Below, one piece after another: positions 1-35,891 of a DNA stretch of 35,891 bases. This DNA is from Oscillospiraceae bacterium (lineage in GTDB: Bacteria > Bacillota > Clostridia > Oscillospirales > Oscillospiraceae), in contig JAFRDM010000025.1 of assembly GCA_017403885.1 (NCBI GenBank), forward strand, positions 1 to 35,891, given 5' to 3'. The number at the start of each line of letters is the position of its first letter. The stretch's first letter is position 1. Made by a program: the position numbers and the translations under genes. The notes under the pieces are model-generated. The model did no database searches, was not told where the DNA came from, and saw nothing but the letters and a program-made list of their open reading frames with translations.

Positions 1-1350
1 GCGGCGCGCGGCCTGCTCGCGCTTGCGGCGCAGATACTTCCTTCGCTGCGCGCGGTAGCGCAGCACCATCGTCAGATAAAGGATCGCGAAAACCGCAAGC
101 ACAACGATCACGGCAATGATCCAGGGGCTCGAAAAGGTCTGGTGGACACGCTGGGTCATGAATTCCTTCTTGGACAGCTCGACCTGCATCGCGTTGACCA
201 GATTGACTTTTCCGAAGCTCTCGCCGTCGATGAGGATCTCGGCCTCTCCGAGCACCGTGCCCGCTTCGATCGGCGCGACGAGCTTCTTCTCGTCGATCTT
301 CGGCTCCAGCACGATCGAGCTGAGCTCCAGATCCTTGGGCAGCAGCAGCGTCACGTCGTTTTGCGGACGGAGGCTGGCATAGGCGCCGGACTCGTCGGCG
401 TGCTCGACCGGCACGCGCGTGACCGTGCTCAGCGAGGAGACTGCCTGGCGATAGCCGAAGCCGTCGAAGGCCCAGTTGTAGAGTCTGATCGTGTCGGTGA
501 AGTTCTCGTACTCTTCGATGCCGGCGTTCAGCCAGCCGTCGCAGCCCATGACCACGGCGAGCAGGCGAACGCCGTCTTTCTCGGCGGTGGAGATCAGGCA
601 GTAGCCCGCCAACTGGGTAAAGCCGGTCTTGACGCCGGCTGCGGCAGGATAGACGTAGCTGCTGCCGTACTCCGAGTCGGCCGTGATCAGAGCGTTGGAA
701 TTGGCGAAGGAGCGCGCCTTGGACAGGTTCGTGGCGGCCATGTCATAGCCGCGGGTGTTGCAGATCTCGGCAAAGAGCGGATGCGTGAGCGCCTCGCGTG
801 TGATGAGATAAAGCTCGTATGCCGTGGTATAGTGGTTTTCGTTGGACAGGCCGTTGGGGTCGGCAAAGTGGGTGTTCGTGCAGCCCAGCTCCGCGGCGCG
901 GCGATTCATCAGCGCCACAAAGTCCGGCACGCTGCCGGAAACGCGGTGGGCCAGGATGTTGCAGGCCTCGTTGGCGCTGTGTACCATCGCGCAGTACAGA
1001 AGATCTTTATAACTGATGACCTCGCCGGGCTGGATGCCGGAGGTGCTGCTGTCGGTGTTGAGACCGGCGAGACAGTCGGCCTGCGCGGTGACCATTTCGT
1101 CGAGCGAGACCTCTTCCCGCTCCAGCGCCTCGACCGCGAGCAGCACCGTCATGATCTTGGTCAAACTGGCCGGCGAGCGCCGCTCGTCCTTGTTCATCTC
1201 ATAGAGCAGTCTCCCGCTGTCGAGATCCGCCAGCACGACGGCCTTCGCGCTGTGCAGCTGCGGCTCGTCCAGCGCGGCGGCGGACGGCGCGAAGAGTGAA
1301 AAAAGCAGGCAGATCGATATTAAAAAAGGAATGATCTTGTTTTTTTTCAT
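1..1350 (-). CDS. D-alanyl-D-alanine carboxypeptidase (PBP5/DacF type), 3' end outside window
   Basis: This enzyme removes the terminal D-Ala from peptidoglycan pentapeptides at the outer face of the membrane. The reading frame starts at an ATG behind a GGGAGAGCAAA ribosome site and is open to the window edge, so 450 codons are visible and the stop is missing. A signal peptide fills about residues 1-26 and ends near SAAA. The three penicillin-binding motifs are intact: SLTK (Ser62/Lys65), SAN (125-127) and KTG (241-243). After a beta-rich C-terminal domain comes one membrane helix (about 408-428), then an Arg/Lys-rich tail. Low-molecular-weight PBPs are often anchored by a C-terminal amphipathic helix, so a full membrane helix with a basic tail is somewhat unusual. 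It is divergent from the response regulator gene. The family call is firm; the exact paralogue (DacA, DacF or DacB-like) is not. Confidence 0.93.
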   Translation of the reverse strand, partial: MKKNKIIPFLISICLLFSLFAPSAAALDEPQLHSAKAVVLADLDSGRLLYEMNKDERRSPASLTKIMTVLLAVEALEREEVSLDEMVTAQADCLAGLNTDSSTSGIQPGEVISYKDLLYCAMVHSANEACNILAHRVSGSVPDFVALMNRRAAELGCTNTHFADPNGLSNENHYTTAYELYLITREALTHPLFAEICNTRGYDMAATNLSKARSFANSNALITADSEYGSSYVYPAAAGVKTGFTQLAGYCLISTAEKDGVRLLAVVMGCDGWLNAGIEEYENFTDTIRLYNWAFDGFGYRQAVSSLSTVTRVPVEHADESGAYASLRPQNDVTLLLPKDLELSSIVLEPKIDEKKLVAPIEAGTVLGEAEILIDGESFGKVNLVNAMQVELSKKEFMTQRVHQTFSSPWIIAVIVVLAVFAILYLTMVLRYRAQRRKYLRRKREQAARR

Positions 1351-1374
1351 TTTGCTCTCCCGTTTTTCACGGAA

Positions 1375-1410
1375 TGTGGTATAGTGTGAAGGGAAGGTTT
1401 GTGGTATAGT
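1375..1410 (+). promoter_or_regulatory. Two tandem extended -10-like repeats upstream of the response regulator
   Basis: The 11-mer TGTGGTATAGT occurs twice, at 1375-1385 and 1400-1410, start to start 25 bases. Each copy has TGnTATAGT, which fits an extended -10 box. No good -35 box lies 16-18 bases upstream of either copy. They may be tandem promoters for 1475 or direct-repeat binding sites for the response regulator itself; the sequence does not decide. Confidence 0.4.
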
Positions 1411-1474
1411 ATTGTTATTATACGGTTTGTGCGTGCAAAATGCAACTGAAATTCATTTCCGGGGAGGACTGCAC

Positions 1475-2158
1475 ATGAAGATCCTGGTCGTTGACGACGA
1501 GGTCCTGCTGGTCAAGGGCATCAAATTCAACCTTGAGAGCGAGGGCTATACCGTGGACTGCTGCTACGACGGCGAGGCGGCCGTCGCCATGGCGCGGGAG
1601 AACGCCTACGATCTGATCATCCTGGATCTGATGATGCCGAAGAAGGATGGGCTGCAGGCCTGTCAGGAGATCCGCGGCTTTTCGACCGTGCCCGTGATCA
1701 TGCTCACGGCACGCAGCGAGAGCGCCGACCTGCTGATGGGCTTCGAATCCGGTGCGGACGACTATGTGACCAAGCCTTTCGATATCCTCGAGCTGAAAGC
1801 CCGCGTGCGCGCGCTGCTTCGCCGCGCCTCGATCACCGTTCCGGCAAGCGCAGTTCCCGCCGTACTGCAGCGCGGCCACATCACGATCGATTCCGAGCGC
1901 CGCAGCGCCTTTAAGGACGGCAAGAGCGTCGAGCTCACGATGAAGGAGTTCGACCTGATCGAGTTCCTGATGAAAAACCCCGGGCGTGTTTACAGCCGCG
2001 AGAACCTGCTCAATCTTGTCTGGGGCTACGACTATCAGGGCGATACGCGCACGGTGGACGTGCACATTCGCCGTCTGCGTGAAAAGCTGGAGATCAACCC
2101 CGCACAGCCCGAGTACATCATCACCAAATGGGGCGTGGGCTATTACTTCGCCGATTGA
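1475..2158 (+). CDS. OmpR/PhoB-family response regulator
   Basis: This is the 227-residue DNA-binding partner of the histidine kinase that follows. The receiver domain (about 1-115) has the acidic pair D7/D8, the phospho-acceptor Asp51 in LILDLMMP, and the conserved Lys in VTKPF. A winged-helix output domain fills about residues 130-225, with the typical segments ELTMKEFDLIEFL and RTVDVHIRRLREKL. The ATG at 1475 was chosen because GGGGAGGA lies 8 bases before it; an upstream in-frame start would add a tail outside the receiver fold. Phosphorylated OmpR-type regulators bind direct repeats as dimers. The signal and target genes are unknown, but a cell-envelope role is plausible given the neighbouring D,D-carboxypeptidase. 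Confidence 0.95.
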   Translation: MKILVVDDEVLLVKGIKFNLESEGYTVDCCYDGEAAVAMARENAYDLIILDLMMPKKDGLQACQEIRGFSTVPVIMLTARSESADLLMGFESGADDYVTKPFDILELKARVRALLRRASITVPASAVPAVLQRGHITIDSERRSAFKDGKSVELTMKEFDLIEFLMKNPGRVYSRENLLNLVWGYDYQGDTRTVDVHIRRLREKLEINPAQPEYIITKWGVGYYFAD

Positions 2159-2177
2159 TCTCGATATACTTCCTTAC

Positions 2178-2204
2178 GGCTCCCCCCCGAAGAGGGGGGA
2201 GGCC
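2178..2204 (+). repeat. GC-rich hairpin between response regulator and kinase
   Basis: CTCCCCCC (2180-2187) and GGGGGGAG (2194-2201) form a perfect 8-bp stem with a 6-base loop, extendable by two pairs past a bulged G. There is no T-run, so it is not a normal terminator. It ends 7 bases before the kinase ribosome site AAAGGA (2211-2216). It may tune kinase level relative to the regulator, or be one copy of a dispersed palindromic repeat. Confidence 0.6.
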
Positions 2205-2223
2205 AGGATGAAAGGAAAAAACC

Positions 2224-3621
2224 ATGCACAGCATCCGCATCCAGCTGCTGGCCTTCATCACGGCCGTGCTGCTGATTTTTCTGGTCATTCTGAATATCTA
2301 CCCTATCACCTCCTCGCGCGATCTGATCTTCGAGGAGAAGAAAAGCGCGCTGTCGGGCCAGGCCGCTGTCGTGGCGTCGTCGCTCTCCGGTCTTGACCGT
2401 CTTGCTCCGGACAGCGTGCGCGAGGTGCTGCAGCTGCTGGATCTCGGCGGCTATTCGCGCACGGTGGTCGCCGGGGCCGACGGCACGGTCGTTTATGACG
2501 ACGCCGCCTCGGCCGGCGGCGCGGCCGACAATGCGGACATCCTCGCCTCGCTGGAGGGCAAGTGCGTCTTCCGCTCGCACTTTACCGAGGAAGCCTTTTT
2601 CAGCTCCTACGCGATGCCCGTCACCAGCCGCGGCACGACGATCGGCGTGGTCTATCTCTGCGAGGAGGACAGCGAACGCGCGGCCGTCATTTCCGACATT
2701 CAATCGCTTCTCATGCGCATCTCGCTGCTCATCGGCGCGGTGGCGCTGCTGTTCGCGGCGCTGTTCTCCTCGGTGCTGCTCAGCCGCATGCGCGAGCTGG
2801 TCCGCTCGATCCGCATCGTAGCCGGCGGCGACTACGCCCATCGGCTTGTGACGCGCGGCCGCGATGAGATCACCGAGCTCGGCGAGGAGTTCAACCAGCT
2901 CACCGAGCGGCTGGAGGACACGGAAAAGCAGCGCCGCCGTTTCGTCTCCGACGCCTCGCACGAGCTGAAAACTCCGCTGGCCTCGATCCGCCTGCTCTCG
3001 GACAGCATCGTGCAGAGCGAGAACATGGACGGCGGGACGATGCGCGAATTTGCCGCCGACATCGGCCACGAGGCCGAGCGGCTGCAGCGCACGACGGAAA
3101 AGCTGCTCGATCTGTCACGCCTCGACGACGATGTGCAGGTGATCGACGAGCCGGTGGACATCAAGCTGACGACGGTGGACGCGCTCTCCGTACTGCGTCC
3201 GCTTGCGGAGGAAAAGGGCGTGAAGATCCGCTGTGAGCTTGAGGACGGCTGCGTCGTGATGGCAAATACCGACGACATGTTCCACATCGTGTTCAATCTG
3301 ATGGAGAACGCGGTGAAATACAACGTTCCGGGAGGCTCCGTGCTGGTGAAAACGGCGACGGAGGACGACAGGATCGTGCTCAGCGTGTCGGATACCGGCA
3401 TCGGCATCCCGGAGGAGGATCGGCTGAATATCTTCGCCCGCTTTTACCGGGTGGACAAGGCCCGGTCGCGCGCCTCGGGCGGCAGCGGTCTGGGCCTGAG
3501 CATCGTACACGACGCGGTACTCGCGCACGGCGGCACGATCGCCGTCGGTCAAAATAAACCGCAGGGCTCCGTCTTTATCGTGAGCTTCCCGCGGCCCACA
3601 TCGGAGGAAACAGGGATATGA
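2224..3621 (+). CDS. Sensor histidine kinase with HAMP domain
   Basis: A 465-residue membrane kinase that should phosphorylate the response regulator encoded just upstream. A first membrane helix (about 7-28) is followed by an extracytoplasmic domain of some 135 residues that looks like a small PAS/Cache-type sensor. A second helix spans about 163-185 and a HAMP linker about 186-238. The HisKA segment ASHELKTPLAS carries the phospho-acceptor His246. The HATPase domain shows an N box (FNLMENAVKYN), DTGIGIP and GSGLGLSIV. The start has AAAGGA 7 bases upstream. The stop overlaps the next ATG (ATGA at 3618-3621), so the aminopeptidase is translationally coupled. The topology resembles PhoR/ResE-type kinases; the ligand is unknown. 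Confidence 0.94.
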   Translation: MHSIRIQLLAFITAVLLIFLVILNIYPITSSRDLIFEEKKSALSGQAAVVASSLSGLDRLAPDSVREVLQLLDLGGYSRTVVAGADGTVVYDDAASAGGAADNADILASLEGKCVFRSHFTEEAFFSSYAMPVTSRGTTIGVVYLCEEDSERAAVISDIQSLLMRISLLIGAVALLFAALFSSVLLSRMRELVRSIRIVAGGDYAHRLVTRGRDEITELGEEFNQLTERLEDTEKQRRRFVSDASHELKTPLASIRLLSDSIVQSENMDGGTMREFAADIGHEAERLQRTTEKLLDLSRLDDDVQVIDEPVDIKLTTVDALSVLRPLAEEKGVKIRCELEDGCVVMANTDDMFHIVFNLMENAVKYNVPGGSVLVKTATEDDRIVLSVSDTGIGIPEEDRLNIFARFYRVDKARSRASGGSGLGLSIVHDAVLAHGGTIAVGQNKPQGSVFIVSFPRPTSEETGI

Positions 3622-4700
3622 ACAACATCGCACGCATTCAGGAGGCGCTGATCCGCAGGGGTTTGGACGCGATCCTCCTCACCGACGAGAAAAACCAGCG
3701 CTACGCCGCAGGCTTCCCCTTTACCGACGGAGCGGTCCTGGTCGGGCGGGACAAGGCCTGGCTGCTGACCGACTCGCGCTATATCGAGGCGGCCGAAAAG
3801 GCCGCGGGCGGCTGCTGCGCGGTGCAGATGTTCGACCGCGAGCACAGCCTGAACGATCTGCTGCGCGGCGCGCTCAGGGAGTGCGGGGCCGAAAAGGTCG
3901 CCGCGGAGGATGAGAAGATGAGCCACGCGCGCTGGAGCGCCGCGGAAAAGGCGCTCGGTCTCACGCTGCTGCCCGCAGGCGGTCTGATGGGCGAGCTGCG
4001 CGCCTCGAAGAACGAGGAGGAGATCGCCTGCATGATCCGCGCCCAGCGCATCAGCGAAAAGGCGCTCGAGGAGGTCCTGCCCCTCATCCGCCCGGGCATG
4101 ACCGAGAAGGAGGTCATGGCCGAGCTCGTGTATCACATGCTCAGGAACGGCAGCGAGGGCAATTCCTTCGATCCCATCGTCGTCACGGGCGCGAACACCT
4201 CGATGCCCCACGGCGTGCCGGGTGATACCGTCATCCGCGAGGGCGATTTCGTGACGATGGATTTCGGCAGTCTCTCGGGCGGCTATTGCTCGGACATGAC
4301 GCGCACCGTGGCCGTCGGATACGCGACCGAGGAGATGCGGCGCGTCTATGAGATCGTGCTCGAGGCGCAGCTGGCCGGCATCGCCGCCGCGCGCTCGGGC
4401 ATCCCCGGCAAGGTCATCGATCTGGCCGCGCGCGAAGTGATCGAAAAGGCCGGCTACGGGCCGTATTTCGGCCACGGCTTCGGCCACAGTCTCGGTCTCG
4501 ACATCCACGAGCCGCCGATGGCGGGCCCGCGCGGCGAAGCGCCGATGGCCGTGAACGACGTCTGCTCGGCCGAGCCGGGCATCTATCTGCCCGGGAAGTT
4601 CGGCGTGCGCATCGAGGACGTCATGATCATCCGCCCCGAGGGAGCCGAAGTCATTACCAAAGCCCCGAAGACGGAGCTGATCGTGCTCGGCGGCCGATGA
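3618..4700 (+). CDS. M24-family Xaa-Pro aminopeptidase
   Basis: A cytosolic two-metal peptidase of 360 residues that removes N-terminal residues preceding proline. The N-terminal creatinase-like domain (about 1-125) has DAILLTDEKNQRYAAGF. The pita-bread catalytic domain shows the expected metal ligands: the Asp pair in VTMDFGSLSGGYCSDMTRT, the His in GHGFGHSLGLDIHE, and the two Glu in SAEPGIYLPG and GVRIEDV. The length is normal for the short bacterial PepP/YqhT/PapA type. GGAGG lies about 11 bases before the ATG, and the gene overlaps the kinase stop by 4 bases. In many Firmicutes this peptidase sits immediately before efp, as here. Confidence 0.93.
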   Translation: MNNIARIQEALIRRGLDAILLTDEKNQRYAAGFPFTDGAVLVGRDKAWLLTDSRYIEAAEKAAGGCCAVQMFDREHSLNDLLRGALRECGAEKVAAEDEKMSHARWSAAEKALGLTLLPAGGLMGELRASKNEEEIACMIRAQRISEKALEEVLPLIRPGMTEKEVMAELVYHMLRNGSEGNSFDPIVVTGANTSMPHGVPGDTVIREGDFVTMDFGSLSGGYCSDMTRTVAVGYATEEMRRVYEIVLEAQLAGIAAARSGIPGKVIDLAAREVIEKAGYGPYFGHGFGHSLGLDIHEPPMAGPRGEAPMAVNDVCSAEPGIYLPGKFGVRIEDVMIIRPEGAEVITKAPKTELIVLGGR

Positions 4701-4723
4701 AGGCCGCGCACGAAGAAAAACTC

Positions 4724-4752
4724 TTGCAAAAGCGCTGAAAATACTGTAAAAT
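4724..4752 (+). promoter_or_regulatory. Promoter of efp
   Basis: TTGCAA (4724-4729) and TAAAAT (4747-4752) are separated by exactly 17 bases, a good sigma-A-type promoter. It lies 54 bases before the efp start codon. Confidence 0.7.
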
Positions 4753-4805
4753 ATATCAGCTAAAGCATTTCAACAGAAAAAACTATCTATCGGGAGGTTC
4801 CCCTT

Positions 4806-5366
4806 ATGATTACTGCAGGCGATTTCAGAAACGGCGTTACCTTTGAAATGGACGGCCAGGTCATGCAGGTCGTCGAATTCCAGCACGTCAAGCCCGGCAA
4901 GGGCGCCGCTTTCGTCCGTACCAAGATGAAGAACGTCATCACCGGCGCCGTGACCGAGACGTCCTTCAACCCCACCGCCAAGTTTGAGAACGCGACGGTC
5001 GACCGCGTCACCATGGAGTATCTCTACAACGACGGCGATCTGTACTACTTCATGAATCCCGAGACCTATGATCAGGAGCCCGTGAACGCCTCCATCCTCG
5101 GCGACAACTTCAAGTTCGTCAAGGAGAACATGGAGTGCACCATCTACTCCTACAAGGGCAAGGTCTTCAACGTCGAGCCTCCCTTCTTTGTCGTACTCGA
5201 AGTCACCGAGACCGATCCCGGCTTTGCCGGCAACACCGCCACCAACGCCACGAAGCCCGCGACGCTCGAGACCGGCGCCGAGATCAAGGTCCCGCTCTTC
5301 ATCGAGCGCGGTGAAAAGATCCGCGTCGACACCCGCACCGGCGAGTATCTGGAGCGCGCGAAGTAA
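4806..5366 (+). CDS. efp: Translation elongation factor P
   Basis: EF-P binds between the P and E sites of the ribosome and relieves stalling at polyproline stretches. The 186-residue length is standard. Domain I has the loop [10 protein letters not shown] with Lys32 at its tip, the position modified in Bacillus EF-P. Domain II contains [13 protein letters not shown]-type sequence, and domain III ends with [22 protein letters not shown], the family signature. GGGAGG lies about 8 bases before the ATG. No EpmA-type lysyl ligase is visible nearby, so the Lys is probably unmodified or modified by a pathway encoded elsewhere. Confidence 0.98.
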
Positions 5367-5415
5367 GATTGTCCGCCCTTTTTCCCTGCCGACTCAATAA
5401 AGGAGGAGAGAAGCT

Positions 5416-5922
5416 ATGACGATCGTAGAAAAAGCCGCCTATCTCAAGGGCCTTTGTGAAGGTCTGGGCGTCGATCCCGAGTCCCGCGACGGGAAGCTTT
5501 GGGGCGCGCTCAACGATCTGCTTTCCGACATGGCGCACGAGATCGAGGATCTCCAGTCCGGCTCGCTGGACTTTGCCGACACGCTCGACGAGTTCGGTGA
5601 CGAGCTGAGCTATCTTGAGGATCTGACCTGCGGTCTCGACCGTCCGGAGGATATGGACGACGAGTTCTGTTCCGGCGACTGCGGCAGCTGCGCTCTCGAC
5701 TGCTCCTCCGACGGGGAGGACGAGAGCGGCGCAGGCGAGGACGAGGAAGAAGAGGAAGAAGACGACGAGGAGCTCAGCTATGACGGCGTGCTCTATGACG
5801 TCAAGTGTCCCGTCTGCGGTGAGGAGATCACCTTCGACGAGGACACGCTCGAGGAGGGCTCGATCGTCTGTCCCAAGTGCGGCGAGACGCTGGAATTCGA
5901 CCTCTCCGGCGAGGATAAATAA
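5416..5922 (+). CDS. CD1247-type N-terminal domain protein with C-terminal zinc ribbon
   Basis: A 168-residue protein of unknown function, common in Clostridia directly after efp. The N-terminal part (about 1-80) is the helical, acidic domain seen in the family named after Clostridioides difficile CD1247, opening with EKAAYLKGLCEGLGVD. A very acidic low-complexity linker (about 92-120, a long Glu/Asp run) follows. The C-terminus is a zinc ribbon with two CPxCGE knuckles about 24 residues apart. A second Cys group (CSGDCGSCALDC, about 88-99) precedes the acidic tract and could bind another metal. AGGAGG is 9 bases before the ATG. It probably shares the efp transcript, since there is no terminator between them. 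Confidence 0.85.
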   Translation: MTIVEKAAYLKGLCEGLGVDPESRDGKLWGALNDLLSDMAHEIEDLQSGSLDFADTLDEFGDELSYLEDLTCGLDRPEDMDDEFCSGDCGSCALDCSSDGEDESGAGEDEEEEEEDDEELSYDGVLYDVKCPVCGEEITFDEDTLEEGSIVCPKCGETLEFDLSGEDK

Positions 5923-5934
5923 CGAACGCGCAAA

Positions 5935-5966
5935 AGCGCGGCGGGATATCTCCCGCCGCGCTTTTT
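5935..5966 (+). terminator. Intrinsic terminator after the zinc-ribbon gene
   Basis: GCGCGGCGGGA (5936-5946) pairs perfectly with TCCCGCCGCGC (5951-5961), followed by a T-run. It ends the efp transcript. Confidence 0.92.
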
Positions 5967-5969
5967 CCT

Positions 5970-5997
5970 TTGCATTCGGCCGATATGATGTTATAAT
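5970..5997 (+). promoter_or_regulatory. Promoter of rarA
   Basis: TTGCAT (5970-5975), a 16-base spacer and a consensus TATAAT (5992-5997) preceded by TGn (extended -10). It starts immediately after the preceding terminator. Confidence 0.85.
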
Positions 5998-6024
5998 AAA
6001 AAAAACTTACCCCGGAGGTGGGAC

Positions 6025-7275
6025 ATGTACAAGCCGCTGGCGGATGAGATCCGCCCCAAAAATCTGGACGACGTCGTCGGCCAGCAGCATATCCTCGCCC
6101 CGGGCGGCATGCTGCGCCGCATCGTCGAGTCCGGCCGGATCCCGAATATGATCTTTTACGGCCCCTCCGGCACCGGCAAGACCACGGTGGCGCGCATCAT
6201 CGCCGAAAAGACGAACCGCACGCTGCGCAAGCTCAACGCCACCACCTCCGGCATCGCCGACATCAAGGCCATCATCTCCGAGCTCGACACCCTGCTCACG
6301 CCGGGCGGCGTGCTGCTGTATCTCGACGAGATCCAGTATTTCAACAAGAAACAGCAGCAGAGCCTGCTGGAGTTCATCGAGGACGGACGCATCACGCTCA
6401 TCGCCTCGACAACGGAAAACCCCTATTTCTGCGTCTTCGGCGCGGTTTTGAGCCGCTCGACGGTCTTCGAGTTCAAGCCCGTCTCCGCTGCCGACGTGAA
6501 GACGGCGGCGGCGCGGGCCGTCGCCATCCTCAACGAGCGCGAGGGAGAACAGCTCTGCTTCGACGACGAGGTGCTCTCATATATCGCCGCCTCCTGCGGG
6601 GGCGACGTGCGAAAGGCCATGAACGCTGTCGAGCTGCTCTATACGGCCGCCCCCGCAGGCGGCTCCGTCACGATGGAGGACGCGCGGGCCATCACCCAGC
6701 GCAGCGCCATGCGATACGACCGCGAAGGAGACGAGCATTTCGACTGCCTCTCCGCGCTGATGAAATCCCTGCGCGGCTCCGACCCCGACGCGGCGCTGCA
6801 TTATCTCGCGCGGCTTCTGGAGGTCGGCGATCTCATCGGCGCCTGCCGCCGTATCCTCTGCTCGGCCAGCGAGGACATCGGCCTTGCCTATCCCCAGGCC
6901 GTGTCTGTCGTGAAGGCCTGTGTGGACAGCGCGCTGCAGCTCGGTCTGCCCGAGGGGCGGCTGCCCCTGGCTGAGGCCTGCATCTTTCTTGCCACGCTGC
7001 CGAAGTCGAATACCGCCTGCGTGGCCATCGACGCCGCGCTTGCGGACGTGCGCGCGGGCCATATCGGCTCGATCCCGCGCGAGCTTCAGAACGTCCACGC
7101 CGACGGCGCGGGCTTCGAGCGCGAGCAGGGCTATCTCTACCCGCACGATTTCCCGCACCGCTGGGTGAAACAGCAGTATCTGCCCGACGAGCTGAGGGAT
7201 CGCCGTTATTACGAATACGGCGACAACAAGACCGAGCAGGCCGCCAAGCGCTATTGGGAGGAGATCAAGGGCTGA
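6025..7275 (+). CDS. rarA: Replication-associated recombination protein A (MgsA/RarA AAA+ ATPase)
   Basis: RarA is a clamp-loader-like ATPase acting at stalled replication forks. The 416-residue protein begins with PLADEIRPKNLDDVVGQ, typical of RarA/RuvB relatives. Walker A is GPSGTGKTT (46-54), Walker B is LLYLDEI with Asp101/Glu102, and sensor 1 lies in IASTTENP. The C-terminal half has the MgsA tetramerisation region, including SEDIGLAYPQA and RELQNVHADG followed by YLYPHDFP, a signature of the family. GGAGGTGGGAC precedes the ATG. The stop codon overlaps the next ATG (TGATG), coupling it to the DUF951 gene. Confidence 0.96.
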   Translation: MYKPLADEIRPKNLDDVVGQQHILAPGGMLRRIVESGRIPNMIFYGPSGTGKTTVARIIAEKTNRTLRKLNATTSGIADIKAIISELDTLLTPGGVLLYLDEIQYFNKKQQQSLLEFIEDGRITLIASTTENPYFCVFGAVLSRSTVFEFKPVSAADVKTAAARAVAILNEREGEQLCFDDEVLSYIAASCGGDVRKAMNAVELLYTAAPAGGSVTMEDARAITQRSAMRYDREGDEHFDCLSALMKSLRGSDPDAALHYLARLLEVGDLIGACRRILCSASEDIGLAYPQAVSVVKACVDSALQLGLPEGRLPLAEACIFLATLPKSNTACVAIDAALADVRAGHIGSIPRELQNVHADGAGFEREQGYLYPHDFPHRWVKQQYLPDELRDRRYYEYGDNKTEQAAKRYWEEIKG

Positions 7276-7466
7276 TGGATATCCGTGTCGGAGACGTGCT
7301 GACGATGAAAAAGCCCCATCCCTGCGGAAGCAGGGACTGGGATGTGCTGCGCGTCGGCGCGGATTTTCGTCTGCGCTGCCGCGGCTGCGGCCGCGAGGTC
7401 ATGGGGCCGCGCGTGAAATTTGAAAAAAACGTCCGAAGGATCGAACGGACGGAGGAAGCTCCCTGA
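7275..7466 (+). CDS. DUF951 family small protein
   Basis: A 63-residue protein of unknown function that starts one base inside the rarA stop (TGATG), so it is probably translated by reinitiation. The sequence fits DUF951: it opens with DIRVGDVLTMKKPHPCGS and contains CRGCGREVMGPR. Three Cys (in PCGS and CRGC) could form a small zinc site. The basic, compact composition suggests nucleic acid binding, but this is inference only. Confidence 0.9.
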   Translation: MDIRVGDVLTMKKPHPCGSRDWDVLRVGADFRLRCRGCGREVMGPRVKFEKNVRRIERTEEAP

Positions 7467-7485
7467 CTGCGGACAAAAATAAAGC

Positions 7486-7522
7486 ACAAAAAGAAGACCT
7501 CTTCAAGAGGTCTTCTTTTTGT
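7486..7522. terminator. Bidirectional terminator between DUF951 and the M42 peptidase
   Basis: A perfect 16-bp inverted repeat (7486-7501 with 7507-7522) has an A-run on one flank and a T-run on the other. It can terminate transcripts from both convergent genes. Confidence 0.93.
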
Positions 7523-7542
7523 ACGCGCTCTCCTCTGTCCGC

Positions 7543-8571
7543 TCAGCGGTCGATATAGGCCATCAGAAGCTCGTAGGTATTGCGCAGGCCGTCGATGTGT
7601 GTGCGCTCATAGCCGTGGCTGTTGGCGGTGCCGGGGCCTATGGCCGCGTGGCGCAGATCGTGTCCGGCAAGGATACTGCCGTCGCAGTCGGTGCCGTAGT
7701 GCGGCGTAAAGATGTCCATCACATAGTCCACGCCCGCCGCGATCGCGGCCTCACGCAGCTCGCAGCTCATGCCCCAGTGGTAAGGGAAGCGCGAGTCCTT
7801 GGCGAAGATCGAGACCTTGTGTTCGTCGGAGTTCTGGTCCGGCCCCGTGGGGGCGATGTCGATGGCGAGGATATCCTTCACGCCCTCGGGCAGCCAGGTC
7901 GTGCCGTGGCCGATCTCCTCGTACACCGCGAAGCAGGCCAGCACCCGGCGGCGCGGACGAAGGCTGCGGCGGCTGAGCTCGCGGATCGCCGTGAGCAGCA
8001 CGGCGGCGCAGGCCTTGTCGTCGACAAAGCGGGACTTGATATAGCCGTTTGCAAAAGTACAGCGCGGCTCAAGCGCGATGACGTCGCCCGTCTCGACGCC
8101 CAGGCGCCGGGTCTGTTCCGCGCTCCTGACGTCCTCGTCGAGCACGACGCATACGTTGCTGCGAAAATCGGGGGGCACCGTGCGCAGCTCCTCCTCCGTG
8201 ACATGGATGGAGTTCGGCGTACGGCAGACCGTGCCGGTGAAGACTTTGCCTTCGCGCGTGTGGATTCGTACGTTCTCGCCCATGCAGTAGAAGGGATAGA
8301 GCCCGCCCACGGGACAGACGTTCAGCGTTCCGTCGGCGTTGAGGTGACGAACCATCAGGCCTATGTCGTCAAGATGCGCCGTGACGGCCAGCGTCTCGTC
8401 CTCTCCGCCCAAATCCGCGATCACGCCGCCCTTGCGCAGCAGCGTATAGGGCACGCCGAGCTCGTCGAGCATCGCGCAGACGAGCGACTGCACCTCTTCA
8501 TACTGGCCGGTCGTGCTGTCGGCGCGCAGGAGCTTTTCAAAGGTCTCAAGGCAGTATTTTTCGTCAAACAT
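7543..8571 (-). CDS. M42-family metallo-aminopeptidase
   Basis: A 342-residue cytosolic dinuclear metal peptidase of the M42 (glutamyl aminopeptidase/tetrahedral aminopeptidase) family. Visible metal ligands include His66 and Asp68 in VTAHLDDIG, the Asp of FVDDKACAA, the Glu pair in YEEIGHG, the Asp in LAIDIAPTG and a C-terminal His in ERTHIDGLRNTY. The inserted beta domain lies about 75-165. The start at 8571 is preferred because AAGGA lies just upstream; the frame stays open for 63 more codons but that extension is Arg-rich and resembles no family member. It is the last gene of the minus-strand group and ends at the shared terminator. Confidence 0.93.
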   Translation of the reverse strand: MFDEKYCLETFEKLLRADSTTGQYEEVQSLVCAMLDELGVPYTLLRKGGVIADLGGEDETLAVTAHLDDIGLMVRHLNADGTLNVCPVGGLYPFYCMGENVRIHTREGKVFTGTVCRTPNSIHVTEEELRTVPPDFRSNVCVVLDEDVRSAEQTRRLGVETGDVIALEPRCTFANGYIKSRFVDDKACAAVLLTAIRELSRRSLRPRRRVLACFAVYEEIGHGTTWLPEGVKDILAIDIAPTGPDQNSDEHKVSIFAKDSRFPYHWGMSCELREAAIAAGVDYVMDIFTPHYGTDCDGSILAGHDLRHAAIGPGTANSHGYERTHIDGLRNTYELLMAYIDR

Positions 8572-8651
8572 ATCCTTGCTTCCTCGCTTTGTATTGTTGT
8601 CGGATGGAAATATTGTAGCCTTTCGTCCGGCGGATTGCAAGAGCGCTCCGC

Positions 8652-9257
8652 TCAGACGAGCACGAGTTCGCCGAAGTATTCCGGCCGGTGAAAGTCCGCC
8701 TCTTCGGTCAAAACGGGACTCCACATGCCGTAATGCGGAAGACTCGTGCCGTCGCCGCACTTATAGAAATTTCCGCGCAGCGCCTCGCCCGGGACGAAGT
8801 CCCCGCGGCCGAAAAGCGTCTCCACGGCCGCCAGCGACAGAAAAAGCTCGGCCGTCCAGCAGTCCGGCTGCACCGCACAGGCCGCCCGCGGGCGCTCAAC
8901 GCCGGCAGGCAGCACGCGCCTGCCGGCGCGCCCGGGGCCGAATTTGCAGTGCAGCGTGCCGAGGGGATTGACCTCGAGGTTGAGATAATCTCTCCCTCTC
9001 TCCGGCGCGAAGTTGACGAAGAACTCCAGACAGCTGTCCCGGTATACCTCGCCGTCTTCCTCGCGGCACTCGGCGCGCAGCGCGGTTTCAAAGCTCGTCA
9101 GCCGGGCAAGGAAGCCTCTGCCCCGCAGATAGACGAGCGCCGCCTCGGTCCGCGGCGTGTAGCCGTTCGACATCCAGCGGAAGCAGTCCACGCGCGCGAT
9201 CGGCGCGCGGACGATCTCGTCCGGGCTTTCGACCGTCAGGATCTCATAACGTTCCAT
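8652..9257 (-). CDS. Carbohydrate-binding family 9-like protein
   Basis: A 201-residue protein with the CBM9-like fold seen in many Clostridia as a stand-alone cytosolic protein. Segments typical of the family are YTPRTEAALVY, DSCLEFFVNF, YLNLEVNPLGTLHCKFG and WTAELFLSLAAVETLFG near the C-terminus. There is no signal peptide and no catalytic module, so it is not an obvious xylanase component. It begins 5 bases after the OmpA-domain gene ends, so it is in the same operon as the membrane motor pair. Its substrate is unknown; the family name rests on fold resemblance only. Confidence 0.78.
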   Translation of the reverse strand: MERYEILTVESPDEIVRAPIARVDCFRWMSNGYTPRTEAALVYLRGRGFLARLTSFETALRAECREEDGEVYRDSCLEFFVNFAPERGRDYLNLEVNPLGTLHCKFGPGRAGRRVLPAGVERPRAACAVQPDCWTAELFLSLAAVETLFGRGDFVPGEALRGNFYKCGDGTSLPHYGMWSPVLTEEADFHRPEYFGELVLV

Positions 9258-9262
9258 CCCTC

Positions 9263-10315
9263 TCAGCCCTGGCTTCCCTCCGCGGCCTGCGCCGCGGCGC
9301 TCTCGGGCAGATCCAACTCGAGATAGCTTTCGACGATGTCCATGATCGTATCGTCGCGCAGCGTGATCGAGATCTCGATGCGGCGGTTCTGCGCGCGGCC
9401 TTCTTCGGTGTTGTTGCTCGCGACGGGGCGGGTCTCGCCGTAGCCGGCGGCGCAGAAATACTGCGCGTAGGCGTTCAGCTCGCCCTTCTGCGCGGAAAGG
9501 AGATAATCCAGCACGGCATTCGCGCGGTCGGTGGAGAGTACGCGGTTCTCCGCATCGGAGCCGGTGGAGTCGGTGTGGCCGGAGATCACGATGCTGTCGA
9601 CATATCTGGCGTTCTCGCTGTCGGCAAGGAAGCTGCGGAACACCTCGACCAGCCGGTCGAGCGTCGGACGCGCGGCGGGCTTGATCGCCGAGGAGCCGAA
9701 GTCGAAGAGCACGCCCTCGTCGAGCACGATCGCGCCGTTGTCGCCAATCGAGACCTTGCTGGCGTCGCCCATGACGGCCACGACGCCGTCGCGGATCTGT
9801 TCAAGGATCGACAGGCGCAGCACCGCGATGGTCTGCATGCGTCCGCGCATCTCCAGCAGTTCCTTGTTGGCGGCGTTCAAATACTGCTCCTGTTCGCCGA
9901 GGAGCGCCTTCTGGTCGGCCAGCAGCTTGTCCTGCGCCGCCAGTTCGTCCTTCTGCGAGGCAAGCAGCGCGCTCTGCTCGTCCAGCTGTGCGCTTTGTTC
10001 GGTCAGAATGCTCTTCTGCTCGTCGAGCGTCAGACGCGCCTCGTCCAGGTCGATCGTCACGCGCTGCAGCTCGCTTTCGGCCTCTTCGACCTGCGAGCGC
10101 GTCAGGCTCAGCTGCGCGCGGGTGTCGGCGAGGACCTCCTGCGTGTTCTGCAGATCATTGCCGGTGATCAGGTTCTGGATATAGCTCAGCAGCATCAGGA
10201 AGAACAGGATCAGCGCCACGGCCGACATCATGTCGGCGTAGGAGGGCCAGAAGCCCTGCTCTCCTTCGGCCGAGCGAACGAAGGAGCCGCTGCGTCCCTG
10301 ATAGTTCCGTCTCAT
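9263..10315 (-). CDS. MotB/ZorB-like stator protein: one membrane helix, coiled coil, OmpA domain
   Basis: A 350-residue peptidoglycan-anchored partner of a 5:2-type ion-driven motor. The N-terminus has WPSYADMMSAVALILFF, matching the MotB pattern with the ion-carrying Asp28 at the start of the single membrane helix (about 28-46). A long Gln/Glu/Leu-rich stretch (about 60-155) with a 7-residue period is a coiled coil. The C-terminal OmpA domain (about 200-335) has VLFDFGSSAIKP and ISGHTDSTGSDAENRVLSTDRA, the peptidoglycan-binding signature. Its start overlaps the stop of the MotA-like gene (ATGA), so the two are translated together. No flagellar genes are nearby. It could be a divergent ZorB, a non-flagellar MotB or a general envelope motor subunit. 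Confidence 0.85.
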   Translation of the reverse strand: MRRNYQGRSGSFVRSAEGEQGFWPSYADMMSAVALILFFLMLLSYIQNLITGNDLQNTQEVLADTRAQLSLTRSQVEEAESELQRVTIDLDEARLTLDEQKSILTEQSAQLDEQSALLASQKDELAAQDKLLADQKALLGEQEQYLNAANKELLEMRGRMQTIAVLRLSILEQIRDGVVAVMGDASKVSIGDNGAIVLDEGVLFDFGSSAIKPAARPTLDRLVEVFRSFLADSENARYVDSIVISGHTDSTGSDAENRVLSTDRANAVLDYLLSAQKGELNAYAQYFCAAGYGETRPVASNNTEEGRAQNRRIEISITLRDDTIMDIVESYLELDLPESAAAQAAEGSQG

Positions 10316-11262
10316 TTATTGTCTCCTCCCATGCGGCGATTGATCTCGCGCATCGCGTTCGAGAGGTCACGCACGGCCAGATCCATGCGCTCGACGCTGC
10401 CGCGCAGGTTATAATCCACCTCCGAGAAGTCGTGGATGCCCTCCTTGAAGGTCGCGACGGCGGCGTTGAATTTATCGACCTCTTCCCTGCAGACGGCGAG
10501 GCTCTTGTCAAAGCGGGCAGCGGAGCGCGCCGTGGTCTCCGCGTAGGCGGAGGAGGCGTCTACGAGCGACTTGCGAATCTCCGCGGCGGTAGCGCACATC
10601 GCGTCGATCATCTGGCGCACAAGACCGGCCTCGGTCTTTGCCGTTGCGCTCGCGAGCGTAGGAGCCACCTCGGTGTCGAGCCACAGCTCCAGCCTGGTCT
10701 CCAGCTTTTCGCGCGCGGTCTGGGGGTTGAGGATCGTGCGCAGGATCGTCAGCAGGATCGAGCAGCCCGCGCCGACGAGCGAAGTATAGAAGGCGACGCC
10801 CATGCCGGAGAGCGCGGAGAGCAGCCCGCCGCCGACGCTGTCGAGCACGCTGAGCCATTCGGAGGTGTTGCTGTAGCCGATCAGCTCGGTCAGAGAAACG
10901 ACCGCGAGGCTCAGGCCCAGGAAGGTGCCGAAGAGGCCGAGCGTGACGAAGAGCGAAACGGCGTTGTTGAGATAGCGCTCACACAGCAGCAGCCCCGAGA
11001 GCTTACGCCCCATCACGTCGGAAATGATGGCCGGGGTGTTCACGTCCGGACCGAATTTCCGGCAGGCCGCCTCGAATTCCTGCAGCAGCGCGGCGCGGAA
11101 GCCGCGGCCGTCCTCGTCGCGGCCGTCGCCGCTCGCCTTCGCGGCAAGCAGACGGTAACGCGCGGCGATATAGAACAGCAGCGCCACCGCCAGCGCGAAG
11201 AGCGCCAGGATCACCACGATCACAACGATGCCGGCGGTCGGCAGGTTTTTCAGATTGTTCAC
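10312..11262 (-). CDS. MotA/ExbB/TolQ/ZorA-like proton-channel membrane protein
   Basis: A 316-residue inner-membrane subunit expected to form a pentamer around two copies of the MotB-like partner. One membrane helix sits at the N-terminus (about 10-32), a cytosolic stretch follows, and further helices lie near 100-125, 140-165 and 165-180, with the conserved ExbB/MotA region ALSGMGVAFYTSLVGAG. The C-terminal third (about 190-316) is helical and predicted to reach into the cytoplasm, like the ZorA tail but much shorter. The start is GTG, supported by GGAGGAAG 8 bases upstream. With the OmpA-type partner this resembles ZorAB, but no zorC, zorD or zorE follows. Confidence 0.8.
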   Translation of the reverse strand: MNNLKNLPTAGIVVIVVILALFALAVALLFYIAARYRLLAAKASGDGRDEDGRGFRAALLQEFEAACRKFGPDVNTPAIISDVMGRKLSGLLLCERYLNNAVSLFVTLGLFGTFLGLSLAVVSLTELIGYSNTSEWLSVLDSVGGGLLSALSGMGVAFYTSLVGAGCSILLTILRTILNPQTAREKLETRLELWLDTEVAPTLASATAKTEAGLVRQMIDAMCATAAEIRKSLVDASSAYAETTARSAARFDKSLAVCREEVDKFNAAVATFKEGIHDFSEVDYNLRGSVERMDLAVRDLSNAMREINRRMGGDNK

Positions 11263-11369
11263 GGTATTCTTCCTCCGTTTTTCTGGTTTTTTCCGGAAAT
11301 CATCGCGGTATTCGACAGTATAAAATAATAGTGGAATCGACCGCGGAAGTTGTTAACAAAGCGCAAATA

Positions 11370-11398
11370 ATCGCCCGCGAGGTTTTCCCGCGGGCGAT
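11370..11398 (-). terminator. Terminator-like hairpin after the DUF2812 gene
   Basis: ATCGCCCGCG (11370-11379) pairs with CGCGGGCGAT (11389-11398), with a 9-base loop and a weak T-rich flank (TTATTTG) on the minus strand. It lies 16 bases beyond the DUF2812 stop. Confidence 0.65.
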
Positions 11399-11414
11399 GA
11401 TCGGTGACGGTTCT

Positions 11415-11966
11415 TTACTTTTCCAGCTCCCTGCGCATGCGGCGCAGCTTGCCGCCGCAGTGGATGAAGAGATAGAGATACAGCACGGTCATGACGCCGA
11501 AGAATCCCAGGAAAAAGCCGCTCGCGCCGTACATTCCGCCGTCGAGCGCGCGGAAGAGGTTGGGCAGCACGCAGGCAAAGAAGATCACCAGCAGCGGCAG
11601 CATGCGCGTCTGAACAACTTTTTTGACCATGTCGAGGCGGCTCTCGTCGTCGGAGAACAGCTCGCCCTCGGCCTCGCTCCAGAGCTCGTCGGCGTTCCTG
11701 CGCCAATAGACCCAGCCCACGCAGCGCCCGCAGTTTTCCCAGCCGAACTCGGAGAGCATGCGAGCGTAGTCCCGGTTCTCGTCGTTGTTTGTAAAGTCCA
11801 GGCGGTAGATCACGTCCCGCGGCGCGCCTTTTTCAAAGACATAAAAGCAGGGAACATACATCCGCAGAAAATGCAGACCCTGTCGGGACAGCTCGCGCAG
11901 CCAGACCTCCTCTTCCCTGAAGTCCGCGATCGTCCAGAATTTGATTTTCGTTACCGTCTCAGCCAT
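11415..11966 (-). CDS. DUF2812 domain membrane protein
   Basis: A 183-residue protein of the DUF2812 family, whose members are almost always encoded next to a PadR-type regulator, as here. The soluble N-terminal domain (about 1-125) contains KFWTIADFREEEVWLRELSRQGLHF and YRLDFTNNDENRDYARM, typical of the family. Two membrane helices follow at about 128-146 and 152-170, ending in a basic tail. It overlaps the padR stop by 8 bases, so the two are co-translated. Such pairs are often thought to help regulate or sense envelope stress, but no biochemical function is established. Confidence 0.88.
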   Translation of the reverse strand: MAETVTKIKFWTIADFREEEVWLRELSRQGLHFLRMYVPCFYVFEKGAPRDVIYRLDFTNNDENRDYARMLSEFGWENCGRCVGWVYWRRNADELWSEAEGELFSDDESRLDMVKKVVQTRMLPLLVIFFACVLPNLFRALDGGMYGASGFFLGFFGVMTVLYLYLFIHCGGKLRRMRRELEK

Positions 11967-12282
11967 CGTATTTTTCCCCCCTGCTGTTCAAATACAGTCT
12001 TTCGATCCGCCGGATCTCGCGGTCGAGCACTTCCTCGCCCAGCTCCGTGATGCGGTAGAGCCGGCGCTTTTCCTCCTCATGGTCAAAGACGATCAACCCG
12101 TCCTTTTCCATCTTCGAGAGCGTCCCGTACATTGTGCCGGCGCCGATCGCGAGCTCGCCGTTCGTCATCCACTCGACCTGCCGCGCGATGCCGTAGCCGT
12201 GCTGCGGCGTCTGCAGACAGTAGAGGATGTAAAAGCCCGTCTCGGTCATCGGCACGTAAACGCGTTCGATCCTGTTGTCCAT
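11959..12282 (-). CDS. PadR-family transcriptional regulator
   Basis: A 107-residue winged-helix repressor. The segment ETGFYILYCLQTPQHGYGIARQV is the PadR DNA-binding start, followed by GAGTMYGTLSKMEKDGLI and the wing KRRLYRITELGEEVL; a short helix at the C-terminus should make the dimer contact. The ATG at 12282 is chosen because GAGGTGA lies 5 bases upstream; an earlier in-frame ATG would read through the promoter and operator region. PadR proteins usually repress their own operon with the adjacent membrane protein. The operator candidate is described separately. Confidence 0.92.
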   Translation of the reverse strand: MDNRIERVYVPMTETGFYILYCLQTPQHGYGIARQVEWMTNGELAIGAGTMYGTLSKMEKDGLIVFDHEEEKRRLYRITELGEEVLDREIRRIERLYLNSRGEKYDG

Positions 12283-12292
12283 ATATTTCACC

Positions 12293-12345
12293 TCGATGTA
12301 TCGCAGTTCGATATAATATATATCACGCCTCGATATATCTGTCAA
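12293..12345 (-). promoter_or_regulatory. Promoter and probable operator of the padR-DUF2812 pair
   Basis: On the minus strand, consensus TTGACA (12345-12340) is followed after 17 bases by TATATA (12322-12317). The spacer and flanks hold three copies of TCGATRTA on the plus strand (starting at 12293, 12308 and 12330) and an AT-rich partial palindrome. This overlap of repeats with the promoter is what an autoregulated PadR operator should look like. Confidence 0.7.
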
Positions 12346-12385
12346 GTCCTTTTTCAACTTTTTTGCAGTTTTTTTCCGCGCCGTC

Positions 12386-12415
12386 TTGTATGTGCCGAAG
12401 GCTTTGTGTTAGAAT
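12386..12415 (+). promoter_or_regulatory. Promoter of the phosphate acyltransferase gene
   Basis: TTGTAT (12386-12391), an 18-base spacer and TAGAAT (12410-12415) with an upstream TGn. It lies 70 bases before the start codon. Confidence 0.7.
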
Positions 12416-12484
12416 ATCGTTGTTGAAAAGCACTCCGCGCCTGTGGCACGGTCGATTTGAACGAAAGCATCAAGGAGGGGCATT

Positions 12485-13426
12485 ATGAACGAACAGTATC
12501 TGACCGGCTTTGAGGGGATCGTTGAAAAGGCGAAGAAGGTCGATCGCCCGATGCGCGTGGCCATCGCGGCCGCCGATGCCGAAAACATTCTTCGCGGCGC
12601 CTTCATGGCGCAGGATGCCGGTTTTGTCGAGCCGATCCTGATCGGCAACGAACACAAGATCCGCGCCGTGCTGGAGCGTATCGGCCAGTCCGAGCGCGAG
12701 GTGCAGATCATCGACGCCTCCGGCGGCGACAGCTCGGTGCAGTTTGCCATTGAGATGATCAACTCCGGCGACGCGGACTGCCTGATGCGCGGCAATTCCA
12801 GCACACGCGACTTCCTCATGCCCGTGCTGAACAAGTCCAATCACCTTATTAAGGAAGACGCGCTCGTCACGCACGTCGTGTTCCTCAAGATCCCGGGGCT
12901 CGAGCGCCTGCTCGCCGTGTCGGACGTGACGCTGCTGATCAACCCCCCGATGGACGCGCGTAAGGAAGTCGTGAAGAACATGGTCAAGGCTCTCAACGCC
13001 TTTGACGTGAAGCACCCGAACATTGCGCTGCTCGCGCTCGTCGAGAAGCCCAGCTATCAGATGCGCGACACCGTAGAGGATCAGACCATGGTGCGCGAGA
13101 ACAACATGCGCCCCTTCGCCGACTGCAACCTTGTCGGCCCGATCGCCTACGACCTGGTCGTCAGCAAGGAAGCCGCCCGCCTCAAGGGCTACGAATGCGA
13201 CTGCTGCGGCGAGTTCGACGGCATCGTCGTGCCGAACCTCGCCACGGGCAACGTGATGATCAAGGTCCTGCAGCACAGCGCCGGCGCCGACGGCTGCGGC
13301 GTGCTGGTCGGGGCGAGGATCCCCATCGCCATCACCTCCCGCGCCGACGAGCCCGAGCAGTCCTTCTACTCGCTGGCCGCCTGCGCCGCAATGTGGGACG
13401 CCCCCGCGTACAAGAACATTTTCTGA
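12485..13426 (+). CDS. Phosphate butyryltransferase/phosphate acetyltransferase-family enzyme
   Basis: A 313-residue enzyme that should exchange CoA for phosphate on a short acyl group, linking acyl-CoA to acyl phosphate. The fold signature runs through PMRVAIAAADAENILRGAF near the start, GDADCLMRGNSSTRDFLMPVL in the middle, DVTLLINPPMDARKEVV and the C-terminal ADGCGVLVGARIPIAITSRADEPEQSFYSLA. The length and the ending match Ptb-type enzymes better than Pta. No butyrate kinase gene is adjacent, so the acyl specificity (butyryl, acetyl or branched) is open. GGAGGGG lies 7 bases before the ATG. A monocistronic unit is indicated by its own promoter and terminator. Confidence 0.87.
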   Translation: MNEQYLTGFEGIVEKAKKVDRPMRVAIAAADAENILRGAFMAQDAGFVEPILIGNEHKIRAVLERIGQSEREVQIIDASGGDSSVQFAIEMINSGDADCLMRGNSSTRDFLMPVLNKSNHLIKEDALVTHVVFLKIPGLERLLAVSDVTLLINPPMDARKEVVKNMVKALNAFDVKHPNIALLALVEKPSYQMRDTVEDQTMVRENNMRPFADCNLVGPIAYDLVVSKEAARLKGYECDCCGEFDGIVVPNLATGNVMIKVLQHSAGADGCGVLVGARIPIAITSRADEPEQSFYSLAACAAMWDAPAYKNIF

Positions 13427-13441
13427 GCGAGACGTAAAACG

Positions 13442-13483
13442 ACCGCCCCGGACTTTTTCAAGTCCGGGGCGGTTTCGTTTTTG
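13442..13483. terminator. Bidirectional terminator after the phosphate acyltransferase
   Basis: ACCGCCCCGGACTT (13442-13455) pairs with AAGTCCGGGGCGGT (13460-13473), followed by TTTCGTTTTT. On the minus strand the same stem lies just beyond the Bax-inhibitor-like gene, so it may end that operon too. Confidence 0.9.
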
Positions 13484-13484
13484 T

Positions 13485-14294
13485 TCAGTCCCGGCGGCGC
13501 GACCGCGAGGCGAGGATGCGCATCGCCAGATTGATGATGTCCAGATACAGCGCGCAGGCCGAGTCGATCGCGTTGTCCGCGGTGCAGGGGCGCTGCTGGG
13601 CGCGGGCCCAGTCGAAGCCGATGTAACCGCAGAAGATCAGCGCCACGATGACGTTCGTCAGCTCGAAGCTGCGCTGGAAAAGGAACAGCGCCAGCTCCGC
13701 GGCGAGCGTGAGCAGCAGCGCCCCGAGGAGACAGGGCCCCATGCGGGCAAAGAACGCCGGCTTCCAGTTGGACAGCAGCAGCATGCCCGTCGTGACGGCG
13801 GCCGTGATCTGAAAGGTCTCGCGCACGGCCTCCGCGCCCGCATCCGCGATCAGGATCGAGAGCACCAGCCCCAGCGGCAGCACGACGAGGTTATAGCCCA
13901 CGAAGCTCCAGATCGGCTTTTGCGAGCGCGTGTTGATGAGGATCCCGGTGAAGGCCAGGATCACGTAGGCGATCGTGACGGCGCCGTACGGCAGCTGCGC
14001 GGCGGCGCGGCCGAAGAGCACGCAGAAGAGTATGTTCATCAGGAAGCCCCACAGCAGCGTCCCGCCGAGGATCAGATTGAAGCGCTCGCGCGTGACGGCG
14101 AAATCCTGCGTCAGGCTGGGCGTCTCCGACAGGCCCTCCATGGGCGCGGCGGCGGCCGAGGCGCCCGAAAACTCCCGGGCGGCACGCAGGGCCGCGCTCA
14201 GATCCGCGGCTTGCTGCGCCGCGAGCGGAGCGCCGCAGTTCTGGCAGAATCTCTCGCCGGAGCGGACCTCCGCTCCGCAATTCGGACAGTACAT
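13485..14294 (-). CDS. Zinc-ribbon protein with Bax inhibitor-1 (YccA/BI-1) membrane domain
   Basis: A 269-residue fusion. The N-terminus is a zinc ribbon with Cys3, Cys6, Cys17 and Cys20 (YCPNCG, FCQNCG). A linker rich in Ala follows to about residue 60. The rest has about seven hydrophobic segments and ends with DNAIDSACALYLDIINLAMRIL, which matches the BI-1 family ending ALYLDxINLFL that carries the Asp gating residue. BI-1 proteins are calcium-leak or membrane-stress proteins; the bacterial role is uncertain. It starts 4 bases after the thiamine pyrophosphokinase stop, so it is the last gene of the riboswitch-controlled operon. Confidence 0.82.
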   Translation of the reverse strand: MYCPNCGAEVRSGERFCQNCGAPLAAQQAADLSAALRAAREFSGASAAAAPMEGLSETPSLTQDFAVTRERFNLILGGTLLWGFLMNILFCVLFGRAAAQLPYGAVTIAYVILAFTGILINTRSQKPIWSFVGYNLVVLPLGLVLSILIADAGAEAVRETFQITAAVTTGMLLLSNWKPAFFARMGPCLLGALLLTLAAELALFLFQRSFELTNVIVALIFCGYIGFDWARAQQRPCTADNAIDSACALYLDIINLAMRILASRSRRRD

Positions 14295-14298
14295 GTTT

Positions 14299-14922
14299 TT
14301 ACCCCCTTTTCACACGCACGAGGAGCAGCGTTCCCTCTTCGGCACGGATCCGCGCCGTCTCGCCGGGCAGCGGCTCGTTGCTCACACCGAGCGAGCTGTC
14401 GGGCTCGAGGACCGCGTCCCGCAGGGGGAACTTCGCCCCCGTGACGCTGACGCCTCTCGCCGCGCCGCCGAGCGGCAGCAGCGAAAAATACGGAAAGGCA
14501 TTCGAGACGAAAGTCTCGCCCGCGACGATCTCCATTTCGGAATAGTCGTCGACGATCAGGGCACTCGCGTCAGCACGCGCAAGCATCCGCAGCAGGGCGA
14601 GATTGCCCAGCGTGTGGTCGAGCCGCGCGCCGATCATGCCCAGCAGCAGAAAGTCGCGGAAGCCGCGGTGCAGCGCTTCCTTCGCGGCGAAGAAGGTATC
14701 GGTGTCGTCCTTGACGTGCGGCAGCACGATCGTCTCGGCCGACACGCGAGGTCTTTCGCAGGAGTCAAAGTCGCCCACGATCAGATCCGGCGCGCGGCCG
14801 AGCGCCTTTTCGTGCCGCAGGCCGCAGTCGCAGTAGATCATGCAGTCGTCCGCGCGCAGATACGCGCGCAGCTCCTGCGCCCGTTCGATCGGCGCCCCGC
14901 CGACGATCACACAGCGCCTCAT
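14299..14922 (-). CDS. thiN: Thiamine pyrophosphokinase
   Basis: This 207-residue enzyme makes thiamine diphosphate from thiamine and ATP. The motifs are clear: CVIVGGAP at the N-terminus, DLIVGDFDS, KDDTDTFFAAKEAL and GMIGARLDHTLGNL, which bind nucleotide and thiamine; the C-terminal beta domain ends with GTLLLVRVKRG. The start at 14922 follows GAGGGAG, and it overlaps the upstream small gene by 4 bases. In many Firmicutes thiN sits with rpe and rsgA; here it is in the metK operon, so its expression would follow the SAM riboswitch if read-through is complete. Confidence 0.94.
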   Translation of the reverse strand: MRRCVIVGGAPIERAQELRAYLRADDCMIYCDCGLRHEKALGRAPDLIVGDFDSCERPRVSAETIVLPHVKDDTDTFFAAKEALHRGFRDFLLLGMIGARLDHTLGNLALLRMLARADASALIVDDYSEMEIVAGETFVSNAFPYFSLLPLGGAARGVSVTGAKFPLRDAVLEPDSSLGVSNEPLPGETARIRAEEGTLLLVRVKRG

Positions 14923-15110
14923 GTGTTTTTCTCCCTCTTCATCACGTAGCCCTTCTTTCGCAATATCACAACGCCGGCGATCGCCGTCGCCGCCATGGCG
15001 AGAAACCACGCCGTCTCCGAAAATTCCGCGCCGAGCAGCGCCGGCGCGCAGAGCGTTGCCAGCGCCAGATACGCCCATCTGCGCCCGGGCGTCCCTGCCC
15101 CGAGCTTCAT
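14919..15110 (-). CDS. Small two-helix membrane protein
   Basis: A 63-residue protein with two membrane helices (about 12-29 and 33-52) and a basic C-terminal tail (RKKGYVMKREKNT). It starts within the metK stop (TGATG) and overlaps the next gene, so coupling both sides supports that it is real. No family is recognised. Codon use is like that of its neighbours. Confidence 0.7.
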   Translation of the reverse strand: MKLGAGTPGRRWAYLALATLCAPALLGAEFSETAWFLAMAATAIAGVVILRKKGYVMKREKNT

Positions 15111-16309
15111 CACGCTTTCTCCGCCAGCGCCTCGACTGCGGCGCGCAGAGCGTCTGCGCGGGAGACGTCCTCCCACTTCACGCCCAGATCCTCACGGCCC
15201 ATGTGACCATAAGCGGCCAGGGCGCGGTAGATCGGACGGCGCAGCTCAAGATCGCGGATGATGGCCGTCGGGCGCAGGTCAAACACCTTCTGCACCGCCT
15301 CGGCCAGCAGCGCGTCGCCGACCGTGCCGGTCCCGAAGGTCTCAACAAGCACGGAAACGGGCCGCGCCACGCCGATGGCGTAGGCCAGCTGCACCTGGCA
15401 GCGGTCGGCAAGGCCTGCGGCCACAACGGTCTTGGCCACCCAGCGGGAGGCGTAAGCCGCGCTGCGGTCCACCTTCGTCGGGTCCGTGCCGGAGAAGGCT
15501 CCGCCGCCGTGCGGAGCGCTGCCGCCGTAGGTGTCGACGATGATCTTGCGTCCTGTCAGACCGGAGTCGCCCAGCGGTCCGCCGATGACAAAGCGGCCGG
15601 TGGGGTTGATATAATACTTTGTACGCTCGTCGAGCAGCGCCGCCGGGATGACCGGGTGGATGACCTGCTCGATCATGTCGCGGCGGATCATGTCGACGGT
15701 CGCCTCCGGAGCGTGCTGGGCTGAGATGACGACGGTGTCGACGCGCACGGGGCGGCGGCGCTCGTCGTATTCGACGGTCACCTGCGTCTTGCCGTCGGGG
15801 CGCAGATAGCCGACCGCCCCGCTTTTGCGCACGGCGGCGAGGCGGCGGGCAAGGGCGTGCGCGAGCGAGATCGGCAGGGGCATCAGCTCCGGCGTCTCGC
15901 GGCAGGCGTAGCCGAACATCATGCCCTGGTCGCCCGCGCCGTTCTGCAGCTCGTCCGTCTCGCCGTCCCTGTTTTCCAGCGCCCTGTCCACACCGAGGGC
16001 GATGTCGCCGGACTGCTCGTCGATGTTGATGACGACGCCGCAGGTGTCGCAGTCGAAGCCGTATTTCGCGCGGTCATAGCCGATGTCCCGGATGACCTCG
16101 CGGGTGATCCGCGCAATGTCGACGTAGCAGCTGGTCGTGATCTCGCCCATGATGTGGACGAGGCCGGTGGAGACCGTCGTCTCACAGGCGACGCGGCCGT
16201 TGGGATCCTGCTCGAGGATCGCGTCGAGCACCGCGTCGGAGATCTGGTCGCAGATCTTGTCGGGATGTCCCTCGGTGACGGATTCGGATGTGAACAGATA
16301 GTGGCTCAT
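15110..16309 (-). CDS. metK: S-adenosylmethionine synthetase
   Basis: MetK makes SAM from methionine and ATP. At 399 residues it has the usual length. The motifs are [18 protein letters not shown] near the start, the [12 protein letters not shown] signature, and [19 protein letters not shown] for phosphate binding. The start at 16309 has AAGGAG 6 bases upstream, overlapping the ecfT stop; a further in-frame start would run into ecfT. It lies downstream of an ECF transporter under a SAM-I riboswitch, so excess SAM should lower both transport and synthesis. Confidence 0.98.
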
Positions 16310-16320
16310 AAATGACTCCT

Positions 16321-17148
16321 TCAAACAAACGGGTTCCAGAAGCGGCTCCCGTTGAGATGATTCAACAGTAACGCCGCGGCAAGCAGCAGCGCGCAGACGG
16401 CCATCGAGAGAAAGTCGGCCGTGCGGAAGGGCCGCGCCATGTACCAGCTGCGCCTTTTGTGCTTGCCGAAGCCGCGCAGCTCCATTGCGTTGGAGATGGT
16501 CTCGATACGGTCCATGCTCGAGAGGATCAGCGGGATGAGGATCGCGCTCGCGGCTTTGAGCCGCTTGCCGAGGCTCTCTTTTTTGCTCATTTCGATGCCG
16601 CGGGCCTGCTGGGCCTGCGAGATCTCATGATACTCCTGCTGGATGTCGGGGATGTAGCGCAGCGCGAGCGCAACGGAATAGGCGATCGAGTATTTTACGC
16701 CGATGCGGTTGAGCGAAGCGGCGAACTCGCTCGGCTGCGTGGTGCAGACGAAGAGCAGCACGATCGGGATCGTCGCAAGATACTTCAGGATCAGGTTGAG
16801 GTGATAGAAAAGCTGCTCTTTCGTGATCACCCATCGTCCGCCGAGATTCGCGATCACATGGCTCGTTCCGTAGAGTGTCACGCCATGCTGCGGCGCGAAG
16901 AGAAAGACCAGCAGATTGTTCAACGCCATGATCACGGCCGTGAAGCCGATCATGAAGGAGACGTCGCCGAGACGGATGCGCGAGAGGCGGAAGAGCGCGA
17001 CACTCAGCACAGAGAGCAGGATCAGCAGCCGCGTGTCATAGGTGAGCATGGCCGCGAAGCTCCACAGCAGCAGGCACACCAGCTTGGTCGCGCCCGCGAG
17101 GCAGTGGATGGGCGAGCTGCGGTCGATGTAGTTGAAGACAGGTCTCAT
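16321..17148 (-). CDS. ecfT: ECF transporter transmembrane component EcfT
   Basis: A 275-residue energy-coupling protein that joins the two ATPases to the S component. About six hydrophobic segments are visible. The two cytoplasmic coupling motifs are present: ARG in [10 protein letters not shown] and a second in [14 protein letters not shown], which contact the ATPase grooves. GGAGGTG precedes the ATG, and the start overlaps the ATPase stop (ATGA). The ending helix pair is truncated to a short tail, normal for the family. The transported substrate is set by the S component at 18917-19468. Confidence 0.92.
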
Positions 17149-18854
17149 CCACGCACCTCCCGCCGTTCATAGTCGATGAAGCGCTGAACGAAAGCGCGCC
17201 CGTCGTCGATCCCGCAGCGCTGCGCGAGCGTGTAGAGCGAGGTCTCCTTCAGGCTCGCGCGGCGGATGATCTCGCCGTCCGTCAGGATCCCGGCGCAGGG
17301 CGCGTCGGCGATAAGGCGGCTGTCGGAGAGAACGATCGCCCGGCGGGCGTATTCGAGCATCAGATGCATGTCGTGCGTGACCATCAGCACCGTGATGCCG
17401 CGGCGGTTGAGCGCCAGAAGAAACTCCATGATCTCGGTGTAGTGGCGGTAGTCCTGTCCGGCCGTCGGCTCGTCGAGGATGATGATCTCCGGCTCCAGCG
17501 CCAGGATCGCGGCGATCGTCACACGTTTTTTCTGCCCGAAGCTCAGCGCCGAAACCGGCCAGTTCCGGAAGGGCCACAGGCCGCAGATCTTCAGCGTCTC
17601 CTCCACACGCCGGCGGATCTCCTCCTCGCCGACTCCCCGCGTACGCAGCCCGAGCGCGACCTCGTCGAAGATCATCGTCTGCGAGATCATCTGATTCGGG
17701 TTCTGCATCACGTAGCCGACGTGGTCGGCCCGCTCCTTGATCGAGAGCGAGGCCCAGTCGCAGCCGGCAAGCTCGATCGTGCCGGACTGCTGCTTTTCAA
17801 AGCCGCAGATCAGCTTGCAGAGCGTGGACTTGCCCGCGCCGTTGGTGCCGACGACGGCGCTCAGCTCCCCTGCGCGTATCGAAAGAGAGAGATCGCGCAG
17901 CGCCTCGTGGCCGTTATCATAGGCAAAACGGAGCTCGTGGATGTCGAGCTGCACGGGCCGCTCCGGCATGGGCGGCGCGGGCGGCGTGCGCTCGAACCAG
18001 TCGCGCAGCTTTTCCCTGTCCTCCTCGCGGAGGATGATGCCCTCGATGCTGTCGGGATGCATGTCCGCCGACACGGTGACGCCGGCGTATTTCAGCGCCG
18101 TGATATACAGCGGCTCGCGGATGCCGTTTTCCTTCAGCAGGCCGCCGGAGAGCAGCTCGTCCGGCGCGACGTCTGCGAGGATGCGCCCGGCATTCATCAG
18201 CACCACGCGGTCGACATGCCGGTGCAGCACGTCCTCGAGCCGATGCTCGATGATGACGACGGCCGCTCCGGTCTTTTTCTGGATCTCGTCGATCAGCTCG
18301 ATGGCCTGCTTGCCCGTCGCCGGGTCGAGATTGGCCAGAGGCTCGTCGAAGAGCAGCACCTCCACGTCGTCGACGAGGATGCCGGCGAGGGACACGCGCT
18401 GCTTCTGCCCGCCCGAGAGCTCGCCCGGCGCGTGGTGCAGGCGTCCCTCCACGCCGACGAGCGCGGCGGCCTTCTGCACGCGCTCGTGCAGCTCCGGCTC
18501 GCCCAGGCAGTCGTTCTCCGGCGCGAAGGCGATGTCCTCCGCCACCGTAAGACCGACGAACTGGCCATCGGTGTCCTGCAGCACCGTGCCGACCGTGCGG
18601 GAGATCTCGAAGATCCCCAGCTCACGGCTCTCGCGGCCGGCGATCGTCAGACTGCCGCCGCACTCGCCCTTGTAGGAGAAAGGGATCAGACCGTTGATGC
18701 AGTGCGCCAGCGTGGATTTGCCGCAGCCGGACGGGCCGCAGATCAGGACCTTTTCGCCCTTGCGGATCTCGAGGTCGATGTCATGCAGGGTCGGCTCGCT
18801 CTGCGCGTGGTACTGAAAGGAAAAATGATGAAATTGTATGATCGGATCGTTCAT
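17145..18854 (-). CDS. Fused ECF-type double ABC ATPase (EcfA1-EcfA2)
   Basis: A 569-residue protein with two ATP-binding domains in one chain. Domain 1 (about 1-280) has Walker A GPSGCGKST, signature LSGGQKQRVS and Walker B VLLFDEPLANLDP. Domain 2 (about 310-569) has Walker A GTNGAGKST, signature LSFGQKKRVT and Walker B IIILDEPTAGQD. Most ECF systems encode the two ATPases separately; the fused YkoD-like form is typical of systems with a dedicated S component. The ATG at 18854 is chosen because TTTGGAG lies 6 bases upstream; a TTG 12 bases earlier has no spacing for it. Confidence 0.93.
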   Translation of the reverse strand: MNDPIIQFHHFSFQYHAQSEPTLHDIDLEIRKGEKVLICGPSGCGKSTLAHCINGLIPFSYKGECGGSLTIAGRESRELGIFEISRTVGTVLQDTDGQFVGLTVAEDIAFAPENDCLGEPELHERVQKAAALVGVEGRLHHAPGELSGGQKQRVSLAGILVDDVEVLLFDEPLANLDPATGKQAIELIDEIQKKTGAAVVIIEHRLEDVLHRHVDRVVLMNAGRILADVAPDELLSGGLLKENGIREPLYITALKYAGVTVSADMHPDSIEGIILREEDREKLRDWFERTPPAPPMPERPVQLDIHELRFAYDNGHEALRDLSLSIRAGELSAVVGTNGAGKSTLCKLICGFEKQQSGTIELAGCDWASLSIKERADHVGYVMQNPNQMISQTMIFDEVALGLRTRGVGEEEIRRRVEETLKICGLWPFRNWPVSALSFGQKKRVTIAAILALEPEIIILDEPTAGQDYRHYTEIMEFLLALNRRGITVLMVTHDMHLMLEYARRAIVLSDSRLIADAPCAGILTDGEIIRRASLKETSLYTLAQRCGIDDGRAFVQRFIDYERREVRG

Positions 18855-18876
18855 ACAAAACTCCAAAGTCTAAAAG

Positions 18877-18902
18877 CGGGCAGGTGCGCAGGCACCTGCC
18901 CG
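18877..18902 (-). terminator. Intra-operon hairpin between the S component and the ATPase
   Basis: A perfect 11-bp stem, CGGGCAGGTGC (18877-18887) with GCACCTGCCCG (18892-18902), has a tetraloop. On the minus strand it is followed by CTTTTAGAC, a short T-run. It is likely a partial terminator or mRNA-stabilising stem that gives more S component than ATPase. Confidence 0.65.
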
Positions 18903-18916
18903 ATCTTCCCGTTTGC

Positions 18917-19468
18917 TTACTTCTCTTCCTTGAGGCTGCCCTTCTTGGGCTTGGAGGCGGCGTAGGCCGCGCAGAGCAGCGAGCCGACGATCGCGGTGGT
19001 CACGATGTTGGAGACGCCGGCGAAGAGGCCCTGGATAAAGACCTTGTTCGCGGGCTCGGCGTAGATGACGATGTCGAGTACGGGGGCGATGACGAACCAG
19101 GAAACGGCGTGGGCGATCACGACGGCGATCAGGAAGCCGACGAGGTCCTTCTTGGAGAACTCGCCGTCAGCGAGACGGACCTTGCGGGCCGCGAGACCCA
19201 TCAGAGCGCCGAACACGGCGGAGGCGATGACCCAGCTCCACCAGATGCCCCAGCCGAAGCTGAAGTCGGCAAGCGCGTGGCCGATCAGACCGATCAGCAG
19301 GCCGGCGACGGGGCCGAAGAGCGCGGCCATGAAGGCCAGCAGACCGTACTGGATCGAGATGTTGGTGTTGGGCACCGGGCTGGGGATGGCGACGAAGCGG
19401 GCCAGCACGAAGAACAGAGCGGCCCCGATGCCGATGGCGACAACGGTAACGATGGGGGACTTTTTCAT
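18917..19468 (-). CDS. ECF transporter S component (UPF0397 family)
   Basis: A 183-residue, mostly hydrophobic substrate-binding protein with about five to six membrane helices. The N-terminus, VTVVAIGIGAALFFVLARFVAIPSPVPNTNISIQYGLLAF, closely follows the UPF0397 pattern (quoted here only in part: PSPVPNTNISIQYG). GPVAGLLIGLIGHALADF is the conserved second block. It lacks a signal peptide and begins behind AAAGGAG. UPF0397 S components have been named as riboflavin-type by database transfer, but the SAM-I riboswitch upstream and metK downstream point to methionine or a precursor. The ATPase and EcfT genes follow. Confidence 0.88.
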   Translation of the reverse strand: MKKSPIVTVVAIGIGAALFFVLARFVAIPSPVPNTNISIQYGLLAFMAALFGPVAGLLIGLIGHALADFSFGWGIWWSWVIASAVFGALMGLAARKVRLADGEFSKKDLVGFLIAVVIAHAVSWFVIAPVLDIVIYAEPANKVFIQGLFAGVSNIVTTAIVGSLLCAAYAASKPKKGSLKEEK

Positions 19469-19525
19469 GATTTGCTTCTCCTTTATCTTCTTTTTTTGAA
19501 ACACTGTCTCGCGCGGCGGGGGAAC

Positions 19526-19557
19526 AAAAACGCGTCCCGCTTTCTCGGCGGGACGCG
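19526..19557 (-). terminator. Riboswitch expression-platform terminator
   Basis: On the minus strand a 10-bp stem (CGCGTCCCGC with GCGGGACGCG, 19557-19531) is followed by TTTTTG. It sits between the SAM-I aptamer and the S component start, so it is the ON/OFF element: terminator forms when SAM is bound. Confidence 0.92.
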
Positions 19558-19566
19558 AAGGATCGC

Positions 19567-19671
19567 TTGATCAAAGCCTCATCTTTCGTTTCACCGCCGG
19601 ATTTGGCACCTTATGCATCCGCACAGGTTGCCGGGCTTCACAGGGCCGTTCCCTCCACCGCTCTTGATAAG
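19567..19671 (-). ncRNA. SAM-I (S-box) riboswitch aptamer
   Basis: Read on the minus strand, the aptamer shows the S-box core in order: CTTATCAAGAG, GGTGGAGGGA, GGCCCTGTGAAGCCCGGCAACC (shown here in two parts: GGCCCTGTGAAG, CCCGGCAACC), then AAGGTGCCAAATCC and GAAAGATGAG. The P1 ends pair through ATCAA with TTGAT. It controls the ECF-metK operon: bound SAM should stabilise P1 and the downstream terminator. Confidence 0.96.
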
Positions 19672-19691
19672 GTGTTCAGTTTTACGCGGTC

Positions 19692-19719
19692 ATTATACCA
19701 TAGTAAAAGGGATTGTCAA
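19692..19719 (-). promoter_or_regulatory. Consensus promoter of the riboswitch-controlled operon
   Basis: On the minus strand TTGACA (19719-19714), 16-base spacer, TATAAT (19697-19692), with an extended TGn. Transcription should start about 14 bases before the SAM-I aptamer. Confidence 0.95.
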
Positions 19720-19775
19720 TCGAAAAATGGCTCTTTTGCGCTGTTTTCCCGGCTCTCCTGCGCAAAAGGCGGGCG

Positions 19776-20918
19776 TTATTCTTCTTTCTTTTCCGGCTGG
19801 TTATCTGCGGCGAGGCTCGGATAACTGCCGCCGCCCGGCAGCACCAGCTCGAAGCCGAGCGCCGTTCCGTCGGGAGTGAAAAGCTCGTCCGTACGCAGCA
19901 CGTCGTCGATGCCCCGGCAGCGGCGGAGCTCGCCGCCCGGCACGCTCTGCGCGTCCGCCGCGCCGTCAAAGGCCGCGGAAAGGGAAAGCGTCTGCTGCCC
20001 CTCCGCGCCGCCGAGACCCGTAAAGCGAAGCAGCCATCCCCCGCTCCAGTCGCGGAAGAACTCGGCCTCGCCGCGGAAGGATGCCTCCGCGCGGCGCTGC
20101 GCGCCGTTTGCGAGATCCAGCGCGCGGAAATGCCGTCCGTCCGGCTCGTCCGCGGCGTAGTAAAGCGTCGTGCCGATCACCGTCGGGTCAAATGCGGCCT
20201 CGGCCGTAAGCGTCACATCCGTACGCGCCGTCGGATCGAACAGATGCGCGCAGCCGTCGGCGCGCGTGGTATAAAAGATCCCCTGCTCCGACACGAAGGC
20301 CCACGCGCAGCCGCCGAGCAGCGCTTCCTTTTCTCCTCCGCGCAGGGCAAGCAGCGTCCCGTCCGCGAGCAGGCACCAAAGCGTTCCTCCCTGCTGCTGC
20401 AGGCTCAGACAGGCCGCATCCAGCTCGGTGCGGCGGTCGCTCCCGTCGGTCGTCACGCTCTCCGGGCAGGCGGAGGCGTTGAGATAATACAGCCGCCCCT
20501 CATGCTCGGAGAGGTAATCCGCCGGGCAGTCCTCGACGAGCCGCGTGCGGTGGCGCAGATTGTTGTCGATAATCTCATAGCGCACGAGCGCGCGGCTGCC
20601 GTCGGCGTACAGGCAGCGGCAGTAATAGTAATTCACGACCATCAGCGCGCAGCGCCGCGCGTTGTGGTTGGCCATCGCCTCGCTCTCGGCCTCGGAAAAG
20701 GGCGCGGCAAGCAGGGGAAAGCTCGTATCCACGCTGCGGGGCGGCTCCGGGGCGTACGCGGCGGCCGCGGTCTCATCCCCTTCCGCGCTCTGAGGCGCGC
20801 TCTGCGTCGGCTCGGCGAGCGGCGTGCGCGTGTCCGGCTCGGGGCGCGGCGCGCCGCAGCCGGCAAGCGTAAGAAGCAGCGCGGCGCAGAGGAGCAGCGC
20901 GATCGGTCCGGTTTTCAT
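19776..20918 (-). CDS. Lipoprotein with repeated beta-strand domain (DUF5050-like)
   Basis: A 380-residue exported protein. The signal peptide ends in the lipobox LTLAGC (Cys at about 21), so it is lipid-anchored outside the membrane. After a Pro/Glu/Ala linker (to about 60) the rest reads as repeated short strands of the type GRLYYLNA, GTLWCLLADG, GIFYTTRADG and GTTLYYAADE, a beta-propeller pattern as in DUF5050 proteins. The start at 20918 has AAGGAGG 7 bases upstream; the earlier ATG at 20939 would put that site inside the gene. No ligand can be named. It is divergent from the ribonuclease gene. Confidence 0.78.
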   Translation of the reverse strand: MKTGPIALLLCAALLLTLAGCGAPRPEPDTRTPLAEPTQSAPQSAEGDETAAAAYAPEPPRSVDTSFPLLAAPFSEAESEAMANHNARRCALMVVNYYYCRCLYADGSRALVRYEIIDNNLRHRTRLVEDCPADYLSEHEGRLYYLNASACPESVTTDGSDRRTELDAACLSLQQQGGTLWCLLADGTLLALRGGEKEALLGGCAWAFVSEQGIFYTTRADGCAHLFDPTARTDVTLTAEAAFDPTVIGTTLYYAADEPDGRHFRALDLANGAQRRAEASFRGEAEFFRDWSGGWLLRFTGLGGAEGQQTLSLSAAFDGAADAQSVPGGELRRCRGIDDVLRTDELFTPDGTALGFELVLPGGGSYPSLAADNQPEKKEE

Positions 20919-20952
20919 GCGGATGCCTCCTTTTCGCACGACGGTTTTTTAT

Positions 20953-20981
20953 ATTCTACCACGCTTCGCGCTCCGTGGCAA
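20953..20981 (-). promoter_or_regulatory. Promoter of the lipoprotein gene
   Basis: On the minus strand TTGCCA (20981-20976), 17-base spacer, TAGAAT (20958-20953) with an extended TGG. Confidence 0.75.
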
Positions 20982-21010
20982 TTGCGCGCGCGGCAAGGCT
21001 GTGGTAAGAT
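20982..21010 (+). promoter_or_regulatory. Promoter of the barnase-like ribonuclease gene
   Basis: TTGCGC (20982-20987), 17-base spacer and TAAGAT (21005-21010) with TGG upstream. It is nearly back to back with the lipoprotein promoter. Confidence 0.65.
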
Positions 21011-21040
21011 AAAGAAAAACCGCTGAAGGATGGCTTTCCC

Positions 21041-21574
21041 ATGAAAAAACTGCTGCGCTTCGCACTGATGTTCATCCTGATCTTCGCCCTCGTCATGCTG
21101 GCGGAGAGCGTGATCCTCCCCGCCCTGTCCGGCTCCGGGCAGCCTGCCGCGACGGCGGCGATCCCGGCGGAGAGCCCCGCCGCGCCGCCTGAGAGCGCGC
21201 CCGAAGCGGCCCCGCCGGACGAGCTCGCCGTCGACGAGGACGGCGAATACACCTCAAAGGACGAGCTCGCGCTGTATATCCACCTCTACGGCCATCTGCC
21301 GGCAAACTACATCACCAAGGCCGAGGCCGAGGCTGCGGGCTGGACCGGCGGTGCGGTCGGCAAGGTGCTGCCGGGCAAGTCGATCGGCGGCGACCGCTTC
21401 TATAACCGCGAGGGTCTGCTTCCGAAGGCCCCGGGCCGCGTGTGGACCGAGTGCGACGTCGGTGAGCGCCGCTCGACGCGCGGGGCGGAGCGCATCGTTT
21501 TTTCCAACGACGGGCTGATCTATTACAGCCCGGATCACTATGACAGCTTCGAGCTCCTCTACGGCGAGCCGTAG
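21041..21574 (+). CDS. Barnase-family guanyl-specific ribonuclease, membrane-anchored or secreted
   Basis: A 177-residue ribonuclease. Residues 5-28 form a signal or anchor helix, and a Pro/Ala/Glu-rich linker runs to about 65. The RNase domain (about 88-177) matches barnase: NYITKAEAEAAGW, PGKSIGGDRFYNREGLLP, and YYSPDHYDSFELL. The counterparts of the catalytic residues Lys27, Glu73, Arg83, Arg87 and His102 are all present (Lys93, Glu137, Arg147, Arg151, His166), so activity is expected. Barnase is usually paired with the inhibitor barstar, but no barstar-like gene is visible in this window. AAGGA lies about 10 bases before the ATG. Nutrient RNA degradation outside the cell or growth inhibition of neighbours is possible. 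Confidence 0.9.
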   Translation: MKKLLRFALMFILIFALVMLAESVILPALSGSGQPAATAAIPAESPAAPPESAPEAAPPDELAVDEDGEYTSKDELALYIHLYGHLPANYITKAEAEAAGWTGGAVGKVLPGKSIGGDRFYNREGLLPKAPGRVWTECDVGERRSTRGAERIVFSNDGLIYYSPDHYDSFELLYGEP

Positions 21575-21619
21575 TCGTATGCGCCCGGGGATCCGCCGCC
21601 TCCCATTTTTCCCGGGCGA

Positions 21620-21732
21620 TTCGACAAAATTCGACACGGCAGGGCAAAATAGGACGGAAGAATTTGTCGAAACCGGTTGATGTTTCCGAGCGGTTGTCGT
21701 ATTATGTCAACAAGTTCTCCGCCCTATTCGAC
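21620..21732. promoter_or_regulatory. Cluster of Spo0A boxes upstream of spo0A
   Basis: Four matches to the 0A core TGTCGAA or its complement lie here: TTCGACA at 21620-21626 and 21630-21636 (reverse), TTTGTCGAAA at 21663-21672 (forward, perfect), and TTCGACA at about 21728-21734 (reverse). A near match, ATGTCAA, lies at about 21704-21710. Known Spo0A controls its own gene through such boxes. Confidence 0.85.
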
Positions 21733-21741
21733 AGCGTTCTG

Positions 21742-21770
21742 TTGTTTGAGAGTGTCAGTTATGGTATTTT
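21742..21770 (+). promoter_or_regulatory. Probable vegetative promoter of spo0A
   Basis: TTGTTT (21742-21747), 17-base spacer and TATTTT (21765-21770) with an extended TGG. It lies just downstream of the 0A boxes. A sigma-H promoter could not be assigned with confidence. Confidence 0.6.
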
Positions 21771-21846
21771 TACTACGACAGATCGGTAATTTTCCTGCGA
21801 AAAGTCAGGATCGCCCCGCACATCGTATTTTGGGAGGATAAACGTT

Positions 21847-22644
21847 ATGGAAACTAAGATCCGCATACTCATCGCCGACGCCAATCCGGATTTTTCTTCG
21901 CTTGTAAGCGACCTTATTTCGGAGGAGGGAGATATGGAAGTCGTCGGCTCGGCCGACAACGGCGCGGACGCGCTCGCGCTCATCGGCGAGCTGAAGCCGG
22001 ACGTGCTGCTGCTCGACCTTGTTCTGAGCAAGCTCGACGGGCTCGAGCTGCTGCGCCGTCTCGGCGAGTGTGAGCCGAGGCCGCATGTCATCGTGCTCTC
22101 GGGTTTTGTCAACGGCAAGGTCGTGGGTGAGTGCTCCGCGCTCGGGGCGGATTATTTTATCTCCAAGCCCTGCGACCCCGCCGCGCTGCTGATCCGTATC
22201 CGCCAGCTCTGCGGCGCCGACCGCGGCGAGGGCGTGCTGCCGGGCTATGAGCTGAACGCCTCCCGGCGCAGCGCGGCCGACGCGGGGCTTGAGAGCGTCG
22301 TCACCGACATCATCCATGAGATCGGCGTCCCGGCGCACATCAAGGGCTATCAGTATCTGCGCGAGGCGATCATCCTGACCATCCGGGATATGGACATGAT
22401 CAACGCGGTCACAAAGGTGCTCTATCCGGAGGTGGCGCGCAAGTTCGCGACCACGCCCAGCCGCGTCGAGCGCGCGATCCGCCACGCGATCGAGGTCGCC
22501 TGGGACCGCGGCGACATCGAGGTGCTGCAGAAGTTCTTCGGCTACACGGTGAGCAATATCAAGGGCAAGCCGACGAATTCCGAGTTCATCGCGATGATCG
22601 CGGACCATCTTTCCCTCAAGCAGAAGCAGGGCGCGATGTACTGA
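21847..22644 (+). CDS. spo0A: Sporulation master regulator Spo0A
   Basis: A 265-residue response regulator that starts sporulation when phosphorylated. The receiver domain (about 1-125) has Asp57 in [12 protein letters not shown] and the conserved Lys in FISKP. The acidic pair is IADAN rather than the Bacillus ADDN, so one acidic residue is replaced, and the usual MP after the phospho-site is missing. The C-terminal domain (about 145-262) is the diagnostic DNA-binding part: [45 protein letters not shown] and [19 protein letters not shown] precedes the ATG. No spoIVB is seen next to it, unlike in Bacillus and many Clostridia. Confidence 0.98.
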
Positions 22645-22692
22645 AACGCGATCGGCGATCGTGCCGACGAACTCCGTATTCATCGGCTTGAA

Positions 22693-22734
22693 GCAACAGG
22701 AAAAGAGGCTCTTTCGAGCCTCTTTTCCTGTTGC
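22693..22734. terminator. Bidirectional terminator between spo0A and the hydrolase
   Basis: A perfect 19-bp inverted repeat (22693-22711 with 22716-22734) with a TTTC loop. The inner AAAAGAGGCTC/GAGCCTCTTTT part gives a T-run on either strand. Confidence 0.9.
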
Positions 22735-22738
22735 CTGT

Positions 22739-23479
22739 TCACGCCGCTTTGTCGATCCCGGCGGCGATGAAGTCCGCGGCCTGCGTCCATTGCTCCTCGG
22801 GCGTGATCGTCGCCTCGCCGTCGCCGCGCTGCGCCCCGTAGCTGCCGAACTGGGCGTGATTGCCGCCCGCGATCACAAATTCCTCGCTCCCGGCGGGAGC
22901 ATACTGCCGCCCCGCCTCCAGCCGTCCGCGGTCGAGTACGCCGTCCTCCGAGCCGTAAAGGCTCAGTTCCGTCATGGATCCGTCCAGCGGTTTGGTGGGA
23001 TAGGCCGCGCAGAGCACCACGCCCGCGAAATCACCGGGATGCTTCGCGGCGCAGATCGCCGCGACGGCACCGCCCAGAGAATGTCCGCCGACGTACCAGC
23101 GCACGTAATCGTGCTCGCGGAGCACGGCCTCGGCCCGGTCCATGTCGAAAAAGGCCAGACGCAGCGGCATCTTCAGCAGGCAGACGTCCACGCCCCGTTC
23201 CGCGAGCAGACGCAGCAGCGGAGCGTAGGCCGTCTCCTCTACCTTCGCGCCGGGGTAGAAGATCAGCGCCGCCTCCTCGCCCGGCCCGTCGAAGAACCAG
23301 CCGTAGTCCGTCCGCGAGACCGTCGCGCCTTCGTCCGAGTTCATGGCGGCGAGCGCGGCGGCGTCGGCGCGATAATACGCGGCGGTGAATACCGCGAAGC
23401 CCGCAGCCAGCAGGAACAGCATCAAAATCAGCAGCCGGACCCTCTTGCGGGGCCGCTTTTTCGTCTTGTTTTCTTCCAT
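22739..23479 (-). CDS. Membrane-anchored alpha/beta hydrolase
   Basis: A 246-residue hydrolase with one N-terminal membrane helix (about 15-36) after a Lys/Arg-rich cytoplasmic start, so the catalytic domain lies outside. The nucleophile elbow is GHSLGG, the acid is in GSEDGVLD and the catalytic His is in GGNHAQFGSYG. It matches the extracellular family with ALIFYPGAKVEETAYAPLLRLLAERG near its start. GGAGAGG lies just before the ATG at 23479; an earlier in-frame start would read through a strong leader hairpin. The substrate is unknown; carboxylesterase or lysophospholipase activity is possible. Confidence 0.86.
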   Translation of the reverse strand: MEENKTKKRPRKRVRLLILMLFLLAAGFAVFTAAYYRADAAALAAMNSDEGATVSRTDYGWFFDGPGEEAALIFYPGAKVEETAYAPLLRLLAERGVDVCLLKMPLRLAFFDMDRAEAVLREHDYVRWYVGGHSLGGAVAAICAAKHPGDFAGVVLCAAYPTKPLDGSMTELSLYGSEDGVLDRGRLEAGRQYAPAGSEEFVIAGGNHAQFGSYGAQRGDGEATITPEEQWTQAADFIAAGIDKAA

Positions 23480-23496
23480 GTCCTCTCCGCAAAGCG

Positions 23497-23523
23497 CCGC
23501 GGGCCGCTTGATACGGCCCGCGG
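23497..23523. repeat. Stem-loop in the hydrolase leader
   Basis: CCGCGGGCCG (23497-23506) pairs with CGGCCCGCGG (23514-23523), loop 7 bases. On the minus strand it sits 9 bases before the hydrolase ribosome site. On the plus strand it is followed by TAACTTTTTT, which looks like a terminator, although no plus-strand gene ends here. Confidence 0.6.
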
Positions 23524-23943
23524 TAACTTTTTTATTCGTATTCGCCAAGCAAATCCCGACTTTAACTGCTTTTGTTTAGGAGATTTATCTCGACGTGACT
23601 CCGTTTGATTCCCATTATCCTCAACCCCTGGGGTCTACGGACTTTTGCTATCAAAAAGCGATCAAAGCGGCTATCACAGGTCCAAATTGTTGGGGCTGTT
23701 TACAGCGGCTTTGACGATAAACAGGATTGTTTTGACCGTTTGTTATACTCTTTTTGATGTGATCACTATAGCATGAAACCGGCCGGATTTCAATGCTGTC
23801 CTTATTAAAAACAGCTATGAAAGCAAGTGGAACCGGCATGCGGCCGGGACAGTCAAAGAAAGGACAGGCAGCGTGAAAGCGCATGAAAAAGAAGGCCTGT
23901 AGAGCTTGTAAAGACTTTTCCCTCCGTCTCCTCGCCCGCCACC
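23524..23943. other. Gene-poor region between the hydrolase and the Rrf2 gene
   Basis: About 420 bases without a supported gene and with lower GC than the surroundings. It holds a short repeated stretch, AGCGGCTWT...ACAGG, at about 23667-23680 and 23704-23724. From about 23789 to 23900 a plus-strand frame reads like coding sequence without a start (containing LIKNSYESKWNRHAAG) and ends at TAG; it may be a gene remnant. No riboswitch, tRNA or insertion-sequence end was recognised. Confidence 0.4.
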
Positions 23944-23972
23944 TTGAAATTAAACAAACCCCACGATATAAT
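23944..23972 (+). promoter_or_regulatory. Promoter of the Rrf2 regulator
   Basis: TTGAAA (23944-23949), 17-base spacer and consensus TATAAT (23967-23972). Confidence 0.88.
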
Positions 23973-24002
23973 AGGTTAAGAACCAGACAGGAGGATAAGC
24001 AC

Positions 24003-24407
24003 ATGATGATCTCTACCCGCGGGCGCTATGCACTGAGAATTCTTGTGGATCTGGCCGAGAACCAGAACGAGGGATACATTACGCTCAAGGAAGCTGCCGA
24101 GCGACAGGAGATCTCCGAAAAATATTTGGAGAGCATCGTAAAGGATCTGGTGAAAGGGCAGTTCATAGAAGGCGTGCGCGGGAAAGGCGGCGGCTATCGG
24201 CTCTCCAGACCGGCTGAAGAGATCAGCGTTCTGGATGTCCTGCAATCGGCAGACGGTTCGATCGCTCCCGTAGCCTGCCTCGAGGAGGGCAGCGCGCCCT
24301 GCTCCCGTGCGGACTCGTGCCGGACGCTCCCCCTGTGGAAGGGTCTGGAGAAGGTCGTCAGCGAATACCTCGGCGGCTTTACCGTACGGGACCTCATGAA
24401 AGAATAA
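24003..24407 (+). CDS. Rrf2-family transcriptional regulator with three-Cys cluster site
   Basis: A 134-residue winged-helix regulator of the IscR/CymR family. It opens with the family signature STRGRYALRILVDLA and has the helix-turn-helix EAAERQEISEKYLESIVKDLVK, then GVRGKGGGYRLSRP as the wing. Three Cys (about 91, 99 and 105, in VACLEEG and CSRADSCRTL) match the position of the IscR Fe-S ligands, with 7 rather than 5 residues between the first two. The start at 24003 follows AGGAGG; the longer in-frame extension would cover its own promoter. Next to cysK and metY it is a good candidate for a cysteine- or iron-sulfur-responsive regulator, but the effector is unknown. Confidence 0.92.
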   Translation: MMISTRGRYALRILVDLAENQNEGYITLKEAAERQEISEKYLESIVKDLVKGQFIEGVRGKGGGYRLSRPAEEISVLDVLQSADGSIAPVACLEEGSAPCSRADSCRTLPLWKGLEKVVSEYLGGFTVRDLMKE

Positions 24408-24424
24408 CAGAAACCGTAAAACGA

Positions 24425-24466
24425 AAAAAGAGCTTCCGGGATCACGAGATCCCGGAAGCTCTTTTT
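24425..24466. terminator. Bidirectional terminator between Rrf2 gene and serine acetyltransferase
   Basis: A perfect 19-bp inverted repeat (24425-24443 with 24448-24466) with an ACGA loop, A-run on one side and T-run on the other. It overlaps the stop codon of the serine acetyltransferase gene. Confidence 0.94.
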
Positions 24467-25343
24467 ACAGCATGGAGCAGTCCAGCACAGGGTTTGTCAC
24501 AAGCTCTTTTGTCAGCGGCGCGTCCGTCACGGCTGCGCGGGCCAGAACCATTTTCCCGGCAGGGACCGAATGCGTCAGCCACACGCTGCCGCCGATGATG
24601 CAGTCGTTCCCGATCTGCGTCTCTCCGCCCAGAATCGTGGCGCCGGAATAGATGATGACGCGATCGCCGATATCCGGATGCCGCTTGATCCCTTTGACGA
24701 GCGTCCCGTCCTCCCCGACCTCAAAGCTCTTGGCGCCGAGCGTGACGTGCTGATACAGCTTGACGCTGCAGCCGATGGTCGTCGTCTCCCCGATCACCAC
24801 GCCGGTGCCGTGGTCGATGAAGAAGGAATCGCCGATGACCGCACCGGGATGGATGTCGATCCCCGTCAGGCGGTGGGCGTACTCCGTCATCATGCGCGGC
24901 AGGAGCGGCACGTTCTCCCGATACAGGATATGGGCCAGACGGTAGGTGCTGATGGCCGTGAAGGCCGGATAGCAGAGGATGACCTCGTCGAGGCTTTTCG
25001 CCGCGGGGTCCCCCTGATAGGCGGCGATCAGGTCGGTCTGCAGCTGCCGCCTGACTTCCGGCAGACTTTGCAGCAGGGCGGCGAAGACCGCCTCCAAAGG
25101 CGGCGAGTCCGGAATGTGTGCAAGGCAGTCCTCCAGCACCCCGGCCGCCTGCAGCAGACGCGATTCCCGTGAGGTGCGGTCAAACGAGAAGCGCGGAAAA
25201 AGCGCGTCGATCATCAGATCGGTAAAGCGCTCCGCCTGTAGGCGCAGTCCAGCAGCGCTGCGGGCTTCGCCGTCAAACGAGGCGTCCAGGCGTTCAAGGG
25301 CGCGGGCGGTCTGACGCGTCAGGATCGGCAGTGTCTGATCCAT
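24465..25343 (-). CDS. Serine O-acetyltransferase (EpsC/CysE type)
   Basis: This 292-residue enzyme makes O-acetylserine from serine and acetyl-CoA, the substrate of CysK. The N-terminal helical domain runs to about 180. The left-handed beta-helix follows with GIDIHPGAVIGDSFFIDHGTGVVIGETTTIG (catalytic His in FIDHGTG) and GDRVIIYSGATILGGETQIGNDCIIGG. The extended C-terminus is typical of the EpsC group. The ATG at 25343 overlaps the cysK stop (TAATATG), with no clear ribosome site, so it is probably translated by reinitiation. The TTG four codons earlier lacks a site as well. Confidence 0.93.
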   Translation of the reverse strand: MDQTLPILTRQTARALERLDASFDGEARSAAGLRLQAERFTDLMIDALFPRFSFDRTSRESRLLQAAGVLEDCLAHIPDSPPLEAVFAALLQSLPEVRRQLQTDLIAAYQGDPAAKSLDEVILCYPAFTAISTYRLAHILYRENVPLLPRMMTEYAHRLTGIDIHPGAVIGDSFFIDHGTGVVIGETTTIGCSVKLYQHVTLGAKSFEVGEDGTLVKGIKRHPDIGDRVIIYSGATILGGETQIGNDCIIGGSVWLTHSVPAGKMVLARAAVTDAPLTKELVTNPVLDCSML

Positions 25344-25344
25344 A

Positions 25345-26277
25345 TTATTCGGCAAAGAGCGGGGTGGAGAGATAGCGGTCGCCTGTGTCGGGCAGGAGCG
25401 CCACGATGGTCTTGCCCTTGTTCTCCGGGCGCTTGGCCAGCCGGATCGCGGCCCAGACCGCCGCGCCGGAGGAGATGCCTACCAGCACGCCCTCTTTCCG
25501 TCCGACCAGCCTGCCGGCGGCAAAGGCGTCCTCGTTCTCCACGGCGATGATCTCATCATAAACGGCGGTGTTCAGCACCTCCGGGACAAAGCCAGCGCCG
25601 ATGCCCTGGATCTTGTGGGTGCCTGCCGTCCCCTTGGAGAGGACCGGCGAGCCGGCAGGCTCTACCGCCACGACCTTTACGGCGGGATTCTGCTCCTTGA
25701 GGTACTCGCCCACGCCGGTGATCGTGCCGCCGGTCCCGACGCCCGCGATAAAGATATCCACCTTGCCGTCGGTGTCCGCCCAGATCTCCGGGCCGGTGGT
25801 GGCCTTGTGGACGGCGGGATTCGCCGGGTTTACAAACTGCCCGGGGATGAAGGCGTTTGGGATCTCTTTCGCCAGCTCGTCAGCTTTGGCGATGGCGCCC
25901 TTCATGCCCTTGGAGCCCTCGGTGAGCACCAGCTCCGCGCCGTAGGCCTTCATCAGCTGTCGGCGTTCGACGCTCATGGTCTCGGGCATGACGATGATGA
26001 TGCGGTAGCCGCGGGCCGCCGCGACGGAGGCGAGGCCGATGCCGGTGTTGCCGGAGGTGGGCTCGACAAGTACAGAGCCCGGCTTCAGCAGGCCCTTCGC
26101 CTCGGCGTCGTCGATCATCGCCTTGGCGATGCGGTCCTTGACGGAGCCCGCGGGGTTGAAGTATTCGAGCTTGGCCAGGAGCTTTGCTTCCAGACCCTCT
26201 TCCTTTTCGATGTTGGTCAGCTCCAGCAGAGGAGTCTTTCCGATCAGCTGATCGGCGGATGTATAGATGTTAGACAT
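25345..26277 (-). CDS. cysK: Cysteine synthase A (O-acetylserine sulfhydrylase)
   Basis: A 310-residue PLP enzyme that makes cysteine from O-acetylserine and sulfide. The PLP Lys is in [11 protein letters not shown], the substrate loop is [12 protein letters not shown], and the phosphate-binding GTGGTITG loop is present, followed by [11 protein letters not shown]. The length and motifs are typical of CysK. AGGAGG lies 7 bases before the ATG; half of it is complementary to the Cys codon region of a short upstream ORF (26304-26366). The serine acetyltransferase follows, so the pair could make a cysteine synthase complex. No promoter was found in the 100 bases upstream, so it may be on the metY transcript. 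Confidence 0.97.
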
Positions 26278-26284
26278 GATAGTT

Positions 26285-26338
26285 CCTCCTGTTTCATTAG
26301 TTTTTAATTAAATGTGAGTTTACCGATAGTGAAACAGG
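26285..26338 (-). promoter_or_regulatory. Candidate cysteine-responsive translational attenuator of cysK
   Basis: On the minus strand CCTGTTTCA (26338-26330) and TGAAACAGG (26296-26288) are perfectly complementary. The first arm lies inside Cys-rich codons 10-13 of the upstream ORF, and the second overlaps the AGG of the cysK Shine-Dalgarno (26290-26285). A ribosome paused at the Cys codons would cover the first arm and free the site. The mechanism is inferred. Confidence 0.72.
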
Positions 26339-26366
26339 GGCAACATCGCTCTCTCAACAGGGACAT
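26304..26366 (-). CDS. Cys-rich upstream leader ORF of cysK (uORF)
   Basis: A 20-codon ORF with ATG at 26366, preceded by AAGGA 9 bases upstream and ending in TAA 27 bases before cysK. Its centre is RERCCPCF, three Cys in four residues (codons 8, 9 and 11). The ribosome site overlaps the stop region of the upstream B3/B4 gene, so it can be read by coupled ribosomes. It has no known protein family and is too short to fold; its likely role is to sense cysteinyl-tRNA during translation. Codon 10-13 sequence is the arm that pairs with the cysK ribosome site. Confidence 0.78.
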
Positions 26367-26383
26367 GGCGGCGATTCCTTCTT

Positions 26384-27076
26384 TCATATGACAGCGGATT
26401 CTTTTATGCCTGGCTTGATGATGATTCCGGTTCCTCCGCAGTATTTTGTTGTCAGGTCAATGATCTTCTGCGCAGTCTCATGCAGCATCTCATCCGGCGT
26501 GGCCTCGTTGCCCTGCACGATATAGAAAATGTTCTGCGCTTTTTCGTCAACTTTGGTCTTCTCCACCTGGCGGACCTCCAGGCGGCAGAGTACCTCGTTG
26601 GCGTCGTCGCAGTAACAGTACTCGTGCGGCGCGACAGGCACAGGCTCCGTCTGGCCGATGGGCACAAAGCGTTCGCTGCCGTCGGTGAAGCGCAGGGTGA
26701 CGTTTCCGTCCACCCGGTCGATGTTATGTGCGCCGAGGGCCAGCTTGCTCTCCAGAGAGATCAGGTTATAGATATCCACCGCCTGGTTGATGTAGAACAT
26801 ACCGTGGTTCTTCTTGAGCAGCTTGATGAGGTTTTCGCTGGCGGGGATGTTCTTGCGGCGCTTGACCCCGGTCTTGTCATGCAGGATGTTGAAGCCCTCC
26901 AGAATTGGGTCGGCGTGGACGTCCAGCTCCGCATACTCCTCATACAGCTCTTCCAGGCGCTTGTCGCGGTATGCGGCCCATTCCGGATCCTCGCCGTGAT
27001 TGTCGAGACCGCAGACCTTTGCGAACACAATCTTGATCCCCGCGTCCAGCACGGCCTGTTCTACATAGAATTCCAT
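26384..27076 (-). CDS. Stand-alone B3/B4 tRNA-editing-like domain protein
   Basis: A 230-residue protein with the fold of the B3/B4 editing domain of bacterial phenylalanyl-tRNA synthetase beta chain, without the rest of the synthetase. It shows HDKTGVKRRKNIPASENLIKLL, INQAVDIYNLISLESKLALGAHNID and the C-terminal YCGGTGIIIKPG, the typical pattern of free B3/B4 proteins. The ATG at 27076 is preceded by GAGGAG; a longer frame is basic and not family-like. It lies 13 bases after metY, so they share a transcript. It may hydrolyse mischarged tRNA or a related amino-acyl compound; the substrate is unknown. Confidence 0.86.
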   Translation of the reverse strand: MEFYVEQAVLDAGIKIVFAKVCGLDNHGEDPEWAAYRDKRLEELYEEYAELDVHADPILEGFNILHDKTGVKRRKNIPASENLIKLLKKNHGMFYINQAVDIYNLISLESKLALGAHNIDRVDGNVTLRFTDGSERFVPIGQTEPVPVAPHEYCYCDDANEVLCRLEVRQVEKTKVDEKAQNIFYIVQGNEATPDEMLHETAQKIIDLTTKYCGGTGIIIKPGIKESAVI

Positions 27077-27089
27077 GTTTCTCCTCCTG

Positions 27090-28382
27090 TTATGCGAGCG
27101 CTGCCGCGGCAGCAAAGCCCTTTTCCAGATCCGCGAGGATATCGTCGATATGCTCGGTGCCGATGGACAGACGAATGGTGTTGGGATGGATATCCGCGGC
27201 CTCCAGCTCCTCCGCGCTCAGCTGAGAGTGCGTCGTGGTGGCCGGGTGGATGACCAGACTCTTCACGTCCGCCACATTGGCCAGCAGCGAGAAGATCTCC
27301 AGCGCGTCGATGAAGGCATGGGCCTCCTTCACGCCGCCCTTGATATCGAAGGTGAAGATGGAGGCGCCGCCGTTGGGGAAGTACTTCTCAAACAGCGCGT
27401 GATCCGGATGATCGGGCAGCGAGGGGTGGTTGACCTTCTCCACCTGCGGATGCCCGGCGAGAAACTCCACCACCTTTTTGGTGTTCTCCGCATGGCGGTC
27501 GAGGCGCAGGGAGAGGGTCTCCACGCCCTGCAGCAGCAGAAAGGCGTTGAAGGGAGAAATGCAGGCACCGGTGTCACGAAGAATAATAGCCCGCAGATAG
27601 GTAATGAAGGCAGCGGGACCGGCCGCGTCCACAAAGGAGATGCCGTGATAGCTGGGATTGGCCTCCGCAATAGGCGCAAACTTACCGGCGGCCTTCCAGT
27701 CGAACTTGCCGGAATCCACCACGATGCCGCCGAGCGTCGTGCCATGGCCGCCGATGAACTTGGTGGCGGAATGCAGCACGATATCCGCGCCATGCTCAAT
27801 GGGCCGGAACAGATAGGGCGTGCCAAAGGTGTTGTCGATCACAAGGGGGATCTGATGGGCGTGGGCGATCGCCGCAATGGCGTCGATGTCCGGAATGTCG
27901 GAATTGGGATTGCCCAGCGTTTCCAGATAGATCGCCTTGGTGTTTGGCCGAACGGCGGCCTTTACCTCATCCAGATCGTGCGCGTCCACAAAGGTGGTCT
28001 CAATGCCGTAGAGCGGCAGGGTATGGGCCAGAAGATTATAGCTGCCGCCGTAAATCGTCTTCTGCGCAACGATGTGGTCGCCTTTCTGCGCCAGCGCCTC
28101 GATGACATAGGTTACCGCTGCTGCGCCGGAGGCAAGAGCCAGCGCGCCCACGCCGCCCTCCAGCGCGGCGAGGCGCTTTTCCAGTACGTCCTGGGTGGAG
28201 TTTGTGAGTCTGCCGTAGATGTTTCCGGCGTCCGTCAGGTTGAAGCGTGCCGCTGCATGGGCGGAGTTGTGGAAGACATAGGAGGTCGTCTGGTAGATGG
28301 GGACGGCGCGTGCGTCGGTGGCGGGATCGGCCTGTTCCTGACCGACATGAAGCTGCAGCGTTTCAAATTTATAGTTGGACAT
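27090..28382 (-). CDS. metY: O-acetylhomoserine sulfhydrylase (Cys/Met metabolism PLP enzyme)
   Basis: A 430-residue PLP enzyme that makes homocysteine from O-acetylhomoserine and sulfide. The PLP Lys is in [16 protein letters not shown], preceded by the [19 protein letters not shown] region, and the family start is [11 protein letters not shown]. The length and insertions match the MetY group rather than MetB/MetC. The ATG at 28382 is chosen; an in-frame TTG six bases earlier has no site of its own. The ribosome site AAGGGG lies in the loop of a small hairpin. It is the first gene of the group with the B3/B4 protein, and probably cysK and the acetyltransferase. Confidence 0.95.
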
Positions 28383-28383
28383 G

Positions 28384-28402
28384 ATCAATACCCCTTATTG
28401 AT
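28384..28402 (-). promoter_or_regulatory. Hairpin presenting the metY ribosome site in its loop
   Basis: ATCAATA (28384-28390) and TATTGAT (28396-28402) are perfect inverted repeats around AGGGG (minus strand). The metY ATG follows one base after the stem. It could be a protein or RNA switch site, or an operator for the Rrf2 protein. Confidence 0.6.
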
Positions 28403-28463
28403 AGTTTTTCCGCTTTTTCATACCCGATCAAAGCCCAGCGGAGCGGGTTTGAGCGGGAGAGGA

Positions 28464-28527
28464 GGAACAAGGTCATCGGTCGATGGAGCCGAATATATGC
28501 GGCTCCATGACTTTATGGCCTTGTTCC
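28464..28527 (-). repeat. 64-base nested inverted repeat in the metY leader
   Basis: An outer pair of 13-base arms (28464-28476 and 28515-28527; 12 of 13 complementary) encloses a perfect inner 9-bp stem (ATGGAGCCG 28483-28491 and CGGCTCCAT 28500-28508). The arms are separated by 6-base internal loops. No coding sequence explains it. It lies between the attenuator terminator and metY. Confidence 0.8.
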
Positions 28528-28600
28528 GACGTCATTCGACCCTTTCGGAAATTATGACGGAGCAGCCGCTCTAAATAAATCTTCAAATGCAATCACCCAC

Positions 28601-28638
28601 AAAAACAAAATAACCGGGGAGCCCGTCTGGGTCCCCGG
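28601..28638 (-). terminator. Leader terminator (attenuator) upstream of metY
   Basis: On the minus strand CCGGGGA-CCC pairs with GGG-C-TCCCCGG (28638-28614, one bulged base, AGAC loop) followed by TTATTTTGTTTTTG. It lies about 230 bases before metY and 25 bases after the Cys/Met-rich leader ORF, the place of an attenuator. Confidence 0.87.
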
Positions 28639-28662
28639 CCGTCTGCAAAGCAATAGGAGAGC

Positions 28663-28743
28663 TCAAATGGGCAAGGCAAAGCACACGCGCATCTCACAGC
28701 GCATGTCACAACACATCATGCAGTTGAAGCTCGCCTTACCCAT
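28663..28743 (-). CDS. Cys/Met-rich leader peptide upstream of metY
   Basis: A 26-codon ORF starting at ATG 28743 behind a strong GGAGG site 5 bases upstream and ending in TGA. Residues 8-21 read CMMCCDMRCEMRVC: 5 Cys and 4 internal Met codons within 14 residues, far above chance. Its first 11 bases (ATGGGTAAGGC) and bases near its end (GCCTTGCCCAT) are complementary except for one G-U pair, so the ORF folds on itself when untranslated. It is transcribed from a near-consensus promoter and followed by a terminator, as in amino-acid attenuators. No homologous protein family is recognised. Confidence 0.8.
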   Translation of the reverse strand: MGKASFNCMMCCDMRCEMRVCFALPI

Positions 28744-28779
28744 AATGGCCTCCGAAGTAAAACCTATTAAGATGATATG

Positions 28780-28808
28780 TTTATAGCACACAAGAATTCT
28801 CTTGTCAA
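28780..28808 (-). promoter_or_regulatory. Promoter of the metY leader transcript
   Basis: On the minus strand TTGACA (28808-28803), 17-base spacer and TATAAA (28785-28780) with an extended TGC. It starts 9 bases after the stop of the DUF2889-like gene. Confidence 0.92.
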
Positions 28809-28816
28809 TCCTTTTT

Positions 28817-29749
28817 TTATCCGCCGAAGCCCTTGCATGGATTTTTGCCGTAGCCGGTCTGCAGATAGTGCAGGATCTTCTCGATCCTCCATGCGCGCGA
28901 CACAAGGCCGGGGACAAAACTGTGGCTGATCGTCAGAAGAAAGAGGCCGACCATGGAGGGAGAGTTGAAAAAGCGCACGCGGCCCTTCAAACCGAAGAAG
29001 GCCTTTTCCCGGTGATGGCACTTGGAGAACAGCCGGTTGAGCTGCGCGTAGACGCTCTCAAAATCAGAGGCATGGAGTTCCTCTGTGAGAGTCTCCTCCC
29101 CGTTATACTGTACGGTCACCGCAGCGTCGAGGCTTTCGGCCAGGTTTTCCCTGCCCAGCCTGGGCGATGTGCGGTATTCCAGCCGGACCTGCGTCTGATC
29201 GCGCTGCCCGAGGATCTCGTGCGTGGAATCAGAAACCAGCCCGTCTCTCTCCGGGCGGATCTCGATATACTCCTGCTCGCTTCCTTCCGTCAGTCCCCGC
29301 GCGGCGAGGGTGCCGAAGAACGAGGCGCAGGCACTGAGGATCTCAAAGAGGTGCAGGCACTTGACGTCCGGCGCGGAGGACACCCGGCTGCCCAGCTCCG
29401 CCAGCGGGGTGCCGAGCAGTTTTTCCCCGCAGAGGGTCTCCAGGCAGGCAAAGTCACAGCGCCTGCCCTGGCTGCCCTTGCTCCGCTCGTCGATCTTCAG
29501 GCTGCGGATCCGGCCGGTTTCGTCCAGCAGCATGCTGACCAGGATCGGCACCTCGCGGTTTAAGCCGCCGAAATGATAGATGCTCTTTTGCCAGCCGGTG
29601 ACGGCATAGCCCAGGTGTGTGCGCTCGACCACCGTCCCGCGCCAGCGGGTAATGAGCTGCTTTCTGTCGTGGTTGTGCGCGTCGAAGACGAAGCTGTGAT
29701 CGAACTTGACCGACGCCGGATCAAGATGCGGAAGACCGTTGAGGATCAT
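28817..29749 (-). CDS. DUF2889-like protein
   Basis: A 310-residue soluble protein without signal peptide or membrane helices. The N-terminal half (about 20-165) resembles DUF2889: a strand-rich stretch with RWRGTVVERTHLGYAVTGW, VSMLLDETGRIRSLKID and CLHLFEILSACASFF, comparable to the family pattern ending in a Cys/His-Leu-rich helix. The C-terminal half (about 170-310) repeats some of the strand pattern (QVRLEYRTSPRLG) and could be a second, divergent copy. The start overlaps the ACP stop (ATG within the last codons), so the two are coupled. DUF2889 genes are often found beside acyl-CoA or aromatic acid ligases, as here; function unknown. Confidence 0.6.
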   Translation of the reverse strand: MILNGLPHLDPASVKFDHSFVFDAHNHDRKQLITRWRGTVVERTHLGYAVTGWQKSIYHFGGLNREVPILVSMLLDETGRIRSLKIDERSKGSQGRRCDFACLETLCGEKLLGTPLAELGSRVSSAPDVKCLHLFEILSACASFFGTLAARGLTEGSEQEYIEIRPERDGLVSDSTHEILGQRDQTQVRLEYRTSPRLGRENLAESLDAAVTVQYNGEETLTEELHASDFESVYAQLNRLFSKCHHREKAFFGLKGRVRFFNSPSMVGLFLLTISHSFVPGLVSRAWRIEKILHYLQTGYGKNPCKGFGG

Positions 29750-29976
29750 AGCGCATTCTCCTCCCGGATGACGCGGAGAATATCCGCCACGGTTTCCAGT
29801 TCTCCGAAACGCTCGTCGGGGATCTTGACGCCGTAGGTCTCCTCCACGCTGACAACCGTATCGGCCAGATCAAACGAGCTCATGCCCAGGTCTCCGACCA
29901 GCCGTGTATCGTCTCGCAGCTCCGTGAGCGGGACGCCGGACACCTCGGAGAGGATCTCCTTTATCTTTTCTTCCAT
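29746..29976 (-). CDS. Acyl carrier protein
   Basis: A 76-residue carrier protein. The phosphopantetheine attachment region reads DLGMSSFDLADTV, with Ser34 as the likely attachment residue, and the four-helix pattern with acidic helix II fits the family. It lies 3 bases after the stop of the ligase gene, in the same operon; the pair suggests that the ligase loads an acyl group onto this carrier. It is not beside fatty-acid synthesis genes, so a dedicated, secondary role is more likely than AcpP. Confidence 0.92.
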   Translation of the reverse strand: MEEKIKEILSEVSGVPLTELRDDTRLVGDLGMSSFDLADTVVSVEETYGVKIPDERFGELETVADILRVIREENAL

Positions 29977-29979
29977 CCC

Positions 29980-31563
29980 TTAATTCCCTTTCAGTTTATA
30001 GCGTTTGATTTTCCGGGTCGCTGTTTTCTCAAATTCCGTCTCCCGCAGCACGATATCGCCGATCTGCTTGAAGGAGGCCAGACTGCGGTTGATGGGGCTG
30101 ACGATCCGCCATGCGGCGGGAATATCCGGGATCAGCGCCCGATCCACGAAGAGCTCCGCCGTGATCCGGCCGTCCTTTTCATAGACGGCCGCGTCCAGGA
30201 TACCCTCGGTCTGATAGAGCTTTTCCTCCAGCTCCTCCGGAGAGACGTTTTCCCCGTTGGCCAGGATGATCAGATTTTTGATCCGGCCCTCGAAAAAGAG
30301 ATTGTCCATCGGATCCAGCCTTCCCAGGTCGCCCGTGTGGAACCAGCCGTCCCGAAAGCTCTCCGTGGTGGCCTTCTCGTCCTTGTAGTAGCCGGGCGAA
30401 ACGCTGTCTCCGCGGACGCAGATCTCGCGCCCGTCGAGCTTCACCTCGCAGCAGGGCAGGGGCCGACCGACCGAGCCGACCACGTTTTTCCCCGGCCGGT
30501 TCACGGACACGACGGGGGAGCACTCCGTGATCCCGTAGCCCTGCAGGACCTCGATCCCCAACGCCCGGAAGAAGCGGATCAGCTCCGGATCCAGCGCCGC
30601 GCCGCCGCAGATGATCGTGTGCAGCCGGCCGCCAAGGAGCTCTTTCACTTCTCCGAAAAGACGCCCGCTCATGTTGAGCCCGATCTTCCGCAGCGAGTCG
30701 CTCAGACAGAGCGCATTCTGCAGCGCATCCAGCCGCCCCTGCTTTCTCGCGGTAGTCAGGATTTCCTTGTGAAGCGTCTGGAGGATCAGCGGGACGGCCA
30801 CGAGGATGGTGGGCCGCTTTTCCCGGAGGTTTTTCTTGACCGTCCGCACGCTCTCGTTGAGATACAGCGTGCCGCCGCAGTGCAGCGCCCCGGCGACATG
30901 GGTCATGATCTCGAAGGTGTGGCTCAACGGAAGGAGCGAGAGCCCCACGTCCGTTTCCGAAAGTGGGATCACCTCGGTCACGGCGCTGACCTGAGAACCC
31001 ATATTCCGGTGCGTGAGCAGCACGCAGCGGGGCTTTCCGGTCGTCCCGGAGGTGAAGTACATCGCGGCGACGGCATTCGGCTCCAGTTTCGGAAGAGACT
31101 CCCTTTTTTCTTCCCGCAGCCTTTCGACGAATTCATGCAGCTCCAAGAGCGCGAGGCCCGGGATCGCCTGTGCGAGCAAAGCGGCGGTCTCGCCGCGGCG
31201 CTCGTCGTAGAGAAGAAGCCCGCAGTCGGCCAGCCGCAGACAGTCTTCCAGCTCCTGCTGCTGCATGCCGTCGTGCAGCGGTACGATCACCCGCCCGGCG
31301 GAGAGCACGGCGAAATACGCTGTCAGCCAGGCCGCGCTGCCCGGCCCGAGAAGGGCGATGTGCTGCTCTGCCGTGAATTCCTCCAGTACGGCTGCCGCCT
31401 TTTTGCAGTACCCGTAGAGCTCCGCGCCGGTCACAGACGGCATCTTCTCGTCCGCGCACAGAAAAAAGGGCTTGTCCGGAAAGCAGTTCGCCGCATGTCC
31501 GGCCAGGTGGAGCATGTCGGGATATATCAAGGAAGGCTTTGTCGCGTCCACGTTATCACCCAT
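29980..31563 (-). CDS. AMP-forming acyl-CoA/acyl-ACP ligase
   Basis: A 527-residue adenylating enzyme. The P-loop motif is AMYFTSGTTGKPRCVLLTH, followed by LPLSHTFE, QGYGITECSPVVSVNRP, the DGWFHTGDLGRLD motif and the C-terminal lysine region near TRKIKRYKL. The order and length fit long-chain or medium-chain acyl-CoA synthetase (FadD/FACL-type). The next gene is an ACP, so acyl-ACP ligation is plausible. The ATG at 31563 is used because its frame begins here after a stop-free extension of unrelated sequence, but there is no ribosome site and the promoter lies very close, so translation may start without a normal leader. Confidence 0.93.
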   Translation of the reverse strand: MGDNVDATKPSLIYPDMLHLAGHAANCFPDKPFFLCADEKMPSVTGAELYGYCKKAAAVLEEFTAEQHIALLGPGSAAWLTAYFAVLSAGRVIVPLHDGMQQQELEDCLRLADCGLLLYDERRGETAALLAQAIPGLALLELHEFVERLREEKRESLPKLEPNAVAAMYFTSGTTGKPRCVLLTHRNMGSQVSAVTEVIPLSETDVGLSLLPLSHTFEIMTHVAGALHCGGTLYLNESVRTVKKNLREKRPTILVAVPLILQTLHKEILTTARKQGRLDALQNALCLSDSLRKIGLNMSGRLFGEVKELLGGRLHTIICGGAALDPELIRFFRALGIEVLQGYGITECSPVVSVNRPGKNVVGSVGRPLPCCEVKLDGREICVRGDSVSPGYYKDEKATTESFRDGWFHTGDLGRLDPMDNLFFEGRIKNLIILANGENVSPEELEEKLYQTEGILDAAVYEKDGRITAELFVDRALIPDIPAAWRIVSPINRSLASFKQIGDIVLRETEFEKTATRKIKRYKLKGN

Positions 31564-31583
31564 TGAATTAGTAGGTTGATATA

Positions 31584-31611
31584 ATTCTATCGGAATTCCG
31601 CTTGTTGTCAA
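31584..31611 (-). promoter_or_regulatory. Promoter of the ligase-ACP-DUF2889 operon
   Basis: On the minus strand TTGACA (31611-31606), 16-base spacer and TAGAAT (31589-31584). The transcript should start about 14 bases before the ATG. Confidence 0.8.
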
Positions 31612-31656
31612 TAGATATTTGCAGGCGGAATGACAAAAGGAAAAGAGTGAAAAGAA

Positions 31657-31685
31657 TTGACGGATCGGGTGAAATGATATATAAC
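31657..31685 (+). promoter_or_regulatory. Promoter of the MOSC gene
   Basis: TTGACG (31657-31662), 17-base spacer and TATAAC (31680-31685). It is divergent from the ligase promoter. Confidence 0.72.
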
Positions 31686-31719
31686 ATAGTAAAGAGATAT
31701 GTTTTGGAGGGCGCTGCTT

Positions 31720-32172
31720 ATGATTATCCAAACCGCTGTGATCAAAGCCGTCTGTATCAGCGAAAGAAAAGGGCAGCAGAAGCATCCGGTCGAGAGCGTA
31801 CATCTCCGGCCGGAGCACGGGATCGACGGGGACGCCCACGCCGGCAACTGGCACCGGCAGGTCAGCCTGCTCGGTCAGGAGAGCGTGGATCGTCTGCAGG
31901 AGAAAATCAGCATCCCTCTTTTCCCCGGAGCTTTTGCCGAAAATATATTGTGCGAAGGGATCGAGCTGTACAAGCTCCCGGTCGGAACTAGGCTGCGGGT
32001 CGGCACGGCTCTGTGCGAGGTGACGCAGATCGGCAAGGAATGTCACTCCGATTGCGCGATCCGCCGGCAGGCGGGAGACTGCGTCATGCCGCGCGAGGGC
32101 ATCTTTGCGATCGTCCTCACGGAGGGCGAGGCCAAGGCCGGCGACCTTGTTGTGCTCGAAGGAAATGACTGA
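31720..32172 (+). CDS. MOSC domain-containing protein
   Basis: A 150-residue single MOSC domain, the fold that binds sulfurated molybdenum cofactor. Typical segments are the start AVIKAVCISERKGQQKHPV, HGIDGDAHAGNWHRQVSLL, PGAFAENI and the Cys-containing GKECHSDCAIRR that includes the likely persulfide Cys. GGAGG lies 9 bases before the ATG. It converges with the XdhC-family gene, whose role in sulfurating or inserting molybdenum cofactor is related, suggesting the same pathway. No molybdenum hydroxylase subunit is in the window. Confidence 0.92.
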   Translation: MIIQTAVIKAVCISERKGQQKHPVESVHLRPEHGIDGDAHAGNWHRQVSLLGQESVDRLQEKISIPLFPGAFAENILCEGIELYKLPVGTRLRVGTALCEVTQIGKECHSDCAIRRQAGDCVMPREGIFAIVLTEGEAKAGDLVVLEGND

Positions 32173-32212
32173 GCTGGGGGAAACCTCCGGGGTACAGGAT
32201 GAGATAAAGAAC

Positions 32213-32250
32213 AGGGAAGGCGTCTGCCGCGAGGGGCAGACGCCTTCCCT
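32213..32250. terminator. Long hairpin between the MOSC and XdhC genes
   Basis: AGGGAAGGCGTCTGCC (32213-32228) pairs perfectly with GGCAGACGCCTTCCCT (32235-32250). The flanks are T-poor, but the position between convergent genes suggests a bidirectional terminator. Confidence 0.75.
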
Positions 32251-32265
32251 GCTGTTGTTCACCTG

Positions 32266-33186
32266 TCAGTTTCCGATATCCTCGATGAGAACGCGCATCT
32301 TCCCTCCGCAGACCATGCCTTCCTCTTCCGCGATGTCGTTGGTCATGTCCACTTCGATGATTTTTGCCTGTCCGGTTCCGATCAGATGCCGCGCCGCCGT
32401 CATGACCTCCGCCTCTCCGCAGCCGCCCCCGACGGTGCCGATCGTTCTTCCGAGGCTGTCCATGACCATGATCGCGCCCGATTCCACCGGCGTCGAGCCC
32501 ATCGTAGAGATCACCGTCATGAGCGCGGCCGGGGCTTTGCCTTCTGCGAGGAAGCGCAGCAGCTCAAAGTTGGTGTCCGTCCGTTCCAGCACGGCGTCGT
32601 CTTCTTCCGCGGGATGGCTGCGCCGATGCTGCACCAGCTCCGCACAGATGGAGACCGCGATCTCAGCCGGCGTCTCCGCACCGATTTTCAGCCCGATCGG
32701 CGTGTGGATGGCAGCGAGCTTTTGGGCGTCAAAACCCTCCTCGCGCAGAAGCCCCAGCAGACCCGTCACGCGCCGGCGCGAGCCGATCATGCCGAGATAG
32801 GAGGGATACTCGCCCCGCAGGATCTGCCGGAGGCATTCGCCGTCCCAGCGGTGGCCGCGCGTGATCACGCAGACATAATCCGAAGGCCGGATCTGCAAGT
32901 CCTCGATCGCCCTGGCAAAGCTCTCGCAGATCACCTGCGCGGCGTCGGGAAAGCGGGCGCTGTTGGCAAAGCTCGGCCGGTCGTCCGCCACAGTCACGGC
33001 AAAGTCGAGCATGGACGCCATTTTGCACAGCGGGACAGCAATATGACCGCCGCCGAGCAGGATCAGCCGTTCCTCCGGGATAAAGCGCCGGACATAGCGC
33101 TCCCCGTCTATTTCTTTTGTGATCTCCGAGGCGCGTCCGGCCCCGGTCTCCCGAAGCACGCGGGTGAAATCTTCCTGTATCGTCAT
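32266..33186 (-). CDS. XdhC/CoxI-family molybdenum cofactor maturation protein, Rossmann domain first
   Basis: A 306-residue protein needed for insertion of sulfurated molybdenum cofactor into hydroxylases. The Rossmann (XdhC C-terminal type) domain is at the N-terminus: LILLGGGHIAVPLCKMAS, VTVADDRPSFANSARFP, and YLGMIGSRRRV. The CoxI domain follows at the C-terminus, with STMGSTPVESGAIMVMDSLGRTIGTVGGGCGEAEV. In most XdhC proteins the order is reversed. The ATG at 33186 is preceded by AAGGAAG; a longer frame is basic and unlike the family. It follows the yjjW stop by 16 bases. Target enzyme not in the window. Confidence 0.92.
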   Translation of the reverse strand: MTIQEDFTRVLRETGAGRASEITKEIDGERYVRRFIPEERLILLGGGHIAVPLCKMASMLDFAVTVADDRPSFANSARFPDAAQVICESFARAIEDLQIRPSDYVCVITRGHRWDGECLRQILRGEYPSYLGMIGSRRRVTGLLGLLREEGFDAQKLAAIHTPIGLKIGAETPAEIAVSICAELVQHRRSHPAEEDDAVLERTDTNFELLRFLAEGKAPAALMTVISTMGSTPVESGAIMVMDSLGRTIGTVGGGCGEAEVMTAARHLIGTGQAKIIEVDMTNDIAEEEGMVCGGKMRVLIEDIGN

Positions 33187-33202
33187 GATATCGCTTCCTT
33201 GT

Positions 33203-34045
33203 CTATACAACATACGCCTTTTTCGCGCCAAGGCCGCGGGCGAGCAGCGCAAAGCGCTCGGCGTACCCGGCTTCGGTCTCGAACTCGCCGAGCAGCTTCT
33301 GATACTTCTCCCGCACACCATAGGGACGGTAGCGGATGATTTTGTAAAAGCAGTTGTCACGGATGTGCTCCGCCACATAGCGAACGGTTTCCTCGTTCTC
33401 CCGGTCACGGCCCGGGAAGATGACCGTCCGCACCTCATAGAGCTTCCCGACAGAGAGCAGATAATCGAGATTTTTGAGCACGATCTCCCGCGGATGGGAG
33501 ATCAGTTTCTCGCTCCACGCTTTCTCTACAGCCTTGACGTCGAGCATCACACCCTCTGAAACCGTCAGCACGCGGGGGTCGCGCTCGAAATCGAACGATC
33601 CGTTGGAGTCGACCAGGCAGCTCTTGCCGAGCTTGCGCACCTCGGTGAAGAGCGCAATGAGGAACTCGTTGTGCAGCGTGCATTCCCCGCCCGAGGTGGT
33701 GATCCCCTCGATATAGGGCGCGGCGCGGCGGACTTCCCCGAGCAGATCTTCCACCGTCATCCAGCGGATCCTCGGCGAGGCGTCGTGCGGGCAAATCTTG
33801 ATGCAGCTGTCGCATTGGACGCATTTCGCGCTGTCCCAGACGACCTGTCCCCTTTCATCAAAGCCCAGCGCCCCGGCGGGACATTTCTCCACGCACAGCC
33901 CGCAGCTGCGGCAGAGATGGATGGTCTCGGGATTGTGGCAGAACAGGCAGTTGAAAGGGCAGCCCTGAAAGAAGATCGCGGTCCTGTTGCCCGGCCCGTC
34001 TACATTCGAAAAGGGGATGATCTTATTGACCGGCGCTTTCATCAT
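33203..34045 (-). CDS. yjjW: YjjW-type glycyl-radical enzyme activase
   Basis: A 280-residue radical SAM protein that makes the glycyl radical on its partner. The radical SAM cluster motif is CPFNCLFC (CxxxCxxC). Two ferredoxin-like 4Fe-4S motifs follow, CRSCGLCVEKCP and CVQCDSCIKICP, inserted between the SAM motif and the rest of the barrel, as in other glycyl-radical activases. ITTSGGECTLH binds SAM. It overlaps the end of the glycyl-radical enzyme by 23 bases, so it is co-translated with yjjI. ATG at 34045 or 34042 are both possible; no strong ribosome site is seen. Confidence 0.93.
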   Translation of the reverse strand: MMKAPVNKIIPFSNVDGPGNRTAIFFQGCPFNCLFCHNPETIHLCRSCGLCVEKCPAGALGFDERGQVVWDSAKCVQCDSCIKICPHDASPRIRWMTVEDLLGEVRRAAPYIEGITTSGGECTLHNEFLIALFTEVRKLGKSCLVDSNGSFDFERDPRVLTVSEGVMLDVKAVEKAWSEKLISHPREIVLKNLDYLLSVGKLYEVRTVIFPGRDRENEETVRYVAEHIRDNCFYKIIRYRPYGVREKYQKLLGEFETEAGYAERFALLARGLGAKKAYVV

Positions 34046-35552
34046 GCTGCTGCACCCTGCGGTCGAGCGCGTGGCCGCCGTCCTGCGCGCCCATGCCGAA
34101 GACCGTGACGTTATTGAGCGACTGCTTCTTTAAGCGCAGCTTCTCGATCTCGCTCTTTTTGACGAGATAGCCCGTGACGCGCACGACGTCGTTGTTCTCG
34201 AGATAGCCGGAGAAATAGCGCAGGCCGTTCGAGAGCGAGCCCTTGATGATCGCGAGGACCGCCTCGGGGGTCTTGAGCCAGGTCTCTTCAAATTTGAAAA
34301 TATCGCCCGTGCCGGTGGGGAAATAGGGGTGGAACTTCTCGTTGACCTCGAGTTGCTCGAGCATCGTCGGCTCCACGCCGATGGGGATGCGCGTGCCGGG
34401 CGAGTCATCCATACCGTCCGTATCGATGCCTACCTGGGCGTGCAGGCGGTAGCGATGGCCGTAGGCGTCGCAGTAGGGCGCCTCGTGGGCGGCCACGCGC
34501 GCGTCGATCGCATCCATGATTTTTAAACCGAGGGCGGTGGCCTCCTCGTTCATGCCGAAGCCCTTCTTCTTGTCTGTGATGCCGAGCAGATGATTGCAGC
34601 ACTCGGCCAGACCCACCACGCCGAACATACCGGTGAAGTTCTCCTGCCTGACGAAGCCCTCGGTAACGAGGAAGTTGGTCTTGAAGAAGCTCGACTGCTC
34701 GACGATGAACTTCACGCGCTTGTCCATGTATTCGAGCTGGAGGTCGATATGGCGCGGCAGCTCGCGCTCAAGGAAATCCTCGGGGCTCCCGGCGCCCAGA
34801 GCACACTCGTACAGGCGCAGGCGCGGCAAGGTGTAGCCGCCGCCTCCGATGCTCAGGCCATTGTAGCAGGAGGCGATGGCATAACGCTCGCCCCACTCTT
34901 TGACGAACATGCGGTGGTTGGCAAAGGAGGGCTTGGCGGTTTTCAGCATGCACCGCACGCAGGCCAGAGCAAAGTCGTCGCTGGTCTTCTCCGGGTCATA
35001 TTTCAGCGTCAGGTTCGGGATGGCCAGCTGCATCTCCTCGGTCAGCTCCAGCAGGATGCGCCCGGTCACACTATCCTCGGGGCCGATGTCGGCGTGGACA
35101 AAGGAGTCGGTCTGCACGCGGTCGATATTGCGCAGAAACAGACCCAGCACCTTCTTGGCGAAAGCGCGGTCCTCCTTGCGCACAAAGGGCTCCAGCAGCT
35201 TGTCCAGATCGCCCAGATACACCGGGAAGGAGGTGATCGAGGGGACGTGGCAGTAGAAGATCTCCAGCGCGTTCACGGCCTCGAGCAGATCCTTCGGCGG
35301 CTCCAGCCCCAGGAATGTGCAGCCCTTTTGGAAGAGCAGCTCGTAGTCCGGGCATATGTAACGCGGGCGATAGGGCATCACACCCTCGTTGAGGTCGCAG
35401 AGCGCGCCCTTTCTCTTTGCCTCGTAGTATTCATCGGAATAGCGCAGGGAATCGTCGGTGCTCTCTCCGAGGCGGGCCAGGGCGAGCAGCTCCTGATGGT
35501 AGGTCAGGGTCGGGTCCTGGATAATGTTCAAGGCTTCGGACAAAGGAATCAT
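34023..35552 (-). CDS. yjjI: YjjI-type glycyl-radical enzyme
   Basis: A 509-residue enzyme of the YjjI group, whose reaction is not established. The match to E. coli YjjI is strong: GVMPYRPRYICPDYELL, FYCHVPSITSFPVYLGDLD, FVHADIGPEDSVTGRILL, SSFFKTNFLVTEGFV. The glycyl-radical loop VRVTGYLVKKSEIEKLR is near the C-terminus, so the radical Gly is the G of VTGY. The active-site Cys region reads IASCYNGLSIGGGG. The ATG at 35552 directly abuts AGGAGG; a TTG nine bases further has better spacing and may be the true start. The promoter at 35612-35641 fits it. Fermentation function is likely. Confidence 0.93.
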   Translation of the reverse strand: MIPLSEALNIIQDPTLTYHQELLALARLGESTDDSLRYSDEYYEAKRKGALCDLNEGVMPYRPRYICPDYELLFQKGCTFLGLEPPKDLLEAVNALEIFYCHVPSITSFPVYLGDLDKLLEPFVRKEDRAFAKKVLGLFLRNIDRVQTDSFVHADIGPEDSVTGRILLELTEEMQLAIPNLTLKYDPEKTSDDFALACVRCMLKTAKPSFANHRMFVKEWGERYAIASCYNGLSIGGGGYTLPRLRLYECALGAGSPEDFLERELPRHIDLQLEYMDKRVKFIVEQSSFFKTNFLVTEGFVRQENFTGMFGVVGLAECCNHLLGITDKKKGFGMNEEATALGLKIMDAIDARVAAHEAPYCDAYGHRYRLHAQVGIDTDGMDDSPGTRIPIGVEPTMLEQLEVNEKFHPYFPTGTGDIFKFEETWLKTPEAVLAIIKGSLSNGLRYFSGYLENNDVVRVTGYLVKKSEIEKLRLKKQSLNNVTVFGMGAQDGGHALDRRVQQHDESAGQ

Positions 35553-35611
35553 CCTCCTAACAGTTCTGATATGCATCCAACATCATGATCATGCGAAAGC
35601 TGGATGCTCCT

Positions 35612-35641
35612 ATAATACCATCCGGCGCGTTTTTTTGTCTA
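35612..35641 (-). promoter_or_regulatory. Promoter of yjjI
   Basis: On the minus strand TAGACA (35641-35636), 18-base spacer and TATTAT (35617-35612) with an extended TGG. The -10 lies in a small palindrome GGATGNTCC/GGNATCC-like (35602-35622). Confidence 0.6.
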
Positions 35642-35749
35642 TGAATATTTGTCCAGAAAGTGATGCCGGACACCGTCCCTTTTATACGCTATCAGCGTGC
35701 TGCCCTGAGACAGCAGATATTCTTTTAGTTGATTCAGTTTTTCGCTCAT
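35639..35749 (-). CDS. Tiny ORF after the DsrE-like gene
   Basis: A 36-codon ORF with ATG 6 bases after the DsrE-like stop. It reads like real protein (LNQLKEYLLSQGSTLIAYKR), and its opening resembles the start of DUF1893-type proteins, but it ends early. No ribosome site is visible. It overlaps the -35 box of the yjjI promoter at its 3' end. It may be a truncated gene remnant or a small gene coupled to its neighbour. Confidence 0.4.
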   Translation of the reverse strand: MSEKLNQLKEYLLSQGSTLIAYKRDGVRHHFLDKYS

Positions 35750-35755
35750 TGTCAT

Positions 35756-35891
35756 TCAGATAAACAAACTCATATCCGACTGCTCGCCGGATCCCAGGAA
35801 AGTGGAAACACCGCCCAGCTCCACGCCGTCGATCAGTTCTTCCTTCCTGATCCCCATGATGTCCATGGACATCTGGCAAGCCACCAGCCGC
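35756..35891 (-). CDS. DsrE/DsrF-like sulfur-relay domain, 5' part outside window
   Basis: The last 44 codons of a gene that enters the window from the right. The sequence contains LVACQMSMDIMGIRKEELIDGVELGGVSTFL, given here by its key part ACQMSMDIMGI: this is the C-terminal signature of DsrE/DsrF-like proteins with the conserved Cys. Such domains occur alone or at the end of NADH-dependent CoA-disulfide reductase fusions; which applies cannot be told from the visible part. The sulfur-transfer theme fits the neighbouring MOSC and XdhC proteins only loosely. Confidence 0.8.
   Translation of the reverse strand, partial: RLVACQMSMDIMGIRKEELIDGVELGGVSTFLGSGEQSDMSLFI

Follow-up and report, generated by a model that had tools for sequence, protein, structure and literature searches.

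Introduction

In translational attenuation of the erm and cat type, a ribosome halted within a leader ORF frees a masked SD, induction being brought about by an antibiotic together with the nascent peptide.

For cysteine, the closest described systems are the polycysteine short ORFs of mycobacteria (Canestrari et al. 2020, as reported in PMC9094748 and PMC9031893). In these accounts the ORFs are leaderless and bear runs of Cys codons, and their rate of elongation reports cysteine and controls the downstream gene. In Actinobacteria, according to the extract of PMC1262725, Cys-codon leader peptides have been predicted upstream of cys operons and of cbs, most of them lacking a terminator. The sulfur genes of Clostridium perfringens are under Cys T-box and S-box control, with cysK under a Cys T-box (PMC2940859, in extract). 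Leader-peptide attenuators are also described for His in bacilli, with a transcription terminator (PMC2965389, in extract), and as a Leu-rich leader in S. aureus (PMC5794164).

This report concerns a short upstream ORF (uORF) with Cys codons that precedes cysK in an Oscillospiraceae bacterium. A preliminary description had proposed that its Cys region masks the cysK SD and that a ribosome stalled for lack of Cys-tRNA releases it. The sequence and its relatives point to a codon pair, CGA-TGT, as the core of a putative cysteine sensor, the masking of the SD being one of its possible outputs.

Materials and methods

The cysK leaders came from family genomes and from contigs of named genomes; leaders shorter than 125 nt and those with identical last 60 nt were excluded. 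The pooled set comprised 228 distinct family-level cysK leaders, which are part of the family matches listed (about half of the further listed ones were left out), and the motif was sought at positions −125 to −25. It took in 15 of 55 loci that had not been included in the 33-leader set described below. To simulate a stalled ribosome, 28 nt around the first Cys codon were blocked and the cost of opening the SD was recomputed.

Results

A Cys-codon uORF precedes cysK

The window, i.e. the whole stretch of DNA analysed (35,891 nt; Oscillospiraceae bacterium, GCA_017403885.1, contig JAFRDM010000025.1, positions 1 to 35,891, forward strand), carries the same-strand gene string metY, B3/4 gene, cysK and cysE-like gene, in that order, on its minus strand (Table 1). 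The start of the B3/4 gene was placed at 27076 from an SD-ATG; we take its domain (PF03483) to be tRNA-editing-like, here lying beside Cys and Met genes.

Table 1. Features of the metY-cysK locus and its leaders in the window
Feature	Position	Strand	Evidence
SAM (S-box) riboswitch	19576-19673	-	Rfam, 77 bits
cysE-like serine O-acetyltransferase; overlaps cysK end	24465..25355	-	TIGR01172, E 2.5e-46, below curated cut-off
cysK, cysteine synthase A (controlled gene)	25345..26277	-	TIGR01139, 462 bits, above cut-off
Arm B, TGAAACAGGAGGAACTATC, contains cysK SD AGGAGG (26290-26285)	26278..26296	-	Predicted fold
uORF before cysK, 20 codons	26304..26366	-	ATG at 26366, TAA ending 26304
Arm A, GATGTTGCCCCTGTTTCA, contains all three Cys codons	26330..26347	-	Predicted fold
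CGA-TGT, conserved rare Arg-Cys codon pair (putative sensor)	26343..26348	-	
AAGGA, SD-like site of uORF, 9 nt 5′ of uORF ATG	26376..26380	-	
B3/4-domain protein, stand-alone, between metY and cysK	26384..27076	-	PF03483, E 3.6e-20
metY, O-acetylhomoserine/O-acetylserine sulfhydrylase	27090..28388	-	TIGR01326, 618 bits, above cut-off
metY leader ORF, core LRHNFRKGRM, TTG start inferred	28473..28586	-	
CGA-ATG codon pair of metY leader	28538-28533	-	
Terminator-like hairpin then T-rich tract, 3′ of MGKASFNCMMCCDMRCEMRVCFALPI	28601..28638	-	Fold −27.2 kcal/mol, z −3.27
Cys/Met-rich leader peptide MGKASFNCMMCCDMRCEMRVCFALPI	28663..28743	-	
Promoter-like TTGACA-17-TATAAA, 5′ of MGKASFNCMMCCDMRCEMRVCFALPI	28780..28808	-	Read by eye

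As the preliminary description had stated, cysK is preceded by a 20-codon uORF with an AAGGA site and three Cys codons, of which those beyond the CGA-TGT pair lie at 26342-26340 and 26336-26334 (minus strand). A second in-frame ATG at 26387, absent from that description, gives a 27-codon version. It overlaps the stop of the preceding B3/4 gene as ATGA, and the uORF may therefore be translated by coupling to that gene. The promoter scan of the window found no promoter-like site just 5′ of the uORF, which together with the same-strand gene string bears out the earlier view of a unit acting within a longer operon; nor did the terminator scan find an intrinsic terminator between the uORF and cysK.

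The nine bases CCTGTTTCA (26338-26330, codons 10-13) are, as had been noticed, the exact complement of TGAAACAGG (26296-26288), which overlaps the AGGAGG of cysK. The helix predicted between arms A and B is longer than these nine bases and extends to the base before the cysK ATG (26277). The predicted probability that the SD is paired to the arm was 0.78; when arms were swapped it averaged 0.14. A perfect SD-overlapping complement of at least nine bases arose by chance in 440 of 20000 codon-order shuffles of the uORF (2.2%) and in 51 of 20000 base shuffles (0.26%). The folding energy of the window leader was not unusual compared with shuffles (z 0.27 and z −0.62 in two runs) and, with z near zero, the stability of the fold was discarded as evidence. 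Taken as a single sequence, the window offers modest evidence, barely beyond chance, and the weight of the case was therefore placed on its relatives.

CGA-TGT recurs in frame in the cysK leaders of relatives

In the first 140 leaders, CGATGT was found at −125 to −25 in 38, while 3.4 were expected from dinucleotide content; it ranked second in hexamer enrichment, behind the promoter hexamer TTGACA. An ATG lay open upstream in the frame of CGA-TGT at 37 of 39 sites, the other frames giving 3 and 10. A later set had CGATGT in 13 of 33 leaders (14 of its 15 sites being in frame), and another, whose genes were more distant, in 3 of 40, all 4 sites being in frame. When the sets were pooled, 56 of the 228 leaders held 61 sites, 56 of them with an ATG in frame (5 and 14 in the other frames). 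An in-frame ATG...CGA-TGT ORF was present in 52 of 228 cysK leaders, although certain of these, the long ORFs L155 and L314, resemble chance. By hand count, 32 of the 52 came from family genomes, representing 26 genera, and the other 20 from named contigs.

The search of relatives for the ORF and its arm pair, proposed in the preliminary description, had a mixed outcome: the ORF recurs and native arms pair better than swapped ones (see below), but 172 of the 228 family leaders have no CGATGT uORF and strong SD maskers are few. The uORF was also missing from L009 (G004) and L031 (G109), both of the window's genus, and no site was found at −125 to −25 in any of the 26 class-level leaders read (4 of 30 loci, with an unreadable start, were left out). 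To judge from this distribution, the CGA-TGT element is a lineage trait that is often gained or lost.

The shortest leader peptides are MKRC* and MFKRC*, the longest run to some 30 residues or more, and they have little in common apart from Arg-Cys; in many (MKRC*, MFKRC*, MFLLKERC*) there is a single Cys codon. What had been called a Cys-rich ORF thus does represent a conserved class of Cys-codon leaders found in many genera, but the core of that class is the CGA-TGT pair, often with just one Cys. The pair was spelled CGA-TGT in 56 of the 67 Arg-Cys pairs of the uORFs, and in 3 of 118 such pairs in 364 long flank ORFs, which were drawn from both strands and may include spurious ORFs. In the same flank ORFs CGA accounted for 5.2% of Arg codons and TGT for 25.6% of Cys codons. 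The uORFs thus retain the least used Arg codon next to the less used of the two Cys codons.

When control genes were examined, CGATGT was found in 0 of 23 trpE and 1 of 27 ilvB family leaders. A wider CGA rule that included trpE and ilvB leaders showed no enrichment, and both were reused as these controls. When five whole genomes were searched for the motif, with its spacing to SD and ATG taken into account, hits lay far above the reversed-pattern control; CGATGTYG is, however, frequent on the antisense strand of coding DNA, which made this search uninformative. At cysE loci, in-frame CGATGT short ORFs were seen in 2 of 30 (L256 and L257, the latter on the other strand), and no claim is made for them. 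A DNA similarity search in plasmids returned no match, and Pfam and NCBIfam contained no family for the leader peptides, one metY peptide giving two hits below the cut-off.

Conservation is in part visible at the nucleotide level, CGATGTCG occurring in 17 of the 140 leaders and CGATGTTG in 18, as it would if CGATGTYG were recognised by a regulator that binds DNA or RNA, the ORF being incidental. The frame preference of the pooled sites (56 of 61) makes this very improbable, as do a distance from site to cysK that ranges over about 60 nt and the persistence of CGA in metY leaders before a different codon, ATG.

Two further observations were made in these leaders. MAGs named Fibrobacter (L097, L098, L101, L103, L105, L113, L115, L116 and L119) have cysK genes 82–87% identical to that of the window, which is a matter of transfer or of a binning error. 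Just 5′ of the uORF in L002, L004, L016, L074, L075 and others, a TTGACA/TATAAT promoter is followed by a palindrome like AACCTACTTGAAAGGTTGGTA; this arrangement lies about 100–130 nt 5′ of cysK, and the palindrome, which resembles an Rrf2/CymR-type operator, may represent a further layer of control.

The Cys region is predicted to mask the SD in a minority of leaders

Duplex energies calculated for 38 leaders showed that the native Cys arm outpairs the arms of other leaders in nine of ten settings (P ≤ 0.006), the remaining one not being significant (P = 0.12). When 52 leaders were folded in full, SD-Cys arm pairing had a mean probability of 0.276 for native arms and 0.136 for permuted ones (P = 2 × 10–5). 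The probability was at least 0.5 in 15 of the 52, including the window, when 6.6 were expected (P = 1.4 × 10–4). The first version of this test predicted SD masking in 14 of 52 leaders, and there the paired comparison of the native with the mean swapped probability was not significant (P = 0.14), since the values for most leaders are at zero. Since CGATGT is present in every swapped arm too, the excess of native pairing cannot be put down to the motif alone.

The distribution is two-humped. Strong maskers (among them the window, L072, L073, L076, L106, L074, L002, L311 and L312) stand apart from a majority with no predicted helix, and in 37 of the 52 uORF leaders no strong SD-arm helix was predicted; values for single leaders vary with the 5′ end chosen (0.05 and 0.98 for L016). 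The masking put forward in the preliminary description is thus upheld by prediction for the window, but at 14–15 of 52 relatives it is not family-wide. Judged by eye, the partner of the SD appears to differ among lineages: the SD and spacer would pair with the stretch from GATGT onward in the window and in L076, and in L002, L074 and L311 a CCTCC just 5′ of the motif would pair with the SD while GATGTC pairs with a GACAT upstream of it. A rule relating the Y of CGATGTY to AACAT or GACAT (an R-ACAT complement) gave no clear split.

In the stall model, the cost of opening the window SD fell from 11.5 kcal/mol for the free leader to 4.4 kcal/mol with a ribosome at the first Cys codon, as the preliminary description would predict. 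It was 7.4 kcal/mol with a ribosome at the stop codon and averaged 9.0 kcal/mol over 14 control positions, two of which (0.14) matched the Cys stall in freeing the SD. Over the 52 leaders, the gain at the Cys stall exceeded that at controls (P = 0.003) and reached at least 2 kcal/mol in 19; the stall and stop states did not differ significantly (P = 0.10, n = 36).

The uORF could also sense Cys through a stall and act by means other than SD masking, such as coupling or reinitiation, access of Rho or protection of the mRNA. The many leaders without a strong predicted helix would be accommodated in this way, as would MKRC* and MFKRC* uORFs, which have the sensor without clear pairing, and the ATGA overlap upstream in the window suggests coupling. 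The excess of native over permuted pairing and the strong helix of the window speak for masking, and such a purely non-masking route is considered unlikely, if still a serious contender. An intrinsic-terminator-like site between CGATGT and cysK was present in only 1 of the 52 leaders; intrinsic transcription attenuation is therefore unlikely to be the route in most of them. As to chance, the near-zero folding z-scores and the 2.2% of codon-order shuffles with an equal complement would allow the ORF and complement of the window to be fortuitous. Set against the in-frame enrichment in several separately fetched family sets and the superiority of native over swapped pairing, that explanation is scarcely credible.

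A methionine counterpart precedes metY

The top hexamer in 46 metY leaders (4 of 50 having been dropped for length or start) was CGAATG, found in 34 leaders when 3.9 were expected. Of its 35 sites, 30 had an ATG in frame, the other two frames giving 3 and 10. The leader peptide is conserved around L-R-x-N-F-R-x-G-R-M. In the 27 conserved GRM peptides, which were found by amino-acid pattern, the Arg before Met was always CGA (27 of 27), while at the other two Arg positions, where many codons are used, CGA appeared in 0 of 26 and 5 of 26. This metY leader peptide, which is possibly a nascent-peptide sensor of methionine, was also seen in L283, L284, L290, L296, L301, L308 and others. For a putative masking of the metY SD by the GRM region, the predicted gain was 1.13 kcal/mol as against 0.63 at controls (P = 0.08, n = 34). 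In the window, a long hairpin, GGAACAAGG...CCTTGTTCC (28533-28474, minus strand), begins a few bases 3′ of the CGA-ATG of the metY leader.

In-frame CGA-TGT was present in 52 and CGA-ATG in 4 of the 228 cysK leaders; in metY leaders, CGA-ATG was present in 29 and CGA-TGT in 9 of 46. The codon after CGA thus follows the gene, TGT before cysK and ATG before metY. As CGA is common to both kinds of leader, it might be thought that what is sensed is arginine, via slow CGA, or the general speed of translation, and not Cys. Since the next codon tracks the gene, we hold this to be most doubtful. One cysK leader ORF, in L337, reads CGA-ATG-TGT-CGA-TGT-TGT-stop and so unites the Met and Cys sensors.

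Farther upstream in the window lies the Cys/Met-rich leader peptide MGKASFNCMMCCDMRCEMRVCFALPI with its hairpin, which was not among the results of the simple terminator scan. The TTGACA-17-TATAAA before it was missed by the promoter scan, whose rule demands T at the last position. Peptides similar to MGKASFNCMMCCDMRCEMRVCFALPI (CCDxRCExR core), with hairpins, precede the cysK uORF in L072, L073 and L085; in the window, a peptide and hairpin of this type precede metY instead. From its sequence, this arrangement resembles a conventional transcription attenuator that would sense Cys and Met, and the operon may therefore be set twice, at transcription and then at the translation of cysK.

Discussion

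The uORF, its CGA-TGT core, the SD complement and the recurrence of the in-frame core in relatives are features of the DNA itself. Together with the fold and stall models, they suggest that the uORF is a cysteine sensor through which the supply of Cys-tRNA controls cysK by translational attenuation, a reading to which we assign a probability of about 0.68. When Cys-tRNA is ample, the ribosome would clear the Cys codons, the Cys region would pair with the cysK SD and initiation would be low. When it is short, the ribosome would halt while CGA occupies the P site and TGT the A site; by covering the Cys region it would leave the SD open, and CysK would be made. Being rare and slow, the codons CGA and TGT would make this halt sharper. 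In relatives with no predicted Cys-region/SD helix, the sensor would have to use another route (a different helix, coupling or Rho). According to the extract of PMC4046918, CGA is read slowly in the his leader of Salmonella, and NNC codons, Cys included, are read faster than NNU codons. By analogy, CGA-TGT would fit a slow-codon sensor in the Oscillospiraceae lineage.

A broader proposal, which we regard as evenly balanced between true and false, is that Oscillospiraceae-type gut bacteria share a leader-ORF code in which slow CGA stands directly 5′ of the sensed codon, TGT for cysK and ATG for metY. The ribosome would be primed to halt when the tRNA for that codon is short, so that a single codon would suffice, and the downstream coupling would vary freely by lineage, through SD masking in the window's group and other routes elsewhere. 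If this is true, leader ORFs that are absent from current annotation and from Rfam set the synthesis of cysteine and methionine in a large group of bacteria from gut and rumen. The parallel between CGA-TGT and CGA-ATG would offer a natural test of whether a slow P-site codon amplifies the halt at the next hungry codon, and the signature, readable from the genome, would predict control of sulfur amino acids in places that lack T-boxes and CymR sites. Searches of open-licence PubMed Central papers turned up no description of CGA-primed leaders.

As regards systems known in Firmicutes, the locus is like C. perfringens in that a clostridial cysK would be under cysteine-responsive control (here predicted). 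The T-box of that species, as given in the extract consulted, is a tRNA-binding RNA with a TGC specifier, unlike the window leader. At the Rfam gathering score no T-box was found in the window (only the SAM riboswitch matched), and none was found by Rfam in 11 uORF-bearing or related cysK loci, where only two tRNAs matched. The His and Leu leaders, as far as the extracts describe them, are also amino-acid leader peptides, but work with transcription terminators and other amino acids; between the cysK uORFs and cysK a terminator was seen in 1 of 52 leaders and none in the window.

The likeness to the erm type lies in an SD that is predicted to be masked in the window and freed by a stall (pairing probability 0.78; 11.5 to 4.4 kcal/mol), as it is predicted to be masked in 15 of 52 relatives. 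The window differs from the erm and cat type in needing only two arms, and from the erm type in that the cysK leader peptides are not conserved beyond Arg-Cys, the signal being, on our reading, a hungry codon. The predicted actinobacterial Cys leaders, which are also among the closest in logic, differ from the window in having their Cys runs near the stop, and the extract of PMC1262725 describes no SD-masking arm.

Closest in logic are the mycobacterial polycysteine ORFs, likewise short Cys-codon ORFs before sulfur genes (in the window, three Cys codons and cysK). As the extracts present them they are leaderless, whereas the uORF of the window has an AAGGA and follows a same-strand gene, and the ORFs of relatives, in a different phylum, have an SD or follow a promoter or a gene. 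The mycobacterial ORFs have runs of Cys codons; the window has two adjacent Cys codons plus one and many relatives have a single one, and the signature here is CGA-TGT. By analogy with these systems, the cysK leader is best read as a variant of ribosome-mediated attenuation that would share the mycobacterial logic and have a codon signature of its own.
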